From positions 1 to 41,826 of IMG/VR virus record IMGVR_UViG_3300033145_000579: a stretch of DNA of 41,826 bases, one strand, 5' to 3'. Positions 1 through 41,826 of this stretch are shown here, one piece after another. The notes beneath the pieces are model-generated. The model was not told the origin of the DNA, made no database searches, and worked only from the letters and a program-made list of their open reading frames with translations. This DNA comes from a virus. Positions within the stretch are counted from its first letter, which is position 1. Every line of letters starts with the position of its first letter. A program made the translations under genes and the position numbers.

Positions 1-44
1 TTTTCTTTTTCTTTTTCTTTTTCTTTTTCTTTTTCTTTTTCTTT
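1..44. repeat. TTTTTC hexamer tract at the contig start
   Basis: The first 44 bases are uninterrupted TTTTTC units, the same as at the other end of the window. On the minus strand they encode the Lys-Glu linker of the replication protein. Assemblers often break circular or permuted genomes at such tracts, so this is probably the closing overlap and not a biological terminus. Confidence 0.85.
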
Positions 45-407
45 TGGTACGTACCTTGGGGTGTCCTCATTATTATTTTGGGACGACCCTAATTTAGCAT
101 CATTAAGCCTATTTCTTAATTTCTCAAAGTTCCTAAACACGTAATGGTGTTGGGTTTGTGTAAAACCAGAAAAAACAGCCATTATCTTTTCAATATCTAG
201 GGTAAGCTCTTTTTCAGAACCAGCATAAGCCGTTTTAGAAATTAGGTATTTGACGTTTTTTGGTATTTTATTGTAAGTTCTGCCTGCTAAATACAATAGT
301 TTAATGTATAAGAGTTGTTGCCTTTCGCTAAGATCAAACAAAAATCTATCATCACCATCAAAAAGATCTAAGTAAAGCTTAACGAATATAATGTTTTTAT
401 ATGGCAT
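1..407 (-). CDS. Phage replication initiation protein, N-terminal part (gene crosses the contig ends)
   Basis: The frame opens at ATG 407 after a good AAGGGAG site and runs off the window start with no stop. Its first ~110 residues resemble the N-terminal domain of phage replisome organiser proteins: a helical segment beginning MPYKNIIFVKLYLDLFDG, followed by LLYIKLLYLAGRTYNKIP. From about residue 120 it becomes a Lys-Glu dipeptide repeat encoded by AAAGAA hexamers. If the contig is circular, it continues in the same frame at 41826 down to 41436, giving about 265 residues. Family knowledge: such proteins bind the phage origin and recruit the helicase or its loader. It lies directly downstream of SSB, ERF and the exonuclease, so it belongs to the early replication operon. 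The number of repeat units at the junction is unknown. Confidence 0.75.
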   Translation of the reverse strand, partial: MPYKNIIFVKLYLDLFDGDDRFLFDLSERQQLLYIKLLYLAGRTYNKIPKNVKYLISKTAYAGSEKELTLDIEKIMAVFSGFTQTQHHYVFRNFEKLRNRLNDAKLGSSQNNNEDTPRYVPKEKEKEKEKEKEKE

Positions 408-417
408 AATCTCTCCC

Positions 418-852
418 TTAAAACGGTACGTCGGTGTCTTCGTCTTCAATACCTGCTGTTGGACGACCTTCTTCTACTTCTTGGCTATATTGTTCTTGGT
501 CGTTATTATCTGACTTAGGTTTTTGTGACAAAAATTGAACATTAGTAGCCGTCACACCTGTTTTGTCACGCTTATTACCTTCATCATCTTCCCAACTCTC
601 TTGCTTAATCTGGCCTATAACAATAAGAGGACTACCCTTAGTGAGATACTTACACACGGTTTCTGCCAACTTACTCCAAGCAGTCACTTTTATAAAAGAA
701 CATTCCTCTTTCTTCTCTTTTTTGTCTGTATAGTAAGTCCTGTTTACTGCAACAGTAAAACTTGTAACAGACGTGCCACCTTTAGTTTCCCTTAATTCGG
801 GATCCCTAACCATATTCCCTGCGATAGTAACCTGATTTAGTTCAACTCCCAT
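418..852 (-). CDS. ssb: Single-stranded DNA-binding protein
   Basis: A 144-residue protein of the bacterial/phage SSB family. Residues 1-110 form an OB fold that opens with MGVELNQVTIAGNMVRDPEL and contains the conserved stretch CSFIKVTAWSKLAETVCKYL. A low-complexity linker follows. The protein ends in the acidic tip DTDVPF, the motif that SSBs use to recruit replication and recombination partners. It coats single-stranded DNA during replication and annealing. It sits between the ERF annealing protein (3-base gap) and the replication protein, in one operon. The length is slightly short for a bacterial SSB and normal for phages. The start follows an AGGGAG about 10 bases upstream. Confidence 0.95.
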   Translation of the reverse strand: MGVELNQVTIAGNMVRDPELRETKGGTSVTSFTVAVNRTYYTDKKEKKEECSFIKVTAWSKLAETVCKYLTKGSPLIVIGQIKQESWEDDEGNKRDKTGVTATNVQFLSQKPKSDNNDQEQYSQEVEEGRPTAGIEDEDTDVPF

Positions 853-855
853 AAC

Positions 856-1569
856 CTATTCACTCCCTTCTGGTGTTTCTAATACCTTTTTGGCTGCTTT
901 GTAATCGTTACGCAACCACACCTGTATATCTTCTGGTAATAAGCTTATCTCACCTGAAAACTCTGCTGCCATAGCGCACATCTCTATTGTGTTTTTAGCA
1001 TTATGAAACTCACCAGAGATATTACAAGCTGCTTTTTCTAACATACTCTTACTATTTGGATCTGGCTTTCTACCCTTAGGTGGTTCTACCTTTTTTACTG
1101 GTTCGGTCTTTTTTTGGGTTGTCTTCGGTGGCGCTTTCTTTAAAACCTTAGGTTTCTCGTCACCGCTATTATCCATAGTGTCAGCGTCCTTTGTATCATC
1201 AATACAGAACATTCCATTCAACCCATACTTACGAGCGTAGCTTGAAGCTGCGCCGGTTATTTGAGATTCGTCCATACCCTTCTTTGCTAAAGGCTCACGG
1301 GCATATCCATTTGTTTCTAAGCAATCACCTATAAAATCTGCAAGTTTAACCGTCGCTTTAACATAATGACGTTCTCCAATAAAAACCATTTCATCTGTTA
1401 TCGCTAAAGTTAGTTCATATTTGCCTAATAGTGGCTTGACTGCTGTGAGAATATCTTCGCAAGATCTATAGTTAAAGTTTGCGAAAGTGTTCCTCTGCCC
1501 TTTTGGAGCGTGTAGTTCAAGTTGTATTGCTCCTAGCTTTCCAGTTATTGATAATGCTTCCTTTTCCAT
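856..1569 (-). CDS. erf: ERF-family single-strand annealing recombinase
   Basis: About 237 residues. The N-terminal two thirds match the ERF superfamily: an NFNYRSCEDILTAVKPLL segment, then TGAASSYARKYGLNGMFCID, the Gly-Ala...YA+KY.L signature near the end of the core. The C-terminal third is a Lys/Pro-rich linker and a small helical tail, probably for partner binding. The protein anneals complementary single strands in phage recombination and genome circularisation. I prefer ATG 1569, which has an AAAGGA site at good spacing. A longer start at 1596 overlaps the exonuclease stop and has no visible ribosome site. The exonuclease and SSB neighbours complete a classical recombination module. Confidence 0.9.
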   Translation of the reverse strand: MEKEALSITGKLGAIQLELHAPKGQRNTFANFNYRSCEDILTAVKPLLGKYELTLAITDEMVFIGERHYVKATVKLADFIGDCLETNGYAREPLAKKGMDESQITGAASSYARKYGLNGMFCIDDTKDADTMDNSGDEKPKVLKKAPPKTTQKKTEPVKKVEPPKGRKPDPNSKSMLEKAACNISGEFHNAKNTIEMCAMAAEFSGEISLLPEDIQVWLRNDYKAAKKVLETPEGSE

Positions 1570-1589
1570 AGTTTCGTCCTTTGTCTTTT

Positions 1590-2309
1590 TTACCATTTAT
1601 TTATAACTTTATTTAGTCTATAAATCTCCAAACAATGCAATAACCTTTGCCAATGCAGATCAAGAAAAGGAACCTTTTTATCATCAAAGCCCTCACTCTC
1701 GTCCCTACCAATACGAAGGATCCTTACATCATCTACCTTGTGACCATTCTCTTTTAACAACTCAGCATATCCTACAACCTGCGTAAATTGCTCTGGGTAG
1801 ATTCCCTTACAAGTCTTAAGATCTATAAGAGTGTAGTTACCATTAAGCTTGCAATAAATATCACAACAGCCCCCGTAACGGTGCATTTCTGAAACAAGCT
1901 TCATTTCACTTGCTATGTACTCAATCTGCTGTGCCTTTTCCCACGTATAGAATTTAAGCACGGAGTTTGTAGCAAGATCAATTTGGTTTGGAGTATAGTC
2001 GTTAAAGTCTGGTTCGACTTTAGTTTTTGTTATCTTAGACTGAACGTGGCACTCGACTATATAGTGAGCCAACGTTCCTATGCTTGCCATTTCATCAACA
2101 TAGGATTTTACGCTAATACCTTCTAACCCAAGGTTATTAGCCCACTTTACAAGAGCAGGCTTATTCAATATGCCTGTAAGAGTTGTCACGCCCGGCACTA
2201 TCGTATTATCTGCTAAACGATAACGTGTGTGCGCTTTTGCTTTATTCGCAACTCTTTTCTCCCCTTCCGTCTTTGATACTTTCCTCGCAGCCTTCAATGG
2301 CTTTACCAT
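1590..2309 (-). CDS. PD-(D/E)XK exonuclease of the recombination module
   Basis: About 239 residues, resembling RecB/Cas4-like phage exonucleases. Visible signatures are GTLAHYIVE (the conserved His region), then YGGCCDIYCKLNGNYTLIDLK, which carries the active-site D...D-x-K arrangement, and QVVGYAELL, the QxxxY-type helix. It probably resects double-stranded ends to make substrate for the ERF protein encoded next, overlapping its upstream start by a few bases. ATG 2309 is chosen because AAAGGGGGG lies just before it. A TTG at 2342 would add 11 residues but overlaps the terminator. The assignment is from motifs only. Confidence 0.85.
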   Translation of the reverse strand: MVKPLKAARKVSKTEGEKRVANKAKAHTRYRLADNTIVPGVTTLTGILNKPALVKWANNLGLEGISVKSYVDEMASIGTLAHYIVECHVQSKITKTKVEPDFNDYTPNQIDLATNSVLKFYTWEKAQQIEYIASEMKLVSEMHRYGGCCDIYCKLNGNYTLIDLKTCKGIYPEQFTQVVGYAELLKENGHKVDDVRILRIGRDESEGFDDKKVPFLDLHWQRLLHCLEIYRLNKVINKW

Positions 2310-2452
2310 TTCGCCCCCCTTTGTAACAGTAGGAGCAAACAAAAAGACCCTACGCTATTGCATAAGGTCTTCGACGTCGGCTTGGGAAAACCGTGTCCAC
2401 TCCTACCATTTATTGTTGTTATTGTTATTGCTCCCACAACACGTCTATACAT
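2303..2452 (-). CDS. Possible 49-residue leader ORF before the exonuclease
   Basis: An ATG-initiated frame with a weak GGAG 10 bases upstream. It encodes a small basic peptide and stops at TAA inside the exonuclease start region, so it could couple translation to that gene. However, it reads straight through the terminator hairpin at 2344-2371, and its composition is not convincing. I list it because the interval otherwise holds only the terminator; non-coding leader is the more likely reading. Confidence 0.2.
   Translation of the reverse strand: MYRRVVGAITITTINGRSGHGFPKPTSKTLCNSVGSFCLLLLLQRGAKW
2335..2371 (-). terminator. Intrinsic terminator between the RHH gene and the recombination operon
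   Basis: On the minus strand AAGACCTTATGC pairs fully (two G-T wobbles) with GCGTAGGGTCTT around an AATA loop (2344-2371). It is followed by a run reading TTTGTTTG after the stem's own terminal TT. This is a 12-bp stem with a U-rich tail. It would partly stop transcription from the early promoter after the regulator gene, leaving read-through or antitermination to supply exonuclease, ERF and SSB. Confidence 0.75.
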
Positions 2453-2481
2453 TTGTTTTTTGCTCCTTGTTTTGAAGTCCG

Positions 2482-2667
2482 TTAAGTAATCTTTCGTCCG
2501 TCAAATATTTTATTTCTTACGTACTCTGATGCGTCTTTACTCTTATTGATTCTAACTTTCAAGTTTAAATATTTAAGTTCTTTTACCGTCAGACGAATAG
2601 AAAGTTTATAACTTTTTGGATTTTTTATCGTCGAGCCGAACGGTCTACCACGTTTTTTCTTTAACAT
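2482..2667 (-). CDS. Small ribbon-helix-helix (CopG/Arc-like) regulator
   Basis: A 61-residue basic protein. It has a KKRGRPFGS arm resembling an AT-hook, then a beta strand YKLSIRLT and helices LTVKELKYLNLKVRINK and SKDASEYVRNKIF, the layout of ribbon-helix-helix DNA-binding proteins. It is the first gene after the strong promoter at 2697-2725. AT-rich, partly symmetric sequence (two copies of TTATAA) lies between promoter and start, so autorepression is plausible. A terminator separates it from the recombination genes. The fold is inferred from pattern, and no operator is proven. Confidence 0.7.
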   Translation of the reverse strand: MLKKKRGRPFGSTIKNPKSYKLSIRLTVKELKYLNLKVRINKSKDASEYVRNKIFDGRKIT

Positions 2668-2696
2668 TATAAATTACCTCACCTTTGTTATAAATG

Positions 2697-2725
2697 ATTG
2701 TATGCCTGTCAGCAAAATTTGTCAA
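2697..2725 (-). promoter_or_regulatory. Strong sigma-70 promoter for the early operon
   Basis: The minus strand reads TTGACA (2725-2720), a 17-base spacer and TACAAT (2702-2697). This is a perfect -35, a one-mismatch -10 and ideal spacing. The expected start is near 2690, giving a short leader before the regulator ATG at 2667. Confidence 0.85.
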
Positions 2726-2737
2726 GCATTAAATTAA

Positions 2738-2869
2738 TTAATATTGTCCGTAAATATTTTCAGGATCTGCTTGGTGGGTTTTTTCGGAGTAAAAGAAGGC
2801 TCCGTAGATACCCCAAAAGATACCTACGATAGCCAACGTGATTATTATTGCGTCCTTGAATCTTTTCAT
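2738..2869 (-). CDS. 43-residue single-span membrane protein
   Basis: The start overlaps the preceding stop as TAATG, a sign of translational coupling. The protein begins MKRFKDA and continues with the hydrophobic span IIITLAIVGIFWGIYGAFFY (residues 8-27) and a short polar tail. No family recognised. Its size and topology fit a small holin, spanin component or other envelope-acting peptide. It is the last gene before the early promoter, in a set of four tiny genes after the giant internal protein. Confidence 0.65.
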   Translation of the reverse strand: MKRFKDAIIITLAIVGIFWGIYGAFFYSEKTHQADPENIYGQY

Positions 2870-3105
2870 TAAGTAGCGTCGTCCAATTCTTGAAGGATCC
2901 CTTTAGCCCTAACAACAGAAAGATAAGCTATATCCGGATTCCCTTTTCGATTCCTTAGTAAAGGCAAGGAAATTTCTAGCTCCTTTTCAGCTTCTTTTAA
3001 AAGCCCCTCTGCTTTCAACCATAGTTCATCAATACGCTTTATTTTCTTGTCGTCTTTGCAAGTCTTGGCTAGACCAACAATCTCTTTTATTAAATGACCT
3101 ATCAT
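2869..3105 (-). CDS. Small helical protein, function unknown (78 aa)
   Basis: Starts at ATG 3105 after TAAGGGGG. Almost entirely charged helix with heptad-like Leu/Ile spacing (IDELWLKAEGLLKEAEKEL), and no membrane span or Cys/His motif. Translationally coupled to the 43-residue membrane protein downstream. It may partner one of the neighbouring membrane proteins. No family recognised. Confidence 0.65.
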   Translation of the reverse strand: MIGHLIKEIVGLAKTCKDDKKIKRIDELWLKAEGLLKEAEKELEISLPLLRNRKGNPDIAYLSVVRAKGILQELDDAT

Positions 3106-3114
3106 AAAGCCCCC

Positions 3115-3267
3115 TTACCACTTCGTGAAAAATTTAAACCCTTTATACTTTCTACCAGAAGGCGTCTTAAATTCTCCAAAAGATAAGTGTTTTTTAACTT
3201 TGGCTATCGTACCTACGGCTTGCCCTACCGTCCCTAAATTATAAGCGAGGTACATAGCCTTTCTCAT
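3115..3267 (-). CDS. 50-residue basic protein, function unknown
   Basis: The ATG overlaps the stop of the preceding membrane protein as ATGA, so translation is coupled. The product is short and strongly basic, with a partly hydrophobic N-terminus (MRKAMYLAYNLGTVGQAVGT) and a Lys/Phe-rich C-terminus (KYKGFKFFTKW). No family recognised. Evidence for coding is the overlap and the fit between neighbouring genes. Confidence 0.55.
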   Translation of the reverse strand: MRKAMYLAYNLGTVGQAVGTIAKVKKHLSFGEFKTPSGRKYKGFKFFTKW

Positions 3268-3650
3268 TTTTTTAGTTTAAGCATCTCCTCTGCTGATGTA
3301 TTAACTTTAACGCTCGCCTTTGCCACCTTGATTAACTGTGACTTAACGACAGTCATAAGCTTTTTATCCGTAACATCAACCTTGCCACCATCTACAATAT
3401 ACTTCAAGGCTGAATCAAGATACGTTAAAGCAACAACCTGTGTTGAGTCTGGTATAGCCTTCTCTGCGAGTTCTGCTGCTGCAAAGACCGGTGCGCCAAA
3501 CTTTGCTAACCATTCATCATCTTTCTTGGTTTTTGTTGCTCTTACAATAGCCCTTGTAATAACCACAACAGCCCCCAAAACGACCCCTGCGCCCAATGGT
3601 GTCTTGGCAAACGCCAATAATCCAATAAGCATATTCATTATCATATCCAT
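3264..3650 (-). CDS. Membrane protein, possible holin (128 aa)
   Basis: Residues 4-16 (IMNMLIGLLAFAK) and 19-37 (LGAGVVLGAVVVITRAIVR) are hydrophobic, separated by a short turn and followed by a charged helical domain. Two closely spaced N-terminal spans with a soluble tail suit a class II holin or small pore, but no signature confirms it. It begins one base before the giant internal protein's stop region ends and is coupled to the 50-residue ORF downstream. Nearby lysis candidates are the 85-residue protein at 18808 and the amidase at 33215. Confidence 0.7.
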   Translation of the reverse strand: MDMIMNMLIGLLAFAKTPLGAGVVLGAVVVITRAIVRATKTKKDDEWLAKFGAPVFAAAELAEKAIPDSTQVVALTYLDSALKYIVDGGKVDVTDKKLMTVVKSQLIKVAKASVKVNTSAEEMLKLKK

Positions 3651-6600
3651 TTACTCCCCCTTCGGTTTTGGGCGTTTTTGCCCGTATAGTCTTTCAAAAT
3701 AATCTAAGCTAAACTTAACCCATTCTTGTAATTGCACCTGTTCTTCTTTGGTTCTGGCATATCTTTGACGCTTTTGGTACTCTCTTTTAACCTTCCATAT
3801 AGAATAAGAGTAAGATTCTTCCTGATTCCTTGTTATATACCTATATCCAAAGGCGTCAATAATAAGCTGCTCGTGCAACTTAAGCGTAGCATCCCAAAGA
3901 GATTGCTTATCCTTTTCTTCCAATTTATAGGCTTCTGTTACGTCTGGTTCTTCTTCTAATACCTTAAAGAGCCTAAGGCTCTCAGTTATGAAATATTTTG
4001 AAATCTGCATAAGCTTGTTTGCCCCAATCGCATTTGGGTTATAAACCTGCCCTGCGCCAATAGATTTACGGTTTGTGGCAATATCCCAGAAGATTATTCG
4101 ATATAATGGGTGTAATTCCCATTTAGCTACAGATTGTATGCCTTGCAAGCCTCTTGGAAGTGGTTTTGTTGGATCATAATATAGAGCCCGGTATATCTGT
4201 TTTGGGATCTGATTATAAATAAGATTCAAGGCAACGACCATAGTTTTATCCACACCATCTGCGCCTTTTGTCGTTTTGACCCATTTCCAAAATTGAGCGT
4301 TCCTTGCCCTTGTGAAGCCCTTTCTTCTAAACATATAGTCTACCCCTAGTATCAAGAAGATTAGAGCAGCTATGCCCTTAATTACCCTTAATACGTCTGG
4401 TTTTTCAGGTAGTCGGGGAAGTTCTGCGTCACCTTTGCCTATTAACTTGCCACCTGTATAGCCTAAACCGTCAAGTGTCACTTTCATAGAGTCATAGATC
4501 AGTCTAAATATCTGGCGTGGCATAAGGAACCTAAAGGCGTAAACGAAGAATATCAACCCTAAGTTATCTCTAGCTTTAGTAGATATATCTCCATAAGCAC
4601 CGTGCCATTGTGAAGTGTAGTAAGCTGCCCTCTTAGCAGAATAGCCCATATCCTTGTAAGCAATAAAGGTACTCAATCGGATAATTTCATCACCACCCCA
4701 AGTCACGTTTCCTATGGCTTTATAGGCTACTTTGATGATATTTATGCTGTTTTTGATGGTTAAAGGCATATCTAACAAGCCTTCAAGCACCTTTTTGACT
4801 GCCGGATAGTCTGCCATAGTTCTTTTGGCTGCCATACTCACGGCTTCATCTTCACTTTTAGATCCTACTACTGGAATATGCGCTCTTTGGAAGATTCCAA
4901 GCTTATCTCCTTCTCTGAAATCTCCACTAGGCGCATTATTAACTTTAGCTTTTATCCATAGCTGAATGGCTTTCGCAAGATAAAGAGGCGTCTTTACACC
5001 CAAAGCGCCACCAAGTGCTGCTTGTAAGAGATCGTACTTCCAAATAATCATAGGCTTGATAAACTGCCCCATCTTGATTATCCCATAAAACATTTTAATA
5101 AAACCACCTTTTCTAACTAAGGTCGCTTTAAGTTCTACTAAACCATCTTCAAAGACTGGGTGAATTCTGTAATTGTTGTACTCAGGAGCTACGATTCCGT
5201 GCTTAAGTGGGTTCAATATGCTCCAATTTTTAGCCTGTGGGTTCTTTTTCAAGCTACGAGCAGACACAATATAGCCACTTTCTTTGGCATAATCAAATAG
5301 ATCCTTCATTGTCCAACGAAATTGAGCCTCGGATAACATCTGCATAGCAACTTTCACCAAATCAATGTCTTCCGGCTTTAACAATCCATTCTTTAAATAC
5401 TCTCTTAAAGGAGTGATCCCTTTTCTGTGCTTGTATTTGAAAGAAAGCCTACGTGCATTACTTAGCCAAACTCTGCGCTGTGCGTCATCCAACCTAGAAA
5501 TTTTGTTATCAAGCACGGCTTGAACTACGTTTTTATGAGAAACAAACCTTAGATCCCGTATTTGCTCTATTTCAGCATTTACTTTTTCAAGCTTCTGGCG
5601 AAACTTTTCAGCTTGTCTGTTTCTATAAGACTTATTATATGTACTATTTTCATCAGAATACCGGTCAATTTTAGTCTGTAGCTTATCTTTCTTGTCAATG
5701 GCTTCATCTATAACCCTATCCAAGAAGGACGTTTTGTAGATCCCCCTGTCCTTGTTCTGTGTGTCTACATAAGAGAAAAGATTTATAAAAATATCTGCAA
5801 AGCCCTTTATCCTCTGATCTGAACTATCATAAAAACTCTTTTCCTCAACTGCAAAAGTAGCCTTTACTCTGTCCTTAATAGTGAACTGTTTACCCCTTGA
5901 TCTGTTATTTACCTCAATAATGGCTTCATTAACCCTACCAGCAAGCTCTATTGTTGTTTTTCTGAACCTTTCAGCAAGCGTAGGGTCGAACCTTTCTTGA
6001 TAGTTATATTTCCATAACCAATCTAGCGCTTTGTTCCAAGGAGTAAGCAAGGCACGCCTAAACCCAGAGAAGTCGACCCCAGAAGGTAACACTATCGAAC
6101 CCTTTGCTAATCCCTTAATATCCTTGGTTTGTGCGTCAATAATATCATCAACGCTCTGGTTGGTTTCCGGTTCTTCTTCATCACTTGGGGCTGACTCTGT
6201 TACCTCCGGAAGCTCGTCTTCATCAACACCACCCCTAGCTTGAATTGCTGCGTCTATTGTGTCTATCTCCTTTTTAAGATCCTTAACACCGTTCCGCATA
6301 GCTTCTTCTTCTGCTGTCGCTTCTGCAAGAACGACTTCCTGTTCCAAGACCTTCTGCTTGTGGCTGTCTATCCTAGCAGTTAAATAAGAAGTGTCTTTGT
6401 CTGGGTCAGATTCAACAATCTCTCTTTCGTACCCACTTATTTTTGTTTGGCGCTCTGCAATATCTTCTTGTATTCTTCCCAAACGAGCAGAGATCTTATC
6501 AAGTTCGGTATTAGCCTTGCCAAGCTTACTTCTCATAGCCTCTGACTGCCTCACATTCTCCCAGAAGATCAACTCGTCTTTGTCTACTGTTAAAGACTCA

Positions 6601-9600
6601 GAAAGCTCCTCATAAGAAAGCCCTTGCTGTTTATCAAGGTTGATATTGCCTAGTTCATCTTCTGAACCAAGCCAAAGTTCCTTGTTCCACTTGTCTTTCC
6701 TGTTAAGCTTCCCATACATAAAAGCGTCAAGGCTACCCTTTGTAACATAGTTGTATATAGAAACAAGGTCATTTCTGTTGCCCTGTCTTACGCCTCGACC
6801 ATTTCTCTGAGTCAGTTCATCTGGTGTCCAAGGCACGTCAACATTATGAATGGCTACTGTATCGGCCTGTAGATCCATACCCTCACCCATAGACTTAGTT
6901 GTTCCTATAAGAATGGTTATCTTACCATCATTATAGTCGTCCATTATCTTCTGCTTCATCTTAGGAGTGTTGTTTGTTTCTCCGTTGACTATAGCCACCT
7001 TGTTTTCCGGTATGCCCTGCTCTACAAGTAATTTCCTCACCTTTTTGTGATAATTTACATAAACGGTTCTATCTGACATCTTAATAGGTATACCAGACTC
7101 CTTGGCTATAATTTTGGCTTCTATGCTTACCGGCTCTCTGCCCTTGAATAGATCAAGAAACACTAATTGCCCAGAACCCTTAGTTTGCTTATGCGTAGTC
7201 ATTACAGTATTAACCAAATAAGCTATTTTACTATTAGGGCTTTTCCAATTCTGATATTTGGATCCATTCCATACGTCAGCACCAACAGCATTTTGCCTGC
7301 TCTGAGTAGTAAGCGCTAAAAGAGATAGCCCTTGGTCTTGTGCTGCTTTCGGGTTCTCTTTGATAAAATTCATTTCTGCAACTATTTTAGCGCCTATCTT
7401 CATTTGCTCTTTAGATATTGGAACCTCGACTACGTTATACTTTGCGTCCGGTCTTTCTATCTCTGCCATATCTTCAAAGCGCCTAAAGTCTACGTACTTC
7501 TTAAATATCTCACGCAAGGCTTTAAGGTTCTTATAGCCAGAAATCATTTTCTTTGTGGTCATCATGCCCGTAACGTCTGGTATTCCTACATCTTGAACAA
7601 TGGTGAACTGATCAACAAAATCTCCTGCGTTCATAATGCCACGATTTGTCCATTCCTCAGGAGCAAGATATCTAATCATAGCATATATCTCAATCGGGTT
7701 ATTTGGCGTAGGCGTAGCTGTTAAGAAATGAATATTGCCTTTATCGCTATCCCTCATAACTCTAGTCTTATACCAAAGGTCTGCTGCTCTCTCTGAGTTG
7801 TTTTGTGTAACGATACTTTGCTCTGTACTCCAACTGCCCCAGTCAACATATACGTTCTTATAGTTGTGCGCTTCGTCAACTATCAACATATCTATATTCA
7901 GATCTTCAAAGAAAACGGTATTTGTTTTCTTCATCTGCTGCAACCCTGCAAGCTTCTCTTTCATCTTAACAAGATCTTCCTGCAGCCTTTTTTCAGTTCT
8001 CTTTTTACCCCTGCTTGATTTGCCCTCATTTAAAAGGCGTATGCGCTGCTCAAAGGCATCAATGTCTTCTTGCAGATATTTGTCTGCTCCCTTTATTGGG
8101 ATAGTCTTTAACCTGTCTGTAGAAATAAGAACAAAGTCAAAATCGTTCATAGCTACTTGTTGAAGCATCTTATAAGCGTTGTTTTGAGAAAGGTTTTCAA
8201 GCGATAGTATTTTTGCAGAAGGGAACAGATCTTGTATTTCGCCTGCCCACTTTCTTATGACCTTGGCAGGGACTAATAGCATTTTGCGTTTAGCTGTATT
8301 GTTCTGGACTGACAACTGTGCTAATAGAATAGCTGCCATTGTTTTGCCACCACCAACCCCGTGAGCATTTATAGTGCTACGCATATCAGTTGCTTGCGCT
8401 ACCCACTCCCATTGATGGCTTTTTACTTTTAAGGGTGAACCCTTAAAGGTCTTGGAAATACCAGTTATATCTTGTGGTGTTGCATCTGGCTCTCTGCGCC
8501 TATAAGAGTTATAACTTCGGTTATATTGATCTACTGCAATATCAGTAACGCTACTGTCAGCTTGGTTCTTGAACCAGTTCTCGAAATGCTTTCTGACTCT
8601 TTGTAGTTCTGCTGTCTTCTCTGGACTATAGACCTTTACTGCGTCACGTCCATAACCAATCGTGTCTGTTTCCTTAACGTGATTCAAGTATTTCTCAATA
8701 GATCCTTTTGGTGAGTTGTTATTTATGTTCAACTCAGAACTTCCACTCCAACTAGATCCATCTTTTATTTCCCACTCCAAAACTCCATTTAAAGGATTGA
8801 TAACTCTTTTAAGGCTACCACCAATCCCTGCAAATTCTAACCAAGCATTGAGCGTTTCTTCTGGAACCCATAAATAGATAGGGTCTGCGTCCAAGCTGTC
8901 TTTTGTAGCTTTCTCTGGCATTACAGCTTTTAGTTTTTCTGCTTGTTTGTCAAGATTCTGTTCAAAAGCTTTCTCTAGTTTAGGTATTAAATCCCCATAA
9001 AGATACTCTGCGTCAGGAACAATATTATCTCCGTCAATATTCCAACCTTCTTTCTCGACGAGTTCACGCTCTACAGCTTCAACGTCTTTCTCCATCAACT
9101 TCGCTATCTCAGTAGTGCTGTAGGAGTTAGTCGTTTCCTTTACATAACGTACTGCGTCTTGTAGATCCCCAGATTTAAATGGCGCTATCTCTCTAGTCCC
9201 AATATCTAATTTATCTTTTGTTAATATGTCTACAAGCTCACCATCTGGGCTCATAATCCCTGCAAGCTTGAAAAATCTTGGGTCGTCTTTAAGCTTACCT
9301 ACGGTTACATCATAACCTATAGGCTTACCGTACTTTTTGCTATATGCCTTGGCTATTTTCTTAATATCAGACTGTAGTTTTTTATCAATAGCGTGACTCT
9401 CTTTAACAATACGAGTAAACTGTTCAGCTTTGTCCATAAGATCTATTGCTACAGCTAGCTTCTCTTTTACTAGACCCTTTGTGGCTACCTTTGTCCCACT
9501 CTTAAGAATAGCACGGTTGCCATCAGCCGAAGCATGACCGGCCATTAAAAGTTCTCCGTCTTTATCTATCCCAACGAAAGAACCGAAAACAACGTCTTGG

Positions 9601-12600
9601 CTCTTTATGGTGTTCTTTGTGGTTTCGTAATCTTTATAACCCCCTTGTTGCTTCGTATATTTGCTTTGTGCCGGAGCATATTTTATATCATCTTTTAAGG
9701 CTTTGTTTATAAATTCCTCTATTGGCTTTGTTGTCTTAGCTGCTACTTGCGCTCCAAATTGCCCTGCAGTAACAACTTTGCCCCAGACCTTATCGGGGTT
9801 GTTCTTAAAGTAACGTGACATTGAAACAGTCTGTATTATTCCCTTTGAGTTCTTTATCTCTATAGGATCAGAATTTATGAACTCGTCTTGTAAGTGCTTC
9901 GTTCCCTTTTTAATTTCTTCGACTACCCTTTTACGGAAAATAAGAATATCAGCGCTGCCTTCATATTGCGTGTTTTTCCTAAAAGCACCTAGAGGCAACC
10001 GGTACGCTCCTAAGAAAACAGCCTTCTTGTTGATGCTCTCTCTGTTCTCTTTATTCATCTTATCCATTGTGCCGGTAGACACAATGACCGTGAGGATCCC
10101 GTTGGGCTTTAAAAGGTCAAGTCGCTTGGCTATAAAGAAGTCGTGTATCTGCTTTATGCTGGCATAGGCTTCTGCTCCCTCGGCGTATCGTATAAGGCCT
10201 CGGAAATTACCAAACGGATCGTTGCCTATTGATATATCGTAATAGTTACCAGTAGTGTATTTCTCAAATGGCATATTGAAGTGATTTTCTTCTGGATAGA
10301 GAATAGAAGCTATCTTGCTTGAAGTTTCGTCCATTTCAACAGCATCAAGGCTGACCCCTTCTGGCTTGAACCCAAGAAAGCTACCTACGCCCTCTGATGC
10401 CTCTAAGGCGCTCGCACCTTCTATCTTAACCCCAAGGGCTTTAATCTTATCCCATATGAAGTTTATTACAGAGTACGGGGTATAGTGCTGCGAAAGAACG
10501 CCCACTTGGGATTCTTGCAGTCCACCTGCGCCAGTATATTGACGCAAAATATCTCGTTCAGCCTCAGTAATGTTCTCCGGGGCTTTCTCTAAGATCTCTT
10601 TAGCTTGCTTATTAAGGGATTTGCGCTGTGTTCGGGTGAGTTCTACCGGCTTATCGGTAGATAATTTGATATTCTTTAGTTCAGATTCTTCGCTGCCGGA
10701 AGTCCCTGTAGTATTTCGCTTTCCAGATCTGACAATATCTGGGCTAGCCCCAAACGCTGCACGGTTTTCGGGTTCATCTTGGATAGCTTCGCCTTGGCTG
10801 ATTTCTTGGCGTATAGCAGTCGTTCTGCTCCCGTCTGAAACTGTACTTTTGGATTTGCCATCATCTACTCCTTTATCCTTTTCAAGTATACCATCTTCTT
10901 TAGTGTCTGACAAGGTGTCTTTTAATCTTTTTTCTGTCTTACCCTTTTCTCTCTTGGCTATAACCTTCTTAAGATCAGATATAATGTCGTCTTCTTCCTC
11001 GGGCTTGCTTTCTTTCTTAAGGGCGTCGTGTTCTTCTTTTATTCTCACCCAGTCTTTGTCACCCTTCTTCATTTTAGGTCTGGTATCTCCAAAAACATTA
11101 GGGGCTAAATCAGCATTGTACTTTTTCATTACCTGATTCGCTCTTTCTTCGCCCGTCATATCTTCTATCTGCTTCTCTAGTTCTCCTGGAACCTTAAGCT
11201 CCTCTCTTTTTCTTTCGGCTTTTTCTATATGGATATGCCCTTTAGAAGCATACTCCTTAATAACAAAACCTTTATCTTCAAGTATCTTTCGTGCTGTATT
11301 TTGCTGTTCTGTGGAAAGGAACTTCTCGCCTTCCTTAAGCTTCACGGTGCTATTTGCACTTTTCCACTTTGACTGAACCCAGTCTTTGTCCATAAATACT
11401 ATATCAAGTGCCTTGTTTTCTTCGTGCTTGCTTGTTCCGGGCTTTGCTGCATTGTCTGGGTCTTCTGCGAAAATACGCTCTTGGTCAGCAGATGTTCTCG
11501 CACCAGATGTAACATACATATTATGGTCAATGGCTTTGACTATTTCCCCACGTGCAACCTCGGCTGATTCAACTATAGCCTTATCAACATCTTTAGCATC
11601 TATAGGGTTAAATATTGCTTTACCTTTAGTCTGCTTTGATTCAATATCAAGAGCCGTATCTATCCCAGACTCTTTCTTCATAGCATCACCGTGTTCATCT
11701 ATGTATTTCTTTACATCATCAAAAGACTTGATATTGTCTTCTTTGTCAAAGCTGTAGTAAGCTTCTCCGTCACCCAGTTCAAGCTTGAATATGTCGTCTT
11801 CTTCACGACCTACCCCACGAAAAGTCGGATCGTCTGTATGAAATTGCTCTGACGCTTTAAAGCCTTTGTATTTCAAGACCTTAGTTGTCCACATATCACC
11901 TTTGGTAACCTTGACGTCGCCTTCCATTGTAAAAGGATCTTCTGCGTGGAACACCCTTTGATTTGCAAGAACATACTTTTTGCCACCATAAGTGACCTTT
12001 ATGCCTTCATAACTGCCACGCTCTGCTTGTCCCTTGTCAACCTTTGCTATGTTTTCTTTATATGTCCAAGATTCACCCTTATATTGATCTTCCGGAACAA
12101 GCTCTACTACATTCGCTTGACGTGTTCCACTACCAGAGGTTCTGCTAACAGCAACATGAAGCTTCCCATCTTGGGTAAATGGCTTAGTTACTACTGATTT
12201 TTCACTATTAAAATTAGAAGCCTGTATATCTCCGGGCTTCCTTTTCTCGTTCTTGCTTGTACGGTCAGACTGGAATCTCTCCGGTTCAACCTTAACTGCG
12301 TTTTCGACCTTTTCAACCTGCTTAACGATCCTAGCCTCTGCAACTTCAATCTCTTTAGCGTCCCCACCCTTTTTGGCGTCTGCAAGTTCTTCTTCAAGTC
12401 TGGTGATATGCTGTTTCTTTCCAGTGCCAACAAAATCTTGCGCCTTTACGTTTGCAACACGCTGAGCGATAGTCCCTAGATTTATTTTCTTCACTATCTT
12501 AGCTATCTCAGCGGGGCTCTTAGAAGGGTGTGCTATCTTAGCTTTTGAGTAATCTTTAAGCGTAATGTCTGTTTTCCTTATAACCTTATGCTCTGGGCTA

Positions 12601-13880
12601 ATAATTTTTTTACCAAGGTCTGCTGAGCCGGTCTTGACTGGGGCTTTTGCCTCTATCTGAAAGGTGCTTCTCATTTTATTAATCTCACCAACAAAAACAG
12701 AATCATATTGAGGGTCACTAGACGTTATAACTTTTTCATTTAAAACAGCCTTTGCGTCCCTTATAACTGCCCTCTGGCTTGCCTTAGTTCCACCTCTGCG
12801 CTCTACTCTTTGTATAAAGTCTTTAAACATAGCTTTGTTCTTGGCTCTTACCTTTACGCCTTCTGCAACGCCTCTGCCTACGTCTATAGCGCCTTGAACA
12901 ACCTTTTCGCCTGCGCCTTTAAAATCCTTACCTAGCTTCTTCAACGCCTTCTTGTTCATAGCACCGGCTATCCCTATTTCTCCTGCAAACTGTATCATCT
13001 GGAATAGCTCTTTTTGCTGTGATGTAGCGTTTACTCCTGCAAGATCTGATATATCCTTTTCATCTAATAGCCCCCAAGCGTTTGTTATGTTCCTGTCGCC
13101 CTCATAGCCTTTATAGATCTTGATACTTTCTGAGATAGCAGTATGTACAGCTTGAAATTTTAAAACTCCTTTTAATAGAGCAACCGGAGCAGTTCCACCA
13201 AACGCAAGCGCTGACATACCTACAAGCTTTCTGTAAAATTCAAAGTTTGTAGGATCTGCTTTTATACCACCATATTTGCGCACTAATTCACGTTGACCCT
13301 CTGAGCCCATATTCTGAACCTCAGAAGGACTGAAACCTGTCAACTTAGATAAACTCATTACAGCGTCGGCGTCTGTCATTTGGTCTGCATCTGTAGGAGC
13401 AAGCCCCATAAACTGAGCTATCTTATCTACAACAGTTTTTGAACCTTCTGGCTGTGTGTCTACAGTTATTGAGCCGTACTTTTCGTTTATGGTTGTTTCG
13501 GCAAGACCCGGAAACCTGCCCGGGTATTTTGTTTCAAGCGCCTTAGATAACTTTTCATCTGGTACGTCTTTAAATTGAGGGTACTTTACTCTTACTTTAG
13601 ATAGAATGTCTAAGCCTACTGCTTGTGGTTTTACCTTTGGATTTTTCTGATAAAACTCTTTTGTTCTAGCTTCATTAGGAACAAGCTCGGCTGGTACATG
13701 ACCTTGGGGGTCATAGTCTTTGAGATAACCATATTCATCTGGGTATTTAGTAGATAACGCCCCTGCGAGCTTTTCGTCAGGGACGTCTTTAAATTCTATA
13801 TGCTTTTTCTTAAAGTCTGAAAGAGCAGAAGAATGTTTATACTTATCTTGAAACTTTGTAAGAAAATCGAACAATGCCAT
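3651..13880 (-). CDS. Giant polyvalent internal virion protein: M15 peptidase, DarB-like methyltransferase, SNF2-type helicase
   Basis: 3409 residues, about a quarter of the genome, starting at ATG 13880 after AAGGGG. Order of parts: two copies of a FKDVPDEKL motif (residues ~27 and ~99); helical and hydrophobic stretches; an M15/VanY-type peptidase at ~780-885 with SKHEENKALD and HIHIE, the H-x6-D and H-x-H zinc ligands; a DarB-like N6-adenine methyltransferase domain at ~1110-1350 (QHYTPYSVINFIWD, EASEGVGSFLGF, NDPFG near 1220, GAYRLPLGAF); an SNF2-like helicase at ~1800-2420 with GVGGGKT (~1841), DEAH (~2002) and QRNGRGVRQGNR (~2357); a coiled coil at ~2450-2545; and a C-terminal half with hydrophobic segments near 3110 and 3168. 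Family knowledge: polyvalent proteins of this kind are packaged and ejected with DNA to counter restriction. The gene follows two internal-protein-like genes. I infer an ejected protein that opens peptidoglycan and protects or translocates incoming DNA. Confidence 0.9.
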   Translation of the reverse strand: MALFDFLTKFQDKYKHSSALSDFKKKHIEFKDVPDEKLAGALSTKYPDEYGYLKDYDPQGHVPAELVPNEARTKEFYQKNPKVKPQAVGLDILSKVRVKYPQFKDVPDEKLSKALETKYPGRFPGLAETTINEKYGSITVDTQPEGSKTVVDKIAQFMGLAPTDADQMTDADAVMSLSKLTGFSPSEVQNMGSEGQRELVRKYGGIKADPTNFEFYRKLVGMSALAFGGTAPVALLKGVLKFQAVHTAISESIKIYKGYEGDRNITNAWGLLDEKDISDLAGVNATSQQKELFQMIQFAGEIGIAGAMNKKALKKLGKDFKGAGEKVVQGAIDVGRGVAEGVKVRAKNKAMFKDFIQRVERRGGTKASQRAVIRDAKAVLNEKVITSSDPQYDSVFVGEINKMRSTFQIEAKAPVKTGSADLGKKIISPEHKVIRKTDITLKDYSKAKIAHPSKSPAEIAKIVKKINLGTIAQRVANVKAQDFVGTGKKQHITRLEEELADAKKGGDAKEIEVAEARIVKQVEKVENAVKVEPERFQSDRTSKNEKRKPGDIQASNFNSEKSVVTKPFTQDGKLHVAVSRTSGSGTRQANVVELVPEDQYKGESWTYKENIAKVDKGQAERGSYEGIKVTYGGKKYVLANQRVFHAEDPFTMEGDVKVTKGDMWTTKVLKYKGFKASEQFHTDDPTFRGVGREEDDIFKLELGDGEAYYSFDKEDNIKSFDDVKKYIDEHGDAMKKESGIDTALDIESKQTKGKAIFNPIDAKDVDKAIVESAEVARGEIVKAIDHNMYVTSGARTSADQERIFAEDPDNAAKPGTSKHEENKALDIVFMDKDWVQSKWKSANSTVKLKEGEKFLSTEQQNTARKILEDKGFVIKEYASKGHIHIEKAERKREELKVPGELEKQIEDMTGEERANQVMKKYNADLAPNVFGDTRPKMKKGDKDWVRIKEEHDALKKESKPEEEDDIISDLKKVIAKREKGKTEKRLKDTLSDTKEDGILEKDKGVDDGKSKSTVSDGSRTTAIRQEISQGEAIQDEPENRAAFGASPDIVRSGKRNTTGTSGSEESELKNIKLSTDKPVELTRTQRKSLNKQAKEILEKAPENITEAERDILRQYTGAGGLQESQVGVLSQHYTPYSVINFIWDKIKALGVKIEGASALEASEGVGSFLGFKPEGVSLDAVEMDETSSKIASILYPEENHFNMPFEKYTTGNYYDISIGNDPFGNFRGLIRYAEGAEAYASIKQIHDFFIAKRLDLLKPNGILTVIVSTGTMDKMNKENRESINKKAVFLGAYRLPLGAFRKNTQYEGSADILIFRKRVVEEIKKGTKHLQDEFINSDPIEIKNSKGIIQTVSMSRYFKNNPDKVWGKVVTAGQFGAQVAAKTTKPIEEFINKALKDDIKYAPAQSKYTKQQGGYKDYETTKNTIKSQDVVFGSFVGIDKDGELLMAGHASADGNRAILKSGTKVATKGLVKEKLAVAIDLMDKAEQFTRIVKESHAIDKKLQSDIKKIAKAYSKKYGKPIGYDVTVGKLKDDPRFFKLAGIMSPDGELVDILTKDKLDIGTREIAPFKSGDLQDAVRYVKETTNSYSTTEIAKLMEKDVEAVERELVEKEGWNIDGDNIVPDAEYLYGDLIPKLEKAFEQNLDKQAEKLKAVMPEKATKDSLDADPIYLWVPEETLNAWLEFAGIGGSLKRVINPLNGVLEWEIKDGSSWSGSSELNINNNSPKGSIEKYLNHVKETDTIGYGRDAVKVYSPEKTAELQRVRKHFENWFKNQADSSVTDIAVDQYNRSYNSYRRREPDATPQDITGISKTFKGSPLKVKSHQWEWVAQATDMRSTINAHGVGGGKTMAAILLAQLSVQNNTAKRKMLLVPAKVIRKWAGEIQDLFPSAKILSLENLSQNNAYKMLQQVAMNDFDFVLISTDRLKTIPIKGADKYLQEDIDAFEQRIRLLNEGKSSRGKKRTEKRLQEDLVKMKEKLAGLQQMKKTNTVFFEDLNIDMLIVDEAHNYKNVYVDWGSWSTEQSIVTQNNSERAADLWYKTRVMRDSDKGNIHFLTATPTPNNPIEIYAMIRYLAPEEWTNRGIMNAGDFVDQFTIVQDVGIPDVTGMMTTKKMISGYKNLKALREIFKKYVDFRRFEDMAEIERPDAKYNVVEVPISKEQMKIGAKIVAEMNFIKENPKAAQDQGLSLLALTTQSRQNAVGADVWNGSKYQNWKSPNSKIAYLVNTVMTTHKQTKGSGQLVFLDLFKGREPVSIEAKIIAKESGIPIKMSDRTVYVNYHKKVRKLLVEQGIPENKVAIVNGETNNTPKMKQKIMDDYNDGKITILIGTTKSMGEGMDLQADTVAIHNVDVPWTPDELTQRNGRGVRQGNRNDLVSIYNYVTKGSLDAFMYGKLNRKDKWNKELWLGSEDELGNINLDKQQGLSYEELSESLTVDKDELIFWENVRQSEAMRSKLGKANTELDKISARLGRIQEDIAERQTKISGYEREIVESDPDKDTSYLTARIDSHKQKVLEQEVVLAEATAEEEAMRNGVKDLKKEIDTIDAAIQARGGVDEDELPEVTESAPSDEEEPETNQSVDDIIDAQTKDIKGLAKGSIVLPSGVDFSGFRRALLTPWNKALDWLWKYNYQERFDPTLAERFRKTTIELAGRVNEAIIEVNNRSRGKQFTIKDRVKATFAVEEKSFYDSSDQRIKGFADIFINLFSYVDTQNKDRGIYKTSFLDRVIDEAIDKKDKLQTKIDRYSDENSTYNKSYRNRQAEKFRQKLEKVNAEIEQIRDLRFVSHKNVVQAVLDNKISRLDDAQRRVWLSNARRLSFKYKHRKGITPLREYLKNGLLKPEDIDLVKVAMQMLSEAQFRWTMKDLFDYAKESGYIVSARSLKKNPQAKNWSILNPLKHGIVAPEYNNYRIHPVFEDGLVELKATLVRKGGFIKMFYGIIKMGQFIKPMIIWKYDLLQAALGGALGVKTPLYLAKAIQLWIKAKVNNAPSGDFREGDKLGIFQRAHIPVVGSKSEDEAVSMAAKRTMADYPAVKKVLEGLLDMPLTIKNSINIIKVAYKAIGNVTWGGDEIIRLSTFIAYKDMGYSAKRAAYYTSQWHGAYGDISTKARDNLGLIFFVYAFRFLMPRQIFRLIYDSMKVTLDGLGYTGGKLIGKGDAELPRLPEKPDVLRVIKGIAALIFLILGVDYMFRRKGFTRARNAQFWKWVKTTKGADGVDKTMVVALNLIYNQIPKQIYRALYYDPTKPLPRGLQGIQSVAKWELHPLYRIIFWDIATNRKSIGAGQVYNPNAIGANKLMQISKYFITESLRLFKVLEEEPDVTEAYKLEEKDKQSLWDATLKLHEQLIIDAFGYRYITRNQEESYSYSIWKVKREYQKRQRYARTKEEQVQLQEWVKFSLDYFERLYGQKRPKPKGE

Positions 13881-13902
13881 ATAAACCCCTTATCGTAACT
13901 AC

Positions 13903-14694
13903 TTAATTAAGTAAATCCCAAAGACCATCTATATCGGATAAATCGCCTATACCGTCAATAGAGTCTTTATTGCCGTTTGGTTTCTCAACCTTTTTTGGCT
14001 GTTTTGGTGGATCCTCTCCACGCAAGTATGCTGCTGCTGTAGGTCTATACTTTGCAATATCATCTGGTGTTGCAACGTAGTTTTTAATAGCGTTATTACC
14101 ATCTGAGAAGAAAGTAACATTTTGCCTGCCACCTGCTTCTTTATATACAGATTCAGCGTATTCTCTCTTAGCCATCTTTGCAGCCAAATTATCAACCCTC
14201 ACTCGGTCTGTTGCTGTTTCTGCTTTGCTTGTCTTGACTATCTTCATTTTAGGGTTCATAAGATCGCCACCTAACTCAACACTATAACCGTCCTTGCCAC
14301 TCATTGCCTTGGTAGCGTTATTGACTAACTTTGTTATTTTACCACCCTCTGTACTAACGCTCTCTGCGGGGTCAATATCTCCTGCTGAAACAGCATCAAA
14401 AGATACGTCCCTTGCTATATCCTTTTCGTTCTCATCTAAAGGAATTATACCCTGCGCTTTAAGTATGGTTTGAGCAAGCTTATAGTTTTCATCTTGTTGT
14501 TGAATCTCTTTCATTTTTTGTGAAAGTTGCATCATCTTCAAAGCTCTATCTACGTCTTTACCTGATTTATCGCTTTCAAAACCCCCTGAAAGACCAGACC
14601 CGAAAGCCTTTACGCCAGAGTCTAAAGGATCGGCTGCAAGCTTATCTCTTTGCATAGCTGATGCTACCTTGTATAATTCTGCTATTCCTGCCAT
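13903..14694 (-). CDS. Putative internal virion (ejection) protein, 263 aa
   Basis: Helical and polar, with an N-terminal amphipathic stretch (MAGIAELYKVASAMQRDKLA), glutamine-rich helices around residues 45-75 and a Pro/Lys-rich linker near the C-terminus. No enzyme motif. Its place between the 294-residue internal-protein candidate and the giant polyvalent protein matches the triplet of ejection proteins seen in podoviruses. The role rests on order and composition, not on a recognised family. Confidence 0.6.
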   Translation of the reverse strand: MAGIAELYKVASAMQRDKLAADPLDSGVKAFGSGLSGGFESDKSGKDVDRALKMMQLSQKMKEIQQQDENYKLAQTILKAQGIIPLDENEKDIARDVSFDAVSAGDIDPAESVSTEGGKITKLVNNATKAMSGKDGYSVELGGDLMNPKMKIVKTSKAETATDRVRVDNLAAKMAKREYAESVYKEAGGRQNVTFFSDGNNAIKNYVATPDDIAKYRPTAAAYLRGEDPPKQPKKVEKPNGNKDSIDGIGDLSDIDGLWDLLN

Positions 14695-14706
14695 AATACT
14701 TCTCCT

Positions 14707-15591
14707 TTATGTTGTTGCTGCGCTTTTAACGGCTGTCGCTGATGATGACTTAAATCCTGCGCCCATAGCCTTACCACCTAAATAAGAACCTACTATGCCA
14801 CCTGCAAGTTCAAGACCTTTATTTAACAAGTTACTAAAAGGACTTGGGCTGTCTGGTGTGGTGATTGACTTCAATCCGTATTGTACGTCCTTATTCATTA
14901 CGGACTTTGCTGCATCAATGCTCTGTCCCCACTCTGAGCGACCTCTTAACCAATCACTATATTTTGTTTTTGCCTCTGCGTCTTTAAGGATCCTTCCAAG
15001 AGAACCTAGACTTTGAGAAAGACCTATACGACCAGTCTTGACACCTTCCTCTTGAAGCCCCATGTTAGCTGCTGTTTCGGCTCCTGCAAGCTTCCTGCCG
15101 GTAAAGGTATCATATAGCTCAGCAAGCTTATTTGTAAGCTGTTGATTGCCCCTTTCCTGCAATAACCCTGCTTGTTTGCCTGTATTAGAAGAATAAAGAT
15201 CACCGGTAACTGCCAAATCTCTCTTTAATGCGTCAGTAGATTCTTGAACGTTTCTCTGCACGCCTGTTTTAAACCCTGCGTATTGTCCACCTTTAGCATA
15301 AGGATCGTACTTGTCTGTTGTAAGTAGCTTTTTTATCTCATCTTTACCAAGATCGAACATTTCCGGCATATTACCAGATATGAGTTCCATAAGTTTGTTT
15401 TGACCAGTCTTTTCAATGTCGGTCATTTCAAAGTTACCAAGAGAATCTTTGTAAGACTCACCTGCTTGAAAGTCCCCAAACTTGCCTGTTTTGGAGAAAC
15501 TTGTCAAGAGTGACATTACTTCTTTTTGTTCAGCAGTCAGCATTTCCTCTTGTTCTATTGTCGTCCCTTTTGTCTTATCGAAAAACCCCAT
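14707..15591 (-). CDS. Putative internal virion protein with glycine-zipper C-terminus, 294 aa
   Basis: Mostly helical (DALKRDLAVTGDLYSSNTGK, GNQQLTNKLAELYDTFTGRK), with a Gly/Ala-rich segment near residues 262-278 (LAGGIVGSYLGGKAMGAG) that looks membrane-inserting. This pattern occurs in podovirus ejection proteins such as T7 gp14-like pilots. It follows the gp10-like hub and 244-residue proteins and precedes two further internal-protein candidates. Function inferred from architecture and neighbours. Confidence 0.6.
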   Translation of the reverse strand: MGFFDKTKGTTIEQEEMLTAEQKEVMSLLTSFSKTGKFGDFQAGESYKDSLGNFEMTDIEKTGQNKLMELISGNMPEMFDLGKDEIKKLLTTDKYDPYAKGGQYAGFKTGVQRNVQESTDALKRDLAVTGDLYSSNTGKQAGLLQERGNQQLTNKLAELYDTFTGRKLAGAETAANMGLQEEGVKTGRIGLSQSLGSLGRILKDAEAKTKYSDWLRGRSEWGQSIDAAKSVMNKDVQYGLKSITTPDSPSPFSNLLNKGLELAGGIVGSYLGGKAMGAGFKSSSATAVKSAATT

Positions 15592-15601
15592 TGTTCCCCC
15601 T

Positions 15602-16336
15602 TTATTTGCTCAATTCTTCTCTTGAACCTACCGTATCATATTCAACATGAAAGTCCATTGCAGTTAAATATGTATCATTTGCATAAGTATCATTTCCGTG
15701 TGTTCCTTCTCTTGTTAAAGAGCAAAGTAGAATAGAACTAACATCACTTGCAGATCCAGTCAAATTGCCTATACTAAAAAGAAAATGCTCGTCTTGTGAA
15801 TTAGCAGACATGGTCTGATCTATTGTTATTGTTGTTTCAGTAGGAAAATCATCACCTACATCAGCCCAACTATAAGTAAATATCCATCTAATCACTCCTG
15901 CGTTATTGTCTGGAACAGTATTGTGTATATGAAACTCTACCGTAGAGTTTAGCTTATACTTATGCGATAATTGTGCTGTGAAAAAAATCTTATTGTCTTG
16001 TGCTGGATTAAAAGCTAATACTTGACAACCCTTATACGCTATATCAGTAGGAGCAGAAGAACCCTTCTTTACCGTACCTAAAACTATTTGCTGATCGTCC
16101 CATACAGTAGCAGCACCATTAAAAACAAGAGTCCCGTCAGCTTCAAATTCTGAATAATTAGTATCTCCACCTATTACAAGTCCAGAAATAGTTTTGTTTG
16201 TATCTACTCCAAGCTCGATACCACCTGTAAAAACAGTTTCTAAATTTGTAGCAAGACCCTGTATTGTCTTAAATAAATCTATGTCCCATTGATCTCGTTC
16301 TTCTGGAAATATAAGACTGCCTATAAACTCTGCCAC
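15602..16336 (-). CDS. Beta-rich virion structural protein, 244 aa
   Basis: Begins MAEFIGSLIFPEERDQWDID. The rest is predominantly beta strand with aromatic and Asn/Thr-rich turns (HIHNTVPDNNAGVIRWIFTY). It resembles virion surface or appendage proteins common in uncultured phages, but no named family is recognised. Its stop-start junction with the gp10-like gene shares the single base 16336, implying coupled translation and perhaps the same tail complex. Confidence 0.6.
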   Translation of the reverse strand: MAEFIGSLIFPEERDQWDIDLFKTIQGLATNLETVFTGGIELGVDTNKTISGLVIGGDTNYSEFEADGTLVFNGAATVWDDQQIVLGTVKKGSSAPTDIAYKGCQVLAFNPAQDNKIFFTAQLSHKYKLNSTVEFHIHNTVPDNNAGVIRWIFTYSWADVGDDFPTETTITIDQTMSANSQDEHFLFSIGNLTGSASDVSSILLCSLTREGTHGNDTYANDTYLTAMDFHVEYDTVGSREELSK

Positions 16337-17859
16337 TATCTACTCCTTAATTCTCTGTTTCTATAATTAATATTGAACTGCTTAATATAAAATGTTTCAC
16401 CTAATACATTATTCCTGAATCTAAACCTTATTTTCGTGCTTACAACATCAAAATATAGCATTATAGGGCTATCGTCGTCGGGGTAATCTGCCGAAAGTGT
16501 TGTCGCATCTAAAGGCGTCCAAGTCTGACCCTTGTCTGTTGAATATGAAACTGTGACTGAATTACCTTTAGCCCAAAGCTCCATTTCTACCCATTGAGCC
16601 AATCGTCCTATTTCTTCACTCTGGTAGTCCATAGTTTCCCAAGCAGCGTCAACGGCAATTCCGTTATCATCGTTTACAGATGCGTTTCTCTCATAAACAA
16701 GGCCGGTGTTATCTCCAAGCACAACTATTGGAAAAAGCTTCTGCATTGTCCTGTCGTCCCATCTTGCTGTCGCTTGATCCCAAGTCAATGTTTGATCTTG
16801 CCAAGTCGGTTGTATTACTAGGCTGTATTGCCAAGCTGCTGATATTCCATCTCTAGTATCTTTAAAACAAGCCTTTGTTCGATAGTTATATTTAAAAATT
16901 GTATTTGGAGTTGTATCAGACCCCATTGGAACGGCGCACCAATATTCATCAAGTTCAGGAACAATCACGCTCCAAGACTTATGAACATATTCAGAATTAA
17001 CACCTTCTCTTAAATCATCTGTAACTGGGCTCTCTATTAAAGGTGCTGAGATACCGTTGAATAATCTTATACCATCTGTGGCAAGAAAAGCTTGCTCTCC
17101 TGTAGGCAAAGACTGTATTGTTGCATTACAGATTGTACCTGCGCCTGTGTTTTTTCTGTCAAACTTAAACACATTAGAAGTAGTAACTAAATAACCTAAA
17201 TATATTGAACCCTCTGTATGAACAGAAACATAAGCTCCAAATCCTGCTAATCCTGTAATATCTTTCCCATCTTCAACCAAATCCTTTGATCCTGTATTTC
17301 CACCTGCCCACGTTTCTGGATCGCCAGTATCGCTCCATTGAACTCTCATAGGCCTAGCTGTACCATCATTTACATTTGCCAAGAGAAGATAAGTACCAAA
17401 CTCTACCATAAACTTGCATTTAGGTGGAGAACCGGCAAGATCGGCTGTGTTACCTGTCCCTGTATATTTTCTTATATTATCTATGTTGTTCGTAAACGTC
17501 AACACCCTTGAACCTGCTATTAAAGGCGTAGCAGTATCTATTGGGTCTGCCGTTGTACCTGTAAGGTCTGCCCCTGTTACGTCGTCCCAAGCTAAAGTGC
17601 TATCATTCCATTCGTGTATTTCATCAAGCCCTATGCGCACAACATATTTAACACCTGCTCTTATGAACTCACGTCCTACCATAACTTCTTCTGACATAGT
17701 TAAACCCATAAGAGTAGAACCAACCCGTTTTTTGATAACGGATCGATTCACGGTCATATTATATACATTAGGCGTACTCTGTTCATCTATATACTCAGCA
17801 GGCTTGGAAGTGTCCAATCCTTTTATTGTGAGCATACCACCTGTTTTTGTATAAGCCAT
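16336..17859 (-). CDS. P22 gp10-like tail hub / stabilisation protein
   Basis: 507 residues of repeated beta elements, like the beta-propeller-containing tail hub proteins of P22-type podoviruses. Features: an N-terminal MAYTKTGGMLTIKGLDTSKP segment, FLATDGIRLFNG, WDQATARWDD repeats, and a C-terminal YSTDKGQTW sialidase-like turn. Such proteins close the portal-adaptor channel after packaging and anchor the tail needle or fibres. A gp4-like adaptor is two genes upstream and a P22-type portal is present, which supports the call. Similarity is by fold and context, not a strong signature. Confidence 0.6.
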   Translation of the reverse strand: MAYTKTGGMLTIKGLDTSKPAEYIDEQSTPNVYNMTVNRSVIKKRVGSTLMGLTMSEEVMVGREFIRAGVKYVVRIGLDEIHEWNDSTLAWDDVTGADLTGTTADPIDTATPLIAGSRVLTFTNNIDNIRKYTGTGNTADLAGSPPKCKFMVEFGTYLLLANVNDGTARPMRVQWSDTGDPETWAGGNTGSKDLVEDGKDITGLAGFGAYVSVHTEGSIYLGYLVTTSNVFKFDRKNTGAGTICNATIQSLPTGEQAFLATDGIRLFNGISAPLIESPVTDDLREGVNSEYVHKSWSVIVPELDEYWCAVPMGSDTTPNTIFKYNYRTKACFKDTRDGISAAWQYSLVIQPTWQDQTLTWDQATARWDDRTMQKLFPIVVLGDNTGLVYERNASVNDDNGIAVDAAWETMDYQSEEIGRLAQWVEMELWAKGNSVTVSYSTDKGQTWTPLDATTLSADYPDDDSPIMLYFDVVSTKIRFRFRNNVLGETFYIKQFNINYRNRELRSR

Positions 17860-17874
17860 AAAGCATCTTACTCC

Positions 17875-18795
17875 TTAAGTTTTAATTATAAAATTTACCG
17901 TTGAATACGGCACCATAAATTCATGTGAGTGGGTTCCTAGTGTTCCGGGTCCGCTGCCACCCTCTGCGTTCGCTGTTTGAGCCTTGCTTTCAGATTCCAT
18001 TGTTATATCATCACCGGTTCCTTGTAAGGTTCCAGCCTCTCCGTCACCTTGGTCACCAAGCGTAAAAGTTGAACCTTTTCCCACCGGAAATGTATCTTGG
18101 AAATCAGGTAAATTGAAAGTTGTTGACCCATCACCAACACCATAAGTAGTTGCTATAGCAGTAAACAAATTAGCGTATGTTGTTCTATTGACTGCTTGTC
18201 CTTGGCAAAGTAACCACCCACTAGGAGCAGCAGCAGCACCATACAGTACAATCATTCCAGATGGTTGTGATGCTGATGTGTCGTCTACATATTTTTTGTT
18301 TGCTATCATAGCGTCAGTAGTAGGAGCAGCAGAAGTCGCCATAAGAGAAGCATCTGCAAGCGTAGCCACCACTCCAAATGTAATGGTATCACTTGTGTTG
18401 ACTTTCAAAACATTAACTGTGCTTGTTCCTGCATTATCTATTGCCAAAAAATAAGTATCATTTGCGAGTTGTCCTGCTACTAAAGCACCACCACTCGTAA
18501 TTTGTATATCATTATCGTCTTCATCTGTATAGACAAGTTCACCTTTACCGGTGATTGTCTGTGAACCAAGGATAGTAGCGCTTACAGCCCCAGTACCCAA
18601 GTCAGCTTGTTCTTGCAATGTAACCTGTTTATGCTGTCCCCACGTTATCCCTTGTCCGGAACTTAGCATATAATGGTCAACAGCTATTATTTCCCTTGTT
18701 TGCTTCTTAAACTCTCTTATCCTGTCATCACCTAACGATATTGCTTGCCCCCCCGGTGGAGAAGTTTCGTCGTGAGATACTGTTGGTACGCTCAT
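17875..18795 (-). CDS. Tail fibre with phage collar domain
   Basis: 306 residues. The C-terminal half contains the phage tail collar domain: SGMIVLYGAAAAPSGWLLCQ, then TYANLFTAIATTYGVGDG and FNLPDFQDTFPVGKG, ending in HSHEFMVPYSTVNFIIKT. Collar domains form trimeric receptor-binding fibre tips. The N-terminal 160 residues, with VSATILGSQTITGKGELVYT, probably form the shaft and attachment region. It lies between the holin-like gene and the gp10-like hub. A second, larger fibre is encoded at 20083. Confidence 0.85.
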   Translation of the reverse strand: MSVPTVSHDETSPPGGQAISLGDDRIREFKKQTREIIAVDHYMLSSGQGITWGQHKQVTLQEQADLGTGAVSATILGSQTITGKGELVYTDEDDNDIQITSGGALVAGQLANDTYFLAIDNAGTSTVNVLKVNTSDTITFGVVATLADASLMATSAAPTTDAMIANKKYVDDTSASQPSGMIVLYGAAAAPSGWLLCQGQAVNRTTYANLFTAIATTYGVGDGSTTFNLPDFQDTFPVGKGSTFTLGDQGDGEAGTLQGTGDDITMESESKAQTANAEGGSGPGTLGTHSHEFMVPYSTVNFIIKT

Positions 18796-18807
18796 AATAT
18801 GCTCCTT

Positions 18808-19065
18808 TTATCGTTTATATCCGTTTATTCTTCCAAGTGATTCAGTTATTCCTTCGTGCTGTTTCATAATAGCTTCGTGCTGTTTTGCCTGATTTTCGTG
18901 TTCATCTTTTACTCTTACCGTAAAAATCTCCATTCTTGTAACCAGTTTATCTATAGAAGCCGCTAATTTTTTAACTATGTAAATTGTCAACCACGCACAT
19001 AAACCAAAAATGCCTATTGGTAATCCAATTTCCTGCGTTATGCTGCATAAAGAAACTACATCCAT
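18808..19065 (-). CDS. Small holin-like (XhlA/BhlA-type) membrane protein
   Basis: 85 residues: one transmembrane span at about 13-33 (IGLPIGIFGLCAWLTIYIV), followed by a basic coiled coil rich in His/Glu/Gln and ending LGRINGYKR. One N-terminal span with a charged coiled-coil tail ending in a RING-like tetrapeptide is typical of small phage holin or XhlA-like proteins. It may act with the amidase at 33215 or the M15 domain of the giant protein. It lies inside the structural block, so a virion role cannot be excluded. Confidence 0.55.
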   Translation of the reverse strand: MDVVSLCSITQEIGLPIGIFGLCAWLTIYIVKKLAASIDKLVTRMEIFTVRVKDEHENQAKQHEAIMKQHEGITESLGRINGYKR

Positions 19066-19068
19066 ATC

Positions 19069-19710
19069 TTACACTCCTTGATAATTAACCATTTCGATAG
19101 CATCTGTGTTGAAGACGTCATTGGCTACCATAAGTGAAACACCTTCCATAGCTTTATTCTGCCATTTGGCTGCTTCATTATCAAAGCCAAGACCGAAGTA
19201 TAGCATTTCAAGTACCTTTGCCCTTATAATCCATCTATATCGTTCTGTAAAGGGAACGCTAGTCGTCCCTGCAACAATCTGCGTGGCTTCTTCTGTGGAA
19301 TAACTGAATTGATAACTATAGTCTGTACTATCCGGAACAACACCTAAAAGAATCTGACCAGAGAATATGCAACAATCTGCAGGCATACCCTTGTTAACAT
19401 TTGAAGAATTAGGATTTGGGTATAAACGATCAAAAGTTTCTTTGGTTCTTCTTATCAATGCGTGCTCATTCCCGTTATCATCTATAAGTAGAATCGTGCC
19501 TAAAAGGTGTCCAAAATCATCAGGAAGGGCTATCTTATATTTGCCTAGTGCTGATACCCCACCAGTATAGGTTTCTTCCTTAAAGTCTTCAAAAGCATAT
19601 AATAGCTTAATTTCCATAATAGTATCAGTTATGGCTTCATAAATCTCTGTGCTTTTATCTGTTCTCTTAAAAACCCTCAATATATAGTTATAAAACTCTA
19701 AACCTGTCAT
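19069..19710 (-). CDS. Head-tail adaptor (P22 gp4-like)
   Basis: 213 residues, mainly helical at both ends with a beta middle: MTGLEFYNYILRVFKRTDKS, LPDDFGHLLGTILLIDDNGN and a helical C-terminus ending NTDAIEMVNYQGV. The LPDDF element and this layout occur in phage adaptor proteins that dock under the portal and carry the hub. A nearby gp10-like hub and a P22-type portal make this the likeliest adaptor. The match is moderate; another connector protein is possible. Confidence 0.55.
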   Translation of the reverse strand: MTGLEFYNYILRVFKRTDKSTEIYEAITDTIMEIKLLYAFEDFKEETYTGGVSALGKYKIALPDDFGHLLGTILLIDDNGNEHALIRRTKETFDRLYPNPNSSNVNKGMPADCCIFSGQILLGVVPDSTDYSYQFSYSTEEATQIVAGTTSVPFTERYRWIIRAKVLEMLYFGLGFDNEAAKWQNKAMEGVSLMVANDVFNTDAIEMVNYQGV

Positions 19711-19758
19711 ACTTCCCCCATTTCATAATTCTATCTTGGTGGTTACATTCGTGTTCTA

Positions 19759-19983
19759 TTACTTTATCTCTTTAGCAACTTCTGTATTAATAGCATCTAT
19801 CTTAGCCTGTGCTTCATCTATTATAGCTTGACCTTGAAGCTTTTGTCTTTCTAATACCTCTAGGTTAGTATTACCTATAACACCTTGCCCTACAACTATA
19901 CCAGCTTGATCTTTAACATCACCTATAATCTGATAATTCTCTTGATTAGGTAAATCTGTTTCTATCTTTTTTACTGTTATCAT
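19759..19983 (-). CDS. Small hypothetical protein (74 aa)
   Basis: Short mixed protein. The N-terminal half looks beta (NYQIIGDVKDQAGIVVGQGV); the C-terminal half is an Ala/Gln-rich helix (GQAIIDEAQAKIDAINTEVA) suited to coiled-coil assembly. Its ATG overlaps the stop of the 37-residue Cys-Gly-Arg ORF as ATGA. No family recognised. Placement behind the large fibre suggests a fibre chaperone or minor structural part. Confidence 0.6.
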   Translation of the reverse strand: MITVKKIETDLPNQENYQIIGDVKDQAGIVVGQGVIGNTNLEVLERQKLQGQAIIDEAQAKIDAINTEVAKEIK

Positions 19984-20093
19984 TTTCTATTCCTTCCTCT
20001 GCCATGACCTCGACTTGGTTTTGGGTCTCCCTTTCTTCCAACCCTAGGTGTACCCCCACATTCGCCTTTTCTTCTTACAGCACTATTTTTCAT
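19980..20093 (-). CDS. 37-residue Cys-Gly-Arg peptide
   Basis: Overlaps the fibre gene stop by 11 bases and the next gene's ATG as ATGA, so it is translationally embedded. The product is basic and glycine-rich, with one cysteine in RRKGECGGTPRVGRKGD and an SRGHGRGRN tail. The same CGGT-x-R pattern occurs in the 51-residue ORF before the portal (30131). No function is known; both sit beside virion assembly genes. Confidence 0.55.
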   Translation of the reverse strand: MKNSAVRRKGECGGTPRVGRKGDPKPSRGHGRGRNRK

Positions 20094-22770
20094 TTTCTAG
20101 CTCCTCTATTCTTGCTAACAACTCTTGATTAGCCTTAGTTAGCATAGTTAACATCATACCTATATTCCTACCCTTTATATCACCATCTTTTGTTTTAATT
20201 ATAGTCTTAGCCTTACCCAGCGTACTATGGTCTATATGTCCATCTTCTTTAGTCTTAATTCCTTTAATTGTATCTAATGCCGAGCCATCTTCTTCTAACC
20301 AACCTTCAGTTAAATCGTTTATTGTTCCATATACATTTAATATAGCATCATTTGAATCAGCAGAGCCTACATTGACAGTACCATCACTTTCACCATCAAC
20401 ACCAACAGCCAGATAAATAGTTCCACCAGAGCCACCCGCCGCATAACCACTACCACCACCCGATATATAAACAGAGCCACCGCCACCAGCTTCACCATCA
20501 GTATTTTCAGCATCACCACCCATAGATATATAAACTGCAGCACCGTTACCACCAGCACCTTCAACAGCTGTATCATCAGTACCACAAGATATGTTTAAAG
20601 CTATACCTGCTGCTCCTGCGGTTTGCCCTGCGTTTAAGTCTTGACCAGAGATAAGCATATCACCACTAGCAGTTATACTACCATTTACCGTTAAAGCATT
20701 TGCAGCCATTTGAATTAAATTAGTATCAGCAGCAATTCCTATATTTCCAGTTGTTATTAAAGATTTACCAGTTATTGAGCCAGTAGCTGAGATATTATGC
20801 CCACCTGTGCCTGCTAAAAAAATAGAAGTTACCACACCATTTGTGCCTGCACCATAAAAACTCATTGTATTGGTTGCGTTAGAAAATAAAGTATATCTAT
20901 AATTAGCTGAACCTGAACCATAAGAATTATTATCTAATCTTAATATATTTGCAGTAGCACCAGCATCAATATCTAATTTTGAGGCTGGGGCAGATACTCC
21001 CATACCAATAAGTCCATTATATTGGACTCTCATAGCTTCAGTTAAATTAGCCGTTGCACTTACTGGTCTTATTCCAAAAACTATATCACCACGAGAATAG
21101 TTTGCACCATCTCTATGAATATAAGAAATTCCAGCACTTATTTTATCTTCCTGTCCAGCAAAAACTAAATCTGCTGTACTACCTGCTCCACCATTCGTAT
21201 TAGTGATTGACAAAGCTCCACTAGAGTTTCCAATTGTGGTTTGAGCATCATTACCAGATATTTCAAATAATGAACGAGGACTATCAGTTCCTATTCCGAC
21301 TTTACCAGTAGAAGTTATCCTCATTTTCTCCGAATAACCAGCTCCTTGCAAACCCGTAGCTGTTCCATATTGGAAATCCTCCGCACTATCCCAAAAGATA
21401 GTCGGGCCAATTACTCCTGTTAAACCACCAAGAATAGAAATCCAAGACTTTGCATCTCCATCCTCCGTTATAGATATATAAGCATCACCATCTCCATTAA
21501 CTTGTAAATTAGTAATAGGATTATCTGTTCCTATTCCAACATCACCAACAAAGGTTGCACCAGCAGAACCAGTAATTGCACCACAACCTATTGTGCCTAT
21601 ACCAGCCAAATTAAGGGTTCCACTAGCTCTATTAATGGCTACTTGTGTTGTGCCGATATAAAATGTTTGGTCATCTGGTGCATATACTTCAGTATCTACT
21701 GATAATGTTCCATCACCACCACTTGTTTTAACAAAGCCATTATCTGTAAGAGTACCAAGTTTAACAGAGGTTAAAGAGCCACTAGATAAGGTAGCTGTGC
21801 CATCAGTTAAAGAAGTACCCTCTATAGCTCCTGTTGAGGTTATAGCACCACAGCCTAGAGTACCTACACCTGAAAAATTACCACTACCATCTGAGGTATA
21901 TGTTCCGTCGGTAACCGAATCAACTACCAAAGGCATTTGTATATCAAAGCCAAGAATATTAGCATCTTCCCTTGTTAATTCAAAGTTGTCTGTAATATCA
22001 GATACTCTCCACGAAACATACCTTTCATCTGTTACTGCTGTTAAATATCCAGCATGACGAAAAAATGGATTACCACCACTTGTAGAACCAATACCTAAAG
22101 TTAAATCTACTTGTCCTGATGGCAAAAAATTAACAGTTACAGAAGAATCTATTATAGCTCTCCTGTATTGGTCAATATATAAACTAATGGAGCAATCGCC
22201 CTCGGCTGCTTTTCTATTGATTATTAACTTCTTACCATTAGCTCCATCACCTACATCAGCACCATCAAATAAAGTTAAAGCACCAAATATATCCAAATCC
22301 CCACTACCATCAAAGGTAGCGTCTATGCGAGTGCCTAATCTGCCTATGTGAAAGTCAGTAGCATTGGTATAAGCAAGAATAGCGTCAAACTGAGTAGCAC
22401 CTGGAAGGAAATCATCTGTACCACCAGCTACAACAAAATATTGATGTACCGAGGTTGTGCCTACGCCTAGCCCTGTAAACTTGCCTGTATCGCCTGAGAG
22501 TATTGCTAAACTTACATAAGGGTCAGCTGGGTCGCCATCTGTTATTGTGAGAACATCTGTCATGCCTAAAGTAGTTACATTAGATATAGCGTTGGTTCCC
22601 ATATCTAGGGTTCCACCAACAGTTAAAGCCCCACCCAAAGCAATATCCCCTACAGCGTCAACAATTAAGGACTGTACTGGGCTATCGTCGTGTATCGCTA
22701 TTGCCCTGTGCATCAATGAATGGTCATTAGCCGTAAGAAGTGTGCTGGCTGTAGGCTGCATTAAAGCCAT
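20083..22770 (-). CDS. Large tail fibre / spike protein (895 aa)
   Basis: Long, repetitive beta protein made of GTIGCGAITS / VGIGTDNP / KVGIGTDSP-type turns. These are typical of trimeric phage fibres carrying a C-terminal intramolecular chaperone. A Gly/Ala-rich stretch at about 730-800 (GGGGSVYISGGGSGYAAGGS) suggests a polyglycine-like segment. The C-terminus resembles the helical end of S74-type chaperones (MLTMLTKANQELLARIEELE), but I see no clear SD-x-RLK autocleavage site. Probably a receptor-binding appendage. The start follows a GGAGAG site. Confidence 0.8.
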   Translation of the reverse strand: MALMQPTASTLLTANDHSLMHRAIAIHDDSPVQSLIVDAVGDIALGGALTVGGTLDMGTNAISNVTTLGMTDVLTITDGDPADPYVSLAILSGDTGKFTGLGVGTTSVHQYFVVAGGTDDFLPGATQFDAILAYTNATDFHIGRLGTRIDATFDGSGDLDIFGALTLFDGADVGDGANGKKLIINRKAAEGDCSISLYIDQYRRAIIDSSVTVNFLPSGQVDLTLGIGSTSGGNPFFRHAGYLTAVTDERYVSWRVSDITDNFELTREDANILGFDIQMPLVVDSVTDGTYTSDGSGNFSGVGTLGCGAITSTGAIEGTSLTDGTATLSSGSLTSVKLGTLTDNGFVKTSGGDGTLSVDTEVYAPDDQTFYIGTTQVAINRASGTLNLAGIGTIGCGAITGSAGATFVGDVGIGTDNPITNLQVNGDGDAYISITEDGDAKSWISILGGLTGVIGPTIFWDSAEDFQYGTATGLQGAGYSEKMRITSTGKVGIGTDSPRSLFEISGNDAQTTIGNSSGALSITNTNGGAGSTADLVFAGQEDKISAGISYIHRDGANYSRGDIVFGIRPVSATANLTEAMRVQYNGLIGMGVSAPASKLDIDAGATANILRLDNNSYGSGSANYRYTLFSNATNTMSFYGAGTNGVVTSIFLAGTGGHNISATGSITGKSLITTGNIGIAADTNLIQMAANALTVNGSITASGDMLISGQDLNAGQTAGAAGIALNISCGTDDTAVEGAGGNGAAVYISMGGDAENTDGEAGGGGSVYISGGGSGYAAGGSGGTIYLAVGVDGESDGTVNVGSADSNDAILNVYGTINDLTEGWLEEDGSALDTIKGIKTKEDGHIDHSTLGKAKTIIKTKDGDIKGRNIGMMLTMLTKANQELLARIEELENEK

Positions 22771-22788
22771 AATCTACTCTCCAGTTGT

Positions 22789-23265
22789 TTACGCTGCTGT
22801 AAAAACTATTTTCCAAGTGATTTGAATCGTATCACCACTTACTACATTTATTGCACCAAAAACTTGATGTGCAAGTAAATCCCCTGCTGCTCCTGCGTTT
22901 AATATCCCTGCTTCTGTGACTGCTTTTGTACCTGTTACTGAAAAAGTAGTCGTAAGTTCGGCTGTATCATTAGTAACTGTAGTCGTGCTTCTTGATCCGG
23001 TTGACGCTACTCTTGACAAACCACTATCAGCTATTTCTGTTTCTAAGGTTGTATCTGTCACGTTTGCTGCTGTTGTTCCTATTCCTACTGCGATATAGTC
23101 GAAGTCATCTTCGACTACATCATTAAGAACAAGAGCTGCCATAGCTGCTAATCCTGCATTTGTAATCAAGTTCTTTATCTTGCGAACTTCTTTTACCTTA
23201 CCATCAGCCCCTATAACCTTTACGTTTATTTCTCCTCTTACTCCAATTTTCATAACATTAGCCAT
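22789..23265 (-). CDS. Appendage-associated structural protein (158 aa)
   Basis: Beta-rich, with the pattern IAVGIGTTAANVTDTTLETE, a Ser/Thr-rich middle, TEAGILNAGAAGDLLAHQVF and GDTIQITWKIVF at the end. This layout is common in small phage appendage proteins next to fibre genes. ATG 23265 has AAGGAG at good spacing. An upstream ATG at 23289 would overlap the preceding stop and is less likely. It probably forms part of the fibre base or a short fibre. Confidence 0.65.
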   Translation of the reverse strand: MANVMKIGVRGEINVKVIGADGKVKEVRKIKNLITNAGLAAMAALVLNDVVEDDFDYIAVGIGTTAANVTDTTLETEIADSGLSRVASTGSRSTTTVTNDTAELTTTFSVTGTKAVTEAGILNAGAAGDLLAHQVFGAINVVSGDTIQITWKIVFTAA

Positions 23266-23278
23266 TCTGCTCTCCTTC

Positions 23279-24193
23279 TTACTGTCCATCTGATGAACGT
23301 TTACCCCAACTATCAGATTCTTCGCTTCTCTCCGTCCAACTAGAAGATTCCTTGCTTCTATCTGTCCAAGACTTAGTTTCTTTAACTCTATCTATCCAAG
23401 CTTTGACATCTTTAACTCTATCTGTCCAACTTGATGTTTCTTTGCTTCTGTTGGTGAAACTAGAAACCTCTTTGCTTCTATTAGTGAAGCTAGAAGCCTC
23501 TTTATTCCTATCTGTCCAATCAGAAGTTTCTTTTCCTCTGTTCGTGTAATCTGGTGTTTCTTTGCTTCTATCAACCCAAGCAGAAGATTCTTTAACTCTA
23601 TCAGTCCAATCTTTGGCTACTTCATTTCTATCTGCCCAGAATCTCACTATATCTGCGATTGCAACTATTGATGCAATTAAAACTTTGACTGCCCCTTTAA
23701 TGGTATTAGCCGCTAATCCAACTGTTTCCGTAAAAGTACGTCCCTTTACAACGGTATCAGACGACGCAATACCTTCTGTAAGGTTTCTATTTGCACCCTT
23801 CAATGCTGTTGCTGCGCCTTGTATATCTTCTATAAGACTTTTAACGATAGACCTTAATATGCTATCTGCTGAAGCTATGCCCTCTGTGAGCGTCTTTTCT
23901 GCCCCTTTTATTCCCGTAGGAGTGCTTACGATCCCTAAAGTAATGGTTCTTGCTGTGTTTTTTAGCGCTGACCCTGCTGACACCATACCTTCTGTAAAGG
24001 TTCTAATAAAAGTAAAATTCTTAGCTAGCGTACCTAAAATACCCAAAGTAAACGTTTTTTCTGTGCCTTTTGTTGCTACTAGAGTGGCGATAGCATTTTC
24101 TGTCAAAACCCTCTCTGGGATCTCTCCGTTAAACCCTCTTGCATTCTCGTTGAACACAAATGTCACCTCTCCAAAAGTCATTCCATTAGCCAT
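23279..24193 (-). CDS. Two-part repeat protein, probable appendage or decoration protein (304 aa)
   Basis: The N-terminal ~190 residues are imperfect ~20-residue repeats around the core TLTEGIASADS (variants TFTEGMVSAGS, NLTEGIASSDT). The C-terminal ~110 residues are ~10-residue repeats of the form D/N-R-x-K-E-x-S-x-W/F-T (WTDRVKESSAW, FTNRSKEVSSF, SWTDRSKESSSW). The second set is highly charged with regularly spaced aromatics. No named family. The position between capsid-proximal and fibre genes suggests a virion surface or fibre role. The DNA repeats make copy-number change likely. Confidence 0.6.
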   Translation of the reverse strand: MANGMTFGEVTFVFNENARGFNGEIPERVLTENAIATLVATKGTEKTFTLGILGTLAKNFTFIRTFTEGMVSAGSALKNTARTITLGIVSTPTGIKGAEKTLTEGIASADSILRSIVKSLIEDIQGAATALKGANRNLTEGIASSDTVVKGRTFTETVGLAANTIKGAVKVLIASIVAIADIVRFWADRNEVAKDWTDRVKESSAWVDRSKETPDYTNRGKETSDWTDRNKEASSFTNRSKEVSSFTNRSKETSSWTDRVKDVKAWIDRVKETKSWTDRSKESSSWTERSEESDSWGKRSSDGQ

Positions 24194-24496
24194 TTATAGG
24201 CGTTCTCCATACACAAATAATACTCCACCAGTTAGATCTTCGGCTTTAAGTCCTGTTACAATAATGTCAAGACCCGATATAATAACTGGATCCCCTGCTG
24301 TTACGCATTTAGCTGCGAAAATCTCTATTCCTGCGGCATTCTCTAATCTACATACATCAGCAGCGGCAATATCCCTGTTTGCTTCGTCGTGATTTACCCA
24401 CGCAATAGTTTTAATACGAAACGTAATATCTGTTTCTTCTTGATCTGCTGCATTAAACTTTATAAAATTCTTTTCACTTAAAGCTGCACCTGCCAT
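24194..24496 (-). CDS. Small structural protein (100 aa)
   Basis: Compact protein, helical at the start (MAGAALSEKNFIKFN), then beta (ITFRIKTIAWVNHDE), ending GGVLFVYGERL. It shares the MA-initiated, Ala-rich style of its structural neighbours and directly abuts the repeat protein gene. No family recognised. Probably a minor virion component. Confidence 0.55.
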   Translation of the reverse strand: MAGAALSEKNFIKFNAADQEETDITFRIKTIAWVNHDEANRDIAAADVCRLENAAGIEIFAAKCVTAGDPVIISGLDIIVTGLKAEDLTGGVLFVYGERL

Positions 24497-24545
24497 AATA
24501 TCCCCCTTTTACCATTCTTTATCAATTTTAACTACTAAATTAGTG

Positions 24546-25046
24546 TTAATTACCTATGTTAGTATCATCTACTGTATCTGTTACATTACAGTTGGTAGCA
24601 TAATCTTCATCATTTACCGTACCATCATTATCAAGTTTTGCTGTCAAAGTAGCAAGAGCCGTAATATATGTTTGTAATACTGTAATTATCTCACCTTGTG
24701 AAATACCTACAAAATTTGTAAGACCTTCACCTATTGTAGATGTAATAGCAGCATAATCTTCATCTGTTACTGTGCCATCTGCGTTAAGCTTAGCTACAAC
24801 ACCATTGAAATTTGTAACCATCTGTAAAAGGAAGTCGTAACACTCTGCATTACTCCAACCAGTTCCAGAAGCTTCTACACCTGCCCCGGGTAAATCTAAA
24901 TCCCAAAGAGAAGCATAAGTAGTATCTGCTACTCCTGTATCTGAATCCAATTGTGCTGTCATTACTGCGAATTGAGATTTAATCAAAAACGCAAGAGTTA
25001 CTACATCTATCTGATTTATCCCCTTTTTTGTTAAGTTTGCCATCAT
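24546..25046 (-). CDS. Virion-associated protein with three Asp-rich repeats (166 aa)
   Basis: Mostly helical with three spaced copies of a short acidic motif: LDSDTGVADTTYA, LNADGTVTDEDYA and LDNDGTVNDEDYA. The motif is common in small head-proximal proteins of uncultured phages. The Asp/Asn spacing recalls calcium-binding loops, but I do not claim binding. Two ATG codons lie in tandem at the start; either is possible after AAGGGGG. Confidence 0.6.
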   Translation of the reverse strand: MMANLTKKGINQIDVVTLAFLIKSQFAVMTAQLDSDTGVADTTYASLWDLDLPGAGVEASGTGWSNAECYDFLLQMVTNFNGVVAKLNADGTVTDEDYAAITSTIGEGLTNFVGISQGEIITVLQTYITALATLTAKLDNDGTVNDEDYATNCNVTDTVDDTNIGN

Positions 25047-25097
25047 ATCCCCCTTATTATGGTAAGTGTTTAAAAACTTTTATCGCTCCCGAACAAA

Positions 25098-25119
25098 GCA
25101 GGAGCAATTAAGCCCCTGC
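25098..25119 (-). terminator. Hairpin after the cement-like gene pair
   Basis: On the minus strand GCAGGGGC pairs with GCTCCTGC (one wobble) around a 6-base loop, followed by TTTGTT. It lies between the second 101-residue gene and the Asp-repeat protein and could act as a weak terminator or mRNA end protector. Confidence 0.45.
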
Positions 25120-25131
25120 CTGTCCTTGAAT

Positions 25132-25437
25132 CTATTTCCCTACTACGATCAAATTGCACGTTGTACTTGTAAATTCATCTGCAACCAAGCCATCTTCGCC
25201 TACTGCTGCTATCGTAACCACAAGACTAGAGAAAGTCGCTCTGATAGCCATAAAGCCGTCGTCCTGACCCCCATTCATACAAGCAATTACGTTCTGAATT
25301 TCAGTTATGCAGTTTAAAGCAAATGTCATAGTTAAAGTTTCAGATGCAGAAGCTAGAGCAAGATTATAAAAAGACCATATCTTGTATTCTCCTGCGAACT
25401 CTGTCGCTTTGTTGGAAGGGTTTGTTATTGCTGCCAT
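25132..25437 (-). CDS. Putative capsid cement/decoration protein, copy 2
   Basis: 101 residues, clearly paralogous to the next gene upstream. Both begin MAAITNPSNKATEF, share EYK-WSFYNLA, and keep the same length and beta pattern. Tandem duplication right behind the major capsid gene suggests a surface or cement protein made in large amounts, as in phages with related capsids. The C-terminal halves have diverged more, consistent with different surface contacts. Function inferred. Confidence 0.6.
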   Translation of the reverse strand: MAAITNPSNKATEFAGEYKIWSFYNLALASASETLTMTFALNCITEIQNVIACMNGGQDDGFMAIRATFSSLVVTIAAVGEDGLVADEFTSTTCNLIVVGK

Positions 25438-25478
25438 TTTACTCTCCTTGTTTAGACTATTAAATTACCTTAAACTAC

Positions 25479-25784
25479 TTACTTTCCTATAACTAGCAAA
25501 TTCACGGTTGTATCTGACCAAGCTGTAGAAGCTGTTCCATCTGCTTCAACGGAAGTGACCGTTATTACAAGCCCTGAGAAAGACACGGCTACTGCTGTAA
25601 ATGCTGCGTCTTGCCCTGCATTAGCGCATACAATTACATTCTGTATCGAAGTAGCGCTGTTTGCTGCGAAAGTGAGAGTCAAAGTATCTGACGCTGCAGC
25701 TATCGCTAAGTTATAAAACGACCAAAGCTTGTACTCACCCGAAAACTCAGTAGCTTTGTTGGAAGGGTTTGTTATTGCTGCCAT
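25479..25784 (-). CDS. Putative capsid cement/decoration protein, copy 1
   Basis: 101 residues, beta-rich, first gene after the capsid gene. Identical in length and opening to the copy downstream. Residues 25-45 (YNLAIAAASDTLTLTFAANS) and the closing NLLVIGK match the paralogue's pattern. Probably decorates or stabilises the head. No family recognised by name. Confidence 0.6.
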   Translation of the reverse strand: MAAITNPSNKATEFSGEYKLWSFYNLAIAAASDTLTLTFAANSATSIQNVIVCANAGQDAAFTAVAVSFSGLVITVTSVEADGTASTAWSDTTVNLLVIGK

Positions 25785-25808
25785 TTTGTACCGTCCTTAT
25801 TGTTATGC

Positions 25809-25834
25809 AACGTAGGGCTTTTACACCCTACGTT
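25809..25834 (-). other. Stable hairpin downstream of the capsid gene
   Basis: A perfect 9-bp stem AACGTAGGG/CCCTACGTT with an 8-base loop lies in the 99-base gap after the major capsid gene. No U-run follows on the minus strand, so an RNA 3'-end stabiliser or processing site fits better than an intrinsic terminator. Confidence 0.5.
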
Positions 25835-25883
25835 ACGTTATCATTAACTCTTACTACCTTTACTTACAAAGAACCTATCACCT

Positions 25884-27011
25884 CTATACTAATGAAGTAA
25901 TAGCAGTATCAACGGCTATAACACCGTACTCTTTACTGTTGAACATAACCTTCTGAATACCACCAATCAAACCAGTAGCAAATCCGGTCTTGTTCTCATA
26001 GTCAAAGGACTTTTCAACCCAAGACTTTTTGTTCTTTGCTTGAACATACGCAACTGCCTGTCTACCACAAAGCAAAGCTCTGCAAGTATCAACAGCGAAG
26101 TCCGTACCTGTAGCAGCGCCCCTAAAGGAGTGTAATGCAACAGAAACATCTAACCAAGGTACGTATTCATGTTCATGAAGGATAACCCCATCCCAGACTC
26201 CCAAAGCACCAGTAAATATTGGGTGGTCTTTTCCTCTTACTGCAGCTTCTCTCTGAGCTTGCGCAAAAGTAGCGTTATTCTTAAGATCGAACGCTTGATA
26301 TGGGTGAATGAACATTACATAATAATCCTTACCTTTGATCCTTAAAGGAAGAACTTTAGGACTTGCTAACTTAGCCTTGATTTTTGCACGGCTAATTAAG
26401 GCAGGTGACAATAAATCTGTTGAAGCTAGACTTGTTGCTCCACTTGTAAAATCAGCGCCAAGATAACGATTTCCATACCCTGCTGCTGTATCTGCGTCCG
26501 GAATGTAGTCCGGAGTGTTACTCCAAGCACAATCAGCACCAACAACCACACCTGCTATATCTGTAAGTGTTGGATTTGTTACGCCTGCCATCTTCAAGAA
26601 GATTTGTCTTTCAATAAATTCCTGTAGACGAATAGATAACTTGTTCTTTGCATCCACCCTCATATCATATGAGTTCATCTGCTCATCCAAGTTACCTGTT
26701 AGCCTAACGCCGAATCTTTTCTGATTAATTATGATACTCTCAGAGTATGCGCTTATGGCTTCTTCATTACCCTCTAACTCATTATCTCCATCAACACCAT
26801 TACCAGTCATTTTTGTAGTCAACGGAACTGTAACAGTATCACCCTTTTTCTTCTGCAAATCTTTGTTCACCCAGATTATAGCATTAGTATCTGTCTTACC
26901 TTTGCCCATCATACCGTTCTGAGTAAAGTACATATTGTCTATTGCATCTTTCCAAAGATCTTTCCCCCATATCTCTGGTCTTAAAGCTGCAGCACTTACT
27001 GTGTTACCCAT
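25884..27011 (-). CDS. Major capsid protein, N4 gp56 family
   Basis: 375 residues with the signature of the N4-gp56/DUF4043 capsid family: KKKGDTVTVPLTTKMTGNGV, ELEGNEEAISAYSESIIINQ, FGVRLTGNLDEQMNSYDMR and later HPIFTGALGVWDGVILHEHE. It assembles the icosahedral shell on the scaffold encoded just upstream in the transcript. Length is normal for the family. It is followed by a hairpin and two cement-like genes, as expected for the most abundant virion product. Confidence 0.93.
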   Translation of the reverse strand: MGNTVSAAALRPEIWGKDLWKDAIDNMYFTQNGMMGKGKTDTNAIIWVNKDLQKKKGDTVTVPLTTKMTGNGVDGDNELEGNEEAISAYSESIIINQKRFGVRLTGNLDEQMNSYDMRVDAKNKLSIRLQEFIERQIFLKMAGVTNPTLTDIAGVVVGADCAWSNTPDYIPDADTAAGYGNRYLGADFTSGATSLASTDLLSPALISRAKIKAKLASPKVLPLRIKGKDYYVMFIHPYQAFDLKNNATFAQAQREAAVRGKDHPIFTGALGVWDGVILHEHEYVPWLDVSVALHSFRGAATGTDFAVDTCRALLCGRQAVAYVQAKNKKSWVEKSFDYENKTGFATGLIGGIQKVMFNSKEYGVIAVDTAITSLV

Positions 27012-27039
27012 TTTGCACTCTCCTTAATATTTAAACAAC

Positions 27040-28095
27040 TTAGCCAGACGTAGCCCTCAGTATGCGCTCTCTGGTTTCAGGTTTAAGCTTGCCCCAAGCA
27101 TCATCAGATAGAATTGCTGCATCCTCTATCGTTAAATCTGCTTCGGAAACTATCCTACGACCAGAACCACTACTTACTGACGCTGAACTCGTCCGTTTGG
27201 TTGCGTTTGTAATAATTTGATCTGTTTCTTTCTTCGTGTCCTTATCTGTGGTATCTGCTTCTTTGCCAACCTCGTCATACTTATCGTGAAGCTTAGCCAG
27301 TTTCTTAATATACCCGGCTATATCACCTTCTTCGTCTTCTGCCAATTTTATTAACTTAACGGCATAAATGCCACCCTCTTTAGCGTCTTCTTTCATAACT
27401 TCGTTCGCTAAATCGCAAAGCTTGTCAAAGTTAGCGTCTTCGACCCTTGCGTCTGCATACCTATCATCTAAACTAGCACTGATAGCTTTGGCTTTCTCGA
27501 CTTGTTCTCCTTTTTTCTCCTCGATTTTCTTAAGGTCGCCCTTGGTAACTGGTTCATTATCATTATTCAAGTCTTTATCTAATTCATCATCAAGATCTAA
27601 CTTATCATCACCCTTTTCAAAACCTTTAAGCTTGTCACGCAACGCTTGGTTCTTTACTTCGAGTAATTCAGCCTTTCTATCTGCTTTCTGACGTTTACTT
27701 CGCTCCTTCTTCCTCATAAAATACTGAGCTTTTTCATTGGGAGTGTAGTCTTTGATAGCATCAGCCTCTTTCTCTGGGTCTATATCTTCCTTGCCGTCCT
27801 CTTTCTTAGCTTTAGTGTCTTTGTCAGGCTTGTCTTCCTCTTTGGGTTTGGTGTCTTTGTCTTTATCGTCCTTATCGTCTTTATCCTCGTTCTCGTTCTT
27901 TGTGTCTTTTTCATCAGGCTTCTTATCAACAATATCACCGTGTTCTTTACCCATTGAGATTTCAGACTCGTTCAAACCCATCTCTTTGGCTTCATCAACT
28001 GTGATCGAGTTATCAGTTTTTGTTTCCTCAACTTTATCCTCAACCTCTACAGTTGCTACCTCAACCTTGTCCTCTACTACTGTTTCCTCAGCCAT
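27040..28095 (-). CDS. Putative capsid scaffolding protein
   Basis: 351 residues, extremely charged and low in aromatics. It has long Lys-Asp-Glu tracts around residues 50-110 (DKDDKDDKDKDTKPKEEDKP) and predicted coiled coils in the middle. The C-terminus (TIEDAAILSDDAWGKLKPET) could be the capsid-binding helix-turn-helix. Position between portal and capsid genes is the usual place of the scaffold. It guides shell assembly and leaves before or during packaging. No protease is evident. Call rests on composition and order. Confidence 0.75.
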   Translation of the reverse strand: MAEETVVEDKVEVATVEVEDKVEETKTDNSITVDEAKEMGLNESEISMGKEHGDIVDKKPDEKDTKNENEDKDDKDDKDKDTKPKEEDKPDKDTKAKKEDGKEDIDPEKEADAIKDYTPNEKAQYFMRKKERSKRQKADRKAELLEVKNQALRDKLKGFEKGDDKLDLDDELDKDLNNDNEPVTKGDLKKIEEKKGEQVEKAKAISASLDDRYADARVEDANFDKLCDLANEVMKEDAKEGGIYAVKLIKLAEDEEGDIAGYIKKLAKLHDKYDEVGKEADTTDKDTKKETDQIITNATKRTSSASVSSGSGRRIVSEADLTIEDAAILSDDAWGKLKPETRERILRATSG

Positions 28096-28170
28096 TCTAT
28101 TTCTCCTTGATTATTTTTTATACCTCTTAAGCACGTGGGTATATTTACGTGTTTACGCATTGTGCGTATA

Positions 28171-30129
28171 TCAGACCTGTTGCCCAAGCTCTGCTTCGGC
28201 TCTTGCCTGTGCTTGCTGAATTGCTCCTTTAATCCTTGCCTTTGATCCGGAAGTGATTAAGCTCTCGTCTACTATAATATCCATAGGTATTTGAACGCCC
28301 TTCTCTACCATTTCCATCAATAATAGATAATTAGCGTGCTTAACTGTTTCTGTGTTGGCTCCTTCACCTACTGCAACATCATATTTGCTTATCTCTGAAC
28401 TTTGGAGAACCTCACTAAAGACTGCTGCAACGGCTTCTTCATCTAATTCCATAACCATTTGATTACTATTATCCATCTGAGGAACTTCCTCACCATCTAC
28501 ATCACTTGGAACCATTACTGGAACCTTGAAGTTATCATTAATGAAGCCTGTTCCCATAACCTTTATAGCTGTATCAACTGTATATAAACCACCCATTTGA
28601 GATAACATAAACTTTGCTAGTATATTCTTTGTGCGTCCGTAATTATCAAAGATCCTTTGGACCATAACAATGCCCTGCTGTTGCCTTAAATGTATTGCCC
28701 TACCAGAAGCGTTCTTATTGTCGGCCATTGATAACAAATCTGCATTTATACCAGAGATTTCCTTCATATCTTGTGCGTTTTCTACCGCTAATTGAGCGTG
28801 ACCCTGTGAAAGCCCAGTTGGTACGATCTTCTCTGGTTTCTGTGCGTCTTTCTTATATTCAAGGATAACTCCTGCACTCGCTCCAAACTTCTTAACATCA
28901 TTCTTCTTGACCCAAGCACCTTGCTCTGACAACCAACCACTATGAGCAGATGAATTAAGGATCCTCATTTCCTGTGTTCTGCGCTTGTTCAACTCCCTCT
29001 GTGGGTCTATTAAGCCTCTGACAATGCCTTGAAACATCAAATGACGCTCTTTCATAGGCGTTGTGATCCTATGAGCAAAGAAAGGGATTATAGGATAGCT
29101 TTTCCATAATGGGTAGAAAGGACTCTGATATTCCTCTATTTTCTCATTGCCTACAAGTGCGCATATCCATATTTCAGGGATAACTCTCTTAATAGAAATA
29201 GCTGATGGCTGTAGGTTCTTACCATTTTCATCTAACTCGTCACCCTCTGTAGCCTTCTTGACATAGATTTCAGCAGTTTCTTTATCATCTACCTCTGCTG
29301 ATATTTTGCCAAGCTTTCTGTCAACTATAATCCATTTATCTACATATTTCTTGTAATAATACTCTGTGAGGTCGTATCTTTCTTTCCTAACTCCAAATTC
29401 TGTTGTTGCACCATCATCATACCCTTTTGATTGCTCCTCTATGCTTGAACTCTCTGGTGTTGCATCTGTCTTATCTAAAGTAAGTTTACCTGAGGCTATA
29501 TTGTCTAATTCCTTCTTCTTATCCGGAAATAGCTTATATATTTGATTCTTATTCAAATCTGGTGTCAACTTAACTACATACTCGCAGTCTGAAAGGTCGT
29601 ATTCTGTTCCATCTGGATCTGGGAAAACATTAAAAGGATTTAGCTTCTTAATCTTCATTTCACCATTAAGCAAGTCCCAAGTGTAGTCAATATATGGCTC
29701 AACATAGCCTTCACCACCAATACAGCCGTCTTCAAACATTTCAGACAGTTTATACTTACTTTCACTACGTTTCTCTACATTTGCAAGCAACCCTGATGCT
29801 ATATCTGCCTTGACGCCATCTTCTGAACCTTCTGGGAAAGCCTTCGCCTTTGACCTGTTCTGACGCTCGATACCGGAGATTAAGAACAAATTCGGCTGTA
29901 TTTTATTGATTGTGAGTGCTGCAACCCCGGCCTTGGCCAACTTAGATACATCTGCGTCGTCCCATTGCTGACCTAAAGCAAACTCAAAGTCACGTAGTTG
30001 CTTCTCCATCAATTTCTTTTTTGCTTGTCTTGCTATACGAAGATCTTCAAGAACTAGAGAAGACTTAATTTCATCATCATTCTCTATTTCTTTCTTATCT
30101 TCTATTACGTCTATATCCTCGTAAACCAT
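28171..30129 (-). CDS. Portal protein, P22-like
   Basis: About 652 residues with the P22 gp1-type pattern: an N-terminal helix with RDFEFALGQQWDD, the segment INKIQPNLFLISGIERQNRS, FEDGCIGGEGYVEPYIDYTW, PFNVFPDPDGTEYDLSDCEY, and later FFAHRITTPMKERHLMFQGI and RELNKRRTQEM. It forms the dodecameric packaging and ejection channel at one vertex. ATG 30129 is preferred because AAAAGGGG lies 5 bases upstream. GTG 30156 would add nine residues overlapping the small ORF before it. Terminase upstream and scaffold downstream confirm the block. Confidence 0.93.
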   Translation of the reverse strand: MVYEDIDVIEDKKEIENDDEIKSSLVLEDLRIARQAKKKLMEKQLRDFEFALGQQWDDADVSKLAKAGVAALTINKIQPNLFLISGIERQNRSKAKAFPEGSEDGVKADIASGLLANVEKRSESKYKLSEMFEDGCIGGEGYVEPYIDYTWDLLNGEMKIKKLNPFNVFPDPDGTEYDLSDCEYVVKLTPDLNKNQIYKLFPDKKKELDNIASGKLTLDKTDATPESSSIEEQSKGYDDGATTEFGVRKERYDLTEYYYKKYVDKWIIVDRKLGKISAEVDDKETAEIYVKKATEGDELDENGKNLQPSAISIKRVIPEIWICALVGNEKIEEYQSPFYPLWKSYPIIPFFAHRITTPMKERHLMFQGIVRGLIDPQRELNKRRTQEMRILNSSAHSGWLSEQGAWVKKNDVKKFGASAGVILEYKKDAQKPEKIVPTGLSQGHAQLAVENAQDMKEISGINADLLSMADNKNASGRAIHLRQQQGIVMVQRIFDNYGRTKNILAKFMLSQMGGLYTVDTAIKVMGTGFINDNFKVPVMVPSDVDGEEVPQMDNSNQMVMELDEEAVAAVFSEVLQSSEISKYDVAVGEGANTETVKHANYLLLMEMVEKGVQIPMDIIVDESLITSGSKARIKGAIQQAQARAEAELGQQV

Positions 30130-30130
30130 A

Positions 30131-30286
30131 TTAACCCCTTTTGCTATTAATGCCACGCTTTATCTTATAAGCATTAGATATTGTCTTAAAAAAGTTACCT
30201 TTTCCCCCACCAGAACCATCCCTACGTCTTGTTCCTCCACAAGCCCCACGAAGTCCTCTCCCTGCGTTTCCTCTATTATTTTCCAT
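30131..30286 (-). CDS. 51-residue Gly/Arg-rich peptide with CGGT motif
   Basis: A basic glycine-rich peptide ending two bases before the portal ATG. Its centre reads LRGACGGTRRRDGSGGGKGN, and the C-terminal half is a basic helix (FFKTISNAYKIKRGIN). The CGGT-R core resembles the 37-residue ORF at 19980. The coding call rests on a ribosome site (GGGGAT), precise packing against the portal gene and the recurring motif. Function unknown. Confidence 0.55.
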   Translation of the reverse strand: MENNRGNAGRGLRGACGGTRRRDGSGGGKGNFFKTISNAYKIKRGINSKRG

Positions 30287-30339
30287 TATATCCCCTTTTC
30301 ACCAACATATTCGACGTCCAAGTCTGCTTTGCTATCAAG

Positions 30340-30519
30340 CTATAATGCTTTACAAAACTCGCTATACATATCCAACACCCCATTTATGTATGATTTCAGA
30401 TTGTTTTCGTCCAAACCCTCTGTTACCAAAGCACTCTTAAGCAAATTATCACGTATGCTCTCTAAGCTTATATCTGATTGCTCTTGCGTTTGTGTTTGTA
30501 TCTGAGTAATTGTTTGCAT
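30340..30519 (-). CDS. Small helical protein (59 aa)
   Basis: Starts at ATG 30519 after GGGAG. The Thr/Gln-rich N-terminus (MQTITQIQTQTQEQSD) is followed by amphipathic helices ending DMYSEFCKAL. No family recognised. It lies between large terminase and portal with two other tiny ORFs, and may be an assembly factor. Confidence 0.6.
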   Translation of the reverse strand: MQTITQIQTQTQEQSDISLESIRDNLLKSALVTEGLDENNLKSYINGVLDMYSEFCKAL

Positions 30520-30527
30520 AACTCTCC

Positions 30528-30713
30528 CTATTTTAATTTCTCTAGGTCTGCAGATAGTTCAACCTTATCTGCTATAAGCACCAACAACTTCACTCTATCT
30601 GCTTGTATAACCTTTTCAAGTCCTTCAATATGCTCCCCGATTCCCAATATCTCTGATTCAATATCCTTGATTCGCTTCTTGACCATACCAACGCTTTTCT
30701 TTTCCTTAGGCAT
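30528..30713 (-). CDS. Small coiled-coil protein (61 aa)
   Basis: ATG 30713 has AAAGGAG 5-6 bases upstream. A longer frame from 30764 overlaps the large terminase and is unlikely. The product is one Lys/Glu-rich helix with leucine/isoleucine heptads (RIKDIESEILGIGEHIEGLE). Such small coiled coils often accompany terminase or portal genes, but the role is unknown. Confidence 0.6.
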   Translation of the reverse strand: MPKEKKSVGMVKKRIKDIESEILGIGEHIEGLEKVIQADRVKLLVLIADKVELSADLEKLK

Positions 30714-30723
30714 CTGCTCTCCT

Positions 30724-32172
30724 TTACGCAGTTTCAAGAATGAAGTCATTAGCATCTTCTTCATCTTCTCTCATATATGCGTCTGGTTTTTTATAAGGCA
30801 ACGCTATCTTATCCACAACCCACAAACCTATTATATACGCTTCTGCCCTATCTGGGCTCTCTCCAAGCTTTGGTTTGATAACCTTTTCCTTATCATCTAC
30901 GATTATCTTACCATTTGATAAAAAGTGGTAAGTTACGCCAGCCAACTGATTGATAAGCTTAGGGTCGTTGGGTATATTACATTTTCTATTAGCAAATTTA
31001 GTCCCTGCGTACCACCAAGCAGCAGCTTTAAGGTTCATAAAGGTAACTTGATCTTCACCAGCCAAGTCTTTACCTGTCAATCTACTATCAAAGCCATATA
31101 TGGTCATTTGCTTCTTTTCGTCTTCTTCATCAGCATCTTCACCATAGATCTCTATCAGCCTGCTATAAACCCCTGCTCCTGACCCTATCTTGTCTACTGC
31201 TATAAGGTTGCTCCGGTTCTTCCTTGCGTGAGCTTGTAGACGCCCTGTAGAGTCCATAAGGCTATTCCAGTTATATATCTCTTGATTGACTATCTTGGTG
31301 TTAACCATATCATAAATAACGCACTCGTCATTGCCACCACCCTCTGATATGTCACAAACAGTAATACGCTTCTCTACAGTCTTATCGTGTTGATCGTTAT
31401 TCACGTTCAATTTGACCCATTTGTAAGCAATTATCACATTTGCTGCATCAAGTTCGTCCCAACTTCCGTGTAAATAAGCCTTTAATAACTCTGGTCTGTG
31501 CTTGAAAGCCTTAGTCAACTGCTGAACATATCCATCTGCAAGGAAAGGATTATCGCTTGGCAACGCTTGTACGAACCGATTGCCCTTCTCTTTCGTGTCT
31601 ATAAATTCATCTTTTAAGAAACATATCGCAGGATTCGCAGTAAGCAAACCTTTATATTTGATGCTCTGTCCATTAATCTTAAGTCTGCGTGTACCACGAA
31701 TTAAGCCTATATCATCACGAGTTAGCTCCTCTGCTTGATCTAAGCAATAGAAAGCGTACTCTGCTGAGTTAAACTTATTGATTGTTTCAGATCTATCCAT
31801 ACCACCAATTTGTATTGCGACCTTGTTTTCGATAACAATATACTTGATTTTGTCTATCTCCCGAATCTCGTAAGCATCTTCCGGAATCATCTTCTTCCAA
31901 GTAACTAGGGTAGTCGCATTAAAATCAACACTCTGTTTTCTTCCCATAAAGCCAACAACAACTGGGTATTTCCTTACGGGAATGTCAAATACTTGTATCA
32001 AACGCTTTGACTGTGTGTATGCGTAATAACAAAGAAATACTGATTTACCACCACCCTTTGCTCCACCATACATCAGTTCTTCTGTTTCGGGATCATCAAT
32101 TACAGACAGCGCCTCTGCTTGCCGTACGCTTAACTCCATTTCTAAGACTGGATTATCTGTTTCTACTGTCAC
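30724..32172 (-). CDS. terL: Terminase large subunit
   Basis: 482 residues. ATPase: Walker A YGGAKGGGKS (residues 35-44) and a Walker B-like AFYCLDQAEEL (140-150), with DQAEE in place of the commoner DE. Nuclease: acidic strands VCDISEGGGND and LIAVDKIGSGAGVYSRL towards the C-terminus, typical of the RNase H-like fold. It pumps DNA into the prohead through the portal and cuts the concatemer. The GTG start overlaps the small subunit stop as GTGA, with AAGGGAG upstream, so the two subunits are coupled. Whether packaging is headful or site-specific cannot be read from the sequence. Confidence 0.95.
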   Translation of the reverse strand: MTVETDNPVLEMELSVRQAEALSVIDDPETEELMYGGAKGGGKSVFLCYYAYTQSKRLIQVFDIPVRKYPVVVGFMGRKQSVDFNATTLVTWKKMIPEDAYEIREIDKIKYIVIENKVAIQIGGMDRSETINKFNSAEYAFYCLDQAEELTRDDIGLIRGTRRLKINGQSIKYKGLLTANPAICFLKDEFIDTKEKGNRFVQALPSDNPFLADGYVQQLTKAFKHRPELLKAYLHGSWDELDAANVIIAYKWVKLNVNNDQHDKTVEKRITVCDISEGGGNDECVIYDMVNTKIVNQEIYNWNSLMDSTGRLQAHARKNRSNLIAVDKIGSGAGVYSRLIEIYGEDADEEDEKKQMTIYGFDSRLTGKDLAGEDQVTFMNLKAAAWWYAGTKFANRKCNIPNDPKLINQLAGVTYHFLSNGKIIVDDKEKVIKPKLGESPDRAEAYIIGLWVVDKIALPYKKPDAYMREDEEDANDFILETA

Positions 32173-32720
32173 TTCTTATCTCCCTTAATAATGACCTCAA
32201 CATCACGCTGAACTATGCTGCTTCCACCATCAACCTTGATTAATATATCAAAAGGTCTGTTCTTCTGTGCATTAGGATCACTCTCGGCTTCTGACTTCTT
32301 AAGCTCACATATCTCAACCAACTCCTTAAGATACATAAGCTGACCTCTATCATCAGGCGCTTCAACAAAGCTATCATCTGTACCTTTAATAAGCTTACAG
32401 CCTTCTTCACGGTCATTTATACCAGATCTCTTGATAAGATCCTTGATGATTGTCCTTGCAGTCGCACCCTCTTGCTCTGCTATATCTCTATAGGTCATTT
32501 GGGTCAAGTGCTTATATCTCTCCATTCCTGCATACGTTTCAGCTTGAATATGCCTTGCTCCTGCCATAATAGCTGCATTGTAAGGCGTTGCCCCTGTTTT
32601 CTTCATAATATCATCAGCTTTAAGAGCGTATGCAGGGCGTTTGATTCGCTTACCGTAGATCTTCTTAGGCTTCTTTCGTGCTACTTTCTTAACTTTCTTT
32701 GAAGGTTTTGCAATAATCAT
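32169..32720 (-). CDS. terS: Terminase small subunit
   Basis: 183 residues. A basic N-terminal arm (PSKKVKKVARKKPKKIYGKR) leads into a helix-turn-helix-like segment (YRDIAEQEGATARTIIKDLI), followed by an oligomerisation helix and a beta C-terminus (FDILIKVDGGSSIVQRDVEV). This order fits small terminases that recognise the packaging site and stimulate TerL, encoded immediately after with a 4-base overlap. The 277-base structured non-coding region just upstream is a good candidate for its target. Confidence 0.85.
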   Translation of the reverse strand: MIIAKPSKKVKKVARKKPKKIYGKRIKRPAYALKADDIMKKTGATPYNAAIMAGARHIQAETYAGMERYKHLTQMTYRDIAEQEGATARTIIKDLIKRSGINDREEGCKLIKGTDDSFVEAPDDRGQLMYLKELVEICELKKSEAESDPNAQKNRPFDILIKVDGGSSIVQRDVEVIIKGDKK

Positions 32721-32775
32721 AACGTTACTCCTTTACATTTACGCTTGTAACAGCGATTACTGGGTAACCTGCCAG

Positions 32776-32791
32776 TATTTCACGTGAAACA
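32776..32791. promoter_or_regulatory. parS-like ParB-binding palindrome
   Basis: The plus strand reads TATTTCACGTGAAACA, 15 of 16 positions identical to the bacterial chromosomal parS consensus TGTTTCACGTGAAACA; the core TTTCACGTGAAA is a perfect palindrome. No ParB or ParA gene is recognisable in this window, so any binding protein would be the host's. Confidence 0.55.
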
Positions 32792-32795
32792 TCAT

Positions 32796-32860
32796 AAGAG
32801 TTTAGGTAGCCCCAAGGCTTTTCCTCAGGACTACCCTATTCGTGGGAGCGAATAACTCTT
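32796..32860 (-). ncRNA. Candidate three-way-junction RNA before terminase
   Basis: The minus-strand RNA can form three stems: a closing AAGAGTT/AACTCTT, an ATTCG/CGAAT hairpin, and a 13-bp hairpin of GGTAGTCCTGAGG with CCTTGGGGCTACC, including wobbles. All stems close with little unpaired sequence. I do not recognise a known riboswitch or ribozyme; the core lacks a hammerhead GAAA. Confidence 0.45.
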
Positions 32861-32925
32861 GAAGTGTGGTGTATCTTTTTTTATTACCTATCACCCATAG
32901 AACTATTTTTTAGTATGATCATAAT

Positions 32926-32969
32926 AGAAAAGAGCTAAGTCGTTACGTATCAACAACTTAACTCTTTCT
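32926..32969 (-). other. Long hairpin after the 75-residue gene
   Basis: Arms of 18 and 19 bases pair almost completely (one bulge, some wobbles) around a 7-base loop. No U-run follows on the minus strand, so it may be a processing or stability element, or DNA structure, and not an intrinsic terminator. Confidence 0.5.
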
Positions 32970-32997
32970 AATCCTGTACCATCACTCTGTATCAGAT

Positions 32998-33225
32998 TTA
33001 GCTCTCTTTTTCCTTATCTGTCAACTCTTGAAAAGGCGCTTTGGCATTAATACAATCCTTTGAAAGCGCTACCAAATGATTAGTAAAACGCTCTCTATTC
33101 GCTGTGTCTGATTCCAACCACTTACGAAACTCTAGTGATGTAATATTACCAAATACAACCCGTCCATCTGGTGATGCACAAGGTATCTCTACAACTCTAA
33201 TCCAATCTATTGTTTTATTCTCCAT
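32998..33225 (-). CDS. Small hypothetical protein (75 aa)
   Basis: The start overlaps the amidase stop by 11 bases, suggesting coupled translation. Begins MENKTIDWIRVVEIPCASPD; the middle has a helix EFRKWLESDTANRERFTNHL. No membrane span or known motif. As the last gene before the terminase leader it could be a lysis regulator or an unrelated accessory. Function unknown. Confidence 0.6.
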   Translation of the reverse strand: MENKTIDWIRVVEIPCASPDGRVVFGNITSLEFRKWLESDTANRERFTNHLVALSKDCINAKAPFQELTDKEKES

Positions 33226-33679
33226 TTTGCTTAATCTCCCCCCTCTTTCTGATTTCGTTTAAATCTAGCCCTTTGCCCGGGCATTGTTCGTGGTGGCATT
33301 CAATATGAACTATATTAAGGTCTTTAAGCAAAGTTACCAAACTATTTTTTTGATGCTCAGTAAATACATCATAGCCAGTAAGCACAATACCCACATAATG
33401 ATTACGGCCTTTAGCGTGAGCACCGAGTTTATCCATACTACGACCACGCTCAATATCCCCATTAAACCTAATAACAAAATGATAACCAATTCCATTCCAA
33501 CCTCTCTCTCTATGCCATCTATCAATCTCTTTAGCACTTACGTCGTGTGATGCTGTATGGTGTATAACAGCTTTATGCTCTAGTAGATCAGCATTGACTA
33601 TTCTAACACAAGTAAGCGTAACTATTAACAAACTAGCTATAAACAATACTATGATTAATATCTTATTATATTCACTCAT
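33215..33679 (-). CDS. N-acetylmuramoyl-L-alanine amidase, T7-lysozyme type, membrane anchored
   Basis: 154 residues. An N-terminal hydrophobic helix (residues 7-25, ILIIVLFIASLLIVTLTCV) precedes an amidase_2 domain: VIHHTAS, IDRWHRERGWNGIGYHFVI, LGAHAKGRN and CHHEQCPGK. By alignment with T7 lysozyme the zinc ligands are His40, His129 or His130 and Cys133. It cleaves the amide bond between muramic acid and the peptide stem. T7 lysozyme is cytoplasmic; here the weakly charged N-terminal helix suggests a signal-arrest-release or signal-anchor endolysin that could be exported without a holin. Neighbours are the DUF1508 and Dam genes. Confidence 0.9.
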   Translation of the reverse strand: MSEYNKILIIVLFIASLLIVTLTCVRIVNADLLEHKAVIHHTASHDVSAKEIDRWHRERGWNGIGYHFVIRFNGDIERGRSMDKLGAHAKGRNHYVGIVLTGYDVFTEHQKNSLVTLLKDLNIVHIECHHEQCPGKGLDLNEIRKRGEIKQNGE

Positions 33680-33689
33680 ATCGCCCTCA

Positions 33690-33938
33690 CTACTTTCCCT
33701 TCTTCAAGCCATTAACAACTATCCCATTTGATAAATAAGACACACGCATGGTTCCTCTGCAAATATTTGGCTTGCTCATTAGCACCCTTGCTAAAGCTTC
33801 AATACCTATCTTTAACCCAAGAAGTGTCTTATATCCCTCAGAACTACATATAATCCTGCCATTACTCGCAACAATCCGAAACCTATGCTCACCCCTACGA
33901 TCCTCAAAAATCTCTATCTTGCCCTTGTGTTGCGCCAT
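33690..33938 (-). CDS. DUF1508 / YegP-like small protein
   Basis: 82 residues matching the YegP-type domain: IEIFEDRRGEHRFRIVASNG followed by SEGYKTLLGLKIGIEALARV. The domain is a small beta-beta-alpha unit found in bacteria and phages, with no settled function. One copy is present here, whereas bacterial YegP has two. A good AAGGGG site precedes the ATG. It lies between the methyltransferase and amidase genes. Confidence 0.75.
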   Translation of the reverse strand: MAQHKGKIEIFEDRRGEHRFRIVASNGRIICSSEGYKTLLGLKIGIEALARVLMSKPNICRGTMRVSYLSNGIVVNGLKKGK

Positions 33939-33949
33939 TTTAACCCCTT

Positions 33950-34447
33950 TCAGCCGTTAAGCGTCTTTATCACCGCTCTCTTTGTTTTATCATTTCCCTT
34001 TCCATATTTTAAAGCTGATCTTGCCATATCTCCTTTGAATATAACTAGCATAGATCCACTCATGCCAGAATTATTTGTGACATATATGCCTTTTGAGTTT
34101 ATACCTTTAAATTTAACCCTACCCTTTAAAAATCTTATTATAGCATTAGGATAAATAACTTCGTGGAATATTTTGGTATCAGTTGATACTGGCAATAACA
34201 AAATACAAGTCTTGCCTTTCTTACTTTCTTCTAATGCTTTCATAATAAAAGCTTCTTTTAATTTTCGGCTGTATGGTGGATTAATAAAACAAACACCACC
34301 TTGCCAATCAGATTTAAGACCATCCCACTTAGATAAATCATTATTTAAAGGACAAGGATCGAAGAAATTACCAAACTCACTTTTAATTGCAGATAATACT
34401 TCTTGTGGTGTTTCCCAATTATCGTGGATAGGCTTTCTAATTTTCAT
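33950..34447 (-). CDS. Phage N6-adenine DNA methyltransferase (Dam family)
   Basis: 165 residues. It has the pattern of phage N-6-adenine methyltransferases: NWETPQEVLSAI at the start, FFDPCPLNND as the SAM-binding part, and the catalytic FINPPYSR, followed by CILLLPVSTDTKIFHEVIYP. It methylates adenine in phage DNA, probably to escape host restriction or to mark replicated DNA. The target sequence cannot be read from the protein. The ATG overlaps the preceding stop as ATGA. Unlike the methyltransferase domain in the giant protein, the catalytic motif here is intact. Confidence 0.92.
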   Translation of the reverse strand: MKIRKPIHDNWETPQEVLSAIKSEFGNFFDPCPLNNDLSKWDGLKSDWQGGVCFINPPYSRKLKEAFIMKALEESKKGKTCILLLPVSTDTKIFHEVIYPNAIIRFLKGRVKFKGINSKGIYVTNNSGMSGSMLVIFKGDMARSALKYGKGNDKTKRAVIKTLNG

Positions 34448-34977
34448 GCTTGACTCTCCAATCTTTTAACCACATTAAACGGTATACCTTTTGGCTTATA
34501 AGGCTCATAATAATCAGGATAATACCCTCCGATACTCTCTCTAATGCTAGGTGTAGGAAGGGAGGCAGTTGGTCTGCGATACACTCTTCGTATCCGGTTC
34601 TCTTTATGCTGCTGATGACTTACATCTTCTGACAGCAATCCAGCCCCCGAGTCAGGGCATATATCAAGGCTACCACGCCACTCCCCACTACACCTATTCA
34701 AATCTTTAATAAGCACTCTAGCTTTCTCTGCATATTGTTTATCTCCTGTGCCTGCATATTTAGTTAATGCTGTTGTTATAGCTTTTAATGCTATGCTCTC
34801 TAGCTCTCCGTTGTCGTTCCATGTTGATTGGGGTCTCAAATTAAAAATGGTGGTACCAACTGGCTCGTAGTCAGTTCTCGAGACTGACACTTCGGTTGCA
34901 AGGTTCTCAGTACTACACCAAGATAACCAAGGGCTGCCAAACCACACCACCATCAATAATAATAAGATTAGTTTCAC
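34444..34977 (-). CDS. Secreted or periplasmic protein of unknown function, paralogue A
   Basis: 177 residues. A signal-peptide-like start (MKLILLLLMVVWFGSPWLSW) is followed by a polar domain with two spaced cysteines (NRCSGEWRGSLDICPDSGAG) and a Tyr/Pro-rich C-terminus (GGYYPDYYEPYKPKG). The signal region and a TTIFNL segment are shared with the next gene upstream, showing a duplication. The GTG start overlaps that gene's stop as GTGA. No family recognised; export and two cysteines suggest a periplasmic or envelope role. Confidence 0.6.
   Translation of the reverse strand: MKLILLLLMVVWFGSPWLSWCSTENLATEVSVSRTDYEPVGTTIFNLRPQSTWNDNGELESIALKAITTALTKYAGTGDKQYAEKARVLIKDLNRCSGEWRGSLDICPDSGAGLLSEDVSHQQHKENRIRRVYRRPTASLPTPSIRESIGGYYPDYYEPYKPKGIPFNVVKRLESQA
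34835..34855. repeat. 21-bp repeat shared by two paralogous genes
   Basis: This block, centred on AAATTAAAAATGGTGGTA, recurs identically at 35089-35109. It encodes the TTIFNL segment in both paralogues and marks the duplication. Confidence 0.8.
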
Positions 34978-35267
34978 TTACTTCCCTTCTTTAAATGAAT
35001 GAGCCAAGGACGAGATTCGAACTCGCGTCTTCCTTCTAATGTAGATTGGACGTCCTTGAGGATATTTTCCCAGTTAAAACTACCTTGGCTCAAATTAAAA
35101 ATGGTGGTAGCAGTTGGTCTGCAACTTTGGTCAATGACGCTAGGCTTTACTACTCGCCCTACATACTTGTGTTCGCCACTTTCCCACATGCCACAAGAAG
35201 CACTCATGGTTAGACTACTTGTCAGGTTTCCGAACCATACCACCATTAATATTAATAAGATTCTCAC
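34974..35267 (-). CDS. Secreted protein paralogue B with a C-terminus encoded by a tRNA-like sequence
   Basis: 97 residues. It shares a signal-like start (MRILLILMVVWFG) and the TTIFNL block with the following gene, including a 21-base identical DNA stretch (34835-34855 and 35089-35109). After that block the similarity stops exactly where the tRNA-like element begins, and the remaining residues (GRREFESRPWLIHL) are the kind of translation produced by a tRNA T arm. So the frame is either a chimera or a gene truncated by insertion. GTG start, overlapping the upstream stop as GTGA. Confidence 0.5.
   Translation of the reverse strand: MRILLILMVVWFGNLTSSLTMSASCGMWESGEHKYVGRVVKPSVIDQSCRPTATTIFNLSQGSFNWENILKDVQSTLEGRREFESRPWLIHLKKGSK
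35001..35091 (-). other. tRNA-like relic (intact acceptor and T arm, no anticodon arm)
   Basis: The minus strand has a perfect 9-bp outer stem GAGCCAAGG/CCTTGGCTC, of which 7 bp correspond to the acceptor. TA follows at positions 8-9, then a D-arm-like GTTT...AAAT enclosing AACTGGGA, and a canonical T arm GCGAG-TTCGAAT-CTCGT. The 37 bases between D and T arms contain no 5-7-5 anticodon hairpin in any register I tried, so a working tRNA is unlikely. It could be a decayed tRNA, a structural mimic, or an attachment-like capture of a host tRNA end; no integrase is seen. Confidence 0.6.
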
Positions 35268-35416
35268 TTCACTATCTTAGCTAATTGTTTAATATTTGTA
35301 TCTAAGATTAAAATTGACCTTTTGTAATTAGCTAAAACACTATATGCATAGAAAACGATAAAATACAAACATACAATAGATATAGTTAATCCCCATATAT
35401 AGATTTTATACTCCAT
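35264..35416 (-). CDS. 50-residue single-span membrane protein
   Basis: The ATG overlaps the previous stop as TGATG, and its own stop overlaps the next GTG. The product has one long hydrophobic span (residues 6-28: IYIWGLTISIVCLYFIVFYA) and a basic helical tail. It may be a small inner-membrane effector in the secreted-protein cluster. No family recognised. Confidence 0.6.
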   Translation of the reverse strand: MEYKIYIWGLTISIVCLYFIVFYAYSVLANYKRSILILDTNIKQLAKIVK

Positions 35417-35535
35417 CACTCCACTTTCCCTTCTTTGCCCTCTTTTAATTCTTTAACATTTTCCCAATAACTACACCTACAACTACTTCCAATGCGACAA
35501 GTTATCCAAGCCCAAAAAGCTTCTATTAAACACAT
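35416..35535 (-). CDS. 39-residue cysteine-rich peptide
   Basis: Starts after GAAGGGAAG. Residues 5-25 (EAFWAWITCRIGSSCRCSYW) hold three cysteines and several tryptophans; the tail is Lys/Glu-rich. The stop overlaps the next start as TGATG. Coding is inferred from the overlap chain. Function unknown. Confidence 0.45.
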   Translation of the reverse strand: MCLIEAFWAWITCRIGSSCRCSYWENVKELKEGKEGKVE

Positions 35536-35591
35536 TTTTCTTCCCTTCTTTAATCATCTTAGGTAGTGCCTTAACTATTGCAGAGGCTATA

Positions 35592-35636
35592 TTACATTCT
35601 ATCCTTTGTTTTTTTACAAACACTACATTTTTTCAT
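35592..35636 (-). CDS. 14-residue CxxC micropeptide
   Basis: The ATG overlaps the stop of the 29-residue leader ORF as ATGA and is preceded by GGGGG. The peptide MKKCSVCKKTKDRM carries one CxxC pair. It is too short to call confidently; the overlap is the only support. Confidence 0.3.
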   Translation of the reverse strand: MKKCSVCKKTKDRM

Positions 35637-35722
35637 ATTACCCCCAATAAAAAAGGCACATCATCGGTGTTAGTAGAAAGAAGCTTAATTCTTTCGCCGA
35701 CTTTGTGCCTTAATTTAAACAT
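35633..35722 (-). CDS. 29-residue leader peptide inside the RNA switch
   Basis: AAGGAGG stands 8 bases before the ATG, the strongest ribosome site in the region. The peptide (MFKLRHKVGERIKLLSTNTD, then a hydrophobic end) is encoded across the terminator arms. A ribosome on it would disrupt the hairpin, as in attenuation by leader translation. The KVGERIKLLS start recalls small phage domains of the GDRV-LLS type, but the ORF stops early. Confidence 0.45.
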   Translation of the reverse strand: MFKLRHKVGERIKLLSTNTDDVPFLLGVI

Positions 35723-35745
35723 AAAAAATGCCTCCTTCTACTAAC
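35646..35745 (-). ncRNA. Candidate 100-nt regulatory RNA with alternative folds
   Basis: The predicted transcript starts at 35745. Fold 1: its first 15 bases, which include the GGAGG ribosome site, pair end to end (two wobbles) with 35669-35683. Fold 2: a terminator with AAGGCACA/TGTGCCTT (8 bp), TCGG/CCGA and GAAAGAA/TTCTTTC stacked in one hairpin (35653-35711), followed by TTTTTATT. The folds share bases 35669-35683 and exclude each other. It is either a switch controlling the leader peptide and downstream genes or a stand-alone small RNA. Confidence 0.7.
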
Positions 35746-35751
35746 AAGAAC

Positions 35752-35780
35752 ATTATAGCATTTATTGGATTCATTGTCAA
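35752..35780 (-). promoter_or_regulatory. Perfect consensus sigma-70 promoter
   Basis: TTGACA (35780-35775), a 17-base spacer and TATAAT (35757-35752) on the minus strand match the consensus at every position. The expected start, about 35745, coincides with the first base of the 15-bp sequestering stem. Confidence 0.92.
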
Positions 35781-35816
35781 CCCTTTTCTTGTAACGCTAA
35801 TGTTATCTCTGATGGT

Positions 35817-35990
35817 TTAGTCATTTTTGGTCTCCTTGCTCTTAGATTTGTCTGATGCAACTACAAACATTCTAATCCTACTTGCATTATTATCTTTATA
35901 GTATTTAGAACAAACAGATTTATTTGTTATTAAATAATACTCTTCAGCAAATAACAATTTAAAGCAAGCTTTTAATGTTAGAAATCTCAT
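35817..35990 (-). CDS. Small hypothetical protein (57 aa)
   Basis: Starts at ATG 35990 after AGGAGGGGG, inside the 31-base repeat also found at 36431. The N-terminus MRFLTLKACFKLLFAEEYYL is amphipathic and hydrophobic; the rest is basic and polar. Its stop overlaps a further GGAGACC-ATGA start cassette. No family recognised; the coding call rests on the ribosome site and packing. Confidence 0.5.
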   Translation of the reverse strand: MRFLTLKACFKLLFAEEYYLITNKSVCSKYYKDNNASRIRMFVVASDKSKSKETKND

Positions 35991-36015
35991 TCTACCCCCT
36001 CCTCTATTTTCCTAT
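35985..36015. repeat. 31-bp intragenic duplication, copy 1
   Basis: 30 of 31 positions match 36431-36461. On the minus strand the block encodes a RKIEEG-type gene end, a ribosome site and the ATGA of the next ORF, so it is a portable stop/start cassette. Confidence 0.8.
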
Positions 36016-36399
36016 TCATTTTTGGTCTCCTGCCTTGGCTATTGCTTGTTCTATAATATCTACCAAAGTTTTCATATAGTCTGCGTGAATTCCTTCAGTT
36101 GTGCCATCAGCACAAAATTGGCAGGCAATCATCGCCCTAATTTCTTTACAAGCCTCTAACAACTCAGCAGTAATAGCTTTATCAGGTAGAGAGTCTAGTT
36201 GTTGTTGAAGTTTGTCTTTATCTCTTGATACATTTAATATATCTTGTAATAGAACTTTTATTCCTTCCTCATGCCATTTATTAAACTCTTCCCAGCATTG
36301 ATTTCGAGCTATAAACCCATAAGCTGTTGTCACGTCGGGTTTAGGAAATCCATTAATACCTTTTATTATATCTTCGCTTATCTTCTCTGGTTTATTCAT
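36016..36399 (-). CDS. Hypothetical protein (127 aa)
   Basis: Begins after AGGGAGACC. A Trp-rich N-terminal part (RNQCWEEFNKWHEEGIKVLL), a coiled-coil middle (VSRDKDKLQQQLDSLPDKAI) and a helix with Cys residues (ACKEIRAMIACQFCADGTTE). Small coiled-coil accessory proteins of this style are common in phage early regions. No function assigned. Confidence 0.65.
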   Translation of the reverse strand: MNKPEKISEDIIKGINGFPKPDVTTAYGFIARNQCWEEFNKWHEEGIKVLLQDILNVSRDKDKLQQQLDSLPDKAITAELLEACKEIRAMIACQFCADGTTEGIHADYMKTLVDIIEQAIAKAGDQK

Positions 36400-36430
36400 T
36401 TTTGGTCTCCCTAAGTATTAATAATGTTAT

Positions 36431-36461
36431 TCTCATTCTATCCCCTCCTCTATTTTCCTAT
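36431..36461. repeat. 31-bp intragenic duplication, copy 2
   Basis: Matches 35985-36015 with one difference. It supplies the RKIEEGIE end of the 79-residue protein and an ATGA start for a 14-codon ORF. Confidence 0.8.
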
Positions 36462-36672
36462 GATGCTGGTTGTAGCCAATACTTGTGTAAGGAAATATTT
36501 CGTTGGTGCTTAAATCTTTATAAGTTTCTTCTTTCTCACCATTAAGCTCTTTTATGAGGTTGCAAATTTGGATGGTGGCATCTTTTCGCATATCCTTTAC
36601 ATAGGGATTACATTTTATATCATGTGGTATTAACTTATCTATAATCTTCTCTAATTCTTTCTTAAAGTTCAT
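36433..36672 (-). CDS. Hypothetical protein (79 aa)
   Basis: The ATG overlaps the stop of the Ala/Tyr-repeat protein as ATGA, and the ribosome site is encoded by that gene's final Glu-Glu codons. Helical start (MNFKKELEKIIDKLIPHDIK), then a mixed tail with HHRKIEEGIE. No family recognised. Confidence 0.6.
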   Translation of the reverse strand: MNFKKELEKIIDKLIPHDIKCNPYVKDMRKDATIQICNLIKELNGEKEETYKDLSTNEIFPYTSIGYNQHHRKIEEGIE

Positions 36673-37283
36673 TTCTCCTCCAAAAGTTTAATACCATAAG
36701 TTAAAATCTTTAACCTCATTTCTTTTTCAGCAGCAGCAGAAGTATAAGCATTAGCAGCAGCAGAAGTATAAGCATTAGCAGCAGCATAAGCAGCATTAGC
36801 AGCATAAGCATAAGCATAAGCAGCATCAGCAGCAACATAAGCAGCATCAGCAGCAGAAGCAGTAGAAGTAGCAGCATTAGCAGCAGAAGTAGCAGCAGCA
36901 TTAGCAGCATCATCAGCATAAGAAGCAGTAGAAGCAGCAAAAGCATAAGCAGCATAAGAAGCATCAGCAGCAGAAGCTTTATTTTCCTTAGAAGGGTCTT
37001 TTATGCACCTCTTAGCTGCTTCAATGGCTTTTCTAGGTCTATTATCTTCAGGATATTCCTTTTCAAATATATCAATTACTTGTTCTGCTGCAAAAACAGC
37101 GTATGACACAGAACCTTTGTAATCCATTAACCTAACTATTGTCCACTTAGCCCAGTCAAGTTTATCTTCTTTGATTAATTTCTTAACAACATCTATACCT
37201 TCGGAGTCTTTCTGCTTTAAAAACCATCTAACACCTTCACCACAAGCGTTCTTATCTTTTAGCCATTGTTTGGTTATTTTCAT
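36669..37283 (-). CDS. Ala/Tyr-repeat protein with immunity-like N-terminus (204 aa)
   Basis: Residues 1-90 start MKITKQWLKDKNACGEGVRW and include LDWAKWTIVRLMDYKGSVSY, a pattern seen in phage and prophage proteins annotated as putative immunity proteins. Residues ~105-190 are almost only Ala, Tyr, Asn, Ser, Asp and Thr, repeating AAYAAANA-like units. The C-terminus (LKILTYGIKLLEEK) is normal helix. The repeat probably forms a long helix or solenoid. The stop overlaps the next ATG. The exact role is unknown; protection against a host or rival toxin is only a family-level hint. Confidence 0.65.
   Translation of the reverse strand: MKITKQWLKDKNACGEGVRWFLKQKDSEGIDVVKKLIKEDKLDWAKWTIVRLMDYKGSVSYAVFAAEQVIDIFEKEYPEDNRPRKAIEAAKRCIKDPSKENKASAADASYAAYAFAASTASYADDAANAAATSAANAATSTASAADAAYVAADAAYAYAYAANAAYAAANAYTSAAANAYTSAAAEKEMRLKILTYGIKLLEEK
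36727..36975. repeat. Trinucleotide (GCA-type) tandem repeat tract
   Basis: About 250 bases made almost only of AGC and related triplets on the plus strand (Ala/Tyr codons on the minus strand). It lies wholly inside the 204-residue protein, keeps the frame in triplet steps, and is likely to vary in length between relatives. Confidence 0.85.
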
Positions 37284-37396
37284 TTCTCCTCCAGTAATTT
37301 CTCTAAGTAATCTATAATCTCATTAACCTTATTTCTTAAGGGTATATCAGCCTGAATCATGTCTTTTGTTATATCGATTTTATTGGGTAGTTTCAT
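37280..37396 (-). CDS. 38-residue helical peptide
   Basis: ATG 37396 follows TTGGAG, and the stop overlaps the next ATG as ATGA. The C-terminus KLLEEK, with its GAG GAG AAA TGA codons, is repeated at the end of the next gene, so both use terminal Glu codons as the following ribosome site. Amphipathic helix, function unknown. Confidence 0.5.
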   Translation of the reverse strand: MKLPNKIDITKDMIQADIPLRNKVNEIIDYLEKLLEEK

Positions 37397-37411
37397 AATT
37401 GCTCCAATCAC

Positions 37412-37630
37412 TCATTCCGATCCTCTATCTGCTCCTAAAGCACCGGGTTCTAAATTCATCTTCTTCTTATGGATCCGTTCGTTCTTCCAATCCTCAAAAC
37501 TTAAACCTTCTGGGTGCGCTAGATTGTTTTTAGATGAATAATGTCCATCTTTGCAAATGAACTCACGCCTATACTCCCTATCTAAAATATGATCTATTTC
37601 CCTTTGGATTCTTTCTACTTGTGCGCTCAA
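37412..37630 (-). CDS. Hypothetical protein (72 aa)
   Basis: TTG start overlapping the previous stop as TTGA, with GGGGG 10 bases upstream. Charged and helical at first (VERIQREIDHILDREYRREF), then a Cys/His-containing stretch (ICKDGHYSSKNNLAHPEG). No family recognised. The weak start codon leaves the N-terminus uncertain. Confidence 0.55.
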   Translation of the reverse strand: MSAQVERIQREIDHILDREYRREFICKDGHYSSKNNLAHPEGLSFEDWKNERIHKKKMNLEPGALGADRGSE

Positions 37631-38055
37631 AACTTAAGCACCCCCTGTCTTGGATCCTCTACCCTATAACCCAAAGCCTTCTTCCACTCTTGCTCGTTCC
37701 ATTTTCTGTGTTTAGCAACTTCCCACAAAGTAGGTAAAAGCTCTTTATTGATATTCTGTATCCGAGCACGGATCCTCTTAATATCGTCCTTAGTAGGAAC
37801 CTTGCATAGATTTTCAAAAGAAATTGATGTTTGAAAATAAGATATATATTTAGAATAGAACTCTTTCCAAACCCCAATCATTAAGGCAGTATCACTATTC
37901 CGTGTATTTGGTTGTTGGAGCATAACTAAATAAACTTTGTCTTTTAGCTTCTTATATTCACGTCTTTCCATTTTTTTAATCCCCCTTATAAGCAAAATAA
38001 ACATTAAAGTCCAAAACACTAACACAAACAATATCAAAATTATTCCAAACTTCAT
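37627..38055 (-). CDS. Membrane-anchored hypothetical protein (142 aa)
   Basis: An N-terminal span (residues 4-24, GIILILFVLVFWTLMFILLI) then a basic stop-transfer and a cytoplasmic domain of about 110 residues. Its pattern (NTRNSDTALMIGVWKEFYSK, then DIKRIRARIQNINKE) is typical of small phage proteins of unknown role. A start at Met29 would remove the span and cannot be excluded, but ATG 38055 has a ribosome-like GGGGAGCG upstream. Confidence 0.6.
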   Translation of the reverse strand: MKFGIILILFVLVFWTLMFILLIRGIKKMERREYKKLKDKVYLVMLQQPNTRNSDTALMIGVWKEFYSKYISYFQTSISFENLCKVPTKDDIKRIRARIQNINKELLPTLWEVAKHRKWNEQEWKKALGYRVEDPRQGVLKF

Positions 38056-38077
38056 TCGCTCCCCTTTCTCTGCGCTG

Positions 38078-38674
38078 CTAGATCTTATCTATGCAGCACT
38101 TCTTATACTTCGCTCCTGACCCACAAGGACAAGGATCGTTTCTTCCTGTCTTGTTGATCTTCTGGTGTCCTCTATCAAACGATAAAATTCCGTCCATATG
38201 GTCAATTTCGTGTTGGATCATCACGGCTTCAAGGCCTGTAGCATCAAAAGTGTGATTCCCAGACTTCACCACGATATGTAAATATCTATCCACCGTAAAC
38301 CTTTTACCCGGGATAGATAGACAACCCTCTCCACTAAACATATAAAGCTTACTCTTGTCTAAGATCTCTGGGTTCAGCAACGTCCTTTCAAAAACCTTAT
38401 CTTCCTTTTGTATATTATACCAAGCAACCCTATATGGTTCTCCAATTTGAATTGCTGACAACCCAAGCCCGTGCGTCCAAGCATAAGGTATCGCTGCTTT
38501 TATTCTCTCTATGATATATAATTGCTTTACTTCTTTTTCTGTGATTGGGCGACTCAAAAATTTTAAGTAGGATTTATCTTCTGGGTATGTAAGGATCTTG
38601 TCAATTTCCTCAGGCTTTATATAGCTTGATGCTTGTTGAATGAGTTCGGTTTTTGCTTCTACTGTAGCTTGCAT
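38078..38674 (-). CDS. def: Peptide deformylase with C-terminal SEC-C zinc motif
   Basis: 198 residues. All three deformylase motifs are intact: GLGLSAIQ (69-76), EGCLS (116-120) and QHEIDH (154-159), giving the Cys and two His metal ligands and the catalytic Glu. It removes formyl groups from nascent proteins at the ribosome. Residues 179-194 ([16 protein letters not shown]) form a SEC-C motif, a zinc site found on SecA and other ribosome- or chaperone-linked proteins but unusual on a deformylase. ATG 38674 is chosen from AAAGGAG; TTG 38680 is an alternative. A promoter and structured leader precede it. Confidence 0.93.
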
Positions 38675-38689
38675 TTTCAACTCCTTTTA

Positions 38690-38761
38690 GGTTCCGGAAG
38701 CCAACCTCGCTAAAGATCGGCTCCCGGTCAAGCACGGGCGCCCGTCCTTGTGAAACTAACC
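38690..38761 (-). ncRNA. GC-rich structured leader RNA of the deformylase gene
   Basis: A 72-base segment, far more GC-rich than its surroundings, lies between promoter and ribosome site. The minus-strand RNA can form GGTT/AACC closing a junction, a 22-base near-palindrome (38729-38750, one mismatch pair) and a 9-bp hairpin CCGGGAGCC/GGCTTCCGG (38694-38727). The single G-T pair in that hairpin would be an A-C mismatch if the plus strand were transcribed, favouring minus-strand RNA. Known riboswitch not recognised. Confidence 0.55.
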
Positions 38762-38780
38762 TTATTCGTCTGTCAATTAT

Positions 38781-38808
38781 AGTATATCATTTTTGTAATC
38801 TTTGTCAA
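38781..38808 (-). promoter_or_regulatory. Sigma-70 promoter for the deformylase operon
   Basis: TTGACA (38808-38803), a 16-base spacer and TATACT (38786-38781) on the minus strand. The expected start near 38774 puts the whole structured leader in the transcript. Confidence 0.75.
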
Positions 38809-38830
38809 GTCTTTTTTTGTCCGTCGAGAA

Positions 38831-39175
38831 TTAAAGCCCTAAAGCCATAACTTCTTCAACGCTCCTGACAATTCTATAAACCCTTAATCCGAAATGTGAC
38901 CATAGCTTTTCAAACTCTATTTGGCTTGGACTTTGTCTACCTTTTTTGGTTTTAACTTCAAGCCCTATGGTTGTTCCATTATAGAACAAGAAAATATCCG
39001 GCTTGCCGTTTATCTCAAACTTTGACTTGAAGTGCCTACCATCTTTTGTTCTTCTCTGATTACCCTCTCTCCAAAAGAAGTAACCCTTGGTTTTAAGGTA
39101 AAAGCAGATAGCCTTTTGTATATCACCTTCTTTACGGTTCGGGAGCGCTCTAATCAAGATCCACAACCTCTCCAT
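38831..39175 (-). CDS. VRR-NUC domain nuclease
   Basis: About 114 residues matching the VRR-NUC branch of the PD-(D/E)XK superfamily: EGDIQKAICFYLKTKGYFFW, then KPDIFLF and the catalytic GLEVKTKKGRQSPSQ, ending with LRVYRIVRSVEEVMAL. It probably cuts branched or single-stranded DNA during replication or recombination, as a Holliday-junction-like resolvase. ATG 39175, with AAGGG upstream, is preferred over ATG 39196. It overlaps the preceding gene by 26 bases. Confidence 0.88.
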   Translation of the reverse strand: MERLWILIRALPNRKEGDIQKAICFYLKTKGYFFWREGNQRRTKDGRHFKSKFEINGKPDIFLFYNGTTIGLEVKTKKGRQSPSQIEFEKLWSHFGLRVYRIVRSVEEVMALGL

Positions 39176-39605
39176 CACCACCCTTGCCAAAACCACCTTC
39201 TTCTTCGTCTTCTTCTTTTACTGTCCTAAAATCTGGCTTTGGTGACTCTACGTTAGGATCTATCTTCTTTTCCTTTATAGGCTTGGGCTCAAACTCAATA
39301 GTCTTCATACACTTTTTCCACTCTGCAGCGTGATCTATTGGCAATTCCTCAACATATAGCTGCGCATCAAGCTTAATTTCATTCCAAGTCATAAACTTTT
39401 CAGCAAACTCAATAAGCCCTTTTTCATCAAAAATAGCTTCCTCATAAGGGATCTCGTTCAACTCTGCCATTCTACGAGCAACAATTTTAGCCCCGATTTT
39501 GTATCTCTCACCATTACTCATTAAGATCTTAAGCCAAAGTGCCTTCTTCTTCTTTGTCTTTGGTATCGGTGTTGCTTGATTCCCTGAATTTATGTTCTTT
39601 GCCAT
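39150..39605 (-). CDS. Hypothetical protein with acidic tail (151 aa)
   Basis: Starts at ATG 39605 after AAAGGA, overlapping the previous gene by 77 bases in another frame. The central helical region (AEFAEKFMTWNEIKLDAQLY type) precedes a Lys/Pro-rich linker and an acidic, glycine-rich C-terminus (EEDEEEGGFGKGGDGEVVDL). An acidic tip of this kind can dock on SSB- or replication-type partners. A start at Met29 (39521) would remove the overlap but has a weaker site. Confidence 0.6.
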   Translation of the reverse strand: MAKNINSGNQATPIPKTKKKKALWLKILMSNGERYKIGAKIVARRMAELNEIPYEEAIFDEKGLIEFAEKFMTWNEIKLDAQLYVEELPIDHAAEWKKCMKTIEFEPKPIKEKKIDPNVESPKPDFRTVKEEDEEEGGFGKGGDGEVVDLD

Positions 39606-39996
39606 CTTTACCGTCCTTTTTGTTATAGTTATTTACGTCCCCATATCCGAACTCTCTTAGTTTCCTGTAGGTGTTGCTAACCTGTCGCTCTGATATTTTC
39701 AGCTTATGCACCATTGTTTCTCTACCCCAACCAATGGCTATTTTGCAAAATAAGATTATTCTCTCCAAGCGAGTAAAAGATCCTTTATACTGAGGTGTCA
39801 TTGACTTTTCTCTTTCACACCACTCAGCAAAGTGTTCATACGATAGTGCCATCTTCAAAAGAGCGTTACTTGGCGCTTTAACTCTTTTGTCGGTTTTGCG
39901 TCTTTTACCCTTCTTGAAATATCTCGGGTATGGCTTCTTTTCGCTTGTTAGATAATTCAATCGCCCACCTTCCGAACTCCCGTAAGAAAGCTTCAT
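39529..39996 (-). CDS. Helix-turn-helix DNA-binding protein (155 aa)
   Basis: The middle contains LERIILFCKIAIGWGRETMV and HKLKISERQVSNTYRKLREF, a winged or simple helix-turn-helix. The N-terminus is Lys/Arg-rich; the C-terminus is a Lys/Asp/Glu-rich tail. It may be a phage transcription regulator or replication accessory. The chosen start overlaps the HNH-like gene by 92 bases. An alternative start at Met49 (39852) lies clear of it but has only a weak site. Confidence 0.6.
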   Translation of the reverse strand: MKLSYGSSEGGRLNYLTSEKKPYPRYFKKGKRRKTDKRVKAPSNALLKMALSYEHFAEWCEREKSMTPQYKGSFTRLERIILFCKIAIGWGRETMVHKLKISERQVSNTYRKLREFGYGDVNNYNKKDGKDGKEHKFRESSNTDTKDKEEEGTLA

Positions 39997-40240
39997 ACGC
40001 CATAGCTTCCCTCTCTGTTATATCCACTCCAACAGATGAATGATAGGTGTGATGCTCAAAGCATAGCCCGGCAATATTAAAAATACTCTGTAAAAAGAGT
40101 GGAAAGTTTTTTCTATTAGCTATTGTGTTTGGTAGACGGTGGTGGAAACTATGAATCCGATTGACGCACTTTTCAATTCGGCAATAACCCGTATGAGCGT
40201 CCGATTCATACTGTCTTGTTTTTTCGTCGAATGTTTTCAT
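39905..40240 (-). CDS. HNH-like zinc protein (111 aa)
   Basis: Contains CRIEKC (a Cys pair), then NRIHSFHHRLPN and later GLCFEHHTYHSS. The Cys/His spacing resembles HNH endonucleases, with HHR as the candidate catalytic strand and C-x3-H as the second zinc half. Small HNH proteins near phage replication or terminase genes nick DNA or help packaging. One of the four zinc positions is uncertain, so activity is not assured. The start has a weak GGTGG site. Confidence 0.6.
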   Translation of the reverse strand: MKTFDEKTRQYESDAHTGYCRIEKCVNRIHSFHHRLPNTIANRKNFPLFLQSIFNIAGLCFEHHTYHSSVGVDITEREAMAYEAFLREFGRWAIELSNKRKEAIPEIFQEG

Positions 40241-40264
40241 AGTCCCACACCACCAATCTTTTAT

Positions 40265-40651
40265 TTAAGCCTTCTTGTAATTCTTGGCAAAGTCAACAAC
40301 ATTACAAGGATAAAGCTCTCCTACTTGGCTCTCAAGTAAATAATCCCCTGCCTGTCCAACAACTTCTCCAAAATTTGTATTTACAGAGAACTTTCTATCC
40401 ATCTTCAAAGCCCTTACCTGTACTGGCTGCTTCACATAGATTTCAGATCCCTTTGGCATATAAGAAATATGTTCAACTGGGTCTACTGCTTCGCCACCTT
40501 CCTCTGTGTCTTTTTCTGGCTCTTTGGTGTTTTCTACTGTTTCATCTTTGGTGTTTTCTTCCAGATCTTTTGTTTCTTCTACACCCGGCATTGGTGAAAC
40601 TACCTTTGTATCATCTGTTGCTGTGCCGCCGTCTGTTAAATTTTCGCTCAC
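40265..40651 (-). CDS. PGDY-domain phage protein with acidic N-terminus (128 aa)
   Basis: GTG start after AAGGAG. Residues 1-65 are acidic and disordered (Thr/Glu/Asp-rich). Residues ~70-128 match a small phage domain with the pattern NFGEVVGQAGDYLLESQVGE and YPCNVVDFAKNY, like proteins that contain PGD-Y and EXYPC elements. The domain is common in early or accessory regions and has no settled function. Confidence 0.7.
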   Translation of the reverse strand: MSENLTDGGTATDDTKVVSPMPGVEETKDLEENTKDETVENTKEPEKDTEEGGEAVDPVEHISYMPKGSEIYVKQPVQVRALKMDRKFSVNTNFGEVVGQAGDYLLESQVGELYPCNVVDFAKNYKKA

Positions 40652-40823
40652 TTCAAACTCCTTTGTTTTGAAACGTTATTGTTTAGAATCTTGTTTATAC
40701 TTTTGTCATTCCCTCTACTCCACGTGCTTCTCTCTCTTTGGTTCTGCCATTTAAAACTTCCTCTCTAACTTCCTTCCATAACGCTCCTTTCATACAGCAT
40801 AATATGTAAACTACCCAGTTTTA
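40652..40823 (-). other. 172-base gap with only doubtful mini-ORFs
   Basis: Frames of 32 codons (ATG 40793, no ribosome site) and 11 codons (with GAGGAAG) can be read, but neither is persuasive. No promoter close to consensus and no strong hairpin are visible. Confidence 0.5.
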
Positions 40824-41297
40824 TTATAGATTAATATCCTCTGCCTTGTTTAGTAGATCATCTACAGCACACAATACAACAGCATTATCATTATTGTTTA
40901 CCCACTTGTCAGCCTTGGCAAAAGATTTATGAATATAATTAAAATCATCTGGCTGTAATAACACAATACCCGGCTTTTCTTTGCTCTCAATAGCACCTTG
41001 CATTTCTGCTATTAACTCTCTGGTTCTTCTTAAAACTTGTATATTGCCAGTAGGGTGGGTTTGATTCAAAGCTTGTTCTAATGCAACAAGAACAAATTCT
41101 GCGCCAGAATTATACTCTTTTGCTATTATAGGTTCTTCGCCTCTCTCTTTTTCTGGTAAAGCTGCCCATTTCTTCATTTCTATTTGAAAATTTTTCTTCT
41201 GCTCATTTGTAGGCTCTTTCATAAGAAACCTATCCATTTGATTTACCGGAATAATGGTAATATCCATATTCATATCAAACTGCTTTAACTTTGCCAT
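40824..41297 (-). CDS. Hypothetical protein (157 aa)
   Basis: Starts after GGAGATAG. Mixed fold: beta-like N-terminus (MDITIIPVNQMDRFLMKEPT), charged helices (EQKKNFQIEMKKWAALPEKE) and an ordered C-terminal half (NIQVLRRTRELIAEMQGAIE, PGIVLLQPDDFNYIHKSFAK). No motif recognised. Translationally linked to the Cys-containing ORF upstream, in the replication operon. Confidence 0.65.
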   Translation of the reverse strand: MAKLKQFDMNMDITIIPVNQMDRFLMKEPTNEQKKNFQIEMKKWAALPEKERGEEPIIAKEYNSGAEFVLVALEQALNQTHPTGNIQVLRRTRELIAEMQGAIESKEKPGIVLLQPDDFNYIHKSFAKADKWVNNNDNAVVLCAVDDLLNKAEDINL

Positions 41298-41439
41298 CAG
41301 CTATCTCCTTTTCCTGTTTATAGTGTTCTGTTAATGATTCACATTTGAACCTGCTCTTACATAAAGAGCACAACAGCCATTTAATTGGGGTTCGTTTAGT
41401 TTTCAACACACATTTACTCAGTAATATCCTGTTTTTCAT
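41275..41439 (-). CDS. 54-residue basic protein with a Cys cluster
   Basis: The ATG overlaps the replication protein stop as ATGA, and its C-terminus overlaps the next gene by 23 bases. A Lys/Arg-rich start is followed by KWLLCSLCKSRFKCESLTEH, a C-x2-C-x4-C cluster that could hold zinc. Small zinc proteins beside replication initiators may help DNA binding. No family recognised. Confidence 0.5.
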   Translation of the reverse strand: MKNRILLSKCVLKTKRTPIKWLLCSLCKSRFKCESLTEHYKQEKEIADGKVKAV

Positions 41440-41826
41440 CTAAACTGATCTCCTGCTGGGCATTTACAAATATTCTCAAAGCTCCCTCTTGGTGAAACAG
41501 AGTTCCACTTACCACGCCCTTTGCACTTATCACAAACGTCTTCTTTGTAATTCACCCAGTCTTCCCAGTTATTAAACCAAGTCTTAGCGTTTTGTACATA
41601 GCCCTTCATAACCCTAGAACTTTTAAGGTAATTTCTAAGGGCTGCCTTTATTTGTAAGAAGTCTTCTGGTGTTTTTATAGATGCTTTGAAACTTACTAAT
41701 GCTCCTTTCTTCCCAATCGGCTTGGGATATTGTTTCCAGATTTCTTCAAACAAAACAGTTGTATTAACCAAAAGAGGCTTCTTTTCTTTTTCTTTTTCTT
41801 TTTCTTTTTCTTTTTCTTTTTCTTTT
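41436..41826 (-). CDS. Phage replication protein, C-terminal part (continues from position 1)
   Basis: The open frame enters from the window end in the Lys-Glu repeat and continues through PLLVNTTVLFEEIWKQYPKP. The segment WKQYPKPIGKKGALVSFKAS followed by AKTWFNNWEDWVNY is the typical C-terminal module of phage replication initiators with a YP-x-GK-x-A core. Residues CDKCKGRGKW...CKC form a zinc-ribbon-like end. A TTG at 41771 could be read as a start but has no ribosome site, and the frame is open through the whole repeat. Joined to 407..1 it gives one ~265-residue protein. Confidence 0.75.
   Translation of the reverse strand, partial: KEKEKEKEKEKEKEKKPLLVNTTVLFEEIWKQYPKPIGKKGALVSFKASIKTPEDFLQIKAALRNYLKSSRVMKGYVQNAKTWFNNWEDWVNYKEDVCDKCKGRGKWNSVSPRGSFENICKCPAGDQFR
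41781..41826. repeat. TTTTTC hexamer tract at the contig end
   Basis: Same hexamer as at positions 1-44. Directly joining the ends gives eight consecutive T, three more than the unit, which still keeps the reading frame; the true unit number is unresolved. Confidence 0.85.

Follow-up and report, generated by a model that had tools for sequence, protein, structure and literature searches.

The leader and its gene neighbourhood

The window, i.e. the whole stretch of DNA that was analysed, is a complete IMG/VR virus record of 41,826 bases with the gene content of a tailed phage: portal, terminase, major head protein, endolysin, Erf-like annealing protein and peptide deformylase, nearly all of the genes being located on the minus strand. 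The leader element, on this same strand, is situated between small genes of unknown function on one side and a cluster of small ORFs on the other; with that cluster come a tRNA-like gene, a methyltransferase and the endolysin, followed by the packaging genes, whose small terminase gene is preceded by a separate conserved stretch. The features of the leader and of the three ORFs that follow it are collected in Table 1.

Table 1. Features of the leader element and of the ORFs downstream of it, in the direction of transcription
Feature	Sequence	Coordinates	Strand	Basis or remark
-35 hexamer	TTGACA	35775..35780	-	sequence match
Extended -10	TGC-TATAAT	35752..35760	-	sequence match; spacer to -35 of 17 nt
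Predicted +1	G35745	35745..35745	-	G seven nt past the -10, inferred from the sequence
Segment a (+1..+16)	GUUAGUAGAAGGAGGC	35730..35745	-	full pairing with a'
Shine-Dalgarno of the leader ORF	GGAGG	35731..35735	-	within segment a; sequence
Leader ORF, 29 codons	MFKLRHKVGERIKLLSTNTDDVPFLLGVI, stop	35633..35722	-	crosses the terminator; stop overlaps the next ATG (ATGA)
Segment b	GGCACAAAGUCGG	35697..35709	-	lower terminator tiers, 5' arm
Terminator top tier	GAAAGAA UUAAGC UUCUUUC	35676..35695	-	fold
Segment a' (+62..+77)	GCUUCUUUCUACUAAC	35669..35684	-	complement of a
Segment b'	CCGAUGAUGUGCC	35655..35667	-	lower terminator tiers, 3' arm
U-run		35649..35654	-	predicted 3' end of a ~97-nt RNA
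Segment d	UUAUUGG	35644..35650	-	after read-through pairs with CCGAUGA of b', blocking re-formation of the terminator
14-aa ORF	MKKCSVCKKTKDRM, stop	35592..35636	-	start overlaps the leader stop (ATGA coupling); weak, from sequence
39-aa ORF	MCLIEAFWAWITCRIG...	35416..35535	-	own Shine-Dalgarno; from sequence
50-aa ORF	MEYKIYIWGLTISIVCLYFIVFYAYS...	35264..35416	-	one hydrophobic stretch; overlaps the stop of the 39-aa ORF

The 14-aa ORF may not be a genuine gene; the 39-aa ORF, for which the Pfam search gave no match, is probably the first real gene downstream of the leader, and the 50-aa ORF has no Pfam match in its own frame either. No resistance gene is seen downstream of the leader, where there are small ORFs that match no family, a DNA methyltransferase and an endolysin.

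Several other elements of the same genome were recorded in passing; those of this paragraph and the first two of the next lie on the minus strand. The tRNA-like gene (35002-35089; Rfam RF00005, 38.8 bits, E 2.3e-6), which was missed by ARAGORN and by the fast whole-window Rfam scan, is interrupted in the anticodon/variable region by a long insert; the 3' half of this gene also reads as the C-terminus of a 97-aa ORF (35267-34974; ...EGRREFESRPWLIHL). Two adjacent secreted-type proteins, encoded at 34444-35267, have similar starts (MKLILLLLMVVWFGS and MRILLILMVVWFGN) and the DNA repeats D6 and D9 in common; judging from these sequences, the pair is a tandem duplication with the tRNA-like gene between its members. 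In the region 35803-36461, a start cassette (GGAGACCAAAAATGA) is repeated at 35821, 36016 and 36396, a 44-nt repeat occurs at 35972 and 36418, and a 15-aa ORF from 35822 resembles a shortened duplicate of how the 127-aa gene at 36399 begins. An alanine/tyrosine-rich repeat protein (36669-37283; phrog_38757), with 18 copies at a spacing of 9-18 nt, is common to otherwise unrelated viral contigs, including the contig L018 that is discussed below.

Ahead of the peptide deformylase gene lies another leader, of ~100 nt (38670-38774), which is served by a second strong promoter, again with an extended -10 (TTGACA-16-TATACT, at 38808); it forms a long hairpin (-39.6 kcal/mol, z -3.6) and has no match in the Rfam search. 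Before the small terminase gene, the stretch 32722-32780 (AGTAATCGC...GCGTAAATGTAAAGGAG) is ~90% conserved in four related contigs (L002, L003, L004 and L005) that are otherwise ~70% alike; its small hairpin adjoins the ribosome site and is possibly a translational control element. Three of these contigs also have a strong terminator, AGGGATAAGTC...GGCTTATCTCT-TTTTTT, before the packaging genes (L002, 1045-1085; L004, 4420-4455; L005, ~525-565), while the window has a different hairpin there (32925-33012), in which GAGAGCTAA and AGTTAAGT are competing 5' partners of CTTAGCTC.

Promoter, 5' stem and terminator

The sequence-only reading of the window had named TTGACA-17-TATAAT as its best promoter, and our search agrees: the site (35780-35752, minus strand) matches the sigma-70 consensus at 12 of 12 positions, carries an extended -10 in addition, and is the sole 12/12 match in the window; in shuffled windows, a 12/12 promoter occurs at a chance rate of 0.045 per window, or 0.005 when the extended -10 is included. 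The predicted +1 coincides with the first base of the stem that is formed by segments a and a'.

This stem had been proposed as a full pairing of the first 15 transcribed bases, GGAGG among them, with a segment further on; the pairing is real, but the stem has 16 bp and not 15, all 16 positions being paired when G-U is included (duplex energy -22.5 kcal/mol). Viewed as an inverted repeat of the DNA, it has two mismatches, both of which become G-U pairs in the RNA, as would fit selection on RNA. Against the remainder of the element, the first 16 nt find a best pairing of -24.4 kcal/mol, an energy that none of 2000 dinucleotide shuffles attained (mean -7.8); the 106-nt leader folds at -32.5 kcal/mol (z -4.2).

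The terminator is built in three tiers, GGCACA/UGUGCC, GUCGG/CCGAU and GAAAGAA/UUCUUUC, followed by UUUUUUAUU; at -21.9 kcal/mol, the hairpin 35710-35654, which runs into TTTTTT, is the strongest in the window with a T-run directly after it. The partner segment of the stem does lie inside this three-tier terminator with its U-run, as had been described, but only 7 nt of it, those of the top tier, are paired there and the remainder is mostly bulge; the lower tiers have no sequence overlap with the a:a' stem.

The leader ORF begins 8 nt after GGAGG, with a U6 tract sitting between GGAGG and the ATG, and its stop lies beyond the terminator. The overlap of a 29-codon ORF with the terminator is thereby borne out: the ORF (35722-35633) spans 35710-35649 and reaches past the lower limit that had been assigned to the element. 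The peptide has no membrane-spanning stretch, and no relatives of it were found by tblastn, by a degenerate peptide pattern or in Pfam. Its codons 3-7 contain KLR and RHK, i.e. the R/K-X-R/K motif, a weak signal with its three residues; just a fraction of such motifs arrest ribosomes (PMC6851288).

Because the leader ORF spans b, a', b' and the U-run, the 29-aa peptide was recoded synonymously in 2000 versions with the codon usage of the same phage: the a:a' pairing was equalled by one version in 2000, and so was the terminator. The recodings match the structure so rarely that it is not a by-product of the peptide; the peptide could itself be a by-product of the RNA structure. Of 3000 shuffled versions of the element, 9 contained both a terminator abutting the U-run (<= -18 kcal/mol) and a 5' helix that competes with it and is more stable. 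By the shuffles and the synonymous recoding, the arrangement is very unlikely to have arisen by chance alone: the design is tight, statistically solid and single-copy.

Competition between the folds

In the terminated RNA, with two extra 5' bases included, the nested a:a' fold has an energy of -27.4 kcal/mol and the terminator fold one of -23.9 kcal/mol; in the growing RNA, a:a' prevails once a' has emerged. The partition function at the terminated end gives P(a:a') of 0.48 and P(b:b') of 0.53, values that hold for equilibrium and nested folds under standard parameters and that, with differences of 1-2 kcal/mol lying within error, describe folds that are close rather than exactly balanced. When segment a is blocked, the two probabilities change to 0 and 1.0; six nt past the terminated end they are 1.0 and 0.0, because UUAUUGG captures CCGAUGA of b'. 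The terminator drops to -11.8 kcal/mol when the footprint of an initiating ribosome is blocked. A clean discriminator between transcription from the element's own start and read-in finds no support, transcripts that originate upstream keeping the same competition of a:a' with b:b'.

The two folds had been called mutually exclusive, which is correct among nested folds. Since the lower tiers do not overlap with the stem, the exclusion does not necessarily extend to a pseudoknot that holds a:a' and b:b' together; in such a structure a' and b' would be 1 nt apart and the loops would measure 20 and 12 nt, and its energy of about -32 kcal/mol (-31.6 as a crude sum, with penalties from general knowledge) is below that of either nested fold.

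Relatives and analogues of the element

The search of the window against Rfam 15 gave no covariance-model match at gathering score, and the best matches of the element itself are chance ones (mir-2797, 20.3/74 bits; snoR113, 15.3/47); the earlier remark that the element was not recognised as a known riboswitch agrees with its absence from Rfam. A blastn search in 50,697 phage records returned chance matches only, and the exact pattern of segment a has 12 matches in IMG/VR, none of them with the promoter, the partner or a terminator. One match to the combined pattern of a and a' in genome contigs, at a Bacilli gene start that has no terminator, looks like chance and was set aside. The proteins encoded next to the element at 36016-36399 and 34444-34977 have no relatives that our search could find. 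The terminase relatives L002-L005 share the structural genes, but L004, the only one that reaches far enough upstream, lacks the element region, the contigs of L002, L003 and L005 ending before it; the element is likewise absent from the deformylase relatives L036-L052.

As no homologue was found, the search was conducted by layout instead, in ~1.04 Mb of viral sequence, the window included. It yielded 187 strong sites of a hairpin plus T-run, nine of which have a promoter-like site 35-170 nt upstream; among these nine, the element of the window has the best complementarity, which none of 300 shuffles equalled, and it alone has a hairpin crossed by a short ORF with a Shine-Dalgarno.

The leader of L018 has a promoter at 1716 and a 49-codon ORF that runs from near +1 through a terminator of -33 kcal/mol and stops one base before the GTG of the next gene. 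Near its 5' end, UCCCGCUAAA and UGGACGG pair with UUUAGCGGG and CCGUCCA inside the terminator, a pairing that was matched by one in 1000 recodings; the RNA folds as the terminator up to the U-run and as the antiterminator once the next ~15 nt are made. No Shine-Dalgarno is hidden in the L018 stem and there is no sequence similarity to the window, so that by its layout L018 appears as the clearest analogue of the element, and not as a relative; with many sites examined, a single analogue is suggestive and is not proof. A further candidate, L022, was rejected, its perfect hairpin of -37 kcal/mol not being displaced by the 5' segment.

A proposed cis-acting attenuator

The reading that we prefer, with a probability of roughly 0.55, is a cis-acting, promoter-proximal attenuator, by which some transcripts would end as a ~97-nt RNA and others would continue into a read-through mRNA whose leader is locked. 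The case for it is made by the sequence elements, the non-random pairing, the energies and the flips in silico, from which we infer transcription, termination, translation and regulation at the leader. The transcription/translation switch that had been suggested stands in its computational part, as a leader with two folds that are near balance, that flip, and that hold more structure than the peptide needs; the firing of the promoter, the termination and the translation are predictions of the model.

RNA polymerase would start at 35745, and the emerging segment a would leave the ribosome site of the leader exposed until a' emerges; a would then pair with a', hiding the ribosome site from +1 on and, in a nested fold, preventing the terminator. 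Should something already be bound to a by the time b' is made, or should the near-equal folds tip the other way, the three-tier terminator would form and transcription would stop after ~97 nt. Transcripts that escape would be latched in the fold that hides the ribosome site, d having captured b'; free translation of the leader would be denied to this read-through mRNA. A first ribosome that did enter the leader would cross the terminator and pass on to the next ORF at ATGA.

As long as a is free, the nested model has a:a' complete before b' is made, so that read-through would be the default and the terminator would be idle unless a is occupied. An initiating ribosome would cover a, but also the first bases of b, leaving a weaker terminator, while stalling at codons 3-7 (KLRHK), if it occurs, would place the ribosome over b and keep a free, favouring read-through. 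A terminator 30 bp inside a coding region has been found to retain nearly full activity though translated, the effect of translation being ~10% (PMC4824070); on this measurement, translation of the leader may matter little, and a coupled ribosome would not be a strong antiterminator at such a distance unless the polymerase pauses, for which the U6 tract between GGAGG and the ATG is a conjectural place. Points against the attenuator are that the first downstream ORF has just 14 codons, that the searches above gave no homologue, and that the pseudoknot, if formed, would tie concealment of the ribosome site to termination.

Comparison with known systems

The pyrBI attenuator of E. coli has a short leader ORF that includes a U-rich stretch and continues across the intrinsic terminator towards the start of the next gene, and pyrimidine genes are controlled through UTP-sensitive pausing. 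By its sequence, the leader ORF of the window has the layout of such a read-through: a short ORF passes through the terminator, and a U6 tract precedes the hairpin. Unlike this translated attenuator (named in PMC3641672 and PMC4824070), the element has a 16-bp stem from +1 that is a rival of the terminator and conceals the Shine-Dalgarno of the leader itself, and its downstream genes are small phage ORFs that have no pyrimidine link.

The tlrB/yxjB leader of Bacillus subtilis (PMC6851288) resembles the element in combining an intrinsic terminator, a leader peptide and a ribosome-site-hiding hairpin in one leader, and the peptide of the window contains KLR and RHK, candidate matches to R/K-X-R/K. 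In tlrB/yxjB, however, the hidden site is that of the resistance gene, further rounds of leader translation are repressed and the leader has 9 aa, whereas in the window the leader's own site is hidden, the leader has 29 aa and no resistance gene lies downstream, which sets the element apart from the erm/tlrB type. By analogy, the element would work like the known attenuators and in part like the IsrK RNA, and agrees with the full definition of none of them.

Alternative readings

Foremost among the alternatives, unlikely as we hold it to be, is a dual small RNA/mRNA of the IsrK kind, in which the ~97-nt RNA, its segment a being free, would bind in trans to a' in the locked read-through form and open the leader's ribosome site, the short RNA thereby turning on the long one. 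The IsrK RNA of prophage Gifsy-1 is a precedent, a short RNA that opens its own read-through mRNA, with read-through of a terminator, a long form that is not itself translated and coupling through a leader ORF (PMC4825925); there, as is predicted for the window, both a terminated short RNA and a read-through mRNA come from a single promoter, and the latter has a closed leader ORF that is coupled to the next gene. In the window, a is unpaired in the terminator fold and the read-through fold hides the ribosome site, as this reading would have it, but the short RNA can itself refold to a:a' (-27.4 against -23.9 kcal/mol) and the element is not conserved. Moreover, the IsrK ORF is located downstream of its terminator, while that of the window starts upstream and crosses it; the two elements have no sequence relation, and trans action in the window is hypothetical. 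The broader suggestion of a small RNA gains no support where a trans regulator of other phage genes is concerned, as no target within the phage for the 5' tail, the 3' tail or a' is better than those of shuffled tails; action on its own mRNA is what survives of it. The c4 RNA of P1/P7 and the CI RNA of P4 (PMC12197685, PMC4825925) are likewise short leader RNAs of phages that control their own operon by pairing with a ribosome site or with leader sequence, but these are processed antisense RNAs in immunity, and no second complementary site was found in the phage of the window.

The pseudoknot described above leads to a further reading, which we consider improbable: with a:a' and the lower tiers formed together, an untranslated leader would be both hidden and terminated, and an early ribosome alone would license read-through, i.e. 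a pyrBI-like translated attenuator with a ribosome-site lock. The gap of 1 nt, the loops of 20 and 12 nt and the lowest energy of the three states (-31.6 kcal/mol) are consistent with it, as is a leader ORF that crosses the terminator and ends at ATGA; that energy is a crude sum with penalties from general knowledge, though, topology makes it hard for a 13-nt helix to wind into a loop that is already closed behind RNA polymerase, and a translated terminator within 100 bp of a start was suppressed just weakly (PMC4824070).

An assembly of ordinary parts, i.e. a constitutive internal promoter, a 5' hairpin that makes the mRNA more stable or keeps a minor ORF low, and an operon terminator of the usual kind, with no switching, is quite doubtful. 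Paired 5' ends protect RNA, the element is located among small genes of one strand, and the same phage has another strongly structured leader (38774-38670, z -3.6); nevertheless, a terminator 92 nt downstream of the window's best promoter would be self-defeating without regulation, and a' belongs to both of the competing pairings, which are close to balance where the decision falls. A type I toxin mRNA, in which a small ORF typically has its ribosome site hidden by a long-range 5' stem as here, is hardly credible, as the 29-aa peptide has no membrane-spanning stretch, the ORF stops after the U-run and would leave the short RNA non-stop, no strong opposite-strand promoter for an antitoxin occurs at 35646-35780, and the combination of a complete toxin ORF in the terminated RNA with an antisense RNA is not what is found.

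Implications

If the prediction of the attenuator is right, a promoter, a ribosome-site lock, an antiterminator, a terminator and a leader peptide are held within ~140 bp, and one 16-nt segment serves all of the decisions. A wider generalisation is quite unlikely in our estimate, namely that of a recurrent phage leader design, independent of sequence, in which a segment from +1 would hide the ribosome site of a translated leader and undo a terminator inside the leader ORF; a latch just beyond the U-run would complete this element of ~97 nt, which would pick a short RNA or a read-through mRNA and in which the short RNA may unlock the long one. Phage leaders of this kind would easily be missed because their sequence is not conserved; the unrelated second example in L018 suggests that searches based on layout instead of sequence could find more of them.
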